Of a stretch of DNA of 64,000 nt, positions 1 to 64,000 are shown in pieces (the first letter of the stretch is position 1; the number at the start of each line of letters is the position of its first letter). Both the position numbers and the translations under genes were made by a program. This DNA is from Streptomonospora nanhaiensis. GTDB lineage: Bacteria; Actinomycetota; Actinomycetes; Streptosporangiales; Streptosporangiaceae. The notes under the pieces are model-generated. The model searched no databases. It was not told the origin of the DNA and saw nothing but the letters and a program-made list of their open reading frames with translations. Location: contig NZ_CP113264.1 of assembly GCF_026642255.1 (NCBI RefSeq), positions 4,960,001-5,024,000 on the forward strand, given 5' to 3'.

Positions 1-1434
1 CTTGATGACGTCGTCGGTGCGGCCCAGGAACCAGTAGTAGCCGTCGGCGTCGCGGGTGGCCTGGTCCTTGGTGCGGTACCAGTCGCCGCCGAAGCTCTCG
101 GCGGAGGCGTCGGGCCTCCTCCAGTAGCCGAGGGGGAACTGGGGGTTGCTGCGCGCGCGGAGGCAGATCTCCCCCGGCTCGCCCTCGGGCACCTCGTTGC
201 CGTCGGCGTCCAGGAGCGCGACCTCCCACCCGGGGAGCGGGCGCCCCACCGAACCGGGCTTGACCGGCACGCCGGGCAGGTTGCCCAGCAGCGGGTAGGA
301 CTCGGTGGACCCGTAGTAGTCGAGCGGGGTCACCCCGAACTGCTCGCGGAACCAGGCGATGAGGTCGGTGGTGAGGGGCTCGTTGGAACAGCACACCACG
401 CGCAGTGCCTGGGGGTGGCGCCGCCCGGCGTCGGGGACGTCGGCGCGGAGCTTGCGCAGCAGGGTGGGGTTGACCAGGGCGGTGGTGACCCGGTTGCGGG
501 ACATGGCGGCGAGCAGGCCCTCGGGGTCGAAGCCCGCCCGGGGGCGGTAGACCAGGTGGGTGGCCCCGACGCGCAGCGGACCCATGAGCTTGGCCATGGA
601 CCACGCCCAGTCGCCCGCGCCGTAGAACACGTCGCCGGGGCGCAGGTCGTGGCAGTACCGGAACTCGTTGTGCCCGAGGAGGGTGCGGTGGGCGTGCACG
701 ATGCCCTTGGCGGGGCCCGTGGTGCCGGAGGTGTAGAAGATGAGGGCGGGGTCGTCGGCGGCGGTGGCGGCCGCCTCGTACCGGGGCTCGCACGCGGCGA
801 TCGCGGGGTCGTCCACGTCCACGATCCGCACGTCGGCCGGGGACGGCGCGTCGCCGGCCCCCTCACCGCCGAGGGAGGCGACCGCCGCGACCGCGTCGGC
901 GGCCCGCCCCAGGGAGGCGTTCTCGGTGACGAGGACGGTGCTGCCGGAGTCGGCGAGCCGGTAGGCGATGGGGTCGTCGGCCCACAGCGGGGACATGGTG
1001 ACCAGGACGGCGCCGGTGCGCAGGACGCCCAGGTAGGCGGCGGGGGTGTCGGGCCGCTGGGGCAGCAGCACGGCCACCCGGTCGCCCTTGCGCACGCCCA
1101 GGGCGTGCAGGTGGGCGGCGACGCGGGCCGCCCGGTCGCGGATCCGGTCCCAGGTGACCTCCTCCCGGTGGCCGGTGTGGTCCTCGAAGACGAGGGCGAC
1201 GCGGTCGCCGGGGTGGTGGTCGGCGACGTCGACCGCCATGTTGTAGCGCTCGGGCGCCTCCCAGTCCTGCTCCTCGCACAGGAGCCGGTAGAGGCGGTCC
1301 CCCTCGGCGAGCGCCTCCGGGGTGGGTGCGGCCGGGGACTGGGCGGGGTCCGGGACGGCGGTGCCCGGGGCCGCGGCCCCGGCTCCGGCTCCGGCTCCGG
1401 AGTGCGTGCCGTCCTCGGTTCCGGTGGTGGTCAT
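1..1434 (-). CDS. Acyl-CoA synthetase (AMP-forming), partial at the left edge
   Basis: This ANL-superfamily ligase adenylates a carboxylic acid and transfers it to coenzyme A. I translated it directly from the minus strand: it opens with ATG at 1434 and stays open to base 1 (478 codons), so the C-terminal lid domain lies outside the window. The AMP-binding signature YTSGTTGPAKG is at residues 234-244, followed by the family features YYGSTE, GRPLPGWEV and the hinge-side YRTKDQA and GRTDDVIK. A Gly/Ala/Pro-rich tail precedes the catalytic fold by about 35 residues. It resembles the acetyl-CoA synthetase, medium-chain and benzoate ligase group; the substrate cannot be read from sequence. The enoyl-CoA hydratase gene ends 50 bases upstream on the same strand, so the pair probably forms an acid-activating and beta-oxidation operon facing the LysR gene. 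Confidence 0.9.
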   Translation of the reverse strand, partial: MTTTGTEDGTHSGAGAGAGAAAPGTAVPDPAQSPAAPTPEALAEGDRLYRLLCEEQDWEAPERYNMAVDVADHHPGDRVALVFEDHTGHREEVTWDRIRDRAARVAAHLHALGVRKGDRVAVLLPQRPDTPAAYLGVLRTGAVLVTMSPLWADDPIAYRLADSGSTVLVTENASLGRAADAVAAVASLGGEGAGDAPSPADVRIVDVDDPAIAACEPRYEAAATAADDPALIFYTSGTTGPAKGIVHAHRTLLGHNEFRYCHDLRPGDVFYGAGDWAWSMAKLMGPLRVGATHLVYRPRAGFDPEGLLAAMSRNRVTTALVNPTLLRKLRADVPDAGRRHPQALRVVCCSNEPLTTDLIAWFREQFGVTPLDYYGSTESYPLLGNLPGVPVKPGSVGRPLPGWEVALLDADGNEVPEGEPGEICLRARSNPQFPLGYWRRPDASAESFGGDWYRTKDQATRDADGYYWFLGRTDDVIK

Positions 1435-1484
1435 CGGGTGGTCTCCCCTGTTTCCTGCTGTGGCGTCGGTGGTGGAGCTGCGGT

Positions 1485-2273
1485 TCAGCGGCGCTTGGCC
1501 AGGAACCGCTCCATCTCCCGCTGGGGCTCGCCGCTGGCGTAGGCCTGGGCGTGGACCCTCTTGGCCGCGGTGATGGAGTCGGTCAGCGCCTCGTCGTCGA
1601 TCTCGCGCAGGCGGGCCTTGGTGAGGGCGACGGCGCCGGGGGGCAGGGAGGCGAGGGAGTCCGCGAGGGCGAGTGCGGCGGGGAGCACCTCGTCCCGCCC
1701 GGGGACGAGCCGGGTGAGCAGGCCGAGACGGTGGGCCTCGTCCCCGTCGACCAGCTCGCCGGTGAGGGTGAACTCGATGGTGCGGGCCTTGCCGAGGATG
1801 TCCCACATGGCCCAGATGCCGGTGACGCTGGGGATGCCGGAGCGGACCTCGGGCTGGCCCATGCGCACGCCGGGGTGGCCGACGCGCAGGTCCGCGAGGA
1901 GCGCGAACTGGAACCCGGAGCCGGCGGCGACGCCGTTGACCGCCGCGATGGTGGGCTTGTCGATGCCGCGCAGGGCCCTGTAGAGCAGGTCGAAGTCGTC
2001 GATCCACGCCTCGGCGGCGGCGTGGTCGGCCGGGTCGATGTCCCGGGTCTCGGCCAGGTCCTGGCCCGCGCAGAAGGCGGCGCCGGCGCCGGTCAGCACG
2101 ACGGCGCGGCAGTCGGCGTCGGCGCCCGCCTCCTCGAACAGCCCGACCAGGCGGGTGCGCATGGCGCCGGTCCACGCGTTGAGCTTGTCGGGGCGGTTGA
2201 GGGTGATGACGGTGGCGTGGCCCTCGGCGAGGGGTTCGCGGTGCGCCAGGACGAGGTCGTCGTTCGGTGACAT
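1485..2273 (-). CDS. Enoyl-CoA hydratase/isomerase family protein
   Basis: Crotonase-fold enzyme of 262 residues, the usual family length, acting on an acyl-CoA thioester. The two oxyanion-hole segments are visible: GAAFCAGQDLAE and NGVAAGSGFQFALLADLRVG. The segment RMGQPEVRSGIPSV supplies the first acidic residue, but the second catalytic Glu of classical hydratases is not obvious (GIPSVTGIW), so an isomerase or ring-acting variant is possible. I place the start at the ATG at 2273, because GAAAGG lies just upstream of it; an in-frame GTG at 2288 sits before that site. It is cotranscribed with the acyl-CoA ligase and divergent from the LysR regulator. Confidence 0.9.
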   Translation of the reverse strand: MSPNDDLVLAHREPLAEGHATVITLNRPDKLNAWTGAMRTRLVGLFEEAGADADCRAVVLTGAGAAFCAGQDLAETRDIDPADHAAAEAWIDDFDLLYRALRGIDKPTIAAVNGVAAGSGFQFALLADLRVGHPGVRMGQPEVRSGIPSVTGIWAMWDILGKARTIEFTLTGELVDGDEAHRLGLLTRLVPGRDEVLPAALALADSLASLPPGAVALTKARLREIDDEALTDSITAAKRVHAQAYASGEPQREMERFLAKRR

Positions 2274-2453
2274 GCCGATGCCTTTCACGAATTCACAAGC
2301 AGGGGTGCGGCGGACGGGGTCGCGTACGCCGGAGGATCGGGCGGAGCCGGTGCTCCCCGGTGGTCCCCGGGCGAACCCGGGCCCTCCGCCCTATGAACGA
2401 CATCACAACAGCTCACCGCCGCCGGCGTCCAACACCAGTTGGGACCTCCCGCG

Positions 2454-2468
2454 ATATCGCAGTGATAT
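2454..2468. promoter_or_regulatory. LysR-type binding box in front of the LysR gene
   Basis: ATATC-GCAGT-GATAT is a perfect interrupted palindrome containing the T-N11-A core typical of LysR regulator sites (T2455, A2467). It lies 18 bases before the LysR start and within the 213-base divergent gap shared with the hydratase-ligase operon, where autoregulation and activation usually occur. Confidence 0.7.
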
Positions 2469-2486
2469 GACCGGTAGGGTCCCCGC

Positions 2487-3410
2487 ATGGAACTGCGCCA
2501 CCTGCGCTACTTCACGGTGCTCGCCGAGGAGCTGCACTTCGGCCGGGCCGCAGCCCGGCTGCACATGGCCCAGCCGCCGCTGTCCCAGCGCATCCGCGAC
2601 CTGGAGCGCGAACTGGGCGTGCGGTTGTTCGACCGCGGCCGCAACCAGGTGCGGTTGACCGAGGCCGGGGCCCTGCTGCTGGAGCACGCCCGGCCGGTGC
2701 TGGAGAGCACCGAGTCGGCCCTGGAGGCCATGCGCCGCATCCGCCCCGGGGAGAGCGGGATCCTGCGTGCGGGGATCCCGCCGGACACCATGCCCGCCAC
2801 GCTGCGCACCCTGGTCGCGGAGCTGGCGCGCAACGCCCCCGACGTGCTGGTGGACCTGCACGAGCTCACCACGGACGAGCAGCTGCGGGCGCTGCGCGAG
2901 GGCGACCTGGACGCCGGGGTGGTGCGCCACCCCTCCGACACCACGGGCCTGGAGTCGGGCCCGGTGGCCCACCGGGCCCTGGGGGTCCTGCTGCCCGCCG
3001 AGCACCCGCTGGCGGGGGGCGGGCCGGTGCGGCTGCGCGACCTCAACGGGATGCCGCTGGTGGTCTTCCCCCGGGCGATGGCGCCGATGCTCTACGACCA
3101 GGTCATGTCCGCGTGCAGCTCGGAGGGGTTCCGCCCCGGGGCGATCCGGCACGCCCGCAACCCGCTGTTCGTCAACGGCCTGGTCATGGCCGGGCGGGGC
3201 GTGCACTTCAACGAGAGGCCCCTGGGCGGGCTCCCCGAGGGCCTGGTGTGGTCACCTCTGGAGGGGAACCCGCTGGCCTGGCGCACGTCGGTGGTGTGGC
3301 CGCCCCGGCGGCGCCACGCGAGCGTGGCGGTCTTCGTGGCCGCCGCGACGGCGGGCCTGGAGGCCGCCGGGCACGTGGTCCAGCCCCACCCCGGGCCGGG
3401 ACCGGACTAG
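2487..3410 (+). CDS. LysR family transcriptional regulator
   Basis: Full-length LysR regulator (307 residues). The N-terminal winged helix-turn-helix begins MELRHLRYFTVLAEELHFGR and continues through AQPPLSQRIRDLE and LGVRLFDRG (residues 1-60). The rest is the periplasmic-binding-like effector domain (about 90-300). The N-terminus is closest in style to the BenM/CatM/CbnR group, which respond to aromatic or short carboxylic metabolites. ATG 2487 follows GGTAGGG at 2473-2479. It is divergent from the enoyl-CoA hydratase and acyl-CoA ligase, its likely targets, and the palindrome at 2454-2468 is the likely binding site. The inducer is not known. Confidence 0.92.
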   Translation: MELRHLRYFTVLAEELHFGRAAARLHMAQPPLSQRIRDLERELGVRLFDRGRNQVRLTEAGALLLEHARPVLESTESALEAMRRIRPGESGILRAGIPPDTMPATLRTLVAELARNAPDVLVDLHELTTDEQLRALREGDLDAGVVRHPSDTTGLESGPVAHRALGVLLPAEHPLAGGGPVRLRDLNGMPLVVFPRAMAPMLYDQVMSACSSEGFRPGAIRHARNPLFVNGLVMAGRGVHFNERPLGGLPEGLVWSPLEGNPLAWRTSVVWPPRRRHASVAVFVAAATAGLEAAGHVVQPHPGPGPD

Positions 3411-3526
3411 CGGACCGCCCCGGGGCCGGCCGCGTCCGGGGACCGGACTCCCCGTCACCGGCCCCCGCCCGCCGGCGGTAACCTGCTCCCCCGACCGCAC
3501 GCACGTTCCGTGAGGAGACCACCACC

Positions 3527-4468
3527 ATGGGCTCGAACGCACCGGCCGGCCCCGAGGCCGCGGCCCTGACCGAGATCGTCGAGGGCGTGTACGCGTGGGT
3601 CCAGCCCGACGGCACCTGGTGGGTGAACAACGCGGGCGCGGTCGCCGGCGAGGACGGCCTCCTGGTGATCGACACCTGCGCCACCGAGGCCCGCACCAGC
3701 CGCTTCCTCGGCGCCCTGGCACGCGCCACCGGCGGCGCCCCCGTGCGGTGGGCGGTCAACACCCACCAGCACGGGGACCACGCCTACGGCAACAGCCTGC
3801 TGCCCGACTCCACCGCGCTCATCGGGCAGGCCGCCATGCGCGAGGCCCTGCTCCACGACCCGTTCTTCGACGCCTGCCCGCCGTTCTGGTCCCCCTCCCC
3901 CGACTGGGGCGGGGTCAGCAGGCGCGCCCCGTCGATCGTGCTCGACCGGGGGCTGACCGTGTACACCGGCCGGCGGCGCGTGGACCTGCTCCACCCCGGG
4001 TACACCGCGCACACCCCCGGCGACGTCGTGGCGTGGCTGCCGGAGGAGCGGGTGCTGTACACCGGTGACCTGGTGTTCCACGGCCTCACCCCGCTCGTGT
4101 TCATGGGCTCGCTGGAGGGCGCGCTGCGCTCCCTGGAGTGGCTGCACGCCTTCGCGCCCGACCACGTGGTCCCCGGACACGGGCCGCTGTTCGGCGCCGC
4201 CGAGCTCGACGCTGTGCTGGGCGCCCACGAGCGCTACTACCGGTTCGTCCTGGAGACCGCGCGCGCCGGGGTGGCCCGAGGGCACACACCGCTGGAGACC
4301 GCCCTCGCCTGCGACCTGGGCGAGTTCCGCGACTGGGACGACGCCGAGCGCATCGCCCTGAACCTGCACCGCGCCCACGCCGACCTCACCGGCACCGCCA
4401 TGGACCTCACGGCGGCGCTGTCCGACGCCGTCGAGTGGAACGGCGGACCGCTCCCCACCCGGCTCTGA
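3527..4468 (+). CDS. MBL-fold metallohydrolase
   Basis: Metallo-beta-lactamase-fold hydrolase of 313 residues with the metal-binding motif HQHGDH (in NTHQHGDHAYGN). Later ligand motifs are HTPGD, the Asp in YTGDLVF, and the His in VPGHGPLFG. This pattern fits the cyclase/MBL-hydrolase branch that uses two metal ions on soluble small molecules. There is no signal peptide. The start ATG 3527 is preceded by GAGGAG at 3512-3517. The gene stands alone between the LysR gene and the DNA glycosylase, with no clear operon partner, so the substrate stays unassigned. Confidence 0.9.
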   Translation: MGSNAPAGPEAAALTEIVEGVYAWVQPDGTWWVNNAGAVAGEDGLLVIDTCATEARTSRFLGALARATGGAPVRWAVNTHQHGDHAYGNSLLPDSTALIGQAAMREALLHDPFFDACPPFWSPSPDWGGVSRRAPSIVLDRGLTVYTGRRRVDLLHPGYTAHTPGDVVAWLPEERVLYTGDLVFHGLTPLVFMGSLEGALRSLEWLHAFAPDHVVPGHGPLFGAAELDAVLGAHERYYRFVLETARAGVARGHTPLETALACDLGEFRDWDDAERIALNLHRAHADLTGTAMDLTAALSDAVEWNGGPLPTRL

Positions 4469-4642
4469 CGCGGTCACCGGGACCGGCGCGACAGGAACCG
4501 CCCCGCCCCCTCCCGGAGCCCGTACAGCGCGCCGACCGCCCTCCCGGCCCCAAAACGTCGTCGGCGCGCGGTTCACTGGCGGGGACGCGGCGCCTCACGA
4601 GGCGCCCGTCCCGCCCTCCACCCCCTCTCCCCAGGAGCCTCC

Positions 4643-5962
4643 GTGCGCCCCCTCGACCTGGACCGCCGCTCCGTCCGCCGCCTCGCGATCACCCGCCAGA
4701 GGCTGGCCGGTCCCCGGCCCGCCGCCGACGCCGACGGGCTGCGCGAGGTCCTGCGCGCGCTGCGCTGCCTCCAGCTGGACCCCGTCGCGGTGGTCGCCCG
4801 GAGCCACCTGCTGGTCCTGTGGAGCAGGGTGGGCCGGTTCGACGGGGCCGACCTCGACGCCCTCCTGTGGGACGAGCGCTGGCTGTTCGAGTACTGGGCC
4901 CACGCGGCGTCGATCGTGCTGACCGAGGACTACGCGCTGCACCGGGGGCTGATGCGCCGCTATCCGAGGGGCGTCTCCGCCTACGGACGGCGGCTGGTGG
5001 CCTGGGTCGAGGCCAACGCGGAACTGCGCGAGCACGTCCTCCAGCGGCTGGAGGACAAGGGGCCCCTGCCCGTCGGCGGGTTCGAGGACCGCTCCGCGCT
5101 GCCCTGGGAGTCGGGCGGATGGACGAAGGGGCGCAACGTCGAGCGCATGCTCGACCTGCTGTGGACCCAGGGACGGGTGATGGTGGCGGGCCGGGAGGGC
5201 GGCAAGCGCCTGTGGGACCTGGCCGAACGGTGCCTGCCCGAGCGCACCGACCGGACCGAGCTGCCGGACGCGGACATCGTGTCGCTCTCGGCCGAGCACG
5301 CCCTGCGGGCCCTGGGCGCCGGACGCGCGAGGGACGTCGCGAACCACTTCGTCCGCGACCGGTACGACGCGCTGCCGGAGGCGCTCGAACGGCTGGTGGC
5401 GGACGGCCGGGCGGTGCGGGCCCGGGTCGAGGGCGCCGACCCGGGAGAGCCGTGGTTCGTGCACGCGGACGTCCTCCCGCTGCTGGAGACCGTGGGCGGG
5501 GAGGCGTGGGGGCCCAGGACCGTGCTGCTGTCCCCGTTCGACAACCTGCTCTGCGACCGCGAGCGGACCGAGCTGCTGTGGGGTTTCCGCTTCCGCACCG
5601 AGATGTACGTGCCCAAGGCGCGGAGGGAGTTCGGCTACTACGTCCTGCCGGTCCTGCACGGCGACCGGCTGGTGGGCAGGATCGCGCCGAGGTTCGACAG
5701 GCGGCGCGGCGTCCTGGACCTGGAGAACGTGTACGCCGAGCCCGGCGCGGCCGGGGTCCGGGCGGCGGGCCCGGACGCCGGGGCCGCCCCGTCCCCGGAC
5801 CCGGCCTCCGCCGAGGAGGTCGCGGACGCCGCGGAGGGTGTCGCGGGCGCGGTCGCCGACCTGGCCGGGTTCCTGGGGGCGCGCGAGGTGGTCTGCTCGG
5901 GCGCGGTGCCCGAGCCCTGGCGGGAGACGCTGCGCCGGGTCGAGGCGGCGCCCGTCCCCTGA
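4643..5962 (+). CDS. Winged-helix DNA glycosylase of the YcaQ/AlkZ family (AlkX-like)
   Basis: Homologue of the HTH_42/YcaQ family, whose studied members excise bulky N7-alkylguanine or unhook DNA interstrand crosslinks. The catalytic region reads CLQLDPV, giving the Q-x-D form (Q44, D46). From knowledge of the family, this is the YcaQ/AlkX type rather than the Q-x-Q form of self-resistance AlkZ enzymes. The protein has 439 residues, somewhat longer than usual, because of an Ala/Pro-rich insertion at about 370-410. The GTG start at 4643 follows AGGAG at 4633-4637. The last codons and stop lie inside a direct repeat (5951-6061). The role as a housekeeping alkylation or crosslink repair enzyme is inferred; no biosynthetic cluster is next to it. 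Confidence 0.85.
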   Translation: MRPLDLDRRSVRRLAITRQRLAGPRPAADADGLREVLRALRCLQLDPVAVVARSHLLVLWSRVGRFDGADLDALLWDERWLFEYWAHAASIVLTEDYALHRGLMRRYPRGVSAYGRRLVAWVEANAELREHVLQRLEDKGPLPVGGFEDRSALPWESGGWTKGRNVERMLDLLWTQGRVMVAGREGGKRLWDLAERCLPERTDRTELPDADIVSLSAEHALRALGAGRARDVANHFVRDRYDALPEALERLVADGRAVRARVEGADPGEPWFVHADVLPLLETVGGEAWGPRTVLLSPFDNLLCDRERTELLWGFRFRTEMYVPKARREFGYYVLPVLHGDRLVGRIAPRFDRRRGVLDLENVYAEPGAAGVRAAGPDAGAAPSPDPASAEEVADAAEGVAGAVADLAGFLGAREVVCSGAVPEPWRETLRRVEAAPVP

Positions 5963-6061
5963 GGCCGCCCGCTCGGAGCGCTCCGCCACGACCCCTGACC
6001 TCCCCGGTCGCGCCCGTCCCCTGGGGCCCACCCGCCCCTCGCGTAGCGGTTCCGCTCCCGG
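5951..6061. repeat. Imperfect direct repeat, copy 1
   Basis: About 105 bases align with 8079-8186: both begin CCCGTCCCCTGAGGCC, share GCTCCGCCACGACCC in the middle, and share CGCCCCTCGCGT with GCGGTTCCG near the end, with scattered differences and small gaps. Within each copy the opening CCCGTCCC-TGAGGCC block recurs about 60 bases later. Copy 1 includes the stop codon of the glycosylase gene. Confidence 0.75.
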
Positions 6062-6090
6062 ACCGCGAACAATCCTTCATTTCCGATATT

Positions 6091-6107
6091 TACTACCTAT
6101 TTAGTAT
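6091..6107 (+). promoter_or_regulatory. Promoter and inverted repeat before the FAD/NAD(P)-binding gene
   Basis: A short AT-rich island in otherwise GC-rich DNA. TACTA-N6-TAGTA (6091-6106) is a perfect inverted repeat, and TAGTAT (6102-6107) fits an actinobacterial -10 hexamer. It ends 11 bases before the ATG at 6119, and no Shine-Dalgarno sequence is present, so the transcript should have almost no leader. Confidence 0.5.
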
Positions 6108-6118
6108 GCATTAGCCTC

Positions 6119-8062
6119 ATGGGGGTGACCACCACAGCGCTCCCCCGGCGTCCGCTCCGTATCGCGCTCGTCGGCGCGGGCCCCAGGGCCACCTCCCTCC
6201 TCGAACGGATCACCGCCAATGTCCACGAACTCCTCCCCGACACGATGCTCGAGGTTTGCGTCGTAGATCCTCACCCGCCCGGCGGCGGCCGGATCTGGCG
6301 GCGCGCGCAGTCGCCCCGGCTGTGGATGAACACCACGGCGAACGACTGCACGATGTTCACCGACGCGTCGGTGGTGTGCTCCGGGCCCGTCGTCCCCGGA
6401 CCGACGCTGACCGAGTGGGCCGAGGACCTCGCTGCGGGACGCCTGCACAGGCCGCCCGGGTTCACGGCCGACGCGGCCGACCTCGCCGAGGCCCGCCGGG
6501 TCCATCCCGGCTGGTTCGCCACCCGCAGGTTCCAGAGCCGGTACCTGTCCTGGGTCTTCCACCACGTGGCCGAGCGGGCCCCGGGGAGGGTGGCCGTCCG
6601 CTCCGTGGCCGCACGGGTGGTGGACCTGCGCGACCTGGCCGACGGGCGCCAGCGCCTGTTCCTCGACCGCCCGCCGTATCCGGTCCCGGACCGCACCGCC
6701 GGCACGGGCCGCCCGCCGGCTCCCGGGAACACCCTGGACGCGGACGCCGTCGTCCTGGCGCAGGGCTCCGCCGGCACCGGCCCCACCGAGGAGGAGCGCG
6801 AGCTCGCCCGGCACGCCGCCGCGCACGGCCTCGTCCACATACCGACCGCCTCCACCGCCGACATCTCCCTCGACGCGGTCCCGCCCGGCGAACCCGCGCT
6901 GGTGCGCGGCATGGGACTGGCGTTCGTGGACACCGTCGTGCTGCTGACCTCCGGGAGGGGCGGCGTCTTCCGCAGGGACCCGGACGGGACCCTGCGCTAC
7001 TCCCCCTCCGGCTCCGAGCCCGTCCTCCACGCCGGATCGCGGCGCGGGGTGCCCTACCATTCCAAGATCCGCTACCACCTGCCCGGGGCGCGCCCCGAAC
7101 TGCCGAGGCACGTGAGCACGCGGGCCCTGGACGCGCTCGGCCCCGACCCCCTCGACCTCCGGGAGGACGTGTGGCCGCTCGTCGTGCGGGAGCTGGCCCA
7201 CGCCCATTACCGGGAACTGGCGCTGTCGCACCCCGAGCGGCTGGACGTCGGCGCGGAGGAGTTCGTCCGGCGGCTGGACTCCCTGGACTGGTCGGGGGCC
7301 CAGCTCAAGGAACTGGTCTCCGAGGCGGTGCGCGAGGACGGGGACCGGTTCGACGCCGGGCGGATCGACCGGCCGCTGGCGGGACTCAGGTTCGCCGACC
7401 ACGACGCGCTCGGCGCGTGGCTGGACGGTTACATCGGCGCCGACCTCGAACGGCGGCGCGACCAGCGGTACAGCATGGACCTGGCGGTCTTCTTCGCGCT
7501 GCTGTCGGTGTTCACGGTGATCTCCGAGGCGATCGGCTCCGGACGGATCTCCCAGGAGTCCGCGGCGCGGGACCTGCCCCGGTTCACCGGGTTCTTCAGC
7601 TACCTGGCCAGCGGGCCGCCCGGCCCCCGGCTGGAGGAGCTCCTGGCGCTGGCCCGGGCGGGGGTCCTGCGGTTCGTCGGCGCCGACATGGAGGTGGACA
7701 CCCCCGAGGGCCTTTTCCTGGCCAGGTCCTCCAGCACGGACGCGACGGTCGGGGCCTCCGTACTCCTGGAGGCCAGGCTGCCCGAACCCTCGCTGTCCCG
7801 GACGACCGACCCGCTGCTGCTGGCCCTGCTCCAGCGCGGGGAGATCCGCGAGCGGCCCGGCACCGGGCTCGTCGACGCCGACCCGGCCGACCAGCGGCTG
7901 CGCGGCGCCGACGGGACGCCGCACCCGGCCCGGTTCGGCGCGGGCGCGCTGGTCGCCGGCGGCGTGGGAGCGGGCGGGTTCTCCCGTCCGCGCACCAACG
8001 CCGGGTTCTTCCGGCAGAACGACGCGATCGCCCGTGCCGTCCTGGGCGGCCTGCGCCCGTGA
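6119..8062 (+). CDS. FAD/NAD(P)-binding domain protein
   Basis: Protein of 647 residues of the FAD-NAD(P)-binding family (Pfam NAD_binding_9 type). A Rossmann start IALVGAGPRATSLLERI occupies about residues 14-30. Next come VVDPHPPGGGRIWR and LWMNTTANDCTMF, and a central GMGLAFVDTVVLLT segment is a second nucleotide-binding region. The C-terminal part includes GGVGAGGFSRPRTNAGFFRQND. There is no signal peptide or membrane helix. Family members are probable flavin-dependent oxidoreductases without a settled reaction. The gene is monocistronic, begins at ATG 6119 with no ribosome-binding site, and is bracketed by direct repeats at 5951-6061 and 8079-8186, which suggests it moved or was inserted as a unit (inference). 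Confidence 0.8.
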   Translation: MGVTTTALPRRPLRIALVGAGPRATSLLERITANVHELLPDTMLEVCVVDPHPPGGGRIWRRAQSPRLWMNTTANDCTMFTDASVVCSGPVVPGPTLTEWAEDLAAGRLHRPPGFTADAADLAEARRVHPGWFATRRFQSRYLSWVFHHVAERAPGRVAVRSVAARVVDLRDLADGRQRLFLDRPPYPVPDRTAGTGRPPAPGNTLDADAVVLAQGSAGTGPTEEERELARHAAAHGLVHIPTASTADISLDAVPPGEPALVRGMGLAFVDTVVLLTSGRGGVFRRDPDGTLRYSPSGSEPVLHAGSRRGVPYHSKIRYHLPGARPELPRHVSTRALDALGPDPLDLREDVWPLVVRELAHAHYRELALSHPERLDVGAEEFVRRLDSLDWSGAQLKELVSEAVREDGDRFDAGRIDRPLAGLRFADHDALGAWLDGYIGADLERRRDQRYSMDLAVFFALLSVFTVISEAIGSGRISQESAARDLPRFTGFFSYLASGPPGPRLEELLALARAGVLRFVGADMEVDTPEGLFLARSSSTDATVGASVLLEARLPEPSLSRTTDPLLLALLQRGEIRERPGTGLVDADPADQRLRGADGTPHPARFGAGALVAGGVGAGGFSRPRTNAGFFRQNDAIARAVLGGLRP

Positions 8063-8436
8063 GGGGGCGGGCGGCGGTCCCGTCCCCTGAGGCCCGTCCG
8101 CTCGGAGCCGCTCCGCCACGACCCACGCCCGCCCCGACCGCGCCCGTCCCGTGAGGCCCGCCCCTCGCGTCGCGGTTCCGTCCGGGTCCGGGAGTTCCGG
8201 GGAGCCCGGGCCGGCTCCCTCCCGGAACGGCCCGCCACCGGTCCTCCCCGGTCCCTCACCCCCCGACCGGTATCCGACACAGGCCGGAGGTTTACATTGT
8301 AGATTCCTTTTGTCCGGCAGCGGCCGACCCCTGCGACCACGGAACCCGGTTGACGCGGACGGCCCCGGAGGGGGAGGCTCCGTCACGTCCGGCGCCCGCC
8401 GGCCGCCCCGGAGGGGCCGCGGACAGGAGGTCGGAC
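8063..8436. other. Intergenic region (374 bases) with repeat copy 2 and an AT-rich island
   Basis: No convincing gene lies here. It holds direct-repeat copy 2 and a short AT-rich stretch at 8291-8312 around the near-palindrome TACATTGTA (8293-8301). That stretch offers TAGATT (8300-8305) as a -10 for the GNAT gene, which would leave a leader of roughly 120 bases. Confidence 0.5.
8079..8186. repeat. Imperfect direct repeat, copy 2
   Basis: Second copy of the roughly 105-base repeat seen at 5951-6061. It starts 17 bases after the stop of the FAD/NAD(P)-binding gene, so the two copies bracket that gene and its promoter. No transposase or integrase gene accompanies the repeats. Confidence 0.75.
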
Positions 8437-9033
8437 ATGGCGGACGCGCGACCGGCGGAGGACCCGCCCCGCCCGTCGGAGGGGCCCGGCTCCGGAGGGC
8501 GTGCCCCCGCACCGTGGTCCCCGCCCGCGCCGGAGGAGATCACGACCGCGCGGATGGTGCTGGAACCCCTCACGCCGGACCACGCGGGCCCGATGCTCCC
8601 CGTGCTGGCCGATCCGGCGCTGTACGCGTTCACCGGCGGGGGACCGCCGACCGCGGACGGCCTCCGGCGCCGCTACGAGCTCCAGTCGGCCGGGCGGTCC
8701 CCCGGCGGGGAGGAGTCGTGGTTCAACTGGATCCTGTGCCCCCGCGACGGGAGCGGCCCTGCGGGGTTCGTGCAGGCCACCGTGGTGCTCGGGGCGCCGG
8801 GCCCGGCTGCGGACCTGGCGTGGGCGGTCGGCGTCCCCCACCAGGGGCGGGGCCTGGCCGCCGAGGCGGCCCTCGGGATGCGCGACTGGCTGTCCGCCCG
8901 CGGAGTCCGCCGGTTCGGGGCGTGGGTCCACCCCCGCCACGGAGCCTCGGCGGGGGTGGCGCGACGGCTGGGCATGGCCCCGGCCCCGCGCCGGGACGCC
9001 GACGGCGAGGTGCGGTGGGAGTCCGGGGGCTGA
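8437..9033 (+). CDS. GNAT family N-acetyltransferase
   Basis: Acetyltransferase of 198 residues, RimJ/RimL-like. The fold opens with TTARMVLEPLTPDHAGPM, and the acetyl-CoA pyrophosphate-binding loop is HQGRGLAAEAA. The C-terminal part HGASAGVARRLGM is the usual beta-strand and helix pair. ATG 8437 is chosen over an in-frame ATG at 8350 because AGGAGG (8425-8430) precedes it. An Ala/Pro-rich lead of about 30 residues comes before the fold. The substrate (amino group of a protein or small molecule) is unknown. It converges on the aldehyde dehydrogenase gene across a hairpin. Confidence 0.88.
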   Translation: MADARPAEDPPRPSEGPGSGGRAPAPWSPPAPEEITTARMVLEPLTPDHAGPMLPVLADPALYAFTGGGPPTADGLRRRYELQSAGRSPGGEESWFNWILCPRDGSGPAGFVQATVVLGAPGPAADLAWAVGVPHQGRGLAAEAALGMRDWLSARGVRRFGAWVHPRHGASAGVARRLGMAPAPRRDADGEVRWESGG

Positions 9034-9038
9034 GACGC

Positions 9039-9079
9039 CGCGGCCCCGCGCTCCCCCGGCGGACCCGCACGGGGCCGCG
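9039..9079. terminator. Bidirectional terminator-like hairpin
   Basis: A perfect 10-base stem (9039-9048 with 9070-9079) around a 21-base loop lies between the convergent GNAT and aldehyde dehydrogenase genes. No U tract follows, which is usual for GC-rich actinomycetes. Confidence 0.5.
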
Positions 9080-9131
9080 CGTGGGAGGGGCGCACGGGAC
9101 GGGCGCACGGCCCCGGGCGGGCCGGACGTGC

Positions 9132-10499
9132 TCAGCGCGTGCGGAGGAGCTTGCGGTTGACGAACTCGGCCATGCCGTACTCGCCCAGCTCGCGCCCCAC
9201 CCCGGACGCCTTCACCCCGCCGAACGGCAGGTCGGCCTGGGTCCGCGACGGCGCGTTGACCGACACCATGCCCACGTCGAGCCGGTCGGCCACGGCCAGG
9301 GCCGCCTCCTCGTCCTCCCCGAACACGACGCTGCCCAGGCCGTAGGGGGTGTCGTTGGCCAGCTCCACGGCCTCGTCGACGGTGGCGACCCGGTGGACCA
9401 CGGCCACCGGGCCGAAGATCTCCTCCCGGTAGGCGCGGGTGCCGGGGGCGACCCCGGTGAGCACCGTGGGCTCGACGAACGCGCCCGGGCGGTCGGGGCG
9501 CCCCCCGCCGGTGAGGACGGTGGCGCCGTGGGCGACCGCGTCCGCCACCTGGCCGGCGACGTGCACGGCCGCGGCCTCCGAGGACAGCGGCCCCAGGTCC
9601 ACCCCCTCCTCGGTGGGGTCGCCGACCCTCAGGCGCGCGACCGCGTCCACGAACCCCTCCACGAACGCGTCGTACACCTCGTCCAGCACGATGAACCGCT
9701 TGGACGCGGTGCACGCCTGGCCCGCGTTGCCCATCCGCCCGGCCACGGCGGCGCGGACCGCGCGCCCCAGGTCGGCGTCGGGCAGGACGATGAACGGGTC
9801 GGAACCCCCCAGCTCCAGCACGGTCTTCTTCATCGCGCGCCCGGCGACCTCGCCGACGGCGCGCCCCGCCCGCTCCGAGCCGGTGAGCGAGACCCCCTGG
9901 ACCGCCGGGTGCTCGATGATCCGGACGCACTGCGCCTCGGTGGCGTACAGGTTGGTGTAGACGCCCTCGGGGAGGCCCGCGTCGGCGAGCAGGCCGGCGA
10001 CGGCCCCGGCCGACTCCGGGCAGCTCGGCGCGTGCTTGAGCAGGACGGTGTTGCCGAGCGCGATGTTGGGCGCCGCGAACCTCGCCACCTGGTAGTGGGG
10101 GTAGTTCCACGGCATGATCCCGAGCAGCGCGCCGATGGGCTCCGTGCGCACGGTCGCGGTCCCGTGGGACACGTCCAGGACCCGGTCGGCGGTGAACGCG
10201 GCGGCGTTCTGCGCGTAGTAGTCGTAGATCCGGGCGCACAGGTCGACCTCCCCGAGCGCCTCCGCCGTGGTCTTGCCCATCTCCCGGGTGATGATCCCGG
10301 CCAGGCGCTCGCGGTCGGCCCGGTAGCGCTCCGCCGCCGCGGCCAGGTACGCGGCGCGCTCCGCGACGGGGCGGAGGCGCCAGGTCCGGAAGGCCCTCCC
10401 CGCGGCTTCGACGGCGGTGTCGACCTCCGCGTCCGTGGCGGTCGGGAACCTCCTGACGAGGCGTCCCGTGGCGGGGTCGGTGACGGCGTACTCGGTCAT
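9132..10499 (-). CDS. Aldehyde dehydrogenase (succinate-semialdehyde dehydrogenase-like)
   Basis: NAD(P)-dependent aldehyde dehydrogenase of 455 residues. The general base is E229 in LELGGSDP and the nucleophile is C263 in GNAGQACTASKR. The substrate and cofactor segments PWNYPHYQVARFAAPNIALGN and SLTGSERAG are present, and the C-terminal EIFGPVAVVHRV fits the GabD-type group. Its ATG overlaps the stop of the M20 amidohydrolase gene by the ATGA tetramer, so it is translationally coupled as the last gene of the six-gene operon. In that setting it likely oxidises the aldehyde produced by the ThDP-dependent enzyme; the exact aldehyde is inference. Confidence 0.92.
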   Translation of the reverse strand: MTEYAVTDPATGRLVRRFPTATDAEVDTAVEAAGRAFRTWRLRPVAERAAYLAAAAERYRADRERLAGIITREMGKTTAEALGEVDLCARIYDYYAQNAAAFTADRVLDVSHGTATVRTEPIGALLGIMPWNYPHYQVARFAAPNIALGNTVLLKHAPSCPESAGAVAGLLADAGLPEGVYTNLYATEAQCVRIIEHPAVQGVSLTGSERAGRAVGEVAGRAMKKTVLELGGSDPFIVLPDADLGRAVRAAVAGRMGNAGQACTASKRFIVLDEVYDAFVEGFVDAVARLRVGDPTEEGVDLGPLSSEAAAVHVAGQVADAVAHGATVLTGGGRPDRPGAFVEPTVLTGVAPGTRAYREEIFGPVAVVHRVATVDEAVELANDTPYGLGSVVFGEDEEAALAVADRLDVGMVSVNAPSRTQADLPFGGVKASGVGRELGEYGMAEFVNRKLLRTR

Positions 10500-11797
10500 G
10501 CTCGGTTCCTTCCGGGAACGTGGGGTGCGGCGTTCTCCAGCTCTCCGGCGCCCAGGCGGCGGGTCACGTCGGTGAGCACCTCCAGTCCGGCGAGGAGGTC
10601 GGCGTCCTCGGTGTACTCGCCCTCGTTGTGGGAGACCCCGCCCGCCGAGGGGACGAAGAGCATCACGGTGGGCACGCGCTCCTTCATGTTGATCGAGTCG
10701 TGCCCGGCGACGGTCATGATCTCACCGCTGCGCAGGCCGAGCCGCTCGGCGCTGGCACGGGCCAGTTCGACGCCCTCGGGCTGGTAGGGGTTGACGCCCC
10801 AGGAGTGCGAGAGCGTGCGCTCGACGGTGACGTTCGCGGCCGCCTCGACGCGGGCGACCTCGGCGAGCAGGAGCTCGTCGGCCTCGGCGAGGACGGCCTC
10901 GTCGGGCGAGCGGAGGTCGAGCAGGAGCGTGGCGCGGGAGGGCACCACGACCGGGGAGTTGGGGTACACGTCGAGGCGGCCGACGGCGGTGTGCAGGACG
11001 CCGGGGAACCGGTCGGCGAGCTCGCGCGCGGCGACGACGAGCATGGACGCGCCCACGAGCGCGTCGCGGCGGTCCTCCATGGCGGTGGCGCCGGAGTGGG
11101 CCTGTTCGCCGTGGACGGTGATCTCGTACTTGCTCGCCGCCCAGCTGGCGCCGACCAGGCCGATGGTGGTGCCGGAGTTCTCCAGGAGGCGCCCCTGCTC
11201 GATGTGGATCTCGGCGCACAGGACGGCCTCCGGCCCGTCGCCGTCACCGAGGAACCCGGTGGGGGCCAGGGCCTCGGCGACCGTGGTGCCCGAGCTGTCG
11301 CTCGCGGCGAGGGCGGTCTCCAGCGGCAGCTTGCCGGTGTAGACGGCGCTGCCCATCATGGACGGCGTGAACCGGGAGCCCTCCTCGTTGAACCAGTTGA
11401 CCACGGCCAGGTTGTGGACGGGGGGCGCCTCCGCACCGTCCTCGGCGGCGATGCGGAAGACGGCGTGGGCCGCGGCCAGGACCCCGTAGGCGCCGTCGTA
11501 GCGCCCGGCGGTGGGCTGCGAGTCCATGTGGGACCCGACCACGACGTAGGGGGCGCCGGGCACGCGCTCCAGGAGTCCGAACTGGTTGCCGACGCGGTCG
11601 TAGACGACGCGCAGCCCGTTCTCCTCCAGCAGGCCCGCGAACCAGCGGCGCTGGGCGTTGTCGGCCTCGCTCGCCGCCTGGCGGTCGACGCCGCCCGAGG
11701 GGGTGGCGCCGAAGGAGCTCATGGTCTCGAAGTCCCGCAGGAAGCGGGCGTCGTCGGCCGCGGGGTCGCGCGGCGGTCGGGGCGGGCTGGAGGTCAT
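10496..11797 (-). CDS. Zn-dependent M20 amidohydrolase (N-carbamoylase / allantoate amidohydrolase type)
   Basis: Metal-dependent hydrolase of 433 residues from the start chosen here. Motifs are GSHMDSQPTAGRYDGAYG (metal-binding His and Asp), the catalytic pair in FNEEGSRF, HIEQG, the dimerisation-domain HSGATAMEDRRDAL, and a C-terminal GVSHNEGEYT. This is the pattern of the allantoate amidohydrolase, N-carbamoyl-L-amino acid hydrolase and beta-ureidopropionase group. I take ATG 11797, nine codons inside a longer open frame, because AGAGGA precedes it. The family and the PucR-linked operon suggest a ureido or N-carbamoyl substrate (inference). It is coupled by ATGA to the aldehyde dehydrogenase. 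Confidence 0.88.
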   Translation of the reverse strand: MTSSPPRPPRDPAADDARFLRDFETMSSFGATPSGGVDRQAASEADNAQRRWFAGLLEENGLRVVYDRVGNQFGLLERVPGAPYVVVGSHMDSQPTAGRYDGAYGVLAAAHAVFRIAAEDGAEAPPVHNLAVVNWFNEEGSRFTPSMMGSAVYTGKLPLETALAASDSSGTTVAEALAPTGFLGDGDGPEAVLCAEIHIEQGRLLENSGTTIGLVGASWAASKYEITVHGEQAHSGATAMEDRRDALVGASMLVVAARELADRFPGVLHTAVGRLDVYPNSPVVVPSRATLLLDLRSPDEAVLAEADELLLAEVARVEAAANVTVERTLSHSWGVNPYQPEGVELARASAERLGLRSGEIMTVAGHDSINMKERVPTVMLFVPSAGGVSHNEGEYTEDADLLAGLEVLTDVTRRLGAGELENAAPHVPGRNRA

Positions 11798-11860
11798 GGC
11801 CTCGTTCCTCTGCTCGTCGGGCACGGGTGGGTGGTGTCGGTGCGGGGCGCCGGCCCCGGG

Positions 11861-13516
11861 TCAGGAGGCGCCGGGGGCGCGGACCGCGGGGTCCTGCCTG
11901 ACGTGCAGGACCGCGGGGAGCCCGCTCTCCAGGGCCCGGCGCAGGGCGCCCCGGAAGTCGGCGGTGGCGGTCACGGTCTCCCCGTACCCGCCGTAGGAGC
12001 GTGCCAGTGCGGCGAAGTCGGGGTTGGTGAGGTGGGTGCCGGAGGGCCGCCCCGGGTAGTGCCGCTCCTGGTGTTCGCGGATGGTCGCGAAGACGCCGTT
12101 GTCGACGACGATCGCCGTGAACACCGCACCGTAGCCGATCGCGGTGGCGATCTCCTGGCCGTTCATGAGGAAGCACCCGTCCCCGGCGACGGAGACCACC
12201 TGGCGCCCGGGCTGCACGAGGGAGGCGGCGACGGCGGCCGGGATGCCCATCCCCATCGCGCCGTTGCGGGGCGCCAGGAGGGAGCGGGCGGACCGGTGCT
12301 CCAGGTAACGGGCGGGCCAGACCGCGTGGTTGCCCGCGCCGTAGGTGATGACGGCGTCGTCGTCGAGCTCCTCGCGCAGCACGCCCATGGCGGCGGTGAG
12401 GTCGACGAAGCCCCCGTCGTCGGCCGCCGCGACCGGGGTGGAGAAGGCGGTGTGGGCGTCCCGGGCCCCGGCCAGGCGCCCGGGGTCGTGCCGGACCGGT
12501 GCGCCCCCGGCCTCGGCGAGGGCGGCGACGAACCCGGCGGGGTCCGCGACGAGGTGCTGGTCCAGTCGCCCGCTGTGTCCGAGGGGTTCGCCGGGGAGGA
12601 CGACGACGGTCTCGGCCCGGCCGCCCCGGGTGTAGCCGTCGCTGAGCACGTCGGTGCGGCAGGCGCCGACGAAGAGGGCGAGGTCGGCGTCGTCGAGGAG
12701 TGCGGCCGCGGCGTCGGAGCGGCCGTAGCCGAGCGAGCCCGCGTAGGGGCTGTCGGCGCCGTCCAGCCGGTGGGGCACGGCGTCGTAGGCGCGGAAGTCG
12801 GCGAGCACCGGGATGTCGCGGGCGGCGGCCCAGGCGGCCAGCGCCGCGCCGTCCGCGTCGGTCCAGTTCTCGCCGCCCACGACGACGACGGGCCGCTCGG
12901 CCCGGTCGACGCGGGCGAGGGCCCGGGCGAGCGCGTCGGCGTCCGGGCGGCCGGACGGCAGCGCGCGGGGCTCCACCGTGTCCGCTCCCCCGGCGGAGAG
13001 CCGGATCACGTCCTCGGGCAGGCCGACCACGACCGGCCCGGGGCGGCCCGAGCGCGCGAGGCGCACGGCGTCGGAGACCACCCGGGCCGCCGCGGCCGGG
13101 TCGTCCAGGGTGACCACGGCCTTGGCGGTGCTGCCGAACCACGCGGTGAGGTCGAACTCCTGGAACGCCTCCCGCCCCCGGTCGGCGACGGGGATCAGCC
13201 CGACGAACAGCACGAGCGGCGTGGCGTCCTGGTGGGCGGTGTGCACGGCGATGAACGCGTTCGCCGCGCCCGGCCCGCGGGTGACCATGGCGACGCCCGG
13301 GAGGCCGGTGAGCCGGCCCTCGGCCAGGGCCATGAACCCGGCGCCGCCCTCGTGGCGGGTGACCACGGTGGTGACGGAGGAGTCGTGCAGGCCGTCGAGC
13401 ACGTCGAGGTAGGACTCCCCCGGTACCCCGTAGACGCGCTGGACCCCCTCGCGTTCGAGCTGGGCGACGACGAGGTGGCCCGCCGAGCGCGGGCGGGCGG
13501 GGTCGGTGGTGGACAT
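11861..13516 (-). CDS. Thiamine diphosphate-dependent enzyme (acetolactate synthase/decarboxylase family)
   Basis: ThDP enzyme of 551 residues with the three-domain layout. The N-terminal Pyr domain has the cofactor-activating Glu56 in TRHEGGAGFM. The central domain is at about 190-330. The C-terminal PP domain has GDGCFLMNGQE followed by VVDNGVFATIREHQE. Because Glu56 is present it is not glyoxylate carboligase, which lacks this residue. The family covers acetolactate synthase, benzoylformate decarboxylase and other 2-oxo acid decarboxylases. Within an operon that also holds RidA and an aldehyde dehydrogenase, decarboxylation of a 2-oxo acid to an aldehyde is the natural reading (inference). 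Confidence 0.88.
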   Translation of the reverse strand: MSTTDPARPRSAGHLVVAQLEREGVQRVYGVPGESYLDVLDGLHDSSVTTVVTRHEGGAGFMALAEGRLTGLPGVAMVTRGPGAANAFIAVHTAHQDATPLVLFVGLIPVADRGREAFQEFDLTAWFGSTAKAVVTLDDPAAAARVVSDAVRLARSGRPGPVVVGLPEDVIRLSAGGADTVEPRALPSGRPDADALARALARVDRAERPVVVVGGENWTDADGAALAAWAAARDIPVLADFRAYDAVPHRLDGADSPYAGSLGYGRSDAAAALLDDADLALFVGACRTDVLSDGYTRGGRAETVVVLPGEPLGHSGRLDQHLVADPAGFVAALAEAGGAPVRHDPGRLAGARDAHTAFSTPVAAADDGGFVDLTAAMGVLREELDDDAVITYGAGNHAVWPARYLEHRSARSLLAPRNGAMGMGIPAAVAASLVQPGRQVVSVAGDGCFLMNGQEIATAIGYGAVFTAIVVDNGVFATIREHQERHYPGRPSGTHLTNPDFAALARSYGGYGETVTATADFRGALRRALESGLPAVLHVRQDPAVRAPGAS

Positions 13517-13589
13517 GAGGGGCGGTGCCTTCTTCCTGGTGGGGCGGTTCGGGGCGCGGGGAGGCCGTCGGACTCCCCGGTGGGGCGGG

Positions 13590-14219
13590 TCAGAGCGCGA
13601 GGAGGCCGGTGAGGGGTTCCCCCGCGCGGATGCGGGCCACGAGGCCGGGCTCGTCCCGGTCGGAGCGCAGGGCGCCCTCGACCAGGGACCGGTCGAAGGT
13701 GCGCGGGTCGACCACGAGGAGCCCGTTCTCGTCTCCCAGGACGAGGTCGCCGGTCCGCACGCGCACCCCGCCGACGGTCACGGGGGCGCCCACCGCCCCG
13801 GTGGCGGTGCCCAGGCGCTTGGTGGTGCGGCAGGTGGAGCCCCGCGCGTAGACGGGGAGACCGCTGTCCCTGAGCGCCGCGAGGTCGGTGACGGGGCCGT
13901 CCACGACGATCCCCGCGCCGCCGCGGGCGGCGACCGCGGCGGCGGTGACGGCGCCGATGGGCGCGTGCGCCCCGCCGTCGACCCCGACGACGAGGACGCC
14001 GCCCCGGGGCAGCCGGACGAGGGCGCGGTTGACCGCGAGGGCGTCGGGTTCGGCGAGGTGGACGGTGAGCGCCTCACCGCCCATGCGCGGGGCGCCCGGG
14101 GTGACGGTGCGCACGGCGGGGTCGCAGAACCCCTCCTCCAGGACGTGGCCGAGGGTGGGCAGCTCCACCCCGGCCAGCGCCCGCAGGAGCGCGGCGGTGT
14201 CGGGTCCGGTGTCAGGCAT
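13590..14219 (-). CDS. RraA-like protein with an altered aldolase motif
   Basis: RraA/DlpA-fold protein of 209 residues, related to HMG/CHA aldolase and the RNase E inhibitor RraA. The fold signature is GGVLVVGVDGGAHAPIGAV followed by GIVVDGPVTDLAALRDSGLPVYARG. In active aldolases the second segment carries Arg-Asp; here T111 stands before D112, so the metal- and pyruvate-site Arg is missing and aldolase activity is doubtful. ATG 14219 overlaps the end of the ridA-like gene by 8 bases. Its operon place implies a part in the same catabolic route, perhaps hydrolytic or decarboxylating, but this cannot be settled from sequence. Confidence 0.82.
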   Translation of the reverse strand: MPDTGPDTAALLRALAGVELPTLGHVLEEGFCDPAVRTVTPGAPRMGGEALTVHLAEPDALAVNRALVRLPRGGVLVVGVDGGAHAPIGAVTAAAVAARGGAGIVVDGPVTDLAALRDSGLPVYARGSTCRTTKRLGTATGAVGAPVTVGGVRVRTGDLVLGDENGLLVVDPRTFDRSLVEGALRSDRDEPGLVARIRAGEPLTGLLAL

Positions 14220-14622
14220 CGGCGGCACCGGTCCCCCCGCCGGGGCGGTCGGCGAGGACCGCGACGCAGTCGATCTCCAGCGCGACTCCCCACAGGGACA
14301 CGCAGACGGTCGTGCGCGCGGGAAGCGCGTCGCCGAACGCCGCCCGGTAGACCCGGTTGTAGGTCTCCAGGTGGCCGGGGTCGGTGAGGTAGCCGTTGAC
14401 CTTGACGACGTGGGCGAGGGAGCTCCCGGCCGCCTCCAGGACGGTGCGGAGGTTGTCGAGGGTGCGCGTGAGCTGCTCCTCGAACGTGGCGGGGGTCGCG
14501 CCGTGCTCGTCGGAGGGCAGCTGCCCGGAGGTGTACACGAAGCCGTTGGCGACGACCGCGTGGGAGAACGCGCCCACGGGTGCGGCGAGTCCGTCGACCG
14601 CGCCGAGTCTGCGGGGGGTCAC
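14212..14622 (-). CDS. RidA family enamine/imine deaminase
   Basis: Small YjgF/RidA-fold protein of 136 residues, typical length. Features are FSHAVVANGFVYTSGQLPSD near the N-terminus, EEQLTRTLDNLRTVLEAAGSSLAHVVKVNGYLTD in the middle, and the C-terminal VSLWGVALEIDCVAV. Most RidA proteins carry Arg in the ligand pocket at the PARTTV position, and the sequence here has LPARTTVCVS, so that residue is present. The usual Glu near the C-terminus is kept in EIDC. GTG 14622 overlaps the transporter stop as GTGA. In the operon it would hydrolyse an enamine or imine intermediate to a keto acid and ammonia (inference from family). Confidence 0.9.
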   Translation of the reverse strand: MTPRRLGAVDGLAAPVGAFSHAVVANGFVYTSGQLPSDEHGATPATFEEQLTRTLDNLRTVLEAAGSSLAHVVKVNGYLTDPGHLETYNRVYRAAFGDALPARTTVCVSLWGVALEIDCVAVLADRPGGGTGAADA

Positions 14623-16001
14623 GCCCGCACCTCCGTCCCCGCGGTCCCGTCCGCCCCGGTGGCGTCGGCGGCGTCGAAGTCCTCGCCTGCGACGGACTTC
14701 AGGAGCAGGAGCGCCACGAGGGACAGCAGGGAGGCGCCGAGGATGTACCAGGCGATCGACGAGCTCTGCCCGGTGAGCGAGAGCAGCCCGACGGTGACGG
14801 CGGGCGTGATCGCGGAGCCGAGGAGGCCGGACAGCATGTACGCCACGGACAGGCCGGAGTAGCGGATCCGGGAGCCGAACTGCTCCGCGAGGAAGGTGGC
14901 GATCGGGCCGTAGTTGGCGGAGAAGGCGACCATCATCAGGGCGTAGGCGGCGAAGACGAGCGCGGCCGAGCCGGTGTCGAGCATCCAGAAGAACGGGAAC
15001 GCCAGCAGGGCCTCGGCCGCCACACCGGCCAGGATCACGGGCTTGCGCCCCACGCGGTCGGAGAGGCGCCCGAAGGCGGGGATGGCCACGAAGGCCAGGG
15101 TGCAGGCCACCAGGACCGCCCACAGCATGAGGTCCTCGGAGTGCCCCAGTTCGGCGGTGCCGTAGTTGACGCCGGAGGTGACCAGGAGCGTGAAGGTGGA
15201 ACCGGTGGACAGGGTGGCCACGCCGCCAAGGAGGACCTGCTTCCAGTAGTGACGCATCAGGTGGGCGAACGGGAGCTTCGCCTTGGCGCCCTGGTCCTTG
15301 ACCTGCTGGAAGCTGGGGGTCTCCTCGATGTTGAGCCGGATGTAGATGCCGACGCCGACGAGGAGGGCGGACAGCAGGAACGGCACGCGCCAGCCCCACG
15401 TCAGCAGGGCGTCGTGGTCGACGGCGGCCAGGACGCCGAGGAAGGCGAGGTTGGCGATGAGGGTTCCCGCCGGGACGCCGACCTGGACGAGCGAGCCGAA
15501 CCAGCCCCGCTTGTGCGGGGGCGCGTGCTCCACCGTCATCAGGACCGCGCCGCCCCACTCGCCGCCCAGGGCCAGGCCCTGGACGAGGCGGAGGGTGAGC
15601 AGGAGCAGCGGGGCGGCGACGCCGATGGCCCGGTAGTCGGGGACCAGGCCGATGGCGACGGTCGCGGCGCCCATCGTGATGAGGGAGACGAGCAGCATCG
15701 ACTTGCGGCCGAGGCGGTCGCCGAAGTGGCCGAAGAGGACCGCGCCGACCGTGCGCGCCACGTAGGCGGACGCGAAGGTCAGGAAGGCGAGGATGGTGCC
15801 GACCGCGCCGTCGAGGTCGGGGAAGAAGACCTGGTTGAAGACGAGGGCGGAGGCGGTGCCGAACAGGAAGAGGTCGTACCACTCGACGGTGGTGCCGATG
15901 ACGCTGGCGGTCGCGATCCTCTTCATCTTCGCGGGCGCGAGGCGGTCCCGGCCCGCTGCCGCGGGGTCGGCGCCGACGGGGGGTGTGGGGCTTGCGGTCA
16001 T
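14619..16001 (-). CDS. MFS transporter, metabolite:H+ symporter (MHS) family
   Basis: Twelve-helix major facilitator of 460 residues. MHS-type marks are GTTVEWYDLFLFG in helix 1, the loop 2-3 motif GHFGDRLGRKSML, and RLVQGLALGGEWGGAVLMTVEHAP in helices 4-5. Family members take up organic acids, betaines and dicarboxylates with protons. This is the first gene of the leftward operon, so it probably imports the compound that the RidA, RraA-like, ThDP, M20 and aldehyde dehydrogenase proteins degrade. ATG 16001 lies 273 bases from the divergent PucR regulator. The C-terminal tail is Asp/Ala/Gly-rich and cytosolic. Confidence 0.9.
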   Translation of the reverse strand: MTASPTPPVGADPAAAGRDRLAPAKMKRIATASVIGTTVEWYDLFLFGTASALVFNQVFFPDLDGAVGTILAFLTFASAYVARTVGAVLFGHFGDRLGRKSMLLVSLITMGAATVAIGLVPDYRAIGVAAPLLLLTLRLVQGLALGGEWGGAVLMTVEHAPPHKRGWFGSLVQVGVPAGTLIANLAFLGVLAAVDHDALLTWGWRVPFLLSALLVGVGIYIRLNIEETPSFQQVKDQGAKAKLPFAHLMRHYWKQVLLGGVATLSTGSTFTLLVTSGVNYGTAELGHSEDLMLWAVLVACTLAFVAIPAFGRLSDRVGRKPVILAGVAAEALLAFPFFWMLDTGSAALVFAAYALMMVAFSANYGPIATFLAEQFGSRIRYSGLSVAYMLSGLLGSAITPAVTVGLLSLTGQSSSIAWYILGASLLSLVALLLLKSVAGEDFDAADATGADGTAGTEVRA

Positions 16002-16082
16002 GGAGGTCTCCGGTTGAGCTGTGGAAACAGCGCGGTGTGTCTCGGCTCATACTCGGTGCGCCGCAGGTCGGAGCTCAATCGG

Positions 16083-16119
16083 CATTCACACACGATTTCC
16101 CCGCCAGACTGTGTAAATG
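16083..16119. promoter_or_regulatory. Inverted repeat, candidate PucR operator
   Basis: CATTCACACA (16083-16092) and TGTGTAAATG (16110-16119) match as an inverted repeat at 9 of 10 positions around a 17-base spacer. It sits in the 273-base gap between the divergent MHS transporter operon and PucR gene, so it is a plausible operator for either direction. Confidence 0.5.
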
Positions 16120-16274
16120 CACACGGGCCCACGGTCCTTTTGCGGGGGAAACCGCCGACCGAGCAGAAGAGGCCCAGGTGGAGGGGGGTTTGCGAACTCC
16201 CGGCACGCCCCCACCGGCGCCGACCCCTGGCATTTCTCCCATGTATCGCCCAGATGACGTTTTCGGAGGGCCCG

Positions 16275-17450
16275 ATGACCGCCGAACCCGGCCCCGCGCA
16301 CACCGCGCCCGGCCCCCCGACGTGGGCGCGGATGCTCGAACTCCTCGCCGAGGACCGCGAGAACCTCGTGGACGACTTCCTGCGGCGGCTGGGGGACCTC
16401 GGCGGCTACACCGGCGGCGCGGTCCCCGAGGACGACCTGCGCAGGACCGCCTCCGACACCCTCGACATGCTGATCCGCCGGATCGCGGGCGCCCCGCTGC
16501 CCGCCCGCCTGCGCGGCCTGCCGGAGCGGCTCGGCGTGCGCCGGGCGCGCCAGGGGGTCCCCAGGGAGAAGCTGCTGGAGGCGGTCCGGCTCGACTTCCG
16601 CGTGATCTGGGCGGGGCTGGTGCGGGCGGGCGGCCCCGGGTCGTCGGAGGTCCTGGTGCTGCACGCCGAGGAGATCCTGACGACGGTGGAGGAGTACATC
16701 AGCGACGTGCAGGCCGCCTTCCTGGAGGAGCGGGCCGTCCTGGCCCGGGACTCGCGCGCCGTGACGGCGCAGGCCTTCTCCCGCCTGCTCAACTCCGGGG
16801 AGCGGTCGGCGGAGGTCGCCTCGGAGGTGGCGGCCGTGCTCGGCCTGCCCGAGCACGGCCGGTTCGAGGTCGCCTTCGTGGCCGCGCCCTCCGCGGCCCG
16901 GGGCGGGGCGCAGGGCCGCATCACCCGGGAGCGCGAGCGGGGACGCCACCTGAGCTGGGAGTTCGACGACGGGATCGCACTGGTGAGGGAGGTCGGCGGG
17001 CCCGGGTGGGCGGCCTCCCTGGAGGGGGTGGCGGGCGGCCTGGTGGCCGACGCGGCCGGGCTGGCCGCGGTCCCCGCCGCCGTCGGGGCGGCCAGGGTCC
17101 TGTCCCGCTACGCCGGGGAGCGCGGCGGCCTGGTCCGGGAGGACGACGTGTGGTTCGCGGTGGCGGGCGACCAGGTGCGCCGCGTGCTGCCGGGGTTCGG
17201 GGGCGGCGCCGCGGCGCGCCTGGCCCGGCTGCCGCCCGGGCCCAGGGCGAGGCTCATGGAGACGCTCTCCCACTACACGGCCACGGGCTCGGTCAAGGAC
17301 ACCGCGGCGTCGCTGTACTGCCACCGCAACACGGTGGTGAACAGGCTCCAGGCCTTCCGCGAGGTGACGGGGCTGGACCTCACGGTCCCCCGTGAGGCGG
17401 CGCGCGCCCTGGTCCTGTTCGCACCGGAGCACCCGCCCGGCCGGCCCTGA
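16275..17450 (+). CDS. PucR family transcriptional regulator (first copy)
   Basis: Regulator of 391 residues with a long N-terminal sensing part and the C-terminal PucR/CdaR helix-turn-helix, seen as SLYCHRNTVVNRLQAFREVTGLDL. The N-terminal segment RRARQGVPREKLLEAVRLDFRVIWAGL matches the RsbRD-like domain common in these proteins. ATG 16275 follows GGAGGG (16265-16270). It faces the MHS/RidA/RraA/ThDP/M20/ALDH operon, its likely target, and converges on a paralogue at 17484. PucR proteins are classically linked to purine and allantoin use, but many actinomycete members control other pathways, so the inducer is open. Confidence 0.9.
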   Translation: MTAEPGPAHTAPGPPTWARMLELLAEDRENLVDDFLRRLGDLGGYTGGAVPEDDLRRTASDTLDMLIRRIAGAPLPARLRGLPERLGVRRARQGVPREKLLEAVRLDFRVIWAGLVRAGGPGSSEVLVLHAEEILTTVEEYISDVQAAFLEERAVLARDSRAVTAQAFSRLLNSGERSAEVASEVAAVLGLPEHGRFEVAFVAAPSAARGGAQGRITRERERGRHLSWEFDDGIALVREVGGPGWAASLEGVAGGLVADAAGLAAVPAAVGAARVLSRYAGERGGLVREDDVWFAVAGDQVRRVLPGFGGGAAARLARLPPGPRARLMETLSHYTATGSVKDTAASLYCHRNTVVNRLQAFREVTGLDLTVPREAARALVLFAPEHPPGRP

Positions 17451-17458
17451 CGGCGCCG

Positions 17459-17482
17459 GCCCGACCGGGTCCCCGGCCGGGC
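17459..17482. terminator. Hairpin between the convergent PucR genes
   Basis: Inverted repeat with arms of about 10 bases and one mismatch, lying in the 33-base gap between the two convergent regulator genes. It probably ends transcription in both directions. Confidence 0.45.
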
Positions 17483-17483
17483 A

Positions 17484-18650
17484 TCAGGAGGGCGGGTCCG
17501 CCTCGGCCCCGCGTCCGCGCGCCGCCTCCAGGGACAGCAGGACGAGCGCGCCGTCGCCCGGACGCGCGGGGTTCCTGCCGGTCAGCTCCTCGAACCGGCG
17601 CAGGCGGTTCAGGACCGTGTTGCGGTGGCAGTACAGCACGTGCGCCGCCTCGCTGACCGACCCCCGCTCCAGCACCGCCAGGGCCGTCTCGACCAGGGCC
17701 GACCGCTCCCTCTCCGGAAGCCCGTCGAGCGGGGCGAGGACCTCCTCCGCCAGGACCTCCGCCACGTCGCCGAGCTCGCGGACGACGACGGCGGGCCAGT
17801 CCGAGCGCACCCGCAGGGCGCGCCCGTCCCCCGGTCGCACCGCCCTCGCGAGCCTGGCGGCGACACGGCGCATGCGGGGGATCTCGGCGACGCCGCGGGC
17901 GGTGGGCGCGAGCCCCACGGGCAGGCCGAGCAGCCACTCGGGGGGCGCGCCGCCCGGGTCGGCGCACCTCAGGAGGGCCAGGACCTCGCTGTCCAGGTCC
18001 ACGAGCATGTCGTCCGCCCCCGCGCCGGCGGCCGCCGCCCGCAGCTCGGCCTCGCGGCCGGGCGCCGCGACCGCGACGGCGAACAGGTCCCGGGCGTCCG
18101 CGTCCAGGGCCCGTGCGACCTGCCGGACCAGGTGGGGGTCCTGCCGCTCCGCCTCGAACAGGCTGCGCAGCAGGAAGACCCTCTCGTGCTCGGCCTGCCT
18201 GCGCATCGCGGTCAGCTCCGCGAGGTACCCGGAGTGGACGTCGGTGAGGTGGAGCTCCACCGCGTCCCAGATCGGGAGCACCCCGTCGCTGAACGCCACC
18301 AGGTCCTCGTCGGACACGTGCTCGCGCAACGCGTTCCAGATGAACCGGAAGTCCATCCGCACCGCGCGCAGCAGGGACTCCAGCGGGATGCCCTGGCGGG
18401 CGCGGCGCCGGCCCACCTCCCGGGACAGGGAGCGCCGGTCCGAGGTCACGGGCAGTCCGGCCACCAGCCGGAGGAGGTACTCCAGGGACTCGCGCGCGGT
18501 GGCCAGCAGCTCCTCGTCGGCGATCGCCGCCTCCGGGTACCCGGTCACCCCGCGCACCTCCAGGAGGTAGGCGCGGGCGAGGGCGTCGACCTCGCGCAGG
18601 CACGCGCGCAGGGCCACGGCCCCGGGGGAGCCTTCTTCGGACCAGGACAC
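17484..18650 (-). CDS. PucR family transcriptional regulator (second copy)
   Basis: Paralogue (388 residues) of the regulator at 16275. It keeps the same layout: N-terminal RRRARQGIPLESLLRAVRMDF and FIWNAL, and C-terminal LYCHRNTVLNRLRRFEELTGRNP. A GTG start at 18650 is supported by GAGGAG about 8 bases upstream; the frame has no better ATG nearby. It faces the second MHS transporter and the M20 deacylase, so it most likely controls those two genes. The parallel construction of the two modules suggests ancient inverted duplication of a regulator-transporter pair. Confidence 0.9.
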   Translation of the reverse strand: MSWSEEGSPGAVALRACLREVDALARAYLLEVRGVTGYPEAAIADEELLATARESLEYLLRLVAGLPVTSDRRSLSREVGRRRARQGIPLESLLRAVRMDFRFIWNALREHVSDEDLVAFSDGVLPIWDAVELHLTDVHSGYLAELTAMRRQAEHERVFLLRSLFEAERQDPHLVRQVARALDADARDLFAVAVAAPGREAELRAAAAGAGADDMLVDLDSEVLALLRCADPGGAPPEWLLGLPVGLAPTARGVAEIPRMRRVAARLARAVRPGDGRALRVRSDWPAVVVRELGDVAEVLAEEVLAPLDGLPERERSALVETALAVLERGSVSEAAHVLYCHRNTVLNRLRRFEELTGRNPARPGDGALVLLSLEAARGRGAEADPPS

Positions 18651-18704
18651 GGGGACTCTCCTCGTTGTGTGTTCGCACAGTCGAACGCGCGAGGCGGTTG
18701 GGGA

Positions 18705-18722
18705 TGACCATTGTCCAGGTCA
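18705..18722. promoter_or_regulatory. Inverted repeat TGACC-N8-GGTCA
   Basis: A perfect 5-base inverted repeat with an 8-base spacer in the 215-base gap between the second PucR gene and the MHS transporter. It could be an operator for this module; it does not match the repeat found at 16083-16119, so specificity would differ. Confidence 0.35.
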
Positions 18723-18865
18723 CCCGATCCCCCTGATCATGGACTACCAGCGGGGGCGGCGCGACGCCGCCCCCGCTCCCCGTGCGCCCCTCCCGTTGGG
18801 GGACGGCACATCCGGTGAACCGACGAGGGGTGCCGAGCAGAGCACCGCCGAACGAAAGGCCCCCA

Positions 18866-20182
18866 ATGGACTCCCCAGCACAACCCCCCGGCGGAACGAA
18901 GACCGTCTCCGGAGCGGACGCCTCCCGCATCGCCTGGGCGGCGTTCGTCGGCACCGCGCTGGAGTGGTACGACTACTTCCTCTTCGGCACCGCCGCCGCC
19001 CTGGTGTTCAACCGGCTGTTCTTCACGGAGCTGGACAGCACCGCGGCCACGCTCGCCGCGTTCGCCACCTTCGGGGTCGGGTTCGCCGCGCGCCCCCTGG
19101 GCGCCCTGCTCTTCGGGTACATGGGCGACCGCTTCGGCAGGCGGCCGGCCCTGCTCACGACGATCGTCATGATCGGCTGCGCCACCGGCCTGATCGGCCT
19201 GCTGCCCGACTTCGGCTCCATCGGCCTGGCGGCGCCCGTCATGCTCACCGTGCTGCGGCTCCTCCAGGGCCTGGCCGTGGGCGGGGAGTGGGGCGGCGCC
19301 GTGACCATCGCCGTCGAGCACGCCCCGATCGAGACCCGGGGCCGGTTCGCCGCCCTGGTGCAGGTCGGCTCCCCCGTGGGCACGCTCGTGTCCTCCGGCG
19401 CGTTCGCCCTCGTCCTGATGCTGCCCGGCGAGGCCTTCGACGCCTGGGGGTGGCGCCTGCCGTTCCTCGCCGCGTTCCCGCTCCTGGGCATCGCCCTGTA
19501 CATCCGCCTCAAGGTCGAGGAGTCGCCCATCTTCCAGGACCTCGTCGAGCAGGAGGAGCGCTCCAGGATCCCCGCCCTGGACGTCTTCCGCCAGGCGGGC
19601 GGCCGTCTGCTGGTCGCCGTCGCCGCGGCCATGCTGGGCGTCGGCGGGTTCTACATGATCACCACGTTCGTGGTCAGCTACGGCACCAACACCCTGGGCG
19701 TCGACCGGAGCGTCATGGTCAACGCCACCCTGGTCGCCGCCGCCCTCCAGATCGTCGTCACCGTGTTCGCCGGGCGCCTGGCCGAGCGCTTCGGACCGGG
19801 CCGCATGACCGTGGCGGGCTCGCTGGCGACCGCCGCCGCGGCCTTCCCGCTGTTCTGGCTCATCGACACGCGGGACCCCCTGGCCATCGTCCTCGCGGTC
19901 ACGGCCGGCATCGCCCTGGTCACCATCGCCTACGCCGTCACCGGCGCCCTGCTCACCGACCTGTTCCCGCCGCACCTGCGCTACAGCGGGGTCTCCCTGG
20001 GCTACAACCTCGCGGGGGCGCTGACCGGGTTCCTGCCCCTGATCGCCACCGCCTTCCTCGCAGCCTCCGGCAACGCCTCCTGGTCCGCCGCGCTCATCCT
20101 CGTCGTGATCGCGCTCCTCTCGGCGGTCGGCGGCGCCTACGGGGAGCGCCTGCGCATCACCGACAAGTCCATCGTCTCCTGA
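18866..20182 (+). CDS. MFS transporter, metabolite:H+ symporter (MHS) family
   Basis: Proton-driven MHS transporter of 438 residues with 12 predicted helices. It carries GTALEWYDYFLFG, the loop [14 protein letters not shown] and RLLQGLAVGGEWGGAVTIAVEHAP, closely parallel to the transporter at 14619. ATG 18866 follows GAAAGG (18853-18858). The M20 deacylase gene begins 32 bases after its stop, so the pair is an operon for import and hydrolysis of one substrate, probably an N-acyl amino acid or related amide (inference from the second enzyme). Confidence 0.9.
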   Translation: MDSPAQPPGGTKTVSGADASRIAWAAFVGTALEWYDYFLFGTAAALVFNRLFFTELDSTAATLAAFATFGVGFAARPLGALLFGYMGDRFGRRPALLTTIVMIGCATGLIGLLPDFGSIGLAAPVMLTVLRLLQGLAVGGEWGGAVTIAVEHAPIETRGRFAALVQVGSPVGTLVSSGAFALVLMLPGEAFDAWGWRLPFLAAFPLLGIALYIRLKVEESPIFQDLVEQEERSRIPALDVFRQAGGRLLVAVAAAMLGVGGFYMITTFVVSYGTNTLGVDRSVMVNATLVAAALQIVVTVFAGRLAERFGPGRMTVAGSLATAAAAFPLFWLIDTRDPLAIVLAVTAGIALVTIAYAVTGALLTDLFPPHLRYSGVSLGYNLAGALTGFLPLIATAFLAASGNASWSAALILVVIALLSAVGGAYGERLRITDKSIVS

Positions 20183-20214
20183 ACCGCACCGCCCCGAACG
20201 AGAGGAACCACCCC

Positions 20215-21489
20215 ATGCACGCCGACGATGCCCGCAGGATCTGCGACGCGGTCGACGCGGCCTTCGACGCCCAGCTGGAGCTGACGGCCGAACTGGTCCG
20301 CCACCCGTCCCTGCGCACCCGCGAGGGCTCCGCCCAGGACCTGCTGTACGCCGAGATGGAGCGGCGCGGCTTCGCGATGGACCGGTGGGAGCTGGACGCC
20401 GCACAGCTCTCCGAGCACGTGGGCTACGGGCCGAGCACGGTCTCCTACGAGGGCGTGACGAACGTGGTCGGCACCTACCGGCCGACCGAGCACACGGGGC
20501 GGTCCCTCATCCTCAACGGGCACGTGGACGTCGTCCCCGAGGGCCCGGAGGAGGCGTGGTCGCGCTCCCCGTGGGACGCCCCCGTCATCGACGGCTGGCT
20601 CCACGGCCGGGGCAGCGGGGACATGAAGGCGGGCCTGGTCGCCAACCTGTTCGCGTTCGACGCGGTCCGCGCCGCGGGCCTCTCCCCCGCCGCGCCCATC
20701 CACTTCCAGTCGGTGGTCGAGGAGGAGTGCACGGGCAACGGGTCGCTGTCCGCGCTCATGCGCGGGTACACGGCGGACGCCGTCGTCATCCCCGAGCCCG
20801 AGGAGGACATGCTCGTCCGCGCGAACACGGGGGTCATCTGGTTCACGGTCCGCGTGGCGGGCGTCCCCACGCACCCGCGCGAGATGAGCTCCGGTTTCAA
20901 CGCCATCGACGCCGCCCACCACGTGATGGGCGAGCTGCGCCGCGTGGAGGAGCGGTGGAACGCCGAACGGGGCTCCCACCGCCACTTCGAGGACCTCGAC
21001 CACCCGATCAACTTCAACCTGGGCACGATCAGGGGCGGCGACTGGCCGTCCAGCGTGCCCGCCTGGTGCGAGATCGAGGTGCGGGCCGCCCTCTACCCGG
21101 GCGTCACCGCCGACCAGGCGTGGGAGGAGCTGACCGGCGCGCTGGAGTCCGTCACGTCCGACGCCCAGGGCCACCCGATCTCCGCCGTGGCCACCCGGAC
21201 CGGGTTCTACGCCGAGGGCTACGTCCTGGAGGAGGGCAGTGAGGCCGAGGCCGTGCTCGCCCGGTCCCACGAGCGGGTGTTCGGGTCCGAGCTCCGGAGC
21301 TTCACGACCCCCGGCTACCTGGACGGCCGCGTCTTCACGCTCTACGGCGACATCCCCACCCTCGTCTACGGTCCCGTCTCCGAGGCCATCCACGGGTTCG
21401 ACGAGCGCGTGGAGGTGGAGTCCGTCCGGCGGATCACCAAGAGCATCGCCCTGTTCATCGCCGACTGGTGCGGCACCGCGCAGGCGTAG
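20215..21489 (+). CDS. M20 family deacylase (ArgE/DapE type)
   Basis: Dinuclear zinc hydrolase of 424 residues. Ligand and catalytic motifs in order are NGHVDVVPEG, RGSGDMKAG and VVEEECTGNG, then a dimerisation domain, then a C-terminal PVSEAIHGFDERVEVES supplying the last His. This is the ArgE/DapE group that removes N-acyl groups from amino acids; several members act in degradation rather than in arginine or lysine synthesis. No arginine or lysine genes are near, and the gene follows an MHS transporter under PucR control, so a catabolic role is favoured. ATG 20215 follows AGAGGAA. A strong hairpin starts 3 bases after its stop. Confidence 0.9.
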   Translation: MHADDARRICDAVDAAFDAQLELTAELVRHPSLRTREGSAQDLLYAEMERRGFAMDRWELDAAQLSEHVGYGPSTVSYEGVTNVVGTYRPTEHTGRSLILNGHVDVVPEGPEEAWSRSPWDAPVIDGWLHGRGSGDMKAGLVANLFAFDAVRAAGLSPAAPIHFQSVVEEECTGNGSLSALMRGYTADAVVIPEPEEDMLVRANTGVIWFTVRVAGVPTHPREMSSGFNAIDAAHHVMGELRRVEERWNAERGSHRHFEDLDHPINFNLGTIRGGDWPSSVPAWCEIEVRAALYPGVTADQAWEELTGALESVTSDAQGHPISAVATRTGFYAEGYVLEEGSEAEAVLARSHERVFGSELRSFTTPGYLDGRVFTLYGDIPTLVYGPVSEAIHGFDERVEVESVRRITKSIALFIADWCGTAQA

Positions 21490-21492
21490 CAC

Positions 21493-21538
21493 CCGCCCGC
21501 CCGGGCCGCCCGCGTCGGCGGGCGGCCCGGGCGGGCGG
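21493..21538 (+). terminator. Strong hairpin terminator
   Basis: A perfect 21-base stem (21493-21513 with 21518-21538) closes on a 4-base loop, GTCG, three bases after the stop of the M20 deacylase gene. It is all G and C and has no U tract. Confidence 0.75.
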
Positions 21539-21659
21539 ACACGCGCGGCCTCCGGGCACGCCCGGGACGGCCGCCCTTGCGGAGGCCGTTCCGCCGTGGG
21601 TGGGAACGGCCTCCGGGCGCACCTCCGCCGTCCTTCGGGGGCGCGCCCGGGACGGCCCC

Positions 21660-22529
21660 TCAGAGGAGGGGGCGCAGCTCGTCCTGGCACCACGCGGCCA
21701 GGGTGGTCGGCGTCGTGGTCGCCGCGGTGCGCGACTGCTCCGGCCTGAAGCCGTCGCGCAGCCCGGTGGACATGCCCATCACCGCCTCGACCAGGCCGGG
21801 GCCCAGGCCCGCCCCCGCGAGGGTGTCGCGCATCCGCTCGTCGGCGATGCGCTCCGCCCGCACGGGACGGCCGGTGACGTCGGCGACGACCGCCGCGGCC
21901 TGCTCCCAGGACAGGTCGGCGGGGCCGTGCACGGCCTGGACGACCCGGCCGGCCCACCCGGGGTTGAGGAGTCGGCCCACGGCCACCTCGGCGATGTCGC
22001 GCGGCGCGACCCACGGCATCGGGTGGTCCACCGGCAGCACGACCCGGATGGCGCCGGACCGGATGGAGTCCAGCTCCATCAGCAGGTTGCTGAAGAAGAA
22101 GCCGCACCTGAGGTGCACCACGTCCGCGCCGGTGTCGTCCAGCAGCTGCTCGGTGCGGGCCAGCCCGTCGATCTCCCCCGCGCCCGAGCGGCGCTCCGCG
22201 CCCACGCTGCTCAGGAAGACGACGCGGCGGATCCCGTTGGCGGTGACGGCGCGCGCGGCGTGCGCACCGAAGCGGGCGTACGCGGCGACCGGGTCGTCCG
22301 TGCGGGTGGGCGGATCGACCCAGAACAGGGTGTCGACGCCCGCGGTCGCGGCCACGACCGCGGCCTCGTCGCCCTGGTCCACGGCGACCGGTTCCACCAG
22401 GCCGGCGAGGGCCGGGGCAAGGCGGGCGGGGTCGCGCATGAGCAGCAGCGGCCGCGCTCCGGCCCGGACGAGGCCGTTGACGACGTGGCGGCCCACGGTG
22501 CCGGTGGGGGTGGTCACGGCGATGCGCAT
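21660..22529 (-). CDS. NAD(P)H-binding NmrA-like protein
   Basis: Atypical short-chain dehydrogenase-like protein of 289 residues. The N-terminal Rossmann motif is TTPTGTVGRHVVNGL, a variant of the NmrA/HSCARG TGATGxxG loop. It continues with VVFLSSVGAE and the substrate-side LRCGFFFSNL. The usual SDR Tyr-x-x-x-Lys is absent, as in NmrA proteins, which act as redox sensors or as quinone/azo reductase-like enzymes. ATG 22529 is chosen because GGAGA lies 6 bases upstream. It is monocistronic; a second NmrA-like gene lies at 44433. Confidence 0.85.
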   Translation of the reverse strand: MRIAVTTPTGTVGRHVVNGLVRAGARPLLLMRDPARLAPALAGLVEPVAVDQGDEAAVVAATAGVDTLFWVDPPTRTDDPVAAYARFGAHAARAVTANGIRRVVFLSSVGAERRSGAGEIDGLARTEQLLDDTGADVVHLRCGFFFSNLLMELDSIRSGAIRVVLPVDHPMPWVAPRDIAEVAVGRLLNPGWAGRVVQAVHGPADLSWEQAAAVVADVTGRPVRAERIADERMRDTLAGAGLGPGLVEAVMGMSTGLRDGFRPEQSRTAATTTPTTLAAWCQDELRPLL

Positions 22530-22766
22530 CAGGTGTCTCCTCGTGCTCGTGTTCCGCGGGGTCGCGGTTCGCCTCGCACGGTACGAGGGGTTGCGGCCGG
22601 AATCCGGCCACAACACGGGAGGCCGGCGGATCGGTCCGGCGGCCCCGGGGCTCCCGGCCGTGACGGAGGCCGGGCGGAGGCCGGCGGGCGGCCCCGGACC
22701 GCCCGTGGGCGGACTCCGGCGGCGGTTCCGGGGCCGCGGGCCTTCGCGCTCCGGGGCCGAAGCGCG

Positions 22767-23696
22767 CTACGCGTTCCCGGCCGAGACCACCCGGGCGAGC
22801 CATCCCCTGCTCCGGCGGGAGAAGTCCTCGGACACGGGGGCATCGGGCGCCCAGGCCTCGAAGCCGTGGGGCGCGCCGGGGGCGACCTCCAGCTCGCAGT
22901 CCACCCCCGCCTCGCGCAGCCGGCGCGCGTAGCCGGTGGCCTCCTCGAAGAACAGGTCGATGTCGCCCACGCCGATCCACGCCGGGGGCAGGCCCCGGAG
23001 GTCGTCGCGCCGGGCGGCCGCCGCGTAGGGCTCGGCCTCTCCTCCCGGCTCCCGGCCCAGGTAGGCGCGCCAGCCGAACCGGTTCAGGCGGTTGTTCCAG
23101 ACCCAGTGCCGCTCGCCGTCCAGCTCGCTCCGGGCCGCGGTCCGGTCGTCGAGCATCGGGCAGCCGAGCAGCTGCGCGCGGGGCTGCACCCCGCCGCGGT
23201 CGTGGAGCCTCTGCACCAGGCACGCGGCGAGTCCGCCGCCCGCGCTCTGCCCGCCGACGACGATCCGGTCCGCGTCCACCCCGAACCGCTCGCACGAGCG
23301 CTGGAACCAGTCCCAGGCGGCGACGCAGTCGTCGGACGCGGCCGGGAAGGGGTGCTCCGGCGCGAGCCGGTAGTCGACCGAGACCACGACCAGGCCCGTG
23401 TCGCGCGCGGCGGTGGAGCAGAACCGGTCGTCCTGCGAGGGCTGGCCGATGACCAGCCCCCCGCCGTGGATCCACAGCAGCCCGGCGCCGGACGCGCCGG
23501 CCTCCGGCTCGTAGACGCGCACGTCGACGCCTTCCTCGGACAGGTCCCGGAACCGCACGCCGTCGACGACCGCGTCGCGGCCGAGGCCGCGCTGGGCCGC
23601 CCTGAGCAGGTTGCGCAGCCGGGGCCGGTGCAGGGGCAGGGCGGGCACCCGCTTCACCGCCTGCCGCAGTTCGGGGTGCACCTTCGCCAGTTCCAT
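22767..23696 (-). CDS. Alpha/beta hydrolase (hormone-sensitive-lipase family esterase)
   Basis: Esterase of 309 residues. The oxyanion loop HGGG is in LLWIHGGGLVIGQ, the nucleophile Ser in VVGGQSAGGGLAA, the Asp in GVGDIDLFFEE, and the His in GAPHGFEAW. This complete triad and the HGGG motif place it in the HSL group, which hydrolyses short-chain esters. There is no signal peptide, so it acts in the cytoplasm. ATG 23696 follows GGGAGCGG. It is a lone gene between the NmrA-like gene and the GntR regulator, both on the same strand. Confidence 0.9.
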   Translation of the reverse strand: MELAKVHPELRQAVKRVPALPLHRPRLRNLLRAAQRGLGRDAVVDGVRFRDLSEEGVDVRVYEPEAGASGAGLLWIHGGGLVIGQPSQDDRFCSTAARDTGLVVVSVDYRLAPEHPFPAASDDCVAAWDWFQRSCERFGVDADRIVVGGQSAGGGLAACLVQRLHDRGGVQPRAQLLGCPMLDDRTAARSELDGERHWVWNNRLNRFGWRAYLGREPGGEAEPYAAAARRDDLRGLPPAWIGVGDIDLFFEEATGYARRLREAGVDCELEVAPGAPHGFEAWAPDAPVSEDFSRRSRGWLARVVSAGNA

Positions 23697-23967
23697 GGAC
23701 CGCTCCCGTCGACCGCCGCTCCCACGCGGCCCCGCCTCGTCACCGCCAACCTACTGCCCGCGTCCGCCGGGCCCGCGACCGGTCACCGGCTCAGGGATCC
23801 GTCCCCTTCCGCGTACCCGCTCCCGGGGCGCGGGACCCCCGCGGGCCGGGGTACGGCGGGCGCGGTCCGCTCCGGACGGGGATGCCGTGCGGTCGCGCGG
23901 ACCGGGGTGCCGGGGGTGCGGCGCCGGGGCGGGAACCTCGCGTCCCCCGTTCGGCGCGGGAGCGCCC

Positions 23968-24699
23968 CTACCTCAGCGAGGACACGCTCCGCCGGACCGG
24001 GCGCCGGGGGCGCCCGTCCGAGAAGTACTCGGGCGAGACCGCCCGGATGCGCTCGACGTCCTCGAAGACGGCGCGCAGGTGCGAGCGGAGCGCCCGGACC
24101 GCGTCGTCGAGGTCGCCCGCCTCGATCGCGTCCACCACCTGCGTGTGCTGCTCGGCGAGCACCCCCATCGGCCGGGTGTCGATCAGGCTCAGCCTGCGCG
24201 CGCGGTCCAGGTGGGCCTTGGCCGCGTTCACCGTCCCCCAGGCGCTCTCGTGCCCGGCCAGGGCCAGGAGGGCCCGGTGGAACTCCTCGTCCAGCTCGAA
24301 GAACCGGTCGTGGTCCCCCGCGGCCTCGGCGTCGAGCTGCGTTTGGAGGTTGGACCGCAGGTCGGCGATGTGCTCGGGCGAGAAGGGGGGCCGCGCCTGG
24401 GCGAGGGAGGTGCACTCGACCGCCTCCCGGATGAACTGCGCCTGGGCGACGCGTTCGGGGTCCACGAGCGAGACGAAGCTCCCGACCTGCGGGTACACCT
24501 CCACCAGGCCCTCCTCCCGCAGGAGGATGAGGCTCTCGCGCACAGGCGTGCGGCTCACCGCGAGCTCGGCGGCGAGCTCGTTCTCGGAAAGCGGCGCCCC
24601 GGGCTTGAGCTCCAGGGTGATGACCGCGCGACGGAGGGTGTCCAAGGTGCGGTCCCGCGCGGACAGCAGTGGTCCCCCGGATCGGGTGTCGTCAGCCAT
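23968..24699 (-). CDS. GntR family regulator (FCD domain) of the hexonate operon
   Basis: FadR-type GntR regulator of 243 residues. The winged helix is at the N-terminus (LSENELAAELAVSRTPVRESLILLREEGLVEV), followed by an all-helical FCD domain with the acidic and His residues that hold a metal or acid ligand (FFELDEEFHRALLALAGH; EQHTQVVDAIEAG). ATG 24699 lacks a ribosome-binding site but is preceded by TAGACT and a 7-base gap, the leaderless pattern. It is divergent from the hexonate operon. The palindrome at 24726-24741 covers its own -35 region, so autorepression is likely. Confidence 0.9.
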   Translation of the reverse strand: MADDTRSGGPLLSARDRTLDTLRRAVITLELKPGAPLSENELAAELAVSRTPVRESLILLREEGLVEVYPQVGSFVSLVDPERVAQAQFIREAVECTSLAQARPPFSPEHIADLRSNLQTQLDAEAAGDHDRFFELDEEFHRALLALAGHESAWGTVNAAKAHLDRARRLSLIDTRPMGVLAEQHTQVVDAIEAGDLDDAVRALRSHLRAVFEDVERIRAVSPEYFSDGRPRRPVRRSVSSLR

Positions 24700-24706
24700 G
24701 TCCGGA

Positions 24707-24712
24707 AGTCTA
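24707..24712 (-). promoter_or_regulatory. Leaderless -10 element of the GntR gene
   Basis: On the minus strand TAGACT (24712 to 24707) is followed by exactly 7 bases and then the ATG, matching the TANNNT-N7-start pattern of actinobacterial leaderless transcripts. Confidence 0.5.
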
Positions 24713-24725
24713 CCGCCATTGACTC

Positions 24726-24754
24726 CACTGGTATACCAGTGCTTGTATGCCAGT
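24726..24754. promoter_or_regulatory. UxuR/ExuR-like operator, palindrome plus degenerate direct copy
   Basis: CACTGGTATACCAGTG (24726-24741) is a perfect 16-base palindrome. CTTGTATGCCAGT (24742-24754) repeats CTGGTATACCAGT (24728-24740) at 11 of 13 positions with a 14-base period. The TTGGTATACCAA core is the known enterobacterial UxuR/ExuR hexuronate operator, so this is the likely GntR site for the hexonate genes. Confidence 0.75.
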
Positions 24755-24826
24755 TGCGACGACGTTCACATCCGGTTTCCCGGCGATGTCACCGCAGGTC
24801 GAAGCCGCCCGACGAAGGAACCTCCC

Positions 24827-26209
24827 ATGACCGAACAGGCGCCTCCCACCCCCGTGGGGCAGGGCGAACGCAGCACACGGGACCTCACGAAGGCCTCGGT
24901 CTCCGGATGGCTCGGCACAGCCATGGAGTTCATGGACTTCCAGCTCTACTCCCTGGCCGCAGCCCTGGTCTTCAACCAGATCTTCTTCCCCGACCTCAAC
25001 CCGGCGGTCGGCCTGATCGCGGCGATGGGCACCTACGGCGTCGGGTACGTCGCCCGCCTCGCCGGAGCGGTCTACTTCGGCCGGATGGGCGACCGCCTGG
25101 GGCCGAAGAAGGTCCTGTTCATCACCGTCGCGCTCATGGGCGTCTCCACCACGCTGATCGGCGCCCTGCCGACCTACCAGCAGGTGGGGCTCCTGGCCCC
25201 GATCATGCTCGTGGGCCTGCGGCTGGCGCAGGGCTTCGGCGCGGGCGCCGAGATCGCGGGCGCCACGGTGATGCTCGCGGAGTACGCGCCCGCCCGGCGG
25301 CGCGGGTTCATCGCCTCCCTGGTGTGCCTGGGGACCAACTCCGGCACCCTGGCCGCCTCGGCGATCTGGGCCGTCCTGGTGTTCGCCCTCTCCGAGGCCG
25401 AACTGCTGGCCTGGGGCTGGCGCATCCCGTTCCTGGCCAGTGCGCTCCTCCTGCTCCTGGCCCTGTGGATCCGCCACTCCGTCAAGGAGAGCCCCGTCTT
25501 CGAGCAGCGCGAGGACATCGTCGACGGCGTGGCCATGTCCCGCGAGGAACTCGCGGCCACCGCCGTCGAGAAGGACAAGAGCACCCTGGAGGCCGCGCTC
25601 CACCAGCGCAAGGGCCGCGCCTTCCTGATCGCCCTGGGCCTGCGCTTCGGCCAGGCGGGCAACTCCGGCATCGTGCAGACGTTCCTGGTCGGCTACCTCA
25701 GCGCCACCCTGCTGATGGACGGCTCGGTCGGCACCTCCGCCATCGTGTACGGCTCCCTGCTCGGCTTCGTCACCGTCCCCCTGGTCGGTGTGCTGGGCGA
25801 CCGCTTCGGCCGCCGCCCCCTCTACTTCTGCCTGACGATCGCGAGCATGCTGTTCGCCGTGCCCATGATGCTGATGATCAACTCCGGCGACGTCGTCCTC
25901 GTGACCGTCGCGATGGTCGTCGGGCTCAACCTCTCGGTCCTCGGCCTGTTCTCCGTGGAGAGCGTCACCATGGCCGAGCTGTTCGGGGCGCGCACCCGCT
26001 TCACCCAGCTGGCCCTGGCCAAGGAGATCGGGGGCGTCCTCGCCACGGCCATCGGCCCGGTGCTCGCCGCGACGCTCACCGCCGTGACCGGGTCCTGGTG
26101 GCCCCTGGCCGCCATGATCATCGCCTACTCGCTGATCACGCTCGTCTCCACGTACCTCATGCCCGAGGTGCGCGGACGCGACCTGGTCCGACTGGAGGAC
26201 GCCGTATGA
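24827..26209 (+). CDS. MFS transporter (MHS-like) of the hexonate operon
   Basis: Major facilitator of 460 residues with 12 helices. Loop 2-3 reads [13 protein letters not shown], and [24 protein letters not shown] marks helices 4-5. The first helix has [13 protein letters not shown] instead of the usual EWYD form, so it is a diverged MHS member. ATG 24827 follows GAAGGA (24813-24818). Its stop overlaps the zinc dehydrogenase start by ATGA. As first gene of an operon for sugar-acid breakdown it most likely imports a hexonate or hexuronate (inference from context). Confidence 0.88.
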
Positions 26210-27279
26210 GGGCCGTGACCGTCCACGGGGCCGGAGACCTGCGGGTCGACGAGCGCCCCGACCCCGTCGCCCCGGAGGGGCACGTGGTCGTCGCCGTCGA
26301 ATGGGGCGGGATCTGCGGGTCCGACCTCGCCTACTGGCGCCACGGGCGCTCCGGCACCGCCGTCCTGCGCGACCCCCTGGTCCTGGGACACGAGATCGCC
26401 GGACGCGTCGCCCGCGTCGGCCCCGGCGTGAGCGGCGTCGAGGAGGGCCTGCCCGTCACCGTGCATCCGGCCGAACTCGTCGGCGACGGGCGCATGCCCG
26501 AGAGGCTGGCCGGACGCACCAACCTGTACCCGCGGGTGCGGTACTTCGGATCGGCCGCGTTCCACCCGCACACCGACGGCGGCTTCAGCGAGTTCAGGGC
26601 GGTGCGCGCCGACCAGCTGCGCCCCCTCCCCGCGGGGGTCGGCACCCGCGAGGGGGCTCTGGCCGAGCCCCTGGCCGTGGCCCTGCACGCCGTGTCCCGA
26701 GCCGGGGACGTCGCCGGCAGGGACGTCACCGTGAACGGCGCCGGGCCCATCGGCTGCCTCGTGGCCGCGGCCCTCAAGCACGCCGGGGCCGGACGGGTCA
26801 CCGTCGCCGACATCAGTCCCGCGTCGCTGGCGGTCGCCCGGGCCATGGGCGCGGACGGGCTCCGCGACGTCTCGCTGGGCGAGCCGCTCCCCGAGGACGC
26901 CGAGATCGTCATCGAGGCGTCCGGGGCGCCGGGGGCGCTCGGCCCCGTGCTGCGCTCGACCGCCCGGGGCGGGACGGTCGTCCAGGTGGGCAACCTCCCC
27001 GGCACGGAGGCCGCCGCGGTCCTGGGCGACCTCGTCACCAGGGAGATCACGTGGAAGGGCTCCTACCGCTTCTCCCACGAGATCGACGACGCCCTCACCG
27101 CGATGGCCGAGGGCCTCGACGTCCGCCCGCTGATGACCCACACTTTCCCCCTGGACCGCGCCGAGGAGGCGATGCGGGTCGCCGCCGACCCCGCCTCGGG
27201 AAGCAGCAAGGTCATGCTGCGGTTCGGCCCGGACCCCGACCCCACCGATCCCGCACACCCCCGGAAGGACCTCCTGTGA
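26206..27279 (+). CDS. Zinc-type dehydrogenase, L-idonate/L-gulonate 5-dehydrogenase-like
   Basis: Medium-chain dehydrogenase of 357 residues. Catalytic zinc ligands are C37 (ICGSDL), H62 and E63 (GHEIAG). The segment [20 protein letters not shown] is typical of the L-idonate 5-dehydrogenase/RspB group, and [14 protein letters not shown] is the cofactor loop. The four cysteines of the structural zinc loop are absent: the stretch [17 protein letters not shown] that replaces it has none. In the operon it would oxidise L-gulonate or L-idonate at C5 to feed fructuronate to the reductase at 29422 (inference). The start overlaps the transporter stop (ATGA). Confidence 0.85.
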
Positions 27280-28487
27280 AGATCACGGACGCGCGCGTCG
27301 TCGTCTCCTCGCCCGGCCGCAACTACGTCACCCTGGTCATCGAGACCGAGGACGGCGTCACCGGCGTCGGCGACGCCACCCTGAACGGGCGCGAGCTGTC
27401 GGTCGCCTCCTACCTGCGCGACCACCTGTGCCCGCTCCTCATCGGCCGCGACGCGCGCCGCATCGAGGACACCTGGCAGTACCTCTACAAGGGCGCCTAC
27501 TGGCGGCGCGGCCCGGTCACGATGACCGCGATCGCGGCCGTGGACGTGGCCCTGTGGGACATCAAGGGCAAGGCCGCCGGGATGCCCGTCTACCAGCTGC
27601 TCGGCGGCGCCGCACGCGACGGCGTCATGGTCTACGGCCACGCCAGCGGATCCTCGCTCGACGACCTGTCCCAGGACTTCCAGCGCCACCTCGACCTGGG
27701 GTACAAGGCGATCCGCGTCCAGGCGGCGGTGCCCGGGCTGGACAAGACCTACGGCATCGCGGGGGCCGGCGGCCGGGTGTACGAGCCCGCCAACGCCAAC
27801 CGGCCCCAGGAGGACTCCTGGGAGACCTCGCTCTACCTCGACTTCGCGCCGGAGATGCTCCGGCACATCCGCGAGGAGTTCGGCTACGGCACGCACGTGC
27901 TCCACGACGTCCACCACCGGCTCAGCCCGATCGAGGCGGGCCGCCTGGGCGCGGCGCTCGAACCCTACCGGCCGTTCTGGATGGAGGACCCGACGCCGGC
28001 GGAGGACCAGTCGGCCTTCCGCCTGATCCGGCAGCACACCACCACCCCCGTCGCGGTCGGCGAGGTCTTCAACTCGGTCTGGGACTGCCAGCAGCTGATC
28101 ACCGAACGGCTCATCGACTACATCCGCACCTCGGTCTCCCACACCGGGGGCATCACCCACCTGCGCCGCGTGTTCTCGCTGGCGGACCTGTACGGGGTGC
28201 GGTCGGGGTCCCACGGCGCCGGTGACCTGTCGCCGGTCGCCATGGCGGCGGCGCTGCACGTCGACCTGAGCATCCCCAACTTCGGTATCCAGGAGTACAT
28301 GGGCCACACGGGCCCCTTCGAGGAGGTGTTCCGCACCGGCTACACCTTCTCCGACGGGTACATGCACCCGGGCGAGGCGCCGGGCCTCGGCGTGGAGTTC
28401 GACGAGGAGGCGGCCTCCCGCCACCCCTACGACCCCCGGTACCTGCCGGTCAACCGGCGTCTGGACGGAACGGTGCACGACTGGTGA
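27276..28487 (+). CDS. manD: D-mannonate dehydratase, enolase superfamily
   Basis: ManD-subgroup enolase-superfamily protein of 403 residues. It removes water from D-mannonate to give 2-keto-3-deoxy-D-gluconate with Mg2+. Visible marks are [29 protein letters not shown], the metal ligands at about D211 (HDVHHRL), E237 (MEDPTP) and E263 (GEVFN), and the [11 protein letters not shown] and FGIQEYMGH segments that hold the later catalytic His and Glu. Some family members also act weakly on D-gluconate. The GTG start at 27276 overlaps the previous stop as GTGA, with GGAAGGA upstream. The next genes carry the product onward to KDPG. Confidence 0.9.
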
Positions 28488-29425
28488 GCGCTCACGAACT
28501 CGACGTCGTCGTCCTGGGGGAGATCCTCCTGGAGGTGGCCACCGACGAGCCGGTGGCCCACGGGGTCCCCGCCCGCCTCGGGGTGTCCGGCGACGCCCTC
28601 AACGTCGCCGCGGCGGCCGCCCGGGCCGGCGCCCGGACCGGCCTGGCCGCGGTCCTGACCGACGACCCCCTGGGGCGGTCGATCGCCGACCGCGTCGCCG
28701 AACTGGGGGTCTCCACGGCGCTGCTGCGCTTCCGTCCCGGACAGCAGGGCGTCTACCTGGTCCACAGCGACCCCGAGGGGGAGCGGGCGTTCTCCTACGC
28801 CCGCAGCGGGAGCGTCGGATCGACGCTGTGCCCCGCCGACCTGGACGAACAGGCCCTGGCCGCCGCCGGGGCGGTCGTGGCCTCGGGCATCGCCTGCGCC
28901 GTCTCCGGGAGCGCGCACGAGGCCGTCCGGGCCGCGGCGCGCCTGGCCCGCAGGTTCGTGTTCGACCCCAACCACCGGCCGGCGCTGACCACGCGGGAGG
29001 CCGCGGCCGCGGTCCTGGCCGAGTTCGCGCCCCTCGCCCACCTCGTCACCCCCTCCCATCCGGGGGAGACCTCGTCCCTGCTGCGGAGCGCCTCCCCGGC
29101 GGAGGCCGCCCGGCGCCTCCTGGAGTCGGGGACCCGGCACGTGGCGGTGACGTGCGGCTCGCGCGGCGTGCACCTGGCCACCGCGGAGGGCGAGACCTGG
29201 GTCGACGCGGTCCCGGCGCCCGTGGTCCTGGACCAGACCGGCGCCGGGGACGCGTTCCTGGGAACCCTGGCCGCGCGCATGGTCCTGGGCGACGGGTTCG
29301 CGAACGCCGCCCGGCTCGCCGCGGCCGCCGCCAGCCTCAACGTGGGCGGCCGCGGCGGGACGGGGCTGCTCCCCACCCTGGAGCAGGCGCGCGCCCACGC
29401 CGCGCGGACGGGAGCACGGCGATGA
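28484..29425 (+). CDS. kdgK: PfkB family kinase, 2-keto-3-deoxygluconate kinase
   Basis: Ribokinase-fold sugar kinase of 313 residues that would phosphorylate KDG to KDPG. The N-terminal glycine-rich part is [21 protein letters not shown]. The C-terminal signature [18 protein letters not shown] contains the catalytic Asp in [14 protein letters not shown] is the usual middle strand. GTG 28484 overlaps the ManD stop as GTGA, and its own stop overlaps the reductase start as ATGA. The KDG assignment rests on position between mannonate dehydratase and KDPG aldolase. Confidence 0.88.
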
Positions 29426-30879
29426 GCAGACTGACCCTGGACTCGCTCGTCCGCTCCGGGCGCTCCCCGTCCCTGGACCGCGGCGCCCTGCGCACCGGGG
29501 TGGTCCACCTCGGCGCGGGGGCCTTCTTCCGCGCCCACACGGCCGTCTACACCGAGGACGCCATGCTGGCCACCGGGGACACCTCCTGGGGAATCAGCGC
29601 GGTGACCGGGCGCTCGGCACGCGTGTGGGAGCAGATGGCCCCGCAGGACGGGCTGTTCACCGTCACGGAGCGCGGCCCGGGGAGCGGGGCCTCCCGCGTG
29701 GTCTCCGCCGTCACCGAGACGCTCGCCGGGCCGCGCGACCCCCTGGCCGTGGTGGAGCGCGTCGCGGCCCCGGGCACCCGGGTCGTGACCCTCACCGTCA
29801 CCGAGAAGGGCTACCGGGCCGACCCCCTGACCGGGCGCCTGGACGTGCGGGACCCGGCGGTGCGCGCGGACCTGGAGGGCGCTCCCCCGCTCACCGCGGT
29901 CGGCCGGATCGCGCGGGGCCTCCAGCTGCGCATGCTCCGCGACGCGGGCCCGGTCTCCGTGGTCTCCTGCGACAACCTGTCCGGGAACGGGGACCGCCTG
30001 GGGTCGCTGGTCGCGGACTTCGCCGACGCCCTGCCCGGGGCCGAGGGCGAGCGGCTGCGGGCCTGGACGGCGGAGTCGGTCTCCTTCCCCGACACGATGG
30101 TCGACCGGATGGTCCCGGCGACCACCGCGGAGGACCTCGACCTGGTCGAGGGGGCCCTGGGCCTGCGCGACGAGGCCGCCGTGATCGCCGAGCCCTTCCG
30201 CCAGTGGGTGGTCGAGGACCGCTTCGCGGCGGCCCGCCCCCCGTGGGAGCGCGCGGGGGCTCTCCTGACCGGCGACGTCCGCCCCTGGGAGGAGGCCAAG
30301 CTCCGCGTCCTCAACGCCGGCCACTCGCTGCTGGCCTACCTGGGGCTCGCCCTCGGGCACCGCACCATCGCCGCGTGCGCGGCGGACCCCGTCGCGGCGG
30401 AGGCGGCGCACCGGCTCGTCCACGAGGAGGCCCTGCCCTCGCTGCGCCTGCCGGACGGCCTCGACGGCCCCGCCTACGCGGAGTCGGTCCTGGCCCGGTT
30501 CGCCAACCCCGCCCTGGGCCACACGACCGCCAAGGTCGCGGCCGACGGCTCCCAGAAGATCGGGCCGCGCCTGCTCCCCACGGTCCGGGCGGTGCTGGAC
30601 CGGGGAGACGAGCCCCGCTGGAGCGCCCTGGCGGTGGCGGCCTGGATGCACCACGTCGCCGCGGCCGGCCCCCGGGTGGAGGACCCCCTGGCCGCCACCC
30701 TGGCCGGACTGCTGCCCGACCGCAGGCGCGCGGCGGACGTGGTCCCCCGGCTGATGGAGGCGGGGATCTTCCCCGGGGAGCTCGTCGCCGACGGGCTCTT
30801 CACCGGGCTCGTGGCCCACTGGTACGGGGTCATCGACTCCGCGGACACCCTCGCGCTGGGCAAGGAGATCGCGCTGTGA
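29422..30879 (+). CDS. uxuB: Mannitol dehydrogenase family, D-fructuronate reductase
   Basis: Polyol-specific long-chain dehydrogenase of 485 residues, normal for UxuB/MtlD. It interconverts D-fructuronate and D-mannonate with NAD(H). The N-terminal cofactor-binding start is VVHLGAGAFFRAHTAVY, and SCDNLSGNG is a family motif. The C-terminal catalytic region has KLRVLNAGHSLLAYLG with the Lys, Asn and His of the active site. Start ATG overlaps the kdgK stop, and its stop overlaps the aldolase GTG. Fructuronate is preferred over mannitol because mannonate dehydratase lies in the same operon. Confidence 0.88.
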   Translation: MSRLTLDSLVRSGRSPSLDRGALRTGVVHLGAGAFFRAHTAVYTEDAMLATGDTSWGISAVTGRSARVWEQMAPQDGLFTVTERGPGSGASRVVSAVTETLAGPRDPLAVVERVAAPGTRVVTLTVTEKGYRADPLTGRLDVRDPAVRADLEGAPPLTAVGRIARGLQLRMLRDAGPVSVVSCDNLSGNGDRLGSLVADFADALPGAEGERLRAWTAESVSFPDTMVDRMVPATTAEDLDLVEGALGLRDEAAVIAEPFRQWVVEDRFAAARPPWERAGALLTGDVRPWEEAKLRVLNAGHSLLAYLGLALGHRTIAACAADPVAAEAAHRLVHEEALPSLRLPDGLDGPAYAESVLARFANPALGHTTAKVAADGSQKIGPRLLPTVRAVLDRGDEPRWSALAVAAWMHHVAAAGPRVEDPLAATLAGLLPDRRRAADVVPRLMEAGIFPGELVADGLFTGLVAHWYGVIDSADTLALGKEIAL

Positions 30880-31496
30880 CGCCGACGGAAACCGTCCTGG
30901 ACCGCTCTCCGGTCATCCCCGTGGTCACGGTCGAGGACCCCGGCCGGGCCGTCCCCCTGGCGGAGGCGCTCCTGGCGGGCGGTGTGGGGATCGTCGAGCT
31001 CACCCTGCGCACCCCCGGGGCCCTCGCCGCCGTCCGCGCGGTCGCCCGTGGGGTGCCCGGCATGCTCGTCGGGGTCGGGACGGTGCTCACGCCCCGCCAG
31101 GCGGACGACGCCGTCGAGGCCGGGGCCGACTTCCTCGTCACCCCGGGCACCACGCCGGGCCTGCTGCGGCACCTCGCCCGGAGCGGGATCACCGCCCTGC
31201 CCGGGGTGGCGACCGTGAGCGAGGTCCTGGCGGCCCGGGACGAGGGGTTCCTGGCGCAGAAGGCCTTCCCCGCCTCGGTCCTGGGTCCGGGGTTCCTCCG
31301 GGCGGTGGCCGGGCCGGTCCCCGACGTCGTCTTCTGCCCGACCGGCGGGATCACGGCCGACAGCGCCCCCGACTACCTGGCGGCGCCCAACGCGGCGTGC
31401 GTGGGCGGGAGCTGGCTCACCCCGCCGGACGCGGTCCGGGACGGGGACTGGGAGCGCGTCACCCGGCTCGCCGCCGGAGCGGCCGCGCTCCGCTGA
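30876..31496 (+). CDS. eda: KDPG/KHG aldolase
   Basis: Class I aldolase of 206 residues that cleaves 2-keto-3-deoxy-6-phosphogluconate to pyruvate and glyceraldehyde 3-phosphate. The sheet-starting IVELTLRTPGAL, VGVGTVLTPRQADDAVEAGADFLV and TPGTTPGLL are characteristic. The Schiff-base Lys is in FLAQKAFPAS, and FCPTGGITADSAPDYLA binds phosphate. It is the last of six overlapping genes; a hairpin at 31505-31531 follows. Confidence 0.92.
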   Translation: MTPTETVLDRSPVIPVVTVEDPGRAVPLAEALLAGGVGIVELTLRTPGALAAVRAVARGVPGMLVGVGTVLTPRQADDAVEAGADFLVTPGTTPGLLRHLARSGITALPGVATVSEVLAARDEGFLAQKAFPASVLGPGFLRAVAGPVPDVVFCPTGGITADSAPDYLAAPNAACVGGSWLTPPDAVRDGDWERVTRLAAGAAALR

Positions 31497-31504
31497 CCCG
31501 CTGC

Positions 31505-31531
31505 CCGGCCGGAGGCGGCGTCTCCGGCCGG
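31505..31531. terminator. Hairpin terminator of the hexonate operon
   Basis: A perfect 10-base stem CCGGCCGGAG / CTCCGGCCGG around a 7-base loop starts 8 bases after the eda stop and also precedes the convergent membrane-protein gene end at 31575. Confidence 0.65.
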
Positions 31532-31574
31532 CGTCCCGGCGGTTCCGCCGCCGCGGACGACCCCTCCGGGGGCC

Positions 31575-32617
31575 TCAGGACGGTGGCGGCGGGACCGGGT
31601 GCGGGGCCCGCCCCTCCTCGCGGGCGCGCAGGCGCGCGTAGAGCACGGGGAGCGCGGCCCCCACCGGCGGCACGACCGCCAGGGGGAGCAGGACGAGCGC
31701 GATCGCGGCCGGGAGGTAGTGGACCAGGGTCGCGGTGGTGAACCTGTTCCCGTCGCTGAGCCGCATCATGGCCTCCCCCGCCGGGGCGGCGAGGGGCGAG
31801 GCCGCGACCAGGAGGAGCGTGAACGCGATCGCGACGGCCGCCGCGATCAGCAGCCAGAGGCCGAGGGCCCCGCCCGCGCGCCGCCCGTCAGCCTCCACGA
31901 GCGGCGCAGCGCCCCTGCCGTCCGCACGTCCTCGAACACCACGGCGGCGGGAGCGAGGGAGAGGCGGACCACGAGGTAGGGACCCACGCCCCCGGCGGCG
32001 AGGGGCAGGCCCAGGCCCACCGCCCAGTCCGCCGCGCCGAAGCCGGTGAAGGGGGCGCCCGGCCGCTCGATTCCGGGGATCAGGCCGCTCGCCAGGGAGT
32101 CGAACAGGAAGGCCCCCACCAGGACGGCGACGACGACGCCCAGCCCGACGGCCAGCTGCGTCGCGAGGACGCGGAGCATGTACGGACGGGCGCGCCGCCA
32201 CAGGCCGTCGGCGGGAGGGGTCCCGCGGCCGGACCGGGCGTCCCGCACGGCGACGGCGTGCGCGGTGTACAGCAGGGTGAGGACCGCGGCCGCGAGCAGG
32301 AGCAGCAGGGACACCACGAGCATCCCGTTCAGCGTGAACGCGACGTCGATGTCGCCCGTGGCGGAGAACGGGGGGACCTCCGCCTCCTGGTTGGACCGCA
32401 CGCGCTCCCGCAGGAGCTCGAAGGCGTCCCAGGTCAGGGCGAGGCCCAGGACGGCGATCGCGGCCACTCCGCAGGCGGCCAGGGCCGTCACGGCCAGGGC
32501 GGAGCCGTACAGGGGGCGCCGGAGGCGGACGGTGGTCGCCAGCGCCTCCCCCAGCAGGCCCGGGGCCTCGTCCTCCCCCGGGACCGGGGCGACCCGGTCC
32601 TCCGCGCTGCCCGCCAT
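31575..32617 (-). pseudogene. Membrane protein (GPDPase membrane-domain type), frameshifted
   Basis: One membrane-protein gene split over two frames. From ATG 32617 the first frame gives six or so helices and ends at 31847 shortly after ALRRSWRLTGG. The -1 frame continues LGLWLLIAAAVAIAFTLLLVAAS through two more helices to a stop at 31575. The SWRLTGG segment before a helix is typical of glycerophosphoryl-diester phosphodiesterase membrane-domain proteins (DUF7544-like). A single-base loss in the GC run 31871-31888 would explain the break. It may be a real frameshift or a sequencing error. Such proteins are of unknown function; none of the neighbours shares its operon. Confidence 0.75.
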
Positions 32618-32828
32618 GTCGGCCCCGTCCCTCGTCTCTCGCACCGGAACGGCCGGGGCGCGACCCGGTGGGGCCGCCGCCGCGCCGGTTCGGTGGTTCG
32701 GTGGTCCGCTGCGCCGCGCACGTCCCGATCGCGTGCCCGGTTCCGGGGGGATCAGCGGGTTCGGCACGATACCAGCCGGTCGGCGGGCGGCGGACCTGCC
32801 GGGGGCGGGACAGCCGGCGGGCAGCCGT

Positions 32829-32860
32829 GGACGCCCCGGCCGCGGACGGCCGGGGCGTCC
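32829..32860 (-). terminator. Hairpin terminator of the tctCBA-pdxA operon
   Basis: A perfect 14-base stem (32829-32842 with 32847-32860) with loop CGGA lies 12 bases beyond the stop of the PdxA-family gene in its direction of transcription. Confidence 0.7.
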
Positions 32861-32872
32861 GCGGACCGGGGT

Positions 32873-33883
32873 TCAGGCCGGAGACCTCCGTCCTCCGAGG
32901 GCGACCGCCAGGTCGAAGGCGTTCTGCACCGACCCGGTGGCGGCCACGCCCTTGCCGACCACGTCGAACGCGGTGCCGTGGGCCGGGGTGCAGATGGGGA
33001 CCGGGAGGCCGCCCGCGATGGTGACCCCGCCGTCGAAGCCCATCAGCTTCATGGCGATCTGCCCCTGGTCGTGGTACATCGTCAGGATCCCGTCGAATTC
33101 GCCCGCCCTGGCCCGCAGGAAGATCGTGTCCGACGGGAACGGGCCCGTCGCGTCCACGCCCCGGGCCGCCAGGTCTCCCACCGCGGGGCCGATGACGTCG
33201 ATCTCGTGGCGGCCGAACCTCCCGTTCTCCCCCGCGTGCGGGTTGAGGGCGCACACGCCGATCCGCGGGGCCTCGAACCCCGATCCGCGCAGGACGCGGT
33301 CCAGGAGGAGGCCCGCCTCCACCACGTTGCCGCGGGTGATGCCCGCGTCGACCTCGGCGACGGAGACGTGCGAGGTGACGCGGGCGGTCCACAGGCCGGG
33401 CAGCACGTTCAGCTCGGAGGTGAAGGACTCCACCCCCAGGACCTCCTCGAACCAGCGCAGCTCGTCGTTCTCGGTCATCCCCGCCAGGTGCAGCGAGGAC
33501 TTGTTGAGGGGCGCGAACAGGATGGCGTCCACCGTGCCGTCCTTCGCCATGTCGAGGGCGGTGGAGAGGTTGGCGAGCGCCCAGAGCCCTCCGTTCCTGG
33601 TGGCCCTGCCGCGCTCGAAGCCGTCGGCCGTCCCGGGCGGCCGGGCGGCGCCGTTGTCGTACAGGACGGGGAGTCCCGTGCCGGGCGCGTCACCGTAGGC
33701 GACGGGCGCCCCGGCGTCCTCTCCCGCCGCCCTCAGCTCGGCCGCGTCGGAGACCAGGACGATGTCGGCGGCCTCGGTGTTCTCCCGCCGCGACAGCAGT
33801 CCGGCGATCAGTTCGGGGCCGATGCCGGCCGGGTCCCCGAGGGTGATCGCGACGCGGGGGCGCGTGATGGGGGTGGTGGTCAT
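32873..33883 (-). CDS. PdxA family dehydrogenase
   Basis: PdxA-fold NAD-dependent dehydrogenase of 336 residues. Family marks are AITLGDPAGIGPE at the N-terminus, FAPLNKSSLHLAGM, the metal-binding His in TMYHDQGQIAMKLMGFDGGVTI, and TPAHGTAFDVVGKG at the C-terminus. PdxA oxidises and decarboxylates 4-phosphohydroxy-L-threonine; PdxA2 paralogues do the same to D-threonate or D-erythronate 4-phosphate, and another family branch (TphB) acts on unphosphorylated diol acids. Since it ends a tctCBA operon and no other vitamin B6 gene is near, a sugar-acid or related catabolic substrate is favoured. ATG 33883 follows GAAAGG. Confidence 0.85.
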   Translation of the reverse strand: MTTTPITRPRVAITLGDPAGIGPELIAGLLSRRENTEAADIVLVSDAAELRAAGEDAGAPVAYGDAPGTGLPVLYDNGAARPPGTADGFERGRATRNGGLWALANLSTALDMAKDGTVDAILFAPLNKSSLHLAGMTENDELRWFEEVLGVESFTSELNVLPGLWTARVTSHVSVAEVDAGITRGNVVEAGLLLDRVLRGSGFEAPRIGVCALNPHAGENGRFGRHEIDVIGPAVGDLAARGVDATGPFPSDTIFLRARAGEFDGILTMYHDQGQIAMKLMGFDGGVTIAGGLPVPICTPAHGTAFDVVGKGVAATGSVQNAFDLAVALGGRRSPA

Positions 33884-33953
33884 GGCTGCCTTTCCGGTGG
33901 GGCTCGTGCTCTGTGCTTCGGGGGCGGGCCCGGTCCGGGCCCGGGTCGTCGTG

Positions 33954-35549
33954 TCAGTCGTCCGGGCGCCGGGGAGCGTCCAGGACCTCCTCCCCGCCCG
34001 GGGCCGGACCGGCCCCCGCGTCGGGGGCTCCGCCTCCCGCCCCGGCGGACGCCTCCGGGGAGCGGCGCGCCCGTGTCCGGCTCCGGACGGCGCGCACCGC
34101 AGCGGGGCCGACGACGAGCGCGAGCGCCAGCGCGAGGATGGCGACCGCGGGGCCGCTGGAGGCGAGCAGGGGAAGGATCTCCCCCTCGCCGAGCGCCGAC
34201 GTCTGGACCAGCGCCGTCTCGAACAGCGGACCGATGACCAGGCCCAGGACGAACGGCGCGACGGGGAGGTTCATGCGCTTCATCGCGTACCCGACGAAGC
34301 CGAACACGACCACGATCCACACGCTCAGCATGCTGTTCTTGACCGAGTAGGCCCCGACCAGGCTCGTGACGATGATGAGCGGGTAGAGGACCGAGTACCT
34401 GATGCGCAGGAGCTGGGCGAAGACCGGCGCGAGCGGCAGGTTCAGCAGGAGCAGGAGGGCGTTGCCGATGAAGAACGACGCCAGCAGGCCCCAGACCAGG
34501 GTGGGCTGCTCCTCGAAGAGCAGCGGGCCCGGTTGGATGCCGTAGACCAGGAACGCGCCGAGGAGGACCGCCGTCGTGGCCCCGCCCGGCACGCCCAGGA
34601 CCAGTGTGGGGATGAAGTTGGCGTTGGAGCCCGAACTCGTGGCGGCGTCCGGGGCCACGACGCCCTCGATGGCGCCGGTGCCGAGCTGGTCGCGGTTCCT
34701 GGAGAAGCGCTTCTCCACCCCGTAGGCCATGAAGGAGGCGAGCGTGGTCCCGGCGCCCGGCAGACAGCCCAGGACGAAGCCGACGAGCGTTCCACGCGCG
34801 GTGGCGGGAACGGAGCGCCTGATGTCCTCCCTGGTCAGGAGGAGGTCGCGGAAGCGGGCGCGGATCGGTGTGGCCATGCCCCGGTGCAGCTGGTTGAGGA
34901 GCTCCCCGATGGCGAAGAGGCCGATCATGACCTCGACGTAGGGCAGCCCTCCGAAGAGGGAGACCTGGTCGAAGGTGTACCGGGGCGTCCCCGACCCGAC
35001 GTCCACGCCGACGCTGGAGACCAGGATGCCGGCCAGTCCGAGGGCGGCGCCCATCATGAGGTTGCGGCCGGAGAAGACCATGATGGTGCACAGTCCGAGG
35101 GCCATGACCGCCAGGATCTCGGGCGGCCCGAACCCGAGGGCGGCGTCGGCGAAGACGGGCGCCAGCGTGGTCAGGGCGACGAGGGCGATGAACGCGGCCG
35201 CGAAGGAGCCCAGGGCGGAGATGGCCAGCGCGGGTCCGGCCCGGCCGGCGCGCGCCATGCGGTAGCCGTCGAACGTCGAGACCACCGACGAGGCCTCGCC
35301 CGGGGTGGCGACCAGGATGGCGGTGATCGTGGCCCCGAACTGCGAGCCGTGGTAGATGCCGGCCAGCATGATGAGCGCCGTCAGGGGCTCGAAGGTGAGG
35401 GTGACGGGGATCAGGATGGCCACGCCCGTGGCCGACCCGAGGCCCGGGAGGATGCCGATGACGGTGCCGAGCAGGACGCCGACGAAGCACCACAGCAGGT
35501 TCTCGGGGGTGAGCGCCGCGGCGAAGCCGAGGGTGAGGTTGTCGATCAC
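33954..35549 (-). CDS. tctA: Tripartite tricarboxylate transporter, large permease TctA
   Basis: Permease of 531 residues, the TctA size, with about 12 helices. The conserved GVLLGTVIGILPGLGSATG at the N-terminus and the repeat-like GFVLGCLPGAGTTLASFMAYG later are the family glycine/proline motifs; GSNANFIPTLVLGVPGG follows. The Ala/Pro/Gly-rich tail is cytosolic. It imports a carboxylate using a sodium or proton gradient together with TctB and TctC. GTG 35549 overlaps the tctB stop (GTGA). Confidence 0.92.
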   Translation of the reverse strand: MIDNLTLGFAAALTPENLLWCFVGVLLGTVIGILPGLGSATGVAILIPVTLTFEPLTALIMLAGIYHGSQFGATITAILVATPGEASSVVSTFDGYRMARAGRAGPALAISALGSFAAAFIALVALTTLAPVFADAALGFGPPEILAVMALGLCTIMVFSGRNLMMGAALGLAGILVSSVGVDVGSGTPRYTFDQVSLFGGLPYVEVMIGLFAIGELLNQLHRGMATPIRARFRDLLLTREDIRRSVPATARGTLVGFVLGCLPGAGTTLASFMAYGVEKRFSRNRDQLGTGAIEGVVAPDAATSSGSNANFIPTLVLGVPGGATTAVLLGAFLVYGIQPGPLLFEEQPTLVWGLLASFFIGNALLLLLNLPLAPVFAQLLRIRYSVLYPLIIVTSLVGAYSVKNSMLSVWIVVVFGFVGYAMKRMNLPVAPFVLGLVIGPLFETALVQTSALGEGEILPLLASSGPAVAILALALALVVGPAAVRAVRSRTRARRSPEASAGAGGGAPDAGAGPAPGGEEVLDAPRRPDD

Positions 35550-36106
35550 ACCGCACCCCACAGGGCCGGGTCGAACACGCCGAGCGGCAGGGGGACCCGC
35601 AGGAGGACGCCGAACAGCAGGTAGCACACGACCAGGACCCCCAGGGAGGCGGTGAGGGCGACCGGCCACCGGAGCCGTTCGACGGAGATCGTCAGGAACA
35701 GGGTCAGGGCGGCGAGGGTCGGCAGCATGCCCAGGAACGGGATCAGCACCGCCGTGGCCACCAGCGCGGCGGAGACGACGGCCAGCTTGCGGCGGACCGT
35801 CCTGTGCTCCGCGTCCGTGCGCTCGGTCTCCTCCTCGACGTGGCCGTCGCCCTCCAGGACCGTCCCGGTGCGCGCCTCCCGGCGCAGCATGGCGAGCCCG
35901 ATCAGCAGGAGGGCCAGTCCGGCGACGCGGGGCAGCGCCCCGGGGCCGACGGTGCCGTCCTCCACGGTGGTCCACGGGTAGGAGAACGACCCGAGGAAGA
36001 AGAACCCGCCGAGACAGGCGAGGACCGCGTGGGTGGCGAGCACGGAGGGCCTGGCCCGGGCCGGGGCCGTCTCCCCCCGGGGCGCGCCGGTCGCGGGGCC
36101 GCTCAT
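35546..36106 (-). CDS. tctB: Tripartite tricarboxylate transporter, small permease TctB
   Basis: Small four-helix membrane subunit of 186 residues. Helix 1 is FLGSFSYPWTT-containing, and the GTVGPGALPRVAGLALLLIGLAML segment is the TctB hallmark. A polar acidic loop (EGDGHVEEETERTDAEH) splits the halves. It couples the binding protein to TctA. ATG 36106 overlaps the tctC stop (ATGA), and its stop overlaps tctA. Confidence 0.9.
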   Translation of the reverse strand: MSGPATGAPRGETAPARARPSVLATHAVLACLGGFFFLGSFSYPWTTVEDGTVGPGALPRVAGLALLLIGLAMLRREARTGTVLEGDGHVEEETERTDAEHRTVRRKLAVVSAALVATAVLIPFLGMLPTLAALTLFLTISVERLRWPVALTASLGVLVVCYLLFGVLLRVPLPLGVFDPALWGAV

Positions 36107-37068
36107 CGGAACACCTCCTGCATCTGCGCGTCGTAGTCGTCCAGGTAGTCCTCGAACTCCTCGCCCGCGAGGTCGGCGGGGAGGAGGAGGTCGTCCTCGA
36201 TGTAGTCCCGGTACAGGTCGGAGTCCATGGCGTCGAGGATCGCGTCGACCCAGTAGTCGCGCTGGACCCGCGAGATGCCGTCGGGGGCGAGGACCCCGCG
36301 CCAGATGGTGACCTCGGCGTCCAGGCCCTGTTCGAGGGCGGTGGGGACCCCGCCCATGAGCGGGTCGTCGTAGCGTTCGGGGGTGAGGGTGCACAGGGCC
36401 TTGAAGTCGCCGCTCTCCAGGTAGGGCCTGACCGAGGCGGCGCTGGCGGGAGCCACCTCGATCTGCCCGCCCATGAGGGCGGTCAGGACCTCGCCGGTGG
36501 AGCCGTAGGGCACGACGGAGAACTGTCCGCCGTTCCTCTCGAACTCCGCGGTGACCAGGGCGTCGGCGCCGGTCCGACCGCTGGAGCCGGTCCTGACGGG
36601 CGCGTCCCGGCCGGCCTCGACGAGGTCGGCGCAGGTCTCGTAGGGTGCGTCGGCGTCGGCGACGACCATGCGGGAGTCCTCGGCGAACATCACCAGGGGG
36701 GTGAAGTCGCGGTAGGTGAAGGGCACGTCGTAGACGAGGGGCAGCGTGTTGAGCGCGCTCTCGGCGACCAGCAGCGCGTTGCCGTTGCCCTGTTCGGCCA
36801 GGAAGGTGGCCCAGCCGACCGCGCCCGAGCCGCCCTCCCGGTTCTGCACGTTGACGTTGAAATCCGCGTCGAGGTCGTTGAGCGACTCGGCGACGACGCG
36901 GGCGGAGCGGTCGCTGCCCCCGCCCGGGGCGAAGGCGACGAGTGCGGAGACCGAGCCCCGGGGGGTCCAGTCGTCGGGGATCGCGGGGGTGGTGTTCAGC
37001 ATCGAGCACCCCGCGAGCAGGGTGCAGGCGCTCGACGCGGCCAGTGCCATGCGCAGTGGTGGCTTCAT
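36103..37068 (-). CDS. tctC: Tripartite tricarboxylate transporter, substrate-binding lipoprotein TctC
   Basis: Bug/TctC-type binding protein of 321 residues. The lipobox LLAGC places the modified Cys at C21, so it is anchored outside the membrane. Conserved parts are VSALVAFAPGGGSDRSARVVAESL (substrate carboxylate loop), NREGGSGAVGWATF, and the second-lobe GSSGRTGADALVTAEF. ATG 37068 follows AAGAGGG. It heads the operon tctC-tctB-tctA-pdxA-like. A GntR-type operator lies about 65 bases upstream. The bound acid cannot be named, but the gene neighbours point to a C4 or C5 sugar acid. Confidence 0.92.
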   Translation of the reverse strand: MKPPLRMALAASSACTLLAGCSMLNTTPAIPDDWTPRGSVSALVAFAPGGGSDRSARVVAESLNDLDADFNVNVQNREGGSGAVGWATFLAEQGNGNALLVAESALNTLPLVYDVPFTYRDFTPLVMFAEDSRMVVADADAPYETCADLVEAGRDAPVRTGSSGRTGADALVTAEFERNGGQFSVVPYGSTGEVLTALMGGQIEVAPASAASVRPYLESGDFKALCTLTPERYDDPLMGGVPTALEQGLDAEVTIWRGVLAPDGISRVQRDYWVDAILDAMDSDLYRDYIEDDLLLPADLAGEEFEDYLDDYDAQMQEVFR

Positions 37069-37133
37069 GTCGGCCCTCTTGCGTCCGGGGGGTGGACGGA
37101 CTTCTCCGAGGCGCAACCTGCGCAACATCGAAG

Positions 37134-37145
37134 ATCCTATTGGAT
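37134..37145. promoter_or_regulatory. GntR-type operator upstream of tctC
   Basis: ATCCTATTGGAT nearly matches ATCCTATAGGTT at 38078-38089 and a perfect ATCCTATAGGAT palindrome. Read leftward it contains TAGGAT, a possible -10 for tctC. It lies 65 bases before the tctC start, the same distance as the second site from the gntR start. Confidence 0.65.
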
Positions 37146-37212
37146 ATGGGAACAAGCTAGGGCTCTGAACTGGTGTTGACAAGAGGGCGAAACAAAGTGA
37201 ACGGAATGTGAA

Positions 37213-37256
37213 GCGGCCGGGGGGCGCGTTCCGTACGGAACGCGCCCCCCGGCCGC
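37213..37256 (-). terminator. 44-base perfect palindrome, terminator of the GntR gene
   Basis: Two perfectly complementary 22-base arms (37213-37234 and 37235-37256) meet at CCGT/ACGG with no loop. It lies 21 bases beyond the GntR stop in its direction of transcription and shields the tctC promoter from read-through. Confidence 0.75.
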
Positions 37257-37277
37257 GACGGTGTCGTACCGCTCCGG

Positions 37278-38012
37278 TCAGCCGTCGACGGACACCCGGT
37301 GGGCCACGGCGGACAGGTGGTCCCGCATGGTCGAGCGCAGGAGCTCGCGGTCCCCGGACTCGAAGGCCGCGAGGATCGCGGCGTGCTCGCTCAGGGCCTG
37401 GTCCATGTCCAGGATCCCGTGGTGGGCGGTCTGGCGGAGCCGGTGGACGTGGGTGTTCAAGGACTCCGCCGCCTCGGTCAGGAAGCGGTTGCCGGCGGCC
37501 CTGATGATCGTCAGGTGGAACTCCCAGTCGGCGGCGAAGTACTCGCGCATGTCGGCGTAGTCGGGGGGCCGCTCGCCGTCCCCCCTGCGCTGCCGCACGT
37601 TGTGGGCGGCCAGGACGTGCTGGGCGTGGGCCACGCGCAGCTCCGGGAGCAGGTCCTCGGCGCGCTCGGCGGCGCGCTCCACCGCGGCGACCTCCAGGAT
37701 CCCGCGCATGTCGAAGAGCTCGCGCAGCTGCTCCGGCGAGAGCGGAGGGGCCACGCGGTAGCCCTTCAGGGCGACCCTCGACACCAGGCCGGTGTGCTCC
37801 AGCTGCACCAGCGCCTCGCGGACCGGGGTCGGCGAGACCTGCAGCTCGCGGGCGAGCGGGTCGATGCCGAGGGAGCTCCCGGGCGGCGCCGAGCCGTCCA
37901 GGAGCTTCTCCAGGATCGCGTCGTACACGCCGTCGCGCAGGGCACGGCGGGCCACCACGGCGCTCTTGGCGGGCGTAGCCCCGGCGGGGGAGGTGGTCTC
38001 TCTGTCGTTCAT
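37278..38012 (-). CDS. GntR family regulator (FCD domain) between the two tetrose operons
   Basis: FadR/FCD-type GntR regulator of 244 residues. The DNA-binding wing reads LGIDPLARELQVSPTPVREALVQLEHTGLVSRV, and the FCD domain carries FDMRGILEVAAVE, WEFHLTIIRAAGN and EHAAILAAFESGD, the Asp and His positions that usually bind a metal. ATG 38012 has GGAGGAG only 1-2 bases upstream, closer than ideal, so a later start is possible. Matching operators at 37134 and 38078 sit at the tctC promoter and at the shared gntR/isomerase promoter region, so it probably controls both operons and itself. Confidence 0.9.
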   Translation of the reverse strand: MNDRETTSPAGATPAKSAVVARRALRDGVYDAILEKLLDGSAPPGSSLGIDPLARELQVSPTPVREALVQLEHTGLVSRVALKGYRVAPPLSPEQLRELFDMRGILEVAAVERAAERAEDLLPELRVAHAQHVLAAHNVRQRRGDGERPPDYADMREYFAADWEFHLTIIRAAGNRFLTEAAESLNTHVHRLRQTAHHGILDMDQALSEHAAILAAFESGDRELLRSTMRDHLSAVAHRVSVDG

Positions 38013-38077
38013 CTCCTCCCGATCCTAGCCCGGGGGCGCGCCTTCTCGCGAAACAGGGACTGTCCAGTATCGGAAAT

Positions 38078-38096
38078 ATCCTATAGGTTCTATGAT
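38078..38096. promoter_or_regulatory. GntR-type operator and promoter of the tetrose operon
   Basis: ATCCTATAGGTT (38078-38089) is an 11/12 palindrome match. TATGAT (38091-38096) is a rightward -10 for the operon starting at 38188, and leftward TAGGAT (38083 to 38078) may serve gntR. The operator therefore overlaps both divergent promoters. Confidence 0.65.
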
Positions 38097-38187
38097 TCCA
38101 AGGCGGAAGAGGTGGTGCCCTCGCTCGGCGTCCGCCACCGCCCCCGGACCGAACGGCCTCCCGGCCCGCGACCCCCCGGAGACGAGC

Positions 38188-39159
38188 ATGCCCCACACCG
38201 CAGAGGACTGGCCGATCGGCGCCGCGCTCCTCCAGTTCCCCGGCTCCTCCCCCGAGGGCGGATCCGTCCAGGACGCCCCGGCCTCGACCTGGGCCGCCGT
38301 GCTCGGCGAGGTCGCCGCCGAGGGGTTCGACCACGTGGACCTCACCGACAGCTGGCTGCGCCCCGGAGACCTCTCCGCCTCCCGGCGGGAGGAGCTGGCG
38401 CACACCCTCAAGAGCCTCGAACTCGGCATCTCGGCGGTCTCGGTGACCAGGCGCAGCGTGATCGACCCCGATCCGGCCGTCGCCGAGGACAACCTCGCCT
38501 ACCTGCTCCGCACCGTCGACGCCGCGGCCGACCTGGGCGCCACCGTCGTCTGCGCGGGACTGCACCGGCCGCTGACCCCGGCCCAGCGCGACGCCCTGTG
38601 GTTCTGGCACGAACCCGGAGCCGCCGACCCGGAGGGCGACGAGCGCACCTGGGCCCTGGCCGTCGAACGCCTGCGCGCCGTGGGCGAGCGCGCGGCGCAC
38701 CACGGGCTGCGCCTGTCCCTGGAGATGTACGAGGACACCTACCTCGGCACCCCCGAGAGCGCGGTGCGCCTGGTCCGCGACATCGGGCTGCCCGACGTCG
38801 GGCTCAACCCCGACCTCGGCAACCTGGTCCGCCTGCACCGGCCGGTCCGGCCCTGGGAGGAGCTGCTGCGCCCGGTGCTCCCGTACGTCGACTACTGGCA
38901 CGTCAAGAACTACCACCGCGACTTCGACCCGGCCACCGGCGCCTACTTCACGGTGCCCGCCCCCCTGGAGGGCGGGGTCATCGACTACAGGCGCGCGGTC
39001 GAACTGGTGCTGCGGGCGGGGTTCGAGGGCCCGATCTGCACCGAGCACTACGGCGGTGACGGACTCGGCGTGTCCGCGCGCAACAGGGACTACCTGCGGC
39101 GGCTCCTGGCCGCCAAGCTCCCCCCGGCCGACGCCTCCCGCGGGGAGGGACGGCCGTGA
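38188..39159 (+). CDS. Sugar isomerase/epimerase-like TIM-barrel protein
   Basis: Xylose-isomerase-like TIM barrel (AP_endonuc_2 family) of 323 residues. Likely metal ligands are the Glu in LSLEMYEDT, Asp in NPDLGNL, His in YWHVKNYH and Glu in [11 protein letters not shown] 38188 follows GGAG at 38178-38181. Its operon partners are LerK-, DerI- and LerI-like enzymes, the set that in apionate pathways stands beside 3-oxo-isoapionate decarboxylase (OiaC), a member of this fold. An OiaC-like or another isomerase role is therefore a working idea, not a firm call. The stop overlaps the kinase start (GTGA). Confidence 0.75.
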
Positions 39160-40886
39160 CCCTCCTCGTCAACGACCCCGCCGACTTCGCCGACGAGTCC
39201 CTCGCGGGGTTCGCCGCGGCCCACCCGGACGAGGTCCGGGCCGTGCACGGGGGCGTCGTGCGCGCGTCCGCGACCCCCGAGGGCCAGGTCGCCACCGTCC
39301 TCGGGGGCGGCACCGGACACTACCCCGCGTTCGCGGGATGGGTCGGGCCGGGCTTCGCCCACGGCGCCGCGTGCGGCAACGTCTTCTCCTCGCCCTCGGC
39401 CTCCCAGATCTGCTCGGTGGCGCGCGCGGCGCACAACGGCGGCGGCGTGGTCCTCGGCTTCGGGAACTACGCGGGCGACGTGCTCCACTTCGGCCAGGCC
39501 GCCGAGCAGCTGCGCGCCGAGGGCGTGGACGTCCGGGTGCTCGCCGTCACGGACGACGTGGCGTCGGGGCCCGCGCACGACACCGCGCGGCGGCGGGGCG
39601 TGGCCGGCGACCTGCCGGTCCTGAAGGTCCTGGGCGCGGCGGCCGAGGCGGGACACACCCTGGACGAGGTGCACCGGCTGGGGCTGAGGGCCAACGCCGC
39701 CACCCGGTCCCTGGGCGTGGCCTTCGGCGGCTGCACCCTCCCGGGGGCGGAGCGCCCCCTGTTCACCGTCGACGGCGGCCGGATGGGCGTGGGACTCGGC
39801 ATCCACGGCGAACCCGGCATCGAGCAGCGCCCCCTGCCGACCGCCGACGAGGTCGCCGACCTCCTGGTGGACGGAATCCTGGCCGAGCGCGGCGCCGCCG
39901 CCGGAGCCGTCGACGGGTCCGACCGGGTGGCGCTGGTGCTCAACGGGCTCGGCGCCACCAAGTACGAGGAGCTGTACGTCGTCCACCGCCGGGTGGCCGA
40001 CCGCCTCTCCTCCGAGGGCCTCTCCGTCATCGCCCCGGTGGTGGACGAGCAGGTCACCAGCCTGGGCATGGCGGGGCTGTCCCTCACCCTCATGTTCCTC
40101 GACCCCGAGCTGGAGCGGCTGTGGGCGGCTCCGGCCGTGACCCCGGCCTTCCGCCGCGGCCACCTGCCGCCGCGCCCGCCCCGGACCGACGACCCGACCG
40201 AGTCCCGCAGCACTCCCCCGGTGGTCCCGGGCGACGGGCCCTCGCGGGAACTCGGGGCGCGGATCGCCTCGGCGCTGGGGACCGTGCGCGACACCGTCGC
40301 CGCCCACGAGCGCAGGCTCGGCGAGCTGGACGCCGTGGCCGGCGACGGCGACCACGGGATCGGCATGCGGCGCGGCTCCGAGGCGGCCCTGTCCGCGGCG
40401 GAGCACGCCGTCGGACTCGGCGCGGGCGCCCGCACGGTCCTGGCCCGGGCCGGGGCGGCCTGGTCGGAGCGGGCGGGCGGCACGTCCGGAGCGCTCTGGG
40501 GGGCGGCGCTGACCGCGTTCGGCTCGGCGCTGGGCGACAGCGGCGGGGCCGACCGGGCACGGGTCGCGGCGGGCGCGCGGGCCGCGGTCGACTCCGTGGT
40601 GCGGCTCGGCGGGGCCCGGCCCGGCGACAAGACGCTCGTCGACGCGGCCGTCCCCTTCGCGGACCGGCTGGAGTCGGAGGCCGGCGGCCCCGGCCTGGCC
40701 CGGGCGTGGGCCGCGGCGGCCGAGGCGGCGCGGCTGGCGGCGGAGGCGACCGCCTCGATCCCCGCCCGCCTGGGCCGGGCGCGCGCCCACGGCGACAACA
40801 GCCTCGGCACCCCGGACCCGGGCGCGGTCTCCCTCGCACTCGTCCTCACCGCACTCACACCCCACCTCGGACAGGAGAACCACTGA
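39156..40886 (+). CDS. lerK: Dihydroxyacetone-kinase family kinase, L-erythrulose kinase-like
   Basis: Two-domain DAK kinase of 576 residues. The DhaK part (about 1-330) has [17 protein letters not shown] and the covalent His in [12 protein letters not shown]. The DhaL ATP-binding part (about 370-570) has [15 protein letters not shown] and [15 protein letters not shown]-like segments. A Pro-rich linker joins them. The fused ATP-dependent form, together with DerI- and LerI-like neighbours, fits L-erythrulose kinase, which makes L-erythrulose 1-phosphate. Dihydroxyacetone or D-erythrulose remain alternatives. GTG 39156 overlaps the preceding stop, and the stop shares one base with the derI start (TGATG). 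Confidence 0.8.
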
Positions 40887-41347
40887 TGCGCGTCGCCGTC
40901 GGTTCCGACATCGCCGGTTTCGACTACAAGGAGGCCTTCAGGAACGACCTCGCCGCCACCGCGGCGGTCACGGAGGTGATCGACGTCGGGGTGGGCCCCG
41001 GCCAGGACACCGACTACCCGCACGTGGCGGTCGAGGCGGCCCGGCTCGTCGCCGACGGCCGGGTCGACCGCGCCGTCCTGGTGTGCGGGACCGGCCTCGG
41101 CGTGGCCATCGCCGCCAACAAGGTGCCGGGGGTGCGGGCCGTGACCGCCCACGACTCGTTCTCCGTGGAGCGGTCCGTGCTCTCCAACGACGCCCAGGTG
41201 CTCTGCCTGGGGCAGAGGGTCGTGGGCCGGGAGCTCGCCCGCAGGCTGGTGCGCGAGTGGCTGACCTACACCTTCGACGCGTCCTCCCCCTCCGCGGAGA
41301 AGGTGCGCGCCCTGTGCTCCTACGAGCCCGGGGCGGAGGGCCCGTGA
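40886..41347 (+). CDS. derI: RpiB-family isomerase, D-erythrulose 4-phosphate isomerase-like
   Basis: RpiB/LacAB-fold isomerase of 153 residues. Catalytic C67 is in [16 protein letters not shown] and the ring-opening His in [11 protein letters not shown]; the N-terminal [13 protein letters not shown] binds phosphate. Such enzymes isomerise ribose 5-phosphate or D-erythrulose 4-phosphate (DerI, EryI). Beside LerK- and LerI-like genes the C4 substrate is favoured, giving D-erythrose 4-phosphate for the pentose phosphate pathway. ATG 40886 follows AGGAG. Confidence 0.82.
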
Positions 41348-42105
41348 CGCACCCCCTCTGGATCGGCACCAGCTTCAAGATGAACAAGACGCGGGCCGAG
41401 TCGGTCGCCTACGCGACGCGCCTGCGCTCGGCGCTCGGCGACGGCGTGCCCGGGGTGCGGGCGTTCGTCATCCCCCCGGCGACCGCCCTGGCCGAGGTGT
41501 CGGCGGTCCTCGACGGGTCCCCCGTCCGCACGGGCGTCCAGAACGCCCACTGGGCGGACGGGGGCGCCTGGACGGGCGAGCTCTCCGTCCCCCAGGCAGC
41601 CGACGCGGGCGCGCGGATCGTCGAGATCGGCCACTCCGAGAGGCGGGCGCACTTCGCCGAGACGGACGGGACGGTACGCCTCAAGGTCGGTGCGGTCCTG
41701 CGCCACGGACTGACACCGCTGGTGTGCTGCGGGGAGAGCGCGGAGGTGTTCGAGCGCGGAGGATCGGTCGGGCACGTGCTCCGCCAGGCGGAGGCGGCCT
41801 TCGCCGACCTGGCCGACGGCCTGGAGCGGGCCCTGATCGCCTACGAACCGGTGTGGGCCATCGGGGAGCACGGCCGTGAGCCGCGCCCGGAGGAGGTGGC
41901 CCCGGTGCACGAGGCGCTGGCCGCCGAGTGGGGCGGCCGGGTGGGCGGGATCCTGTACGGCGGCTCCGTCTCCCCGGACAACGCCGCCGGCCTGCTCGGC
42001 GTGCCCGGGGTGGGAGGCCTCTTCGTGGGCCGGGCCGCCTGGGAGGTCGAGGGGTACCTGCGGATCCTGGAGGCCGGGCGGCGGCACGCGGGCGCGAGGG
42101 CGTGA
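41344..42105 (+). CDS. lerI: TIM-family isomerase, L-erythrulose 1-phosphate isomerase-like
   Basis: Triosephosphate-isomerase-family protein of 253 residues with K12 (GTSFKMNK), H97 (EIGHSERR) and E168 (AYEPVWAIG) as the catalytic set, and YGGSVSP as the phosphate loop. The usual housekeeping gene would sit with gap and pgk; this copy sits with a kinase and DerI-like isomerase, matching LerI/EryH, which converts L-erythrulose 1-phosphate to D-erythrulose 4-phosphate. GTG 41344 overlaps the derI stop (GTGA). It ends the operon at a strong hairpin. Confidence 0.82.
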
Positions 42106-42118
42106 CGGCCGCCGGCGG

Positions 42119-42158
42119 GCCCGGGACCCGCGCCAGGAGACCGGCGTGGGCCCCGGGC
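42119..42158. terminator. Hairpin terminator of the tetrose operon
   Basis: A 16-base stem (42119-42134 with 42143-42158) has one mismatch and one G-U pair and an 8-base loop. It follows the lerI stop by 13 bases and lies before the end of the convergent DUF1707 gene, so it may serve both. Confidence 0.65.
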
Positions 42159-42174
42159 TCTTCCCGGATCCCGG

Positions 42175-42777
42175 TCAGCCCTGCAGCTTGCGCCGTTCCC
42201 AGCGGTTGGGGTGGCGGATGACCACCCCCGCCATGCCGCCGGAACCGGTGAGGCGGATCAAGGGGGTTCCCGGAAGCCGGTCGGGGGTGGTCTTGTCCTT
42301 CAGGCCGCCGAGCCCGGGGTTCATCCCGCCGGTCTCCGCGGCCCAGCCGTCGGGGACGACGATCGTGACACCGGCCGCCTCACCGTACGCCTCCACCACG
42401 ACCTCCGGGAGGCGGCACTCGGCCCGGGAGAAGTCGATCTTCACGCCGCCCATGCCTCCGTGGGCGATCACGTGCCCGGGGACCTCCCAGCGTCCCGGGC
42501 CCCGGGACGCGCCGTGCATGCCGCCGTTGAGCTCCAGCGGCGGCAGGTCCACGGCGGACTCCGGCCTCGGCAGGTCGGCGGTCAGGACAGCCAGCTCCGC
42601 GTGGGTCTTGGAGCTCAGCGCCTGCTCCAGGCGCGAGTCCAGCTCGTCGAGGTCGATGCGGCCCTCGGCCGCCGCGTCGCGCAGCTGCTCCACCACCGCT
42701 TCCCGGTCGTCGTGGGAGGCGCGGAGCCCTCCTGTGGGGGCGGGGCGCGGAGAGGGTTCCGAAGGCTGGGAGGTCAT
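42175..42777 (-). CDS. DUF1707 domain protein
   Basis: Protein of 200 residues with the DUF1707 SHOCT-like domain at the N-terminus (LRASHDDREAVVEQLRDAAAEGRIDLDELDSR), about residues 18-70. A C-terminal beta-rich part (about 95-180) contains VVVEAYGEAAGVTIVVPDGW and resembles the cell-wall-active antibiotics response (LiaF-like) C domain. No membrane helix is seen. ATG 42777 has no ribosome-binding site; a TATCCT-N7-ATG pattern indicates a leaderless transcript. Function is unknown; related proteins occur with envelope-stress genes. Confidence 0.85.
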   Translation of the reverse strand: MTSQPSEPSPRPAPTGGLRASHDDREAVVEQLRDAAAEGRIDLDELDSRLEQALSSKTHAELAVLTADLPRPESAVDLPPLELNGGMHGASRGPGRWEVPGHVIAHGGMGGVKIDFSRAECRLPEVVVEAYGEAAGVTIVVPDGWAAETGGMNPGLGGLKDKTTPDRLPGTPLIRLTGSGGMAGVVIRHPNRWERRKLQG

Positions 42778-42784
42778 GGCCACA

Positions 42785-42790
42785 AGGATA
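42785..42790 (-). promoter_or_regulatory. Leaderless -10 element of the DUF1707 gene
   Basis: Minus-strand TATCCT (42790 to 42785) is followed by 7 bases and the ATG at 42777, matching TANNNT-N7-start. Confidence 0.5.
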
Positions 42791-43005
42791 GACAGGCGGC
42801 GGACCGGGACGACACATGCCGACCGCTGTCCGGACCGCCGGGAGTGCCCGCGGGTGCGCGAGGGCGCCCTCGCGCACACGGGCGGAGGCGGCCCGCACGT
42901 GCGGCGGCACTCCGTCCGCCGCCCGCTCGTCGTCCCCGGCAGGCGTGGGGGCGGTGCCGCGCGGGGCGACCCGGTCGGGGACGCGCTTTCCGCCGCGGGC
43001 CCCGC

Positions 43006-44181
43006 TCAGGCGGCCGTGACCGCCGCCGCCAACAGGACCGCGGCCGAGAACAGCAGCGCCCCGGGCGCTCCGGCGGTCCCCGCCATCGCCGCGGCGGCGG
43101 CGGGGATGGCCACCTGGCCGAGCCGGTTCCCCCAGATGCGCAGGGCCAGGGCCGCGCCCTTCGCCTGCTTCGGCGCCGCGGTGGCGACCTCCGCCATGGT
43201 CAGGGGCTGCCCCAGTCCCAGCAGGAACCCGCCCGCGACGAGCACGGCCCCCAGGGCGACCGGCCCGCCGTTCGGCACCGCGACCAGCGCCAGGGCGAGC
43301 GCCGCCACGGCGGTGCTCGCCACGATCAGCTGCTTGCGCGACCAGCGCGTGAGCAGCCGGGAGAGCATCAGCCGCGAGAGCAGGGAGCTTCCCGCCCGCA
43401 GGCTCAGCAGAACCCCCACGAGCACGGGCGGGATGCCCCGGCTCTCGGCGATCAGCGGGAGGTACGCGGTGAGGATGTCCACCGCCGAGAGCAGGGCCAG
43501 GCTGGCCAGGAGCGCGGACGGCATACCGGGCCTGCGCAGGAGGGACAGGGTCGGGACGGGCCCGGGGGCGACGCCCCCGGAGGGGGCCGGGGAGCGCAGG
43601 CGCAGCAGGAAGAGGATCGGCAGGAAGCCCAGGACGGCGGTGGCGCAGGCGATCACGAGCGCCGTCGACGTGGCGGAGAGCAGGGCCGGACCGGAGGCGT
43701 CGGCGAGGACCGCGCCGGAGATCAGCGGGCCGACGAGCTGGCCCAGCGACGCGGCGGCCGTGAACCAGCCGAAGTCGCGGTCCAGGTTCTCCGGCGGGGA
43801 GAACCGCGCGATGAGCCCCTGGCCCGCGACCATGCACAGCAGGTGGCCCACGCCGACCACCGTGCTGGCGACCGCGAGGGAGACCAGGCCCGTCGTGACC
43901 GCCAGGAACACACAGCCGACGGCCAGGATGAGCGCCCCCAGCCCGACGATCCAGGCGGTGCGCCGGGAGCGGTCCGTGGCCCGGCCCAGGGGGACCGCGA
44001 TGAGCAGGGGGAGCAGGGCGTACGCGGCCGTGACCAGGCCGACCGCCACCGCGTCCCCGCCGATGGCGATGGTCCGGTAGGAGATGAGCGGCCGGGCGAG
44101 GTTGAGGGCGGTGTGGGTCAGCACCACGCTTGCCAGGAGCGGCCACAGCCATGCCTGTCCCGGTGACCGCCCGACCCCCAT
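43006..44181 (-). CDS. MFS transporter, drug- or sugar-efflux type
   Basis: Twelve-helix major facilitator of 391 residues. The loop 2-3 motif is PLGRATDRSRRTAW, and helix 5 has GVGHLLCMVAGQGL. The C-terminal half holds SLRAGSSLLSRLMLSRLLTRWSRKQL and GFLLGLGQPLTMAEVATAAPKQAKGAALALR. The compact size and motifs suggest a drug:H+ antiporter-1 type, but substrate is unknown. ATG 44181 follows AAGGGGG. The 5' gap holds a 9-base phased repeat at 44219-44263. Confidence 0.85.
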   Translation of the reverse strand: MGVGRSPGQAWLWPLLASVVLTHTALNLARPLISYRTIAIGGDAVAVGLVTAAYALLPLLIAVPLGRATDRSRRTAWIVGLGALILAVGCVFLAVTTGLVSLAVASTVVGVGHLLCMVAGQGLIARFSPPENLDRDFGWFTAAASLGQLVGPLISGAVLADASGPALLSATSTALVIACATAVLGFLPILFLLRLRSPAPSGGVAPGPVPTLSLLRRPGMPSALLASLALLSAVDILTAYLPLIAESRGIPPVLVGVLLSLRAGSSLLSRLMLSRLLTRWSRKQLIVASTAVAALALALVAVPNGGPVALGAVLVAGGFLLGLGQPLTMAEVATAAPKQAKGAALALRIWGNRLGQVAIPAAAAAMAGTAGAPGALLFSAAVLLAAAVTAA

Positions 44182-44218
44182 GAAGCCCCCTTCAGACAAC
44201 CGCTTTCATTCCATGCAC

Positions 44219-44263
44219 ACCAAGAGTCCCAATAATCCCAAGAGACACAGAAATCCCAGGTGT
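44219..44263. repeat. Five 9-base phased units between the MFS and NmrA-like genes
   Basis: Units read ACCAAGAGT, CCCAATAAT, CCCAAGAGA, CACAGAAAT and CCCAGGTGT. The CCCAAnAnT theme recurs each 9 bases in a locally AT-rich stretch just upstream of the MFS transporter, so it may bind a regulator in tandem. Confidence 0.45.
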
Positions 44264-44364
44264 GAGCGGATCATCCCATGACACCCCTCGCGTACCGGCG
44301 GGCGGCCCCGGGCCCGGGCCGCTCCACCCGCGCCCGCGGGGCTCCGGCGGGCCCGGGGTCGCCC

Positions 44365-44395
44365 TTGATCTCAACCAAGGTCGAGGTTCTAGCAT
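44365..44395 (+). promoter_or_regulatory. MerR/SoxR-type promoter with 19-base spacer
   Basis: TTGATC (44365-44370) and TAGCAT (44390-44395) are separated by 19 bases, the lengthened spacer of MerR-controlled promoters. The spacer holds CTCAACC-AA-GGTCGAG (44370-44385), a near-perfect dyad like actinobacterial SoxR/MerR sites. No MerR gene is present in the window, so control is from elsewhere. Confidence 0.7.
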
Positions 44396-44432
44396 CTCCC
44401 GGGACACCCCGGCGGAAGAGAAGAGCGCACAC

Positions 44433-45266
44433 ATGATCCTCGTGACCGGAGCCACCGGGAACATCGGACGGGTCCTCCTGAGGGAGCTGGCCGAACGCGG
44501 CGCGGGCCGGCTGCGCGGCCTCACACGTGACGCCGCGAACGCGGGCCTCCCCGGGGGCGTGGAGGCGGTCGAGGGGGACCTCGCCGACGCGGACTCCCTC
44601 GGGCCGGTCCTGGAGGGCGTGCGGTCCCTGTTCCTCCCGGCCGGGCTGGGGGACGACGCCGAGGTCGTCGGGGCCGCCCGCCGGGCAGGCGTGGAGCACG
44701 TGGTCCTCGTGTCCTCCATCACCGTCCGGACCCATCCGCACCTGCCCGCCGCGGGCCGGAACCTCGCAGCGGAGGAGTCCCTGCGGGCGTCGGGGATGGA
44801 CTGGACGATCCTGCGGCCGACGCAGTTCGCGTCCAACGCCCTCTGGTGGGCGGAGGCGATCCGCGAACACGGGGAGGTCCGCGTCCCGTACGCGGACACG
44901 GGGCTGCCCGCCGTCCACCCCGGGGACATCGCGGCGGTCGCCCTCCATGCGCTCACCGGGCCGGAACACCGGGGCAGGACGTACCCGCTGACCGGCCCCG
45001 CGCGCGTCACGGCCCGGCAGCAGCTGGCGGCCGTCGCCGCCGCCCTGGGCCGGGAGCTGGCCCTCGTCGAGACCGGTCGCGAGGAGGCCCACCGCGCGAT
45101 GGCCCCGTCCATGGGGGACGAGACCGCGTCCGCGGTGCTCGACCTGATGGGGGGCGACACCAACGACGAGCTGCTCAGGATCCACGACACGGTGGAGCTG
45201 GTCACCGGCTCCCCGGCGGCCCCGTTCGAGCGGTGGGCCTCGGAGAACGCCGCCGCCTTCCGCTGA
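44433..45266 (+). CDS. NAD(P)H-binding NmrA-like protein (MerR-promoter controlled)
   Basis: Rossmann protein of 277 residues with the canonical ILVTGATGNIGRVLLREL loop, LFLPAGLGDDAEVV and HVVLVSSITVRT. The C-terminal substrate domain includes LRPTQFASNALWWAEAI. This is the NmrA/QOR2-like group of quinone- or redox-responsive SDR proteins. ATG 44433 follows GAAGAGAAGAG. Its promoter has MerR-family geometry, which fits redox or drug induction. It converges on the LacI gene across a small hairpin. Confidence 0.88.
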   Translation: MILVTGATGNIGRVLLRELAERGAGRLRGLTRDAANAGLPGGVEAVEGDLADADSLGPVLEGVRSLFLPAGLGDDAEVVGAARRAGVEHVVLVSSITVRTHPHLPAAGRNLAAEESLRASGMDWTILRPTQFASNALWWAEAIREHGEVRVPYADTGLPAVHPGDIAAVALHALTGPEHRGRTYPLTGPARVTARQQLAAVAAALGRELALVETGREEAHRAMAPSMGDETASAVLDLMGGDTNDELLRIHDTVELVTGSPAAPFERWASENAAAFR

Positions 45267-45271
45267 GCGGT

Positions 45272-45297
45272 CCGCGGCGCGGCGCCGCCAGCCGCGG
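45272..45297. terminator. Small hairpin between convergent NmrA-like and lacI-like genes
   Basis: CCGCGGC and GCCGCGG pair over a 12-base GC-rich loop that itself can fold. The gap is only 33 bases, so it probably ends transcription for both genes. Confidence 0.35.
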
Positions 45298-45299
45298 CC

Positions 45300-46319
45300 C
45301 TACCGGGACCGCGGCGGCACCGGACCGGTGGACTCGCGCCAGACGATCCTGTTGAGCGGCCCGTCCGACAGCGCGGGCTCGGCCCCCCGGACCGAGGCGA
45401 CCAGGCGCTCCATGGCGTCGCGGCCCAGCCGCTCCCGGTCGACGTCGACCGTCGTGAGCGCCGGGGAGAGGTAGGCGCCCACCGGGTTGTTGTCCCACCC
45501 CGTCACGCTGAGGTCGTCCGGCACGCCCCAGCCGCGTTCGAGGGCTCCGCGGACCACCCCCGCGGCGACCACGTCGTTGGCCGCGATCACCGCGGTGACC
45601 CCGCTGTCCTCGGCGAGGGAGCGCACGGCGTCGCGGCCGGATTCGGCCGACCAGTCGCCGTCGACCACGCCGTGGGACTCCAGGCCGAGGCGCTCGACCG
45701 TCCGGAGGAAGGTCTCCTTGCGCCCCCGGGCCGAGGCGAACCGCAACGAGCCCGACACGTGCAGGAACCGCCGGTGCCCCACCGCGGCCAGGCCCGCGAC
45801 GAGGTCGGCGACGACCGACCCGTCCGCGAGTTCGCCGATACCGCGCATCTGGTCGTCGTACCCGGCGCAGACGACCACGGGGACTTCCCCGGCCGGCATC
45901 CGGTCGCCCTCGTGGACGACCGGGGCCAGGGACAGGATGCCCTCCACCTGCCCGGAGTCGGCGAGTTCGAGCACCCGTTCGGCGCGCGCGCCGGAACCGC
46001 CGTCCACGCTCTGCACCTCGACGGCGAACCCCGCCGCGCGTGCGGCGGCGATGGCCCCGACGAGCATGCGGTCGGGGCTGAAGGAGCCCAGGCCGGGCAG
46101 CAGGACCGCGAGGCGCCCGGTCCGCCGGGTGCGCATCGACCGCGCGATGAGGTTGGGCCGGTAGCCGAGCTCCCTGACCGCGGCGCCCACGCGCTCCCGC
46201 GTCGACTCCTTGAGCCCGCCCTCGGAGCGCAGGTACCGGGAGACGGTCTGGTGGGAGACCCCCGCAAGGCGGGCGACCTCCATGATGGTGGGCCGACGCG
46301 GCGTCCCGGACGTGGACAT
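45300..46319 (-). CDS. LacI family transcriptional regulator
   Basis: LacI repressor of 339 residues. The headpiece reads TIMEVARLAGVSHQTVSRYLR with the hinge helix GYRPNLIARSMRTRRTG, followed by the periplasmic-binding-like effector domain (about 62-330). ATG 46319 follows AAGAAGG. It faces the oxidoreductase/DUF6807/cupin operon. The intergenic AGTGAACGTTCACT palindrome is its likely operator. A carbohydrate or polyol inducer is expected from family knowledge. Confidence 0.92.
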   Translation of the reverse strand: MSTSGTPRRPTIMEVARLAGVSHQTVSRYLRSEGGLKESTRERVGAAVRELGYRPNLIARSMRTRRTGRLAVLLPGLGSFSPDRMLVGAIAAARAAGFAVEVQSVDGGSGARAERVLELADSGQVEGILSLAPVVHEGDRMPAGEVPVVVCAGYDDQMRGIGELADGSVVADLVAGLAAVGHRRFLHVSGSLRFASARGRKETFLRTVERLGLESHGVVDGDWSAESGRDAVRSLAEDSGVTAVIAANDVVAAGVVRGALERGWGVPDDLSVTGWDNNPVGAYLSPALTTVDVDRERLGRDAMERLVASVRGAEPALSDGPLNRIVWRESTGPVPPRSR

Positions 46320-46393
46320 CTGGCCTTCTTTCGCGGGCGGAGAGGGTCTTGACGCGCGGCGCCAACGCTCATACCTTAGGCCGGGCCACAAAA

Positions 46394-46407
46394 AGTGAAC
46401 GTTCACT
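46394..46407. promoter_or_regulatory. LacI-family operator
   Basis: AGTGAACGTTCACT is a perfect 14-base palindrome with the central CG typical of LacI-family sites. It lies in the divergent gap, 27 bases before the oxidoreductase start and 75 bases before the repressor start. Confidence 0.8.
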
Positions 46408-46433
46408 ATTTCTCCGACCCCCCAGGAGCACCC

Positions 46434-47549
46434 GTGACCGGTTCCAGACCCCCGATCCGCGTGGCCGTCGTCGGCAGCGGCGCGATAGCCACCGGCAGGC
46501 ACCTCCCCGCCCTCGCCGCCATGGGCGACCGGGTGGACGTGACCGCCCTGGCCGACCTCGACGGAGCACGCGTGGAGGCGGCGGCGGACGAGCACGGCGT
46601 CCCCGGCAGGTACACGGACGTCGACGCCATGCTCGCGGCGGAGTCCCCCGACCTCGTGATCGTCTGCACACCGCCCTCCGCGCACAAGGGCGCGGCCGTC
46701 GCCGCCCTGGACGCCGGGGCCTGGGTGTGGTGCGAGAAGCCGCCCGCCCTCTCCCTCGCGGAGTACGACGAGGTCGTCGCCCACGAGGGGGGCGGGACCG
46801 GCCCCTTCGCCAGCTACGTGTTCCAGCACCGCTTCGGATCCGGCGCCGAGCGCCTGCGCCGCCACATCGCCGAGGGCACCCTCGGCCGCCCCCTCGTCGG
46901 GGTGTGCCACACGCTCTGGTACCGGGACCCGGCCTACTTCGAGGTCCCCTGGCGCGGCCGGTGGGAGACCGAGGGCGGGGGCCCGAGCATGGGCCACGGC
47001 ATCCACCAGATGGACCTCGCGCTCTCGCTGCTCGGCGACTGGTCCGAGGTGACGGCCTCGATGTCCACCCTCGCGCGGTCCACCCGGACGGAGGACGTGT
47101 CGTCGGCGATCGTGCGGCTGGAGTCCGGCGCCACGCTCTCCGTGGTCAACAGCCTGCTCTCGCCTCGGGAGACCAGCTACCTGCGCTTCGACTTCGAGGA
47201 CGCCACGGTCGAGCTGGAGCACCTCTACGGCTACGACAACACCCACTGGCGCTGGACCCCCGCGCCGCACGCCGCGCGGGCCGGGTCGGGCGCGTCCTGG
47301 CAGCCGCAGGAGGACGTGCCGAGTTCCCACCGGATCCAGCTCGCGGCGCTCCTCGACGCGATGGAGCGCGGCGAACGGCCCCGCGCCGGCGGCCACGACG
47401 GGCGCCGGGCCCTCGAACTCGTCGCGGGCATGTACCGGTCGGCCTTCCTCGGCGGGACGGTGCGGCGCCAGGACCTGACCCCGGACGACAGCTTCTACCA
47501 CTCCATGCACGGGGGCGACGCGGCCAGGGCCGCGGCAGCCCTCACCTGA
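46434..47549 (+). CDS. Gfo/Idh/MocA family oxidoreductase
   Basis: NAD(P)-dependent sugar or polyol dehydrogenase of 371 residues. The Rossmann start is VAVVGSGAIATGRHLPALAAMG, the cofactor motif is CEKPPALSLAEYDEVV, and the C-terminal domain carries GHGIHQMDLALSLLGDWSEV with the catalytic His. GTG 46434 is preferred over a frame-open GTG at 46395 since AGGAG (46424-46428) precedes it and 46395 lies in the operator. It is the first gene of the LacI-controlled trio. The substrate is unknown. Confidence 0.9.
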   Translation: MTGSRPPIRVAVVGSGAIATGRHLPALAAMGDRVDVTALADLDGARVEAAADEHGVPGRYTDVDAMLAAESPDLVIVCTPPSAHKGAAVAALDAGAWVWCEKPPALSLAEYDEVVAHEGGGTGPFASYVFQHRFGSGAERLRRHIAEGTLGRPLVGVCHTLWYRDPAYFEVPWRGRWETEGGGPSMGHGIHQMDLALSLLGDWSEVTASMSTLARSTRTEDVSSAIVRLESGATLSVVNSLLSPRETSYLRFDFEDATVELEHLYGYDNTHWRWTPAPHAARAGSGASWQPQEDVPSSHRIQLAALLDAMERGERPRAGGHDGRRALELVAGMYRSAFLGGTVRRQDLTPDDSFYHSMHGGDAARAAAALT

Positions 47550-47565
47550 CCCGAGGCGAGGACCA

Positions 47566-48471
47566 GTGCCCGACACGATCACCCTGTCCAGAGACCCCGA
47601 CGCGCTCACCGTCACGGCGGCGGGAACCGAGATCGCCCGCTACGTCCTGCGGCCCGACGCCCCGGCGGTCGAGGCCCCCAAACCCTTCCTCCACCCGCTC
47701 CGCACCCTCGGCGGCGCCCCCCTGACGGCCGTGCGGCCGTGGGACCACCGCTGGCACAAGGGCCTGCAGATGACCTGGTCCCACGTCTCCGGGCAGAACT
47801 TCTGGGGCGGGCCGACCTTCGTGCGCGGCAGCGGCTACCAGCGGCTCGACAACGTCGGGACGATCCGCCACGAGCGCTTCGAGGCCGTGGTCGAGGGCGA
47901 CGGCGAGGCCGCGTTCACCGAGAGCCTCGCCTGGACGACCTCGACCGGAGAGCGGTGGATCGGGGAGAGGCGCACGCACCGCTTCCACGCCGCGGACCCC
48001 GCCCGGGGGATCTGGGCCCTGGACTTCGCGACCTCGCTGACCAACGTGCGCGGCAGCGCCCTCGAACTGGGCAGCCCCACCACGCACGGCCGCGACGCCG
48101 CAGGCTACACCGGGCTGTTCTGGCGCGGTCCCCGGTCGTGGACGGGGTGCGACGTGGTGAGCGCGACGGGGATCACCGGGGGCGACGTCATGGGCACCCG
48201 GTCCGACTGGATCGCCCTGACCGGACAGCACGACGAGATCGACGGCGGGGCTACCGTCCTCTGCTTCGCGGGGACGTCGAGCGGCGCGGCGCCCATCCGG
48301 TGGTTCGTGCGCTCCGAGCCGTTCCCCGTGTTCAGCCCCTCGCCGTCCTTCGACGAGACGGTCGTCCTCGAACCGGGCCGCGTCCTGGACCTGCGCCACC
48401 GGCTGGTGTTCGTCGACCGGATGTGCGCCTCCGACGAGGTCGGGGCCCTCGCGGCGGAGTTCGCGCCGTGA
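47566..48471 (+). CDS. DUF6807 (PmoA family) protein
   Basis: Beta-rich protein of 301 residues. The hallmark WDHRWHKGLQMTWSHVSGQNFWGGPTF region (read in parts: WDHRWHKG, SHVSGQNFWGG) contains conserved His and Trp residues. The family carries a misleading link to methane oxygenase; its members lie in carbohydrate gene clusters in actinobacteria and planctomycetes and their reaction is not established. GTG 47566 follows GAGG. Its stop overlaps the cupin gene (GTGA). Confidence 0.82.
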   Translation: MPDTITLSRDPDALTVTAAGTEIARYVLRPDAPAVEAPKPFLHPLRTLGGAPLTAVRPWDHRWHKGLQMTWSHVSGQNFWGGPTFVRGSGYQRLDNVGTIRHERFEAVVEGDGEAAFTESLAWTTSTGERWIGERRTHRFHAADPARGIWALDFATSLTNVRGSALELGSPTTHGRDAAGYTGLFWRGPRSWTGCDVVSATGITGGDVMGTRSDWIALTGQHDEIDGGATVLCFAGTSSGAAPIRWFVRSEPFPVFSPSPSFDETVVLEPGRVLDLRHRLVFVDRMCASDEVGALAAEFAP

Positions 48472-49220
48472 GCGCCGTCCCGGGGTTCCCCGGAGGGGCG
48501 GCCGTCAGCAACCTCCGGGTCTACGACTGGGAGGCCGCGGACGGGCTCCACGGCGGCACGCCCCACGTGCACACCGCCTCGTCCGAGGCGTACGTCGTGG
48601 TCGCCGGCCGCGGGGAGGTCCACACCGTCACCCCGGAGGGGAGCGCCGCCGACGCCCTGGCCCCCGGGACGGTCCTGTGGTTCGGTCCGGGCACGGTGCA
48701 CCGCCTGGTCAACCACGGCGGACTGGAGATCACCACGGTCATGCAGAACGCGGGCCTCCCGGAGGCGGGTGACGCCGTCTTCACCTTCCCGCGCGCGGTG
48801 CTGGCCGACCGCGCGGCCTACGAGGCCGCCGCCCGCCTCTCCCAGGACGCCCCGGAGGAGGAGCGGGCGGCGCTGGCCCGGGCCCGGCGCGACCTCGCCG
48901 TGGAGGGGTACCTGGAACTCGTCGCCGCGCCCGGGGAGGATGGTGGGGAGGCCCTCCGGGAGTTCCACCGGCTCGCGGCGGAGATCGTCCGCCCCCGGGT
49001 GGAGGCGTGGCGGGAGATCTGGCGCGAGGGGGTGGAGCGTGAGGCGGAGCTGACCCGGCGGCAGCTGGCCTCGCTGGAGCGGGGCGACCCCGGTGCCATG
49101 GCGGAGGCGGCCGTGGTGCGCACCGAACCGCTTCCCGGGCCGCGGCACTTCGGCATGTGCGGCCGGCTCCGCAAGCGGCGGCCGAGACCCTCCGGCGGTG
49201 CGGACGGCCCGGCGCGCTGA
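48468..49220 (+). CDS. Cupin domain protein
   Basis: Protein of 250 residues. The N-terminal cupin (about residues 12-105) has the metal set in GTPHVHTASSEAYVVVAGRG (His, His, Glu) and GPGTVHRLVNHGG (His). The rest is helical and charged (AEIVRPRVEAWREIWREGVE) with a short Arg/Pro-rich tail. It is the last gene of the LacI-controlled trio and coupled to the DUF6807 gene. A sugar-binding, isomerase or oxygenase role is possible but not provable. Confidence 0.85.
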   Translation: MSAVPGFPGGAAVSNLRVYDWEAADGLHGGTPHVHTASSEAYVVVAGRGEVHTVTPEGSAADALAPGTVLWFGPGTVHRLVNHGGLEITTVMQNAGLPEAGDAVFTFPRAVLADRAAYEAAARLSQDAPEEERAALARARRDLAVEGYLELVAAPGEDGGEALREFHRLAAEIVRPRVEAWREIWREGVEREAELTRRQLASLERGDPGAMAEAAVVRTEPLPGPRHFGMCGRLRKRRPRPSGGADGPAR

Positions 49221-49461
49221 CCAGGCGCGCCGCCGGTGCGGCGGGGCCGCCGCTCCCCCGCCCCGGGGCCGGGCGGGCGCCGCGGGTTACGCGCCCGGCC
49301 CTCCGGGTTCCGCGAGCCGGGACGGCGGCCCCGGCGGGGCGCGGGCCCCGGCCCGGATGGACGTACGGGCGGAGGCCGTGGGGTCCGGTCGACCGCCCGG
49401 CCCGGGCCCCTCCGGGACGGCACGGGCCGGAACGACACGGTGGAACACGGGATCATTTTCC

Positions 49462-49490
49462 TTGTCACATACCCCCTAGGGGTATACCGT
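49462..49490 (+). promoter_or_regulatory. CsoR-type operator and leaderless promoter of the copper ATPase gene
   Basis: ATACCCCCTAGGGGTAT (49469-49485) matches the CsoR copper-repressor type of site. TTGTCA (49462-49467) and TACCGT (49485-49490) are separated by 17 bases, and 7 bases then precede the ATG at 49498. The operator fills the spacer between the two promoter elements, so bound repressor would block RNA polymerase. Confidence 0.75.
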
Positions 49491-49497
49491 GGGCGCC

Positions 49498-51747
49498 ATG
49501 GACGAGACACCGCGAGAACACGACCCGCACCACGACCGCACAGGCCCCTCGGAACACCCGGGGCACGCCGCCCCCGACGACCGCACACCCCGCACGGACC
49601 ACTCCGACCACCCGGCCGACGCCGCCCCCGCGGGGCACGGACAGGGCGGGCACCCCGGGTCCGACCACTCCGACCACAGTGGACACGCAGGACCCTCAGA
49701 CCACTCGGAACACGGAGGGCACTCCGGGCACGCGGGCCACGGCGACCACGTGGGCCAGTTCCGGCGGCTGTTCTGGATCATGCTGGTCCTGGCCGTTCCC
49801 ACGGTCGGCCTGAGCACGATGTTCGCCTCCATCGCGGGCTACCCGGTTCCGGAGTTCCCCGGCGCCGGATGGGTCTCACCCGTGCTCGGCACCGTCATGT
49901 ACCTCTGGGGCGGCCGCCCCTTCCTGACGGGCGCGGTCGACGAGATCAGGGCTCTCCGGCCGGGCATGATGCTGCTGATCGCCCTGGCCATCACCGTGGC
50001 CTTCTTCTCCTCCTGGGGGGCGAGCCTGGGCGTCCTCTCCCACGAGCTGGACTTCTGGTGGGAGCTGGCCCTGCTCGTCGTGATCATGCTCCTCGGCCAC
50101 TGGATCGAGATGCGCTCGCTGGCGCAGACCTCGTCCGCGCTGGAGTCCCTGGCCGCGCTGCTGCCCGACGAGGCGGAGAAGGTCGTCGGCGACGAGGTGG
50201 TCACCGTCGCCCCCGCCGACCTGGTCCTCGGTGACACGGTCGTCGTCCGCCCCGGCGGACGGGTCCCCGCGGACGGCCTGGTCACGGAGGGCACCGCGGA
50301 CGTCGACGAGTCGATGATCACCGGCGAGTCCCGCCCCGTGAGCCGGGGACCCGGGGACCACGTCGTCGCCGGAACCGTCGCCACGGACACGGCGCTGCGG
50401 GTGCGGGTCACCGCCGTGGGCGAGGACACCGCGCTCGCCGGCATCCAGCGCCTGGTATCCGACGCCCAGAGCTCCTCGTCGCGCGCGCAGCGCCTCGCGG
50501 ACAGAGCCGCGGCCTGGCTGTTCTGGTTCGCGCTGGGAGCGGCGGTCCTCACCCTCATCGCCTGGTCGGTCCTGGGGTCGCCCGACGACGCCCTGGTCCG
50601 CACCATCACCGTGCTGGTCATCGCCTGCCCCCACGCCCTCGGCCTGGCCATCCCGCTGGTGGTCTCCATCGCCACGGAGCGGGCCGCCAGGGGCGGCGTC
50701 CTGGTCAAGGACCGCATGGCGCTGGAGAGCATGCGCACCGCCGACACCGTCCTCTTCGACAAGACCGGCACCCTGACCAAGGGCGAGCCCACCGTCACCG
50801 ACATCGCCCCCGGCGCCGGGCTCGGCGAGGACGAGCTCCTGGCCCTGGCCGCCGCCGTGGAGGCCGACAGCGAACACCCCCTCGCCAGGGCCGTCGTGGC
50901 CGCCGCGCGCCGCAGGGGCGTCGACGTGCCCCGGGCCACCGACTTCCGCGCCTCCACCGCCGTGGGCGTCTCCGGCACCGTCCGGGGCCGAAGGGTCGAC
51001 GTGGGCGGTCCCGGCATGCTGGAGGCGCACGGCGCCGAGGAGATGGCGGTCGCGCACACCTGGAAGGACCGGGGCGCGATCATCCTGCACGTGCTGTCCG
51101 ACGGGGAGGTCGTCGGCGCGCTCGCCCTGGCCGACGAGGTCCGGGAGGAGTCCCGGCAGGCGGTGCAGGCCCTGCACTCGCTCGGCGTCAGGGTCGTCAT
51201 GATCACCGGGGACGCCGAGGCGGTCGCGAACTCCGTCGCCGCCGAACTGGGCATCGACCAGGTCTTCGCCGGTGTCAGGCCCGAGGACAAGGGGGCCAAG
51301 GTCGCCGAGCTCCAGCACGAGGGGCGCAAGGTCGTCATGGTCGGGGACGGCGTCAACGACGCCCCGGCGCTCGCCCGGGCCGACGTCGGGCTGGCGATCG
51401 GCGCGGGGACCGACGTCGCGATCGCCTCGGCCGGGGTGATCCTGGCCAGTGACGACCCGCGTTCGGTCCTGTCGGTGATCGAGCTGTCGCGGGCGGGGTA
51501 CCGGAAGATGCGGCAGAACCTGTGGTGGGCCGCCGGGTACAACCTGGTGTCGGTGCCGCTGGCCGCGGGTGTGCTCGCCCCCGTCGGATTCGTGCTGCCG
51601 ATGGCCGTGGGCGCCGTGCTGATGTCGCTGTCGACGGTCGTGGTCGCCCTGAACGCGCAGCTGCTGCGCCGGCTCGACCTCCGTCCGGAGGCGAGCACGG
51701 AGGCCCTGCTCCGGTCGGCCGGCGCGCGTGAGCGGATCGGGGCGTAG
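49498..51747 (+). CDS. copB: Heavy-metal P1B ATPase, CopB-like (CPH type)
   Basis: Copper-type P1B ATPase of 749 residues. The phosphorylated D421 lies in FDKTGTLTKG, the transmembrane metal site is C377-P378-H379 in VIACPHALGLA (CPH rather than CPC), and TGES is at 275-278; GDGVNDAPAL and MVGDG follow. CPH with a long His-rich N-terminus (over 15 His in residues 1-80) marks the CopB group. There is no CXXC HMA domain. ATG 49498 is preferred to GTG 49489 because of the leaderless promoter. The CsoR-type operator indicates copper induction and export as the likely role. Confidence 0.9.
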   Translation: MDETPREHDPHHDRTGPSEHPGHAAPDDRTPRTDHSDHPADAAPAGHGQGGHPGSDHSDHSGHAGPSDHSEHGGHSGHAGHGDHVGQFRRLFWIMLVLAVPTVGLSTMFASIAGYPVPEFPGAGWVSPVLGTVMYLWGGRPFLTGAVDEIRALRPGMMLLIALAITVAFFSSWGASLGVLSHELDFWWELALLVVIMLLGHWIEMRSLAQTSSALESLAALLPDEAEKVVGDEVVTVAPADLVLGDTVVVRPGGRVPADGLVTEGTADVDESMITGESRPVSRGPGDHVVAGTVATDTALRVRVTAVGEDTALAGIQRLVSDAQSSSSRAQRLADRAAAWLFWFALGAAVLTLIAWSVLGSPDDALVRTITVLVIACPHALGLAIPLVVSIATERAARGGVLVKDRMALESMRTADTVLFDKTGTLTKGEPTVTDIAPGAGLGEDELLALAAAVEADSEHPLARAVVAAARRRGVDVPRATDFRASTAVGVSGTVRGRRVDVGGPGMLEAHGAEEMAVAHTWKDRGAIILHVLSDGEVVGALALADEVREESRQAVQALHSLGVRVVMITGDAEAVANSVAAELGIDQVFAGVRPEDKGAKVAELQHEGRKVVMVGDGVNDAPALARADVGLAIGAGTDVAIASAGVILASDDPRSVLSVIELSRAGYRKMRQNLWWAAGYNLVSVPLAAGVLAPVGFVLPMAVGAVLMSLSTVVVALNAQLLRRLDLRPEASTEALLRSAGARERIGA

Positions 51748-52132
51748 GCGTCGGCCCGGCACGCCCGGCCGGCGGCCGACCGCTCCGGCGGGATCAGGTC
51801 CGCGCCCGGAACCCCCGGGGCCGCGGGGGCGCGTCCGCCCTCCTGCCGGCACGGCCGTCCGGGAGGGCTCCGGGCGCCGCGGTTTCCGGTCCGGCTCCTC
51901 CACCGTCTTCCCACCGCACGGGAACGGGGTGGCGCCCAGGTCGCGCGTGGTCCGCGCGCCCCGGCCGCCGCCCCGTTCCCATTTGGGACGTCCCCGAAGC
52001 GGCGGTCCCCGGAAGCGCCGCTCCCCCGGCGGAACCGGGCCGGGAGGCCCCGCGTTCGCAGGACGTGACGAGCCGTTCGGCGCCCGCGCCCGCGGGCGAT
52101 CCCACGCACGCGGCCCTCCCGGAAGGAAATCC
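51748..52132. other. Intergenic region (385 bases), no gene seen
   Basis: The reading frames here show only shadow ORFs. No perfect palindrome, repeat or promoter stands out; the GGAAGGAA at 52121-52128 before the Spo0M-like gene is its ribosome-binding site. Confidence 0.4.
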
Positions 52133-53116
52133 ATGGTCTTCAAACGTCTGCTCGCGGCCTTCGGCATCGGCGGGCTCAGCATCGACACCGTCGTCGAGAA
52201 CCCCCACACCCGTCCCGGCTCCGCCCTGGAGGGGCGCGTCGAGCTGAGCGGCGGGGACGGGGACGCCGAGATCGCGGAGATCGTCCTGGCCCTGGTCGTC
52301 AGCGCCCAGGACGGCGACGAGCACGAGGGCGTGGAGTTCGCCCGGGTCCCGGTGGCCTCGGGGGTCCGGTTGGCCGCCGGGGAGACCCTGTCCGTCCCCT
52401 TCGCCTTCGGCATCCCGTGGCAGACACCGCTCACCGAGGCCGGGGGCGGGCCCCTGCCGGGCGTCCTGGTGGGCCTGCGCACCGAGGTCGTGGTCGACGG
52501 CGCCTCCGACAAGGGCGACCTGGACCGGCTGCACGTCCATCCGCTGCCCGTACAGGAGCGCGTGCTGGAGGGTCTGGCCCAGCTGGGGTTCGGGCTCGGG
52601 TCCACCGGTGTGGAGGGCGGCTACCTGGCGGGGACGGCGCAGGAGTACCCGTTCTTCCAGGAGTTCGAGTTCCACCCCTCCGAGCGGTACGCCCACGAGA
52701 TCGGCGAGGTCGAGATCGCGCTCGTCCCCGACCCGGAGGGCGTGTCGGCGGTGGTGGAGTTCGACCGCCGCGGCGGGATGTTCTCCGAGGGCGGGGAGGT
52801 GCACAGCGGGTTCCGTGTCGGGCACGACGACGCCGACCGCCTGGACTGGGCGGGGACGCTGGATTCCTGGATCGAGGAGTCGCTCGGGCGCCACCGCGAG
52901 CTGTTCGGCGGACAGCACCACGGCTACGGGGAGCGGTACCACGAGGAGGAGGAGCGCGGCGGCGGCATGCTCGGCGTCGTCGGCGGGGCCGCCGCGGGTG
53001 TCGTGGGCGGCCTGGCCGCGGGTTACGTGGTGTCCGAGGTCGTGGACGGGATCGGCGAGGACTCCGACGGGGAGGAGCAGGCCGAGGAGGAGGAAGAGGA
53101 GTCCGACGAGGAGTGA
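52133..53116 (+). CDS. SpoOM (Spo0M) family protein
   Basis: Protein of 327 residues with the sporulation-control Spo0M arrestin-like fold. The N-terminal half has MVFKRLLAAFGIGGLSIDTV, then VPFAFGIPWQTPLTE and the LDRLHVHPLPVQERVLEGLAQLGF region that ends the conserved part (about residues 1-240). The C-terminal part adds a Gly/Ala helix (GVVGGAAAGVVGGLAAGYVV) and a run of acidic residues. ATG 52133 follows GGAAGGAA. Spo0M is known as a stage 0 control protein in Bacillus; in actinomycetes its role is not established. Confidence 0.88.
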   Translation: MVFKRLLAAFGIGGLSIDTVVENPHTRPGSALEGRVELSGGDGDAEIAEIVLALVVSAQDGDEHEGVEFARVPVASGVRLAAGETLSVPFAFGIPWQTPLTEAGGGPLPGVLVGLRTEVVVDGASDKGDLDRLHVHPLPVQERVLEGLAQLGFGLGSTGVEGGYLAGTAQEYPFFQEFEFHPSERYAHEIGEVEIALVPDPEGVSAVVEFDRRGGMFSEGGEVHSGFRVGHDDADRLDWAGTLDSWIEESLGRHRELFGGQHHGYGERYHEEEERGGGMLGVVGGAAAGVVGGLAAGYVVSEVVDGIGEDSDGEEQAEEEEEESDEE

Positions 53117-53133
53117 CCCGGCCCCGGTGAGCA

Positions 53134-53166
53134 CGCGCGGGCGGGGGTCCCTCCCCCGCCCGCGCG
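53134..53166 (+). terminator. Hairpin terminator after the Spo0M-like gene
   Basis: A perfect 14-base stem (53134-53147 with 53153-53166) around the loop TCCCT begins 17 bases after the Spo0M stop. Confidence 0.7.
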
Positions 53167-53371
53167 GGACCGCGGAGGGCCGGACCGTGCCCTCGGGGGG
53201 TACAGCCGCAGCGGGCCGCGGGCGCTCCCGTCCGGGCGGTGCCGCACGGACGGCCGCGGGCGGGGTCGCCGCCCCGGCACAGGCGGAAAATGTCTGTCGT
53301 CCCCGGTAACCAGGACCGTATCCTCACACGGCGTCAACGCCTGTCCCGCCCCCTCCCCCGAAGGAGTCCGT

Positions 53372-56300
53372 GTGTCGGCGATCCGTCTGCCCGAGCATCT
53401 GGAACTGCTGCTCACCGACGAACCCGTCCTCGACATCTACGAGTACGGGCCGTGGCGGGTGCCGAACCGGCTCGTCGACGAACTCGTGGAGCTGTTCGAC
53501 CTGGTCATCGAGGACCCGCGCGGCCGGGAGTTCCCGCCCGGGCAGCCCTCCGGGACGGAGCAGCAGCGGCACAAGCGCCTCCGGGGCGACGTCGTCGACC
53601 ACCTGGTCACCCTCCAGGGACCGCTGCGGGTCGTCGGCGGCAGCAGCTCGCGCATGCCCTCCATCCTCATCGGCCGCCACTCCACCGCGGACAACCTGAC
53701 GTCGCAGCCCCACCAGTGGCTCCTGGACACCCTGACCATGCCGCCGTGCTACGGCCTGATCGAGGTGGCCAAGGAGCGGGAGCACCGCCGCACCGCCTTC
53801 GCCCTCATCGGCGACGTCCTGGACGCGGCCGAGGGCGTCGAGCCCTGGGAGGAGCGCCGCCGGGCCTGGCGGGACCTGCTCGACCGGCGTGCCGCGCACC
53901 CCGCCGACCTGGAGTTCGACATGTCGGCGAGCCCCCGCGACCTGCGGACCACCTGGGCGGCGGCGATCGACGCCGAGCACTTCCAGCGCATCCCCGAGTT
54001 CGCGCCGCCCGCGCGGTTCCTGGCCTGGGCCCACGAGAGGTTCGCCCCCGCGCACGCGCGGCTGGCCGCGGTCGCACACGACGTCCCGTCGCTGTCCGAC
54101 ACCCTGGTGGACCTGTGCCTGGGCCTGCGCCTGTACGGCCTGCCGCCGATGACCAGCTCCCTCCTCGACCCCGGCGAGTACCGGGAGCTGTCGGCGGACT
54201 TCGCCGGGCGCAGGAAGGCGTTCGACCTGTCCGCGTGGCAGGACCGGGTGCGCACCTGGCTGTGGCAGGGCGTCGTGGCCGGGGAGGCCGACACCTGCCG
54301 GACCTGGCTGGACATGGGCACGCGCTGCGCGCTGGCCCTGAGCTCCAGCGGCAACGAGGTGCGCAAGTCCAACCGGTTCAGCAGCCCCCTTCCGGTCAGC
54401 GGGTTCCAGACCGACCTGCGCCGCTACTGCCGGCCGCCGAGCACGCCCGTGACCGTTCCGGGGCTGCCCGGCGCGGACGGGCCGGAGCAGGCCTCGCGGC
54501 CGCGCACCGCGGACCCGGCCCTCGGCCCCACCCCGCTGGAGCGGTTGGACGCGCTGGTCGGCCTGGAGGAGGTCAAGCGGGAGGTCCGGGCCGTGGCCGC
54601 CGAGGCCGAGACCGCGCGCCGCCGGGCACACGCCGGGCTGTCGGTCGCCGCCCCCGGCAGGCACATGGTGTTCGCCGGGTCCCCCGGCACGGGCAGGTCC
54701 ACGGTGGCCGGGATCATCGGGTCGCTCTACGCGGACGCGGGACTGCTGCGCACGGGCCGGGTGACCGAGGTGGGACGGGCCGACCTGGTGGCCGACCACT
54801 CCGGCGGCGTGGCCGAGCGGGTCGCACAGGTGGTGCGCGGCGCCCTGGGCGGCGTGCTGCTCGTGGACGAGGCGGCGGCGCTGGCCGGGTCCGAGAGCGG
54901 GCGCAACCCGGGTGCCGAAGCGCTGGCGGCGCTGGCGCGCAAGATGGACGAGCACGCCGACGAACTGGTGGTGGTGTTCGCCGACACCGAGCAGTCCCTC
55001 GGCCGCCTGCTGTCGGCCCACCCACGGCTGGCCGCCCGGATCGGCCGACGGCTGTCGTTCGGCGATCCGACCGGCGGGGAGCTCACCGCGATCTTCGCCG
55101 CCATGGTGGAGGACGGGGGCCTGGAGGCCGACCCGGAAACCGTGGCCGGGGCCGGGAGGCTGCTGGAACGCCTCGCGCGCGGCCGCGGTTCCGCCGGCGC
55201 CCGCACGGCCCGGATGCTGCTGGACCGCGCCCTGTCGCGGCAGGCGGTCCGGGTGGCGGCCTCGCCCGCCGGTTCTCCGGCGGGTCTGGGGGCGGGCTCC
55301 GACGCCTCGGACGGCGAGACCGACCGGCTGCGCCGCCTACTGGCCGAGGACCTGCCCGAGACCCCGGAGTCGGTCGCCGCGGTCCCCGTCGGACGGGGGA
55401 CGTCGAGGGTTCCGGAGGACCCGCTGGCCGAGCTGGACGCGCTCGTCGGCCTGGAGACGGTCAAGCGGGAGGTGCGGCTGTACGCGGCCGAGGCCGAGGC
55501 CGACCGGCTGCGCGCCGCCTCCGGGGTCCCGGTGTCCGCGCCGGCCCGGCACATGGTGTTCACCGGCAGCCCGGGCACGGCCAAGACGATGGTCGCCCGG
55601 ATGCTCGGCGCGGTCTACGCGAAACTGGGCCTGCTGTCGTCCGGGCACCTGGTGGACGTCTCACGCGGCGACCTGGTGGGCGAGTACATCGGGCAGACGG
55701 CGCCGAAGGTGGAGCGTGTGGTGCGCGGCGCGCTGGGCGGGGTGCTGTTCGTCGACGAGGCGTACGCGCTCACCTCCTCGACCTCGACCAACGACTACGG
55801 GGCCGAGGCGGTCGCGACGCTGCTGCGCCTGGTGGAGGACCACCGCGACGACCTCGTCGTGGTGGTGGCCGGGTACCCGGAGGAGATGGCGCGGTTCCTC
55901 TCCTCCAACCCCGGTCTGGCGTCGCGGTTCCCGCGTCACCTCTCCTTCCCCGACTACACCGACGACGAGCTCGCGGAGATCTTCGGGGTCATGGCGCGCG
56001 AGGCCGGGTTCGCGCTCGGCTCGGGCACGGCCGACCGGGTGCGCCGCCTGCTGCGGGCCACGGGGCGCGACCACGCGTTCGGCAACGCGCGGCTGGTGCG
56101 CAACCTCCTGGAGCGTGCGACGGCCCTGCAGGCCGAGCGCATCACCGACGGCCGGAAGCGGTCGGCCGACGAGTTGCGCGAGCTGCTGCCCTGCGACCTC
56201 CCCCTGAGCGCGGGCGCCCGGGTCGGCGCCCCCGCGCAGGAGGACCCCCTGGCCTCCGTCGAGCGGCTCGTGGGCCAGGAGGCGGCCCGGCGGGAGCTGC

Positions 56301-57079
56301 GCGCGCTGGACGCGCGGGCCGGGGTGGAGGAGGCCCGCCGCTCCGCGGGGATCACCGTGTCGGGAGCGATCGACCACATGGCGCTCCTCGGCCCCGCGGG
56401 TACCGGGCGGGCGACGTTCGCCGAGCTCGCCGGAGCGGTGTGCGGCCGCCGCGGGCTGCTGTCGTCGGGACATGTCGTGCGGGTGGGACGGGAGGAGCTG
56501 CTGGGGGCGATGCCCGGGCAGAGCGCACAGCTGACCGCGTCGGCGGTGCGGTCGGCGCTGGGCGGGGTGCTGTTCCTGGCGGAGGCGCACAAGGTGCTGG
56601 CCCGACCCGGCGCCGACGCGTCGGTGGACGAGGCGGTGCGGGAACTGGTGCACCTGACGGGTGTGCACCGGCACGACCTGATGGTGGTCGTGTCCGGCTC
56701 CGCGGAGGGGCTGCCGGGCCTGCTGGAAGCGCGTCCGGAGCTCGACGCGCTGTTCACACGGAGGCTGCGCTTCGCCGACCTGTCCGGGGAGGACCTGGCG
56801 GAGGTGTTCTCCGGGCTCGCCCGGGAGGCGGGGTTCCGCCTGGCCCCGGGTACCGCCGGAGCCGTGCGCGGACTGCTGCTGCGGGGGCGGCCGGAGTCCC
56901 CGTCCAACGCCCGCCTGGCGGAGGACCTCTTCGAGCGGACGGCTCGCGCCCAGGCGGAGCGGGTGGCGGGGCTGGACCTGGGCGACGGGGACGTGCTGCG
57001 CACGCTCGCCCCGGAGGACGTGCCCGCCGGCCTGCCCGGGCACGGGACCGCGTGGACGGGCGCGGGCCTGTACCTGTAG
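53372..57079 (+). CDS. Three-module AAA+ ATPase (CbbX/SpoVK type)
   Basis: Protein of 1235 residues with a helical N-terminal domain (about 1-380) I do not recognise and three CbbX/SpoVK-like AAA+ modules. Module 2 is intact: Walker A GSPGTAKTM with K738, Walker B FVDEA with D795-E796, and the arginine segment SNPGLASRFPRHL. Module 1 has GSPGTGRST with R442 replacing Lys but keeps D499-E500. Module 3 has GPAGTGRAT with R1013 replacing Lys, and LAEA with A1070 replacing Asp. Only the central module looks fully able to use ATP. The GTG start at 53372 follows AAGGAG. It is a single gene between hairpins; related modules serve EccA in type VII secretion and CbbX in Rubisco activation, but neither context is here. 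Confidence 0.88.
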   Translation: MSAIRLPEHLELLLTDEPVLDIYEYGPWRVPNRLVDELVELFDLVIEDPRGREFPPGQPSGTEQQRHKRLRGDVVDHLVTLQGPLRVVGGSSSRMPSILIGRHSTADNLTSQPHQWLLDTLTMPPCYGLIEVAKEREHRRTAFALIGDVLDAAEGVEPWEERRRAWRDLLDRRAAHPADLEFDMSASPRDLRTTWAAAIDAEHFQRIPEFAPPARFLAWAHERFAPAHARLAAVAHDVPSLSDTLVDLCLGLRLYGLPPMTSSLLDPGEYRELSADFAGRRKAFDLSAWQDRVRTWLWQGVVAGEADTCRTWLDMGTRCALALSSSGNEVRKSNRFSSPLPVSGFQTDLRRYCRPPSTPVTVPGLPGADGPEQASRPRTADPALGPTPLERLDALVGLEEVKREVRAVAAEAETARRRAHAGLSVAAPGRHMVFAGSPGTGRSTVAGIIGSLYADAGLLRTGRVTEVGRADLVADHSGGVAERVAQVVRGALGGVLLVDEAAALAGSESGRNPGAEALAALARKMDEHADELVVVFADTEQSLGRLLSAHPRLAARIGRRLSFGDPTGGELTAIFAAMVEDGGLEADPETVAGAGRLLERLARGRGSAGARTARMLLDRALSRQAVRVAASPAGSPAGLGAGSDASDGETDRLRRLLAEDLPETPESVAAVPVGRGTSRVPEDPLAELDALVGLETVKREVRLYAAEAEADRLRAASGVPVSAPARHMVFTGSPGTAKTMVARMLGAVYAKLGLLSSGHLVDVSRGDLVGEYIGQTAPKVERVVRGALGGVLFVDEAYALTSSTSTNDYGAEAVATLLRLVEDHRDDLVVVVAGYPEEMARFLSSNPGLASRFPRHLSFPDYTDDELAEIFGVMAREAGFALGSGTADRVRRLLRATGRDHAFGNARLVRNLLERATALQAERITDGRKRSADELRELLPCDLPLSAGARVGAPAQEDPLASVERLVGQEAARRELRALDARAGVEEARRSAGITVSGAIDHMALLGPAGTGRATFAELAGAVCGRRGLLSSGHVVRVGREELLGAMPGQSAQLTASAVRSALGGVLFLAEAHKVLARPGADASVDEAVRELVHLTGVHRHDLMVVVSGSAEGLPGLLEARPELDALFTRRLRFADLSGEDLAEVFSGLAREAGFRLAPGTAGAVRGLLLRGRPESPSNARLAEDLFERTARAQAERVAGLDLGDGDVLRTLAPEDVPAGLPGHGTAWTGAGLYL

Positions 57080-57081
57080 GG

Positions 57082-57105
57082 CGCGGGCCGGGGCCCCGGC
57101 CCGCG
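57082..57105 (+). terminator. 24-base palindrome terminator after the AAA+ gene
   Basis: Two perfectly complementary 12-base arms without a loop begin 3 bases after the stop of the AAA+ gene. All bases are G or C. Confidence 0.65.
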
Positions 57106-57201
57106 GCGGTTCCTCCCGTCCGGGGCCCGGGCCTGCCGGGGCCGGGCTGACCCGGAGGGCCCCCACCGGCCCCGGGCGGCGGTCCCGGCCGTCCCGGAGG
57201 T

Positions 57202-57265
57202 CGGACCCCGGTCGCGGGGGGGGCGGACCCCGGTCGCGGGGGGACAGGGTCGCGGGGCAGGGGGG
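57202..57265. repeat. Tandem repeat of about 21 bases
   Basis: CGGACCCCGGTCGCGGGGGG occurs at 57202 and again at 57224, and a degraded third copy, AGGGTCGCGGGGCAGGGGGG, follows. It lies between the AAA+ gene and the end of the leftward lipoprotein gene. Confidence 0.6.
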
Positions 57266-57318
57266 CTCGGAGAGGCGAGGGCCGCGGTCGCCGCGCGTGC
57301 GACCGCGGCCCCCTGCCC

Positions 57319-58203
57319 TCACCGGGAACCGAAGACGGAACCGCCGTCGGTGGACCGGACCACCCGGTCACCGGCCACCGCGACGACCTGGTCGGCGTCG
57401 GCGTGGAGCGCCTGCGCCCCGCCGTCGATCCGTCCGGTCGGCTCCCACGACGCGCCGGCGTCCTCACTGCGGTGGACGCCGCCGTCCGGCGCGACCCCGA
57501 GGACGGTGTCCGTCCCCGGGACCCAGTCGACCAGCGCCAGCGGCGGCGCCCCGTCGACGGCGGAGAATCCGGACCCGCCGTCGGTCGAGCGCACCAGCCC
57601 GTCCCGCGTGGTCGCCACGACGGTCCGGCCGTCGTCGTCCACCCCCAGGGAGAACGGTTCGACGCCCCCGTCGAGCGCCTCCCACGTGGTGCCGTCCTCC
57701 GTCGCGCGCAGGGCGCCGTCGAACCCGACCACCCTGTCGGGCGTCGCGGCCAGGGCGTGGAAGTCCGACCGCCCCGCCCTCGACAGCGCCTGCCAGGTCG
57801 ACCCGCCGTCGCGGGACTCGATCAGGCCCACCGGGTCGGGCATGTCCACCCCCGGACGGGGGTGTCCGCTCGCCACGTAGCGCCCCGGTCCGGCGACCGC
57901 GAACCCCATCAGGTCGATGGCCGGACCGACCCTGCGCGCCTCGGCGGCCCCGTCCCCCGTGCCCGGGGCGGGCAGGACGTAGAGGCCCTCGTGGGTGGCG
58001 ACCAGGATGTCGCCGCTCTCGGGATCGACGTCCACGGCGTGCACGTGCGACACCTCCCCGGGCAGCGCGACGCCTGCCGCGGCCGTCCCGGACGAACGGT
58101 CGGCCCCCTCCTGCCCCTCCGCCGCGCACCCGGCCGCCATGACCGCCAGGACCGCCGTCGCGGCCGACAGCCGCGTCCTCTGTCTCGTACTCACTCTTCC
58201 CAC
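57319..58203 (-). CDS. F510_1955-family BNR-repeat lipoprotein
   Basis: Secreted lipoprotein of 294 residues with lipobox MAAGC (Cys at C26). Beta-propeller repeats of the sialidase/BNR type are visible as SRDGGSTW, TEDGTTW, STDGGSGF, SEDAGASW and STDGGSVF, so it is a Ser/Asp-box propeller. In actinobacteria such proteins are often next to DUF305 and DUF6153 genes and are annotated as F510_1955-family glycosylhydrolase without proof of activity. The GTG start at 58203 has GGAGG 5 bases upstream. It is the last of a leftward group with the DUF305 and two DUF6153-like genes. Confidence 0.82.
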   Translation of the reverse strand: MGRVSTRQRTRLSAATAVLAVMAAGCAAEGQEGADRSSGTAAAGVALPGEVSHVHAVDVDPESGDILVATHEGLYVLPAPGTGDGAAEARRVGPAIDLMGFAVAGPGRYVASGHPRPGVDMPDPVGLIESRDGGSTWQALSRAGRSDFHALAATPDRVVGFDGALRATEDGTTWEALDGGVEPFSLGVDDDGRTVVATTRDGLVRSTDGGSGFSAVDGAPPLALVDWVPGTDTVLGVAPDGGVHRSEDAGASWEPTGRIDGGAQALHADADQVVAVAGDRVVRSTDGGSVFGSR

Positions 58204-58263
58204 CGATTCCTCCGAAGGCCGGTCGGGCGCCGGGCCGGTCGTCCGGCGCCCGCGTGGACGCGG

Positions 58264-58893
58264 TCAGTGACCGCTGTGCTCCCCGCTCCCGGCGGACTCG
58301 TCCCGGTCGCCGCCACCGGCGCCGCCGAGCATGGTGTCCATCAGCTCGATCTCGGACCGCTGCGCGTCGACGATCTCCTGCGCCAGCTCCCGGGCCTCGG
58401 GGTCTGCGCCCTCCTCCAGCTCGGTCTCGGCCATCGCGACGGCCCCCTCGTGGTGGAGGACCATCAACTCCAGGAACAGGGTGTCGAAGGCCCCGCCCTC
58501 GGCCCGCTCCAGTTCGGCCATCTGCTCCTGCGACAGCATGCCGTCCATGCCCGCGTGGTCCCCGGCGCCGGTGTCGCCGGTGTCCTCGCCCCACGACTCC
58601 AGCAGGCCGTTCATCCTGTCGATCTCCGGACCCTGGGCCGCCTCGATCTCCTCCGCCAGCGCACGGACGTCCTCACCGGCCCGCGTCCGGGCCAGCTCCG
58701 ACATCTCCACGGCCTGGCGGTGGTGCGGGATCATCATCCGGGCGAACTCCACGTCCGCCCCGTTGAACGCTGCGGCGCTCCGGTCGGCCGCCTCCGGCGA
58801 CGGGCCGTCGCCGGTTCCGCCGCACGAGGCCAGGAGCAGGGCTGCGGCGACCGCGGCCGCCGCCGAGGCGAGGGTGCGCTTGTTCTCGGTCAT
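58264..58893 (-). CDS. DUF305 lipoprotein
   Basis: Lipoprotein of 209 residues with lipobox LASC (C24). The DUF305 ferritin-like helical fold appears as two related halves, each with a paired His: MMIPHHRQAVEMSELA and LMVLHHEGAVAMAE. The Met/His-rich sequence fits a metal-binding extracellular protein. Family members are commonly near copper-resistance genes. ATG 58893 follows GAAGGA. The group lies about 6.5 kb from the copB-like ATPase, so a shared copper role is suggested, not shown. Confidence 0.9.
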   Translation of the reverse strand: MTENKRTLASAAAAVAAALLLASCGGTGDGPSPEAADRSAAAFNGADVEFARMMIPHHRQAVEMSELARTRAGEDVRALAEEIEAAQGPEIDRMNGLLESWGEDTGDTGAGDHAGMDGMLSQEQMAELERAEGGAFDTLFLELMVLHHEGAVAMAETELEEGADPEARELAQEIVDAQRSEIELMDTMLGGAGGGDRDESAGSGEHSGH

Positions 58894-59017
58894 GGTCGGT
58901 CCTTCTCTCTTCCGTGTGGTCCTGTCGCCGCGCGCCCGGACCGGGCCGGCGCGGCGTCGCTGCAGAGGTGTCGGCCGGACGGCGCACCGGGTTCCGCGGG
59001 CGCCGTCCGCGTGGCTC

Positions 59018-59512
59018 CTATATGCGGAGCACCTGCAACCGGGCGAGAGAGGGCGCGTCGGGGGGCCGGCGCAGGGGCCCGGCCGACCGCCGGACCGACG
59101 GCGGTGTGTGCGAGGGCGTTCCGGGCCACCGGGAGGACGCCACCGTGGCGACCCCCAGGAGGACGGCCGCCAGGCCGAGGACCGCCAGGCACATCAGCGT
59201 GGGGTCCGTGGGCGGGGGCTCGGCGGCACCGGGGCCGGGCGCCGCCCGCTCCGGGACGGCGGCCGCCGGGGACGCGTCGGCGTCGGCGGCACCGCCCTGC
59301 CACGCGGCCACGGCCGTCGGCGCGGGTCCGCCGCCGTGGTGGCCCTCGGACACGTGCCCGAGCGTGTGCATCGCGCCCACGCCCAGCACGAGCGCGGCCG
59401 TCAGCAGGAGCCGCAGCCGGGCGGGCTTCGGTCGCGGGCGCTCCGCCGACCGCCGCCGGGTCCCGACAGGGGCCCTCGGCGTGTTCGGGCCGGCCGCGTC
59501 GGGCGCGGTCAC
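59018..59512 (-). CDS. DUF6153 membrane protein
   Basis: Two-helix membrane protein of 164 residues. Helix 1 is LLLTAALVLGVGAMHTLGH, and a His/Ala/Pro loop (HVSEGHHGGG...) leads to helix 2 DPTLMCLAVLGLAAVLLGVATV, then a short Arg-rich tail ending LQVLRI. This is the DUF6153 layout. The GTG start at 59512 is chosen for GGGGAGG 5 bases upstream; ATG 59569 is the other choice. Function unknown; a metal-linked role is inferred from its DUF305 neighbour. Confidence 0.78.
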   Translation of the reverse strand: MTAPDAAGPNTPRAPVGTRRRSAERPRPKPARLRLLLTAALVLGVGAMHTLGHVSEGHHGGGPAPTAVAAWQGGAADADASPAAAVPERAAPGPGAAEPPPTDPTLMCLAVLGLAAVLLGVATVASSRWPGTPSHTPPSVRRSAGPLRRPPDAPSLARLQVLRI

Positions 59513-59838
59513 GCCGGCCTCCCCCCTGCGGCGTGCTCCGCGCGGTCCTCGGGGGCGGTGGTCGTCCATGTCGGCCTCGTCATGGGGTGGCGCGCTCCGT
59601 GGAGCGCTGCGGGACAGAAGGCGTCGTCGCGGCCTGCGCGGCGCGGGCCGCGGGCCGGGGGCGGCGGCGCCTCCGGAGCGGGCGCCGCGGACACCGCACC
59701 GGCGCCGGGGTCGGCGAAGGTCCGGGGGGCGGTGCCCGAGGTGTGGCCGGGCGCGCCGGCCCGGCGCTCCTCAGGTCGCGAGGGGCCGCGGGCGGACGCG
59801 CGGGCGCGCGTGCTCGGAGGTGCTGCCGGTCGGCCGGT
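59513..59838. other. Intergenic region (326 bases), no gene seen
   Basis: It holds the possible earlier start of the DUF6153 gene and a short GCGCCG-GCC-CGGCGC hairpin. I find no further gene; the frames open on both strands are GC-driven shadows. Confidence 0.4.
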
Positions 59839-60255
59839 CTACACCCGGCGGACGCACAGGGACACGAGTGCTCTCGTGCCCGCGAGGGGCAGCCCCCGGC
59901 GGCGCCGCGGCGGACGGCGGCCGCCGACCGGGCGCGGCGCGGGGAGGAGCGGGCCGGCGAACGCGAAGACGCCGAGGCCCAGCAGGGCGGACGCGGAGAG
60001 GGACCCGCCGCGCTGGTCGGCCACGACGTCCGCGTCCTCGTCACAGGTGCCGTGCCCGTCGGCGTGCGGTGCGTCGGGGACGGGGACCGCGTGTGCGGCC
60101 GTCCCGCCCGCCGTGGGCGGGGAGGCGGCGGAGGCCTCGGACGGAGCCGCGTGCGGATGGCACAGCAGGACGGCCACGAGGCCCAGGGCCGACAGCACGA
60201 CGAGGGCCGCCCTGGTCCAGAGCGGCCTCGTCGTCGTCGCGGTTGCCGTGGCCAC
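59839..60255 (-). CDS. Small DUF6153-like membrane protein
   Basis: Membrane protein of 138 residues with two helices (LWTRAALVVLSALGLVAVLL and SASALLGLGVFAFAGPLLP) joined by an Ala/Pro/His/Asp-rich loop and a C-terminal Arg-rich tail ending SLCVRRV. The layout matches the DUF6153 protein next to it, so it is probably a diverged paralogue. The start is GTG 60255, because TAACCT and a 7-base gap precede it (leaderless pattern); the open frame itself could extend to 60273. Its role is unknown. Confidence 0.65.
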   Translation of the reverse strand: MATATATTTRPLWTRAALVVLSALGLVAVLLCHPHAAPSEASAASPPTAGGTAAHAVPVPDAPHADGHGTCDEDADVVADQRGGSLSASALLGLGVFAFAGPLLPAPRPVGGRRPPRRRRGLPLAGTRALVSLCVRRV

Positions 60256-60262
60256 GTCCACG

Positions 60263-60268
60263 AGGTTA
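60263..60268 (-). promoter_or_regulatory. Leaderless -10 element of the small membrane-protein gene
   Basis: Minus-strand TAACCT (60268 to 60263) is followed by exactly 7 bases and then GTG at 60255. Confidence 0.5.
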
Positions 60269-60288
60269 CCCACACCGTCGGCCCGTCC

Positions 60289-60325
60289 GGCGGCGCCCCC
60301 GGAGATCCGTCCCGGGGGCGCCGCC
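60289..60325 (-). terminator. Hairpin terminator region downstream of the TRAP operon
   Basis: A perfect 14-base stem (60289-60302 with 60312-60325) around a 9-base loop is followed upstream in the operon direction by a second 9-base stem (60349-60357 with 60378-60386). Either may end the TRAP operon before the small membrane-protein gene. Confidence 0.6.
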
Positions 60326-60438
60326 CCCGGGTACGACGCTCCACGGCCCCGGGGAGGGGCCCGCCGCGCGGGACGCGCCTCCCCGGAGGGACAAGCCCGA
60401 CACGGCGCGCGGGCGGGAACGACCCGCCCCGCCCGGGC

Positions 60439-60690
60439 CTACTCGCCCCCCTCGGCCGGCTCGGGCGCCAGGTAGTTGCCGATGTATCCGAGGACCCCGA
60501 ACACCGCGGCGGCGGTGACCGTCGGCACGAACAGCCACGTGGAGCTGGCGGTGATCCAGTCCGGCCGCTGGGCCACCACCCCGGCCAGCTGGCCGAGGAC
60601 GAGGAGGCTCCCGAGGGCGAAGCAGGCCAGGAGCCCGAGCTTGAAGAGCGCGCGGACGACGGTGAACGCCCGAGACTTGACGGCGGTCAT
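60439..60690 (-). CDS. Small two-helix membrane protein, TRAP partner
   Basis: Protein of 83 residues with two helices: VVRALFKLGLLACFALGSLLVLG and STWLFVPTVTAAAVFGVLGYIGNYL. It begins 2 bases after the stop of the TRAP-type permease, so it is cotranscribed and likely forms a complex with it. A true DctQ subunit is about 160 residues with four helices, so this is either a reduced form or a different small subunit. ATG 60690 is the only reasonable start. Confidence 0.7.
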   Translation of the reverse strand: MTAVKSRAFTVVRALFKLGLLACFALGSLLVLGQLAGVVAQRPDWITASSTWLFVPTVTAAAVFGVLGYIGNYLAPEPAEGGE

Positions 60691-60692
60691 GT

Positions 60693-62039
60693 TCAGCCCC
60701 CCAGGACCGGTAGGAAGCCCCATCCGATGAGGCAGCCGATGAGGAAGATCGGGATCATGTAGTACGCGATCAGCGGCAGGAACGTGCTCTCGGGGCGCGC
60801 CCCGGTCAGGCCCGCCGCCACGAAGATCGACCCGGAGGCCGGCGGGGACGCCCCCTCCGTGGAGGCGAACACGAGGATGGCGACGACCGCGAGGAGCGGG
60901 TCCACCCCCACGCCCACCAGGGCCAGGAAGGAGATCTGGCCCACCGCCGTGAGGGTCGCCGTGGACGAGAGCGGCCCGGCGACCAGTGCCACCACCAGGC
61001 CGACCACGGCGACGAGCAGGAAGCGGTTGACCGGCAGGTCCGCGAGCAGCGCGTTGACGTCCCCGGCGAGCCCCAGCCGGCCGAGGATCTCGCTGGCCGC
61101 GATCGCGAAGAACAGCAGGGCGCCGATGGTGGCGAACTTGGGCATGGCACCGTCGAGCAGCGCCGACCAGCCCCGGATGTTCGTGGGCAGCCGGTCGCGC
61201 CCCGCGACGAGGGAGAACCCGATGATCATGATCGGGATCCAGGTCAGCAGGGAGATCTCGCCCAGCGCGTCGCCGACGGGGGTGGACGTCGAGAGGAAGT
61301 CGGCCACGGGGCCGATCGTGACGACGATGGGGATGAGGGCGCCCAGGAAGATCGACAGCGCGCCCGCGCCCTCCCTGAGCGACGTGCGCAGGGGGACGAG
61401 GTCCTGCCTGTCGGCCTTGGGGATGCCGTCCCTGCGGACGAAGTACATGACCAGGCCGATCCTGAGCAGGATCTGGTAGGCGCCGGCCGCCAGCAGGGCC
61501 AGGTAGACCTGGCCCGTGGTGACCATGCCGCCGGCGAACCCGACCATGATGACCATGGACGCACTGGGCGGCAGTGCGGCGCCCATGCCCCCGTTGCCCG
61601 CGAGGACCGTCGCCGCGCGGGTGGGAGTCCACCCGGTGCGCACCATCCACGGCCCGGTGAAGGAGCCGCTGGAGGCGGTGTTGGCGGAGTTGGACCCCGA
61701 GAGGGAGCCGAAGACCGCCGACCCCGCCGTGTCGATGAACGCGGGGCCGCCGCGGATGCGCCCGAAGACCGAGTTGAGGATGGCCAGGATCTTCTGGATG
61801 AGACCCGTGACGTCGATCAGGTGGGCCATGAACACGAACGCCAGGGCGGCGTAGAGCACGTCGTGGGTGAGGGCGTCGGCGAGCCCGCCCAGCAGGTAGG
61901 CGGGGGCCTGTGCTCCGGCGAAGAGCGCGGTGGTGATCATCCCGAGGAGCATCGCCTCGCCCATGTTCCTCTTGAACACGACGTTCCAGACGATGATCAC
62001 GGCGATGAAGGCCGCGAGGGCTAGGAGTGCGGTGGGCAT
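60693..62039 (-). CDS. dctM: TRAP transporter large permease (DctM-like)
   Basis: Large permease of 448 residues with about 12 helices. DctM-like features are NVVFKRNMGEAMLLGMITTALF, the GRIRGGPAFIDTAGSAVFGSLSGSNSANTASSGS loop (only the parts GSLSGSNSANTASSG are conserved), GMGAALPPSASMVI and the later GPLSSTATLTAVGQISF and SPPASGSIF. TRAP systems carry sugar acids and dicarboxylates with sodium. The binding protein DctP is not adjacent. Upstream lies the 6PGDH/RraA fusion, so the likely cargo is a hydroxy acid. Confidence 0.82.
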   Translation of the reverse strand: MPTALLALAAFIAVIIVWNVVFKRNMGEAMLLGMITTALFAGAQAPAYLLGGLADALTHDVLYAALAFVFMAHLIDVTGLIQKILAILNSVFGRIRGGPAFIDTAGSAVFGSLSGSNSANTASSGSFTGPWMVRTGWTPTRAATVLAGNGGMGAALPPSASMVIMVGFAGGMVTTGQVYLALLAAGAYQILLRIGLVMYFVRRDGIPKADRQDLVPLRTSLREGAGALSIFLGALIPIVVTIGPVADFLSTSTPVGDALGEISLLTWIPIMIIGFSLVAGRDRLPTNIRGWSALLDGAMPKFATIGALLFFAIAASEILGRLGLAGDVNALLADLPVNRFLLVAVVGLVVALVAGPLSSTATLTAVGQISFLALVGVGVDPLLAVVAILVFASTEGASPPASGSIFVAAGLTGARPESTFLPLIAYYMIPIFLIGCLIGWGFLPVLGG

Positions 62040-62274
62040 GGTGCGACCTTCGGGGGCGGGGTGGGCTGGTGCTGGTGGCGGCCGGTACCCGCGGGCTCCG
62101 CACCGGCGCGGGCCGTGGGGGCTGCGGAGCCGCTGACGACAGCGGGGGGCGTGGAGGCGGTGGGGACCTCGGACGCCGCGGGAGCCGGGAGGGCCGCGGA
62201 GAAGGCTCCGTCGGCAGGGAGGGCCGGAACCGCGGCGGCGGGGAGGGGGACGGCGGACGGGCCTGGGCGGCGTC

Positions 62275-63624
62275 TCATCCGCGTTCACCGCGGATGGCGT
62301 CGCGGCGGCGCGCCTCGTCCTCGACGACGGCCTGTGCGGCGCGGAGGGCCTGCTCGGCCTCCAAGCGCGGGACGACGAACACGCCGTCGCCGTCGGCGAC
62401 GACGATGTCCCCGGTGGCGCAGACGGCGCCGCCCACCGCGATCGGCACGCCGACGTGGCCGGGGCCGTCCTTGTAGGGCCCTGCCGGGGAGACCCCGGCC
62501 GCCCAGACGGGGAAGCCGAGGTCGCGGAGCTCGTCGACGTCGCGGACCGCCCCGTCGACCACCATGCCGCGGATGCCGCGGTTGAGGGCGCGCTCGGCGA
62601 TGAGCTCACCCAGCAGCGCGCGGGAGCGGTCCCCGCCGCCGTTGACCACCAGGACGTCCCCGGGAAGGGCCCGGCCGAGGGCCCGGTGCAGGGCCCGGTT
62701 GTCGCCGGGTCGCGTCAGGACGGTGAGCGCGCGCCCCGCGACACGGGCGCCGGGCCACACCGACCGGATGTGGGGGGAGACGAAGCCGAGGCGGTCGCGG
62801 CCGTCGCCGATGGCGGCGGTGGGGATCCCGGCGAACGCGTCGGCCAGGGCCCGCGTGTCGTCCTGGGCCCGGCGGGCCAGGGCCAGGTGGCGGTCGGCGG
62901 CACCGGCGCTGACCGGGGCGTCGACGCCCAGCCCCGCGAGGAGGTCGATGCTGGCCCGGAGCTCGTTGGACCTGCGCAGGGCGTGCAGGCGGGTCCCCTT
63001 GTTCAGACGGTCCAGGGCGGCCGGGCCCTCGGACAGGGCGTCGGCGATCTGCTCGCGCACCCAGGCCTCCTCGCCCGCGGCGGCGCCGGCGTCCACGGCC
63101 TCGGTGATGAGGGCTCCCAGGCCCTTCATGAAGACGCTGCGCAGCAGTTTGCGGCGCGTGGCGTCGCCGACCTCGCCGCCGATGGGCTCGGTCCCGGCGT
63201 CGACCGCGCCCAGCAGACGCACCGCGTCCCCGGAGGCCGCGCCGGACAGGAGCACCTTGGCCCTGGCCCCGAGCACCAGCACCGATCCGATGATCGCCCC
63301 GTCCACGACCCGCGCGGACGCGCCGAGGGCCTGCGCGACGCGGATCTTGGTCTCCGGCGAGGAGGCGTTGAGGTCCACGTAGACCGCGTCGTCGCGCAGT
63401 ACGGGGCGGGCCGCGTCGGCGGCCGCGACCGCGTGCGCCGCCGTGGTGAGCCCGAGGACCAGGTCGGCTCCCGCGACGGCGTCGGCGGTGGAGTCGGCCC
63501 GCCCCACTCCGGCGGGGGTGGGCGTCTCGCCCGGGTCGTAGCCCGAGACCTCCCAACCCGCGGCCGCGAACGCCGCGGCGTAGGTGGATCCGGCTTCGCC
63601 CAACCCGAGGACGGCGACCTTCAT
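62275..63624 (-). CDS. Fusion of a 6PGDH-like dehydrogenase and an RraA-like aldolase
   Basis: Two enzymes in one chain of 449 residues. Residues 1-255 form a 6-phosphogluconate dehydrogenase-like NAD-binding and DUF1932-type helical unit (VAVLGLGEAGSTYAAAFAAAGWEVSGYD; KLLRSVFMKGLGALITEAVD). Residues about 262-449 form an RraA/HMG-aldolase-like unit (VVNGGGDRSRALLGELIAERALNRGIRGM; VDGAVRD with R361-D362 intact). Dehydrogenase followed by retro-aldol or decarboxylation of the oxidised product is the implied chemistry. ATG 63624 follows AGAAGG. It precedes the TRAP permease genes and faces the IclR gene. I know no characterised protein of this make-up. Confidence 0.85.
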   Translation of the reverse strand: MKVAVLGLGEAGSTYAAAFAAAGWEVSGYDPGETPTPAGVGRADSTADAVAGADLVLGLTTAAHAVAAADAARPVLRDDAVYVDLNASSPETKIRVAQALGASARVVDGAIIGSVLVLGARAKVLLSGAASGDAVRLLGAVDAGTEPIGGEVGDATRRKLLRSVFMKGLGALITEAVDAGAAAGEEAWVREQIADALSEGPAALDRLNKGTRLHALRRSNELRASIDLLAGLGVDAPVSAGAADRHLALARRAQDDTRALADAFAGIPTAAIGDGRDRLGFVSPHIRSVWPGARVAGRALTVLTRPGDNRALHRALGRALPGDVLVVNGGGDRSRALLGELIAERALNRGIRGMVVDGAVRDVDELRDLGFPVWAAGVSPAGPYKDGPGHVGVPIAVGGAVCATGDIVVADGDGVFVVPRLEAEQALRAAQAVVEDEARRRDAIRGERG

Positions 63625-63635
63625 CGTCACACCTT

Positions 63636-63659
63636 CTATCATTCAGTGATAGTTACTAT
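63636..63659. promoter_or_regulatory. Overlapping inverted repeats before the fusion gene and IclR gene
   Basis: CTATCA-TTCAG-TGATAG (63636-63652) and ATAGT-T-ACTAT (63649-63659) are perfect inverted repeats that overlap, in an AT-rich island upstream of the fusion gene. They are the likely operator of the divergent IclR regulator. Confidence 0.65.
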
Positions 63660-63849
63660 TACCAATTGAGAGGAAGTGTGACCTGCGACGCTTCACGCTG
63701 TCAACCCGGTGGAAACCCGTCCGCTACCTTGGGAGCGAGGACCGAGCGGCGGAACCGCCGTGCCCGCCGGGGCCGCGGCCCTCACGAAGGCGTCGGAACG
63801 GCCCCCGGGACAAGCCGGAATCGCAACGGAAGGGCTGGGGACAGCGAGT

Positions 63850-64000
63850 ATGGGAGCCCCGACCGGGACCGGGAACCAGGGACGCACGCTCGACCGGGCC
63901 CTGGACGTCCTGGAGTGCCTGGAGCGTGCGCGCGGGCCGCTCCGGCTCAGCGAGATCGCCAGGGAGAGCGACCTCCACCTGGCCACGACCCAGCGGACCG
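63850..64000 (+). CDS. IclR family regulator, partial at the right edge
   Basis: The frame from ATG 63850 reads GRTLDRALDVLECLERARG and PLRLSEIARESDLHLATTQRT and runs off the window end. This is the winged helix-turn-helix of an IclR regulator; the effector domain is not in the window. It is divergent from the fusion gene and the TRAP genes, so it most likely controls them. The ribosome-binding site is weak. Confidence 0.8.
   Translation, partial: MGAPTGTGNQGRTLDRALDVLECLERARGPLRLSEIARESDLHLATTQRT

Follow-up and report, generated by a model that had tools for sequence, protein, structure and literature searches.

A gene joining a DUF1932-type dehydrogenase to an RraA-like aldolase in Streptomonospora, its locus and its unfused relatives

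Dehydrogenases of the DUF1932 family and RraA-like aldolases are both known protein families, and the two domains are common as a pair of separate genes. To our knowledge, no member of the DUF1932 family (including the solved structures 3qsg, 4ezb and 1i36) has an assigned reaction. On the aldolase side, residues R123, N71, H75 and K147 are important in the HMG/CHA aldolase of P. putida F1, and the phosphate site G144-T145-x-K147 of CHA aldolase has been defined (PMC5065237). The gene described here fuses the two, and thereby ties the DUF1932 family, which is common in catabolic operons including those for protocatechuate-4,5-cleavage, directly to a pyruvate aldolase. In the open-licence literature searched, no paper was found on the DUF1932/RraA pair or on the fusion; as far as the curated models, structures and open-licence papers searched go, the fusion, its predicted regulation from a single site and its permease lacking DctP are undescribed.

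The fusion gene and its distribution

The window, i.e. the whole stretch of 64,000 nucleotides that was analysed, derives from Streptomonospora nanhaiensis, which we take to be a soil actinomycete. The fusion gene (62275..63624, minus strand) is an unbroken open reading frame of 449 aa, with its ATG at 63624 and a stop codon ending at 62275, and has relatives with the same architecture. Profile searches for the domain order detected NAD_binding_2 (aa 2-110, 30.2 bits for a Pfam cut-off of 21), DUF1932 (aa 183-246, 26.2 bits for a cut-off of 25) and then RraA-like PF03737 (aa 269-417, 154.6 bits for a cut-off of 24.5), which bears out the claim of a preceding sequence-only reading that a 6PGDH-like dehydrogenase and an RraA unit are carried on one chain. 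The dehydrogenase domain (aa 1-250; 62875..63624, minus strand) was delimited using Pfam and has 3qsg, 4ezb, 1i36 and HIBADH as its nearest solved structures; the RraA-like class II aldolase domain (aa 255-449; 62278..62862, minus strand) was delimited using PF03737 and superposition on 3noj. In the AlphaFold2 model of the fusion (mean pLDDT 86, pTM 0.52), a helix at 237-250 is followed by a short linker of about 6 residues (aa 251-256; 62857..62874, minus strand) and by a second helix at 257-264. Both domains are well modelled and their mutual placement is unsure; given this low confidence in relative placement, transfer of an intermediate without release, as had been suggested for this protein, has no structural support. 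Neither an NCBIfam model nor a solved chain was found to span the two halves, and the open-licence papers searched include none that covers both.

All relatives of this architecture have an open reading frame across the junction (62820-62880, aa 249-268), which rules out that a stop was missed or the sequence misread there. Of 299 genomes from this order, 14 carry the fusion (63-100% identity); 10 fusion loci come from named genomes (several species of Nocardiopsis, Marinactinospora, Marinitenerispora and two Mycolicibacterium species), and a 48%-identical fusion occurs in a more distant actinobacterium (G512) from another family of the class. All fusions group together in the tree of the dehydrogenase half (support 96/86) and in that of the RraA half (support 81/36, recovered in 82% of bootstrap trees), and are nested among actinobacterial pairs in both, a pattern that suggests a single fusion event. 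Repeated independent fusion is not supported, given this common origin in both trees, support in the RraA tree being weak. The Mycolicibacterium and G512 copies may have been acquired by transfer. The copy of N. eucommiae (L042, L076) contains a frameshift inside its aldolase half in this assembly.

Active-site residues of the two halves

In the dehydrogenase half, the dinucleotide-binding motif GxGxxG is present as GLGEAG (aa 7-12; 63589..63606, minus strand), with G7, G9 and G12 conserved in the alignment, and D30 was found in 35 of 37 sequences, the other two having gaps. An acidic residue at this position, the end of the second strand, is typical of NAD+ enzymes, and NAD+ would thus be the preferred cofactor. 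Residues K159, R162, K167, H214, R217 and R218 show no variation across the 37 sequences, whether fused or split. Lys159 (63148..63150, minus strand) is the putative catalytic lysine: in a MAFFT alignment it falls on the catalytic Lys of HIBADH-like and 6PGDH-like proteins encoded elsewhere in this genome; an hhalign comparison between a HIBADH homolog and the fusion alignment covered only aa 5-145. In the K-x-x-R-S motif of DUF1932, Arg and Ser stand where the HIBADH-like and 6PGDH-like families carry Asn; together with K167 and R217/R218, they suggest a substrate with several carboxylates. Judged by these residues, the active site of the dehydrogenase is intact. This half can be superposed on HIBADH-like enzymes as well as on 3qsg, 1i36 and 4ezb from the DUF1932 family, and scores far below the equivalog cut-offs for HIBADH (TIGR01692, 18.3 vs 291.6 bits), whose membership was rejected on this basis, and for 6-phosphogluconate dehydrogenase (TIGR00872, 11.4 vs 297.2 bits). 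It is encoded by the sole DUF1932 gene of the genome.

The aldolase half superposes on 3noj with a Z score of 29.6 and an rmsd of 1.5 Å over 195 residues. The VRD motif (aa 360-362), already read as intact from the sequence, was aligned with the structure, its catalytic R361-D362 (62539..62544, minus strand) being equivalent to R123-D124 of the P. putida F1 enzyme; E340, which replaces D102, N309, H313 and K385 likewise correspond to D102, N71, H75 and K147. R361 and D362 are conserved in 62 of 62 aldolase sequences, and position 340 is Glu or Asp in nearly all of the same set. With its PF03737 score, its Arg-Asp pair and an acidic residue for metal and pyruvate binding, the domain is classed by sequence as a class II pyruvate aldolase. 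The phosphate site of CHA aldolase is absent, all fusions having G382-P383-Y384-K385 at this place, and the replacement of T145 by Pro383 indicates that the aldolase substrate would differ from CHA. The fusion and its nearest unfused relatives share the motifs SPAGPYK(D/N)GPG and GGGDxSRA, and the LigK-type relatives from ring-cleavage operons have SAQGTVK and TSPSTDG; the domain thus has the catalytic core and fold of a class II pyruvate aldolase and a different substrate pocket. Membership in the LigK/GalC equivalogs was rejected, with scores below both cut-offs (TIGR02798, 145 vs 304.5 bits; PRK09262, 160.2 vs 179 bits). A second RraA-like gene of the window (13590-14219, minus strand, 209 aa) has VTD in place of VRD and lacks the catalytic Arg; it is flanked by genes for thiamine-diphosphate enzyme-like and RidA-like proteins, likely within a catabolic cluster.

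Transport, predicted regulation and unfused gene pairs

The fusion gene is followed in the same operon by a large TRAP-type permease of the DctM family (60693..62039, minus strand; Pfam DctM, 162 bits), which is conserved next to the fusion, and by an 83-aa small membrane protein (60439..60690, minus strand), whose conserved position after DctM is that of DctQ and which has no Pfam or NCBIfam match above cut-off, TRAP families included. DctP is absent from every fusion locus examined, and the only DctP of the genome lies 0.84 Mb away, adjoining its own DctM in another TRAP cluster. The combination of DctM and a small membrane protein without DctP (60439-62039 and homologs) is constant beside fused and split RraA/DUF1932 genes, and is possibly a TRAP-like transporter working without a binding protein. 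An IclR-family regulator (HTH_IclR and IclR_C) is encoded divergently (63850..64000, plus strand) and runs beyond the end of the window (L005:6851-7609). Of the TRAP permease pair and IclR regulator previously proposed at this place, DctM and IclR were thus confirmed, and the small permease matched no TRAP family. The stretch just right of the window (L005:7685-12941) encodes TctA-like and TctB-like proteins, an HMG-CoA reductase of the degradative type (TIGR00532, 395 bits) and a PucR-like regulator, and may be a cluster for mevalonate use adjoining the fusion operon; the TctAB and HMG-CoA reductase genes have no relatives in the other loci compared and were not retained as members of the fusion pathway.

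The palindrome TATCA-N5-TGATA (63637..63651), a putative IclR operator, lies 13 bp ahead of the start codon of the fusion, between this codon and promoter-like elements identified by upstream alignment (63675..63704, minus strand: TTGACA at 63699-63704, an 18-bp spacer and CACACT at 63675-63680), which are conserved in most of 12 aligned loci, with L073 and L074 deviating at -35. It has one exact copy in the 7.27-Mb genome and no copy in 100 shuffles of the window, holds the same position in each fusion locus of the Nocardiopsidaceae, and is absent from all other loci compared. Sites with one mismatch number only two in the genome, fewer than for the reversed control, and a role as a global operator was rejected on these counts. 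As the palindrome is single-copy and fixed in place in the Nocardiopsidaceae fusion loci, the neighbouring IclR protein probably controls only the fusion operon, i.e. has a one-operon regulon with this predicted operator. Since the regulator appears to have only one site in the genome, knowing its inducer should lead directly to the substrate.

Among the matches listed, separate DUF1932 and RraA genes lie no more than about 4 kb apart in more than 20 genomes, and adjoining unfused pairs were found in Thermus, Rhizobium, Pseudomonas, Priestia and Diaphorobacter plasmids. In actinobacterial operons of the order TctB-TctA-TctC-RraA-IclR-dehydrogenase (L062-L064), RraA and the dehydrogenase are the only enzymes. 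Three Nocardiopsis operons (L066, L068, L069) contain a CoA-transferase III, a CitE/RipC-like lyase, DctM, a small protein, RraA, IclR and the dehydrogenase, and an Arthrobacter plasmid and G306 contain IclR, TctBAC, RraA, the dehydrogenase, DctM, a small protein and a cyclase-family hydrolase. In one Nocardiopsis genome (L069:4587-16500), the operon that combines split RraA-IclR-DUF1932 genes with those for CoA-transferase and a CitE-like lyase adjoins the fusion operon itself. With other aldolase subtypes as partner, DUF1932 is also present in the protocatechuate-4,5 operons of Diaphorobacter and Novosphingobium and in operons with oxalomesaconate hydratase (PIG-L) or tautomerase genes in Thermus, Rhizobium and actinomycetes; in protocatechuate-4,5 and gallate-type operons, the pair adjoins a hydratase or tautomerase gene of this kind. 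DUF1932 genes lie within protocatechuate-4,5-cleavage operons of Comamonadaceae and sphingomonads (L091, L110, L111), and in the complete operon L091 every known enzyme of the pathway is present even without counting DUF1932. A cyclase-family (PF04199) gene accompanies the Mycolicibacterium and G512 fusion operons, so that the precursor may be cyclic, for example a lactone. The best evidence for a shared pathway is that the two enzymes are widely encoded by neighbouring genes; combined with the fusion, this makes it highly probable that both activities serve the same route. The proposal that this locus forms a complete uptake-and-use module holds as regards the module, considering the single palindrome and the unfused operons with RraA and the dehydrogenase alone, and fails as regards completeness, DctP being absent and the small subunit unrecognised.

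Proposed reaction and comparison with known systems

The reading that we tentatively prefer, at somewhat less than even probability, is that of a bifunctional catabolic enzyme for a single imported hydroxy-di- or tricarboxylate, which the dehydrogenase would first oxidise and the RraA domain would then cleave by a retro-aldol reaction. This acid would be imported by the DctM-type permease and bound, with NAD+, by the DUF1932 domain, which would act like a 3-hydroxyacid/6-phosphogluconate dehydrogenase with Lys159 as general acid/base and would turn a secondary alcohol into a ketone; the cluster Arg162/Lys167/Arg217/Arg218 would fit a substrate bearing several carboxylates. The RraA domain, like the metal-dependent HMG/CHA aldolase, would then split the C-C bond beta to the new ketone, with pyruvate and another oxo acid as products. 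As an irreversible lyase drain would pull the unfavourable NAD+ oxidation forward, we propose that joining both enzymes is rewarded. Through its single site, the neighbouring IclR protein would switch on the fusion operon only. Weighing against this reading are the complete protocatechuate-4,5 operon L091, whose set of known enzymes is full without DUF1932, the change of T145 to Pro383 in the aldolase half, and the low confidence in how the two domains are placed.

The nature of the second step admits another reading, resembling malic enzyme, in which a 2-hydroxydicarboxylate of malate, tartrate or isocitrate type is oxidised and the RraA domain serves only as an oxaloacetate-type decarboxylase, giving CO2 and a 2-oxo acid. 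Relatives of the domain are annotated as aldolase/oxaloacetate decarboxylase, beta-keto acids are the expected product of beta-hydroxy-acid oxidation by 6PGDH-type enzymes, and C4-C6 di- and tricarboxylates are the cargo of TRAP and TTT transporters. However, 6PGDH-type enzymes often decarboxylate their own product, and true aldol pathways (oxalomesaconate/CHA) are among those that the pair accompanies; we consider decarboxylation in this role rather unlikely. Slightly less likely again is a reversed order, in which a 4-hydroxy-2-oxo acid, once imported, is split by the RraA domain before the dehydrogenase reduces (or oxidises) one of the products, as in aldolase-dehydrogenase partners like DmpFG. 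The order of the domains does not dictate that of the reactions, RraA often lies upstream in unfused operons, and the co-occurring CHA aldolases yield oxaloacetate, which would allow a malate-dehydrogenase-like role; against this, the NAD-type Asp30 points to catabolic oxidation, a dedicated enzyme would be needless for reducing a central metabolite, and the dehydrogenase domain belongs to the 3-hydroxyacid type, not to that of acylating aldehyde dehydrogenases.

Readings that alter the role of one half are far less probable. Imine reductases are among the fold matches of the dehydrogenase domain, which could accordingly be imine reductase-like or opine-type and act on an amino or imino acid, but the catalytic Lys is absent from imine reductases and invariant in the DUF1932 set, and no aminotransferase or amino-acid gene recurs nearby; we regard this as very improbable. 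The least probable reading makes the C-terminal domain a ribonuclease regulator of the RraA type, or a scaffold without catalytic activity, leaving the dehydrogenase alone active. The fold is indeed common to E. coli RraA and Streptomyces RraAS2, but scores for the RNase E regulator equivalogs are far below cut-off (PRK09372, 87 vs 136 bits; TIGR02998, 53 vs 241 bits) and the metal- and pyruvate-binding residues are kept, on which grounds the regulator role was rejected; the same genome also encodes a separate RraA-like protein of 160 aa, and the neighbouring genes are catabolic.

More broadly, DUF1932 dehydrogenases could be a general NAD+-dependent partner of RraA-type aldolases in an undescribed bacterial route from hydroxy-polycarboxylates to pyruvate, of which the fusion, together with its single regulator site and a TRAP-type permease lacking DctP, would be the smallest self-contained form; we hold this broader view a little more tentatively than the reaction proposed for the fusion itself.

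Compared with known systems, the aldolase half matches the P. putida F1 HMG/CHA aldolase (3noj, LigK/GalC type) in fold, in R123-D124, in D102 (here Glu340) and in N71, H75 and K147, whereas that enzyme is a stand-alone trimer-type protein with SAQGTVK instead of SPAGPYKDGPG and T145 instead of Pro383. The other RraA fusions of NCBIfam, hexulose-6-phosphate synthase-RraA (PRK07028) and FAH-RraA (PRK12764), likewise carry the RraA domain C-terminally on a metabolic enzyme, but this N-terminal enzyme is unrelated and the Streptomonospora fusion scores below their equivalog cut-offs. The DUF1932 phosphogluconate dehydrogenase-like proteins 3qsg, 4ezb and 1i36 (MTH1747) share the two-domain fold, GxGxxG and the signature K-[LM]-[LI]-R-[ST]...K-G and, unlike the Streptomonospora protein, are unfused. 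The actinobacterial TctBAC-RraA-IclR-DUF1932 operons (L062-L064) and CoA-transferase/CitE-DctM-RraA-IclR-DUF1932 operons (L066, L068, L069) differ in having two genes with RraA first, in TTT replacing or joining DctM and, for some, in an extra CoA-transferase and lyase, but contain the closest homologs of both halves, together with a regulator of the same family and an adjoining transporter.
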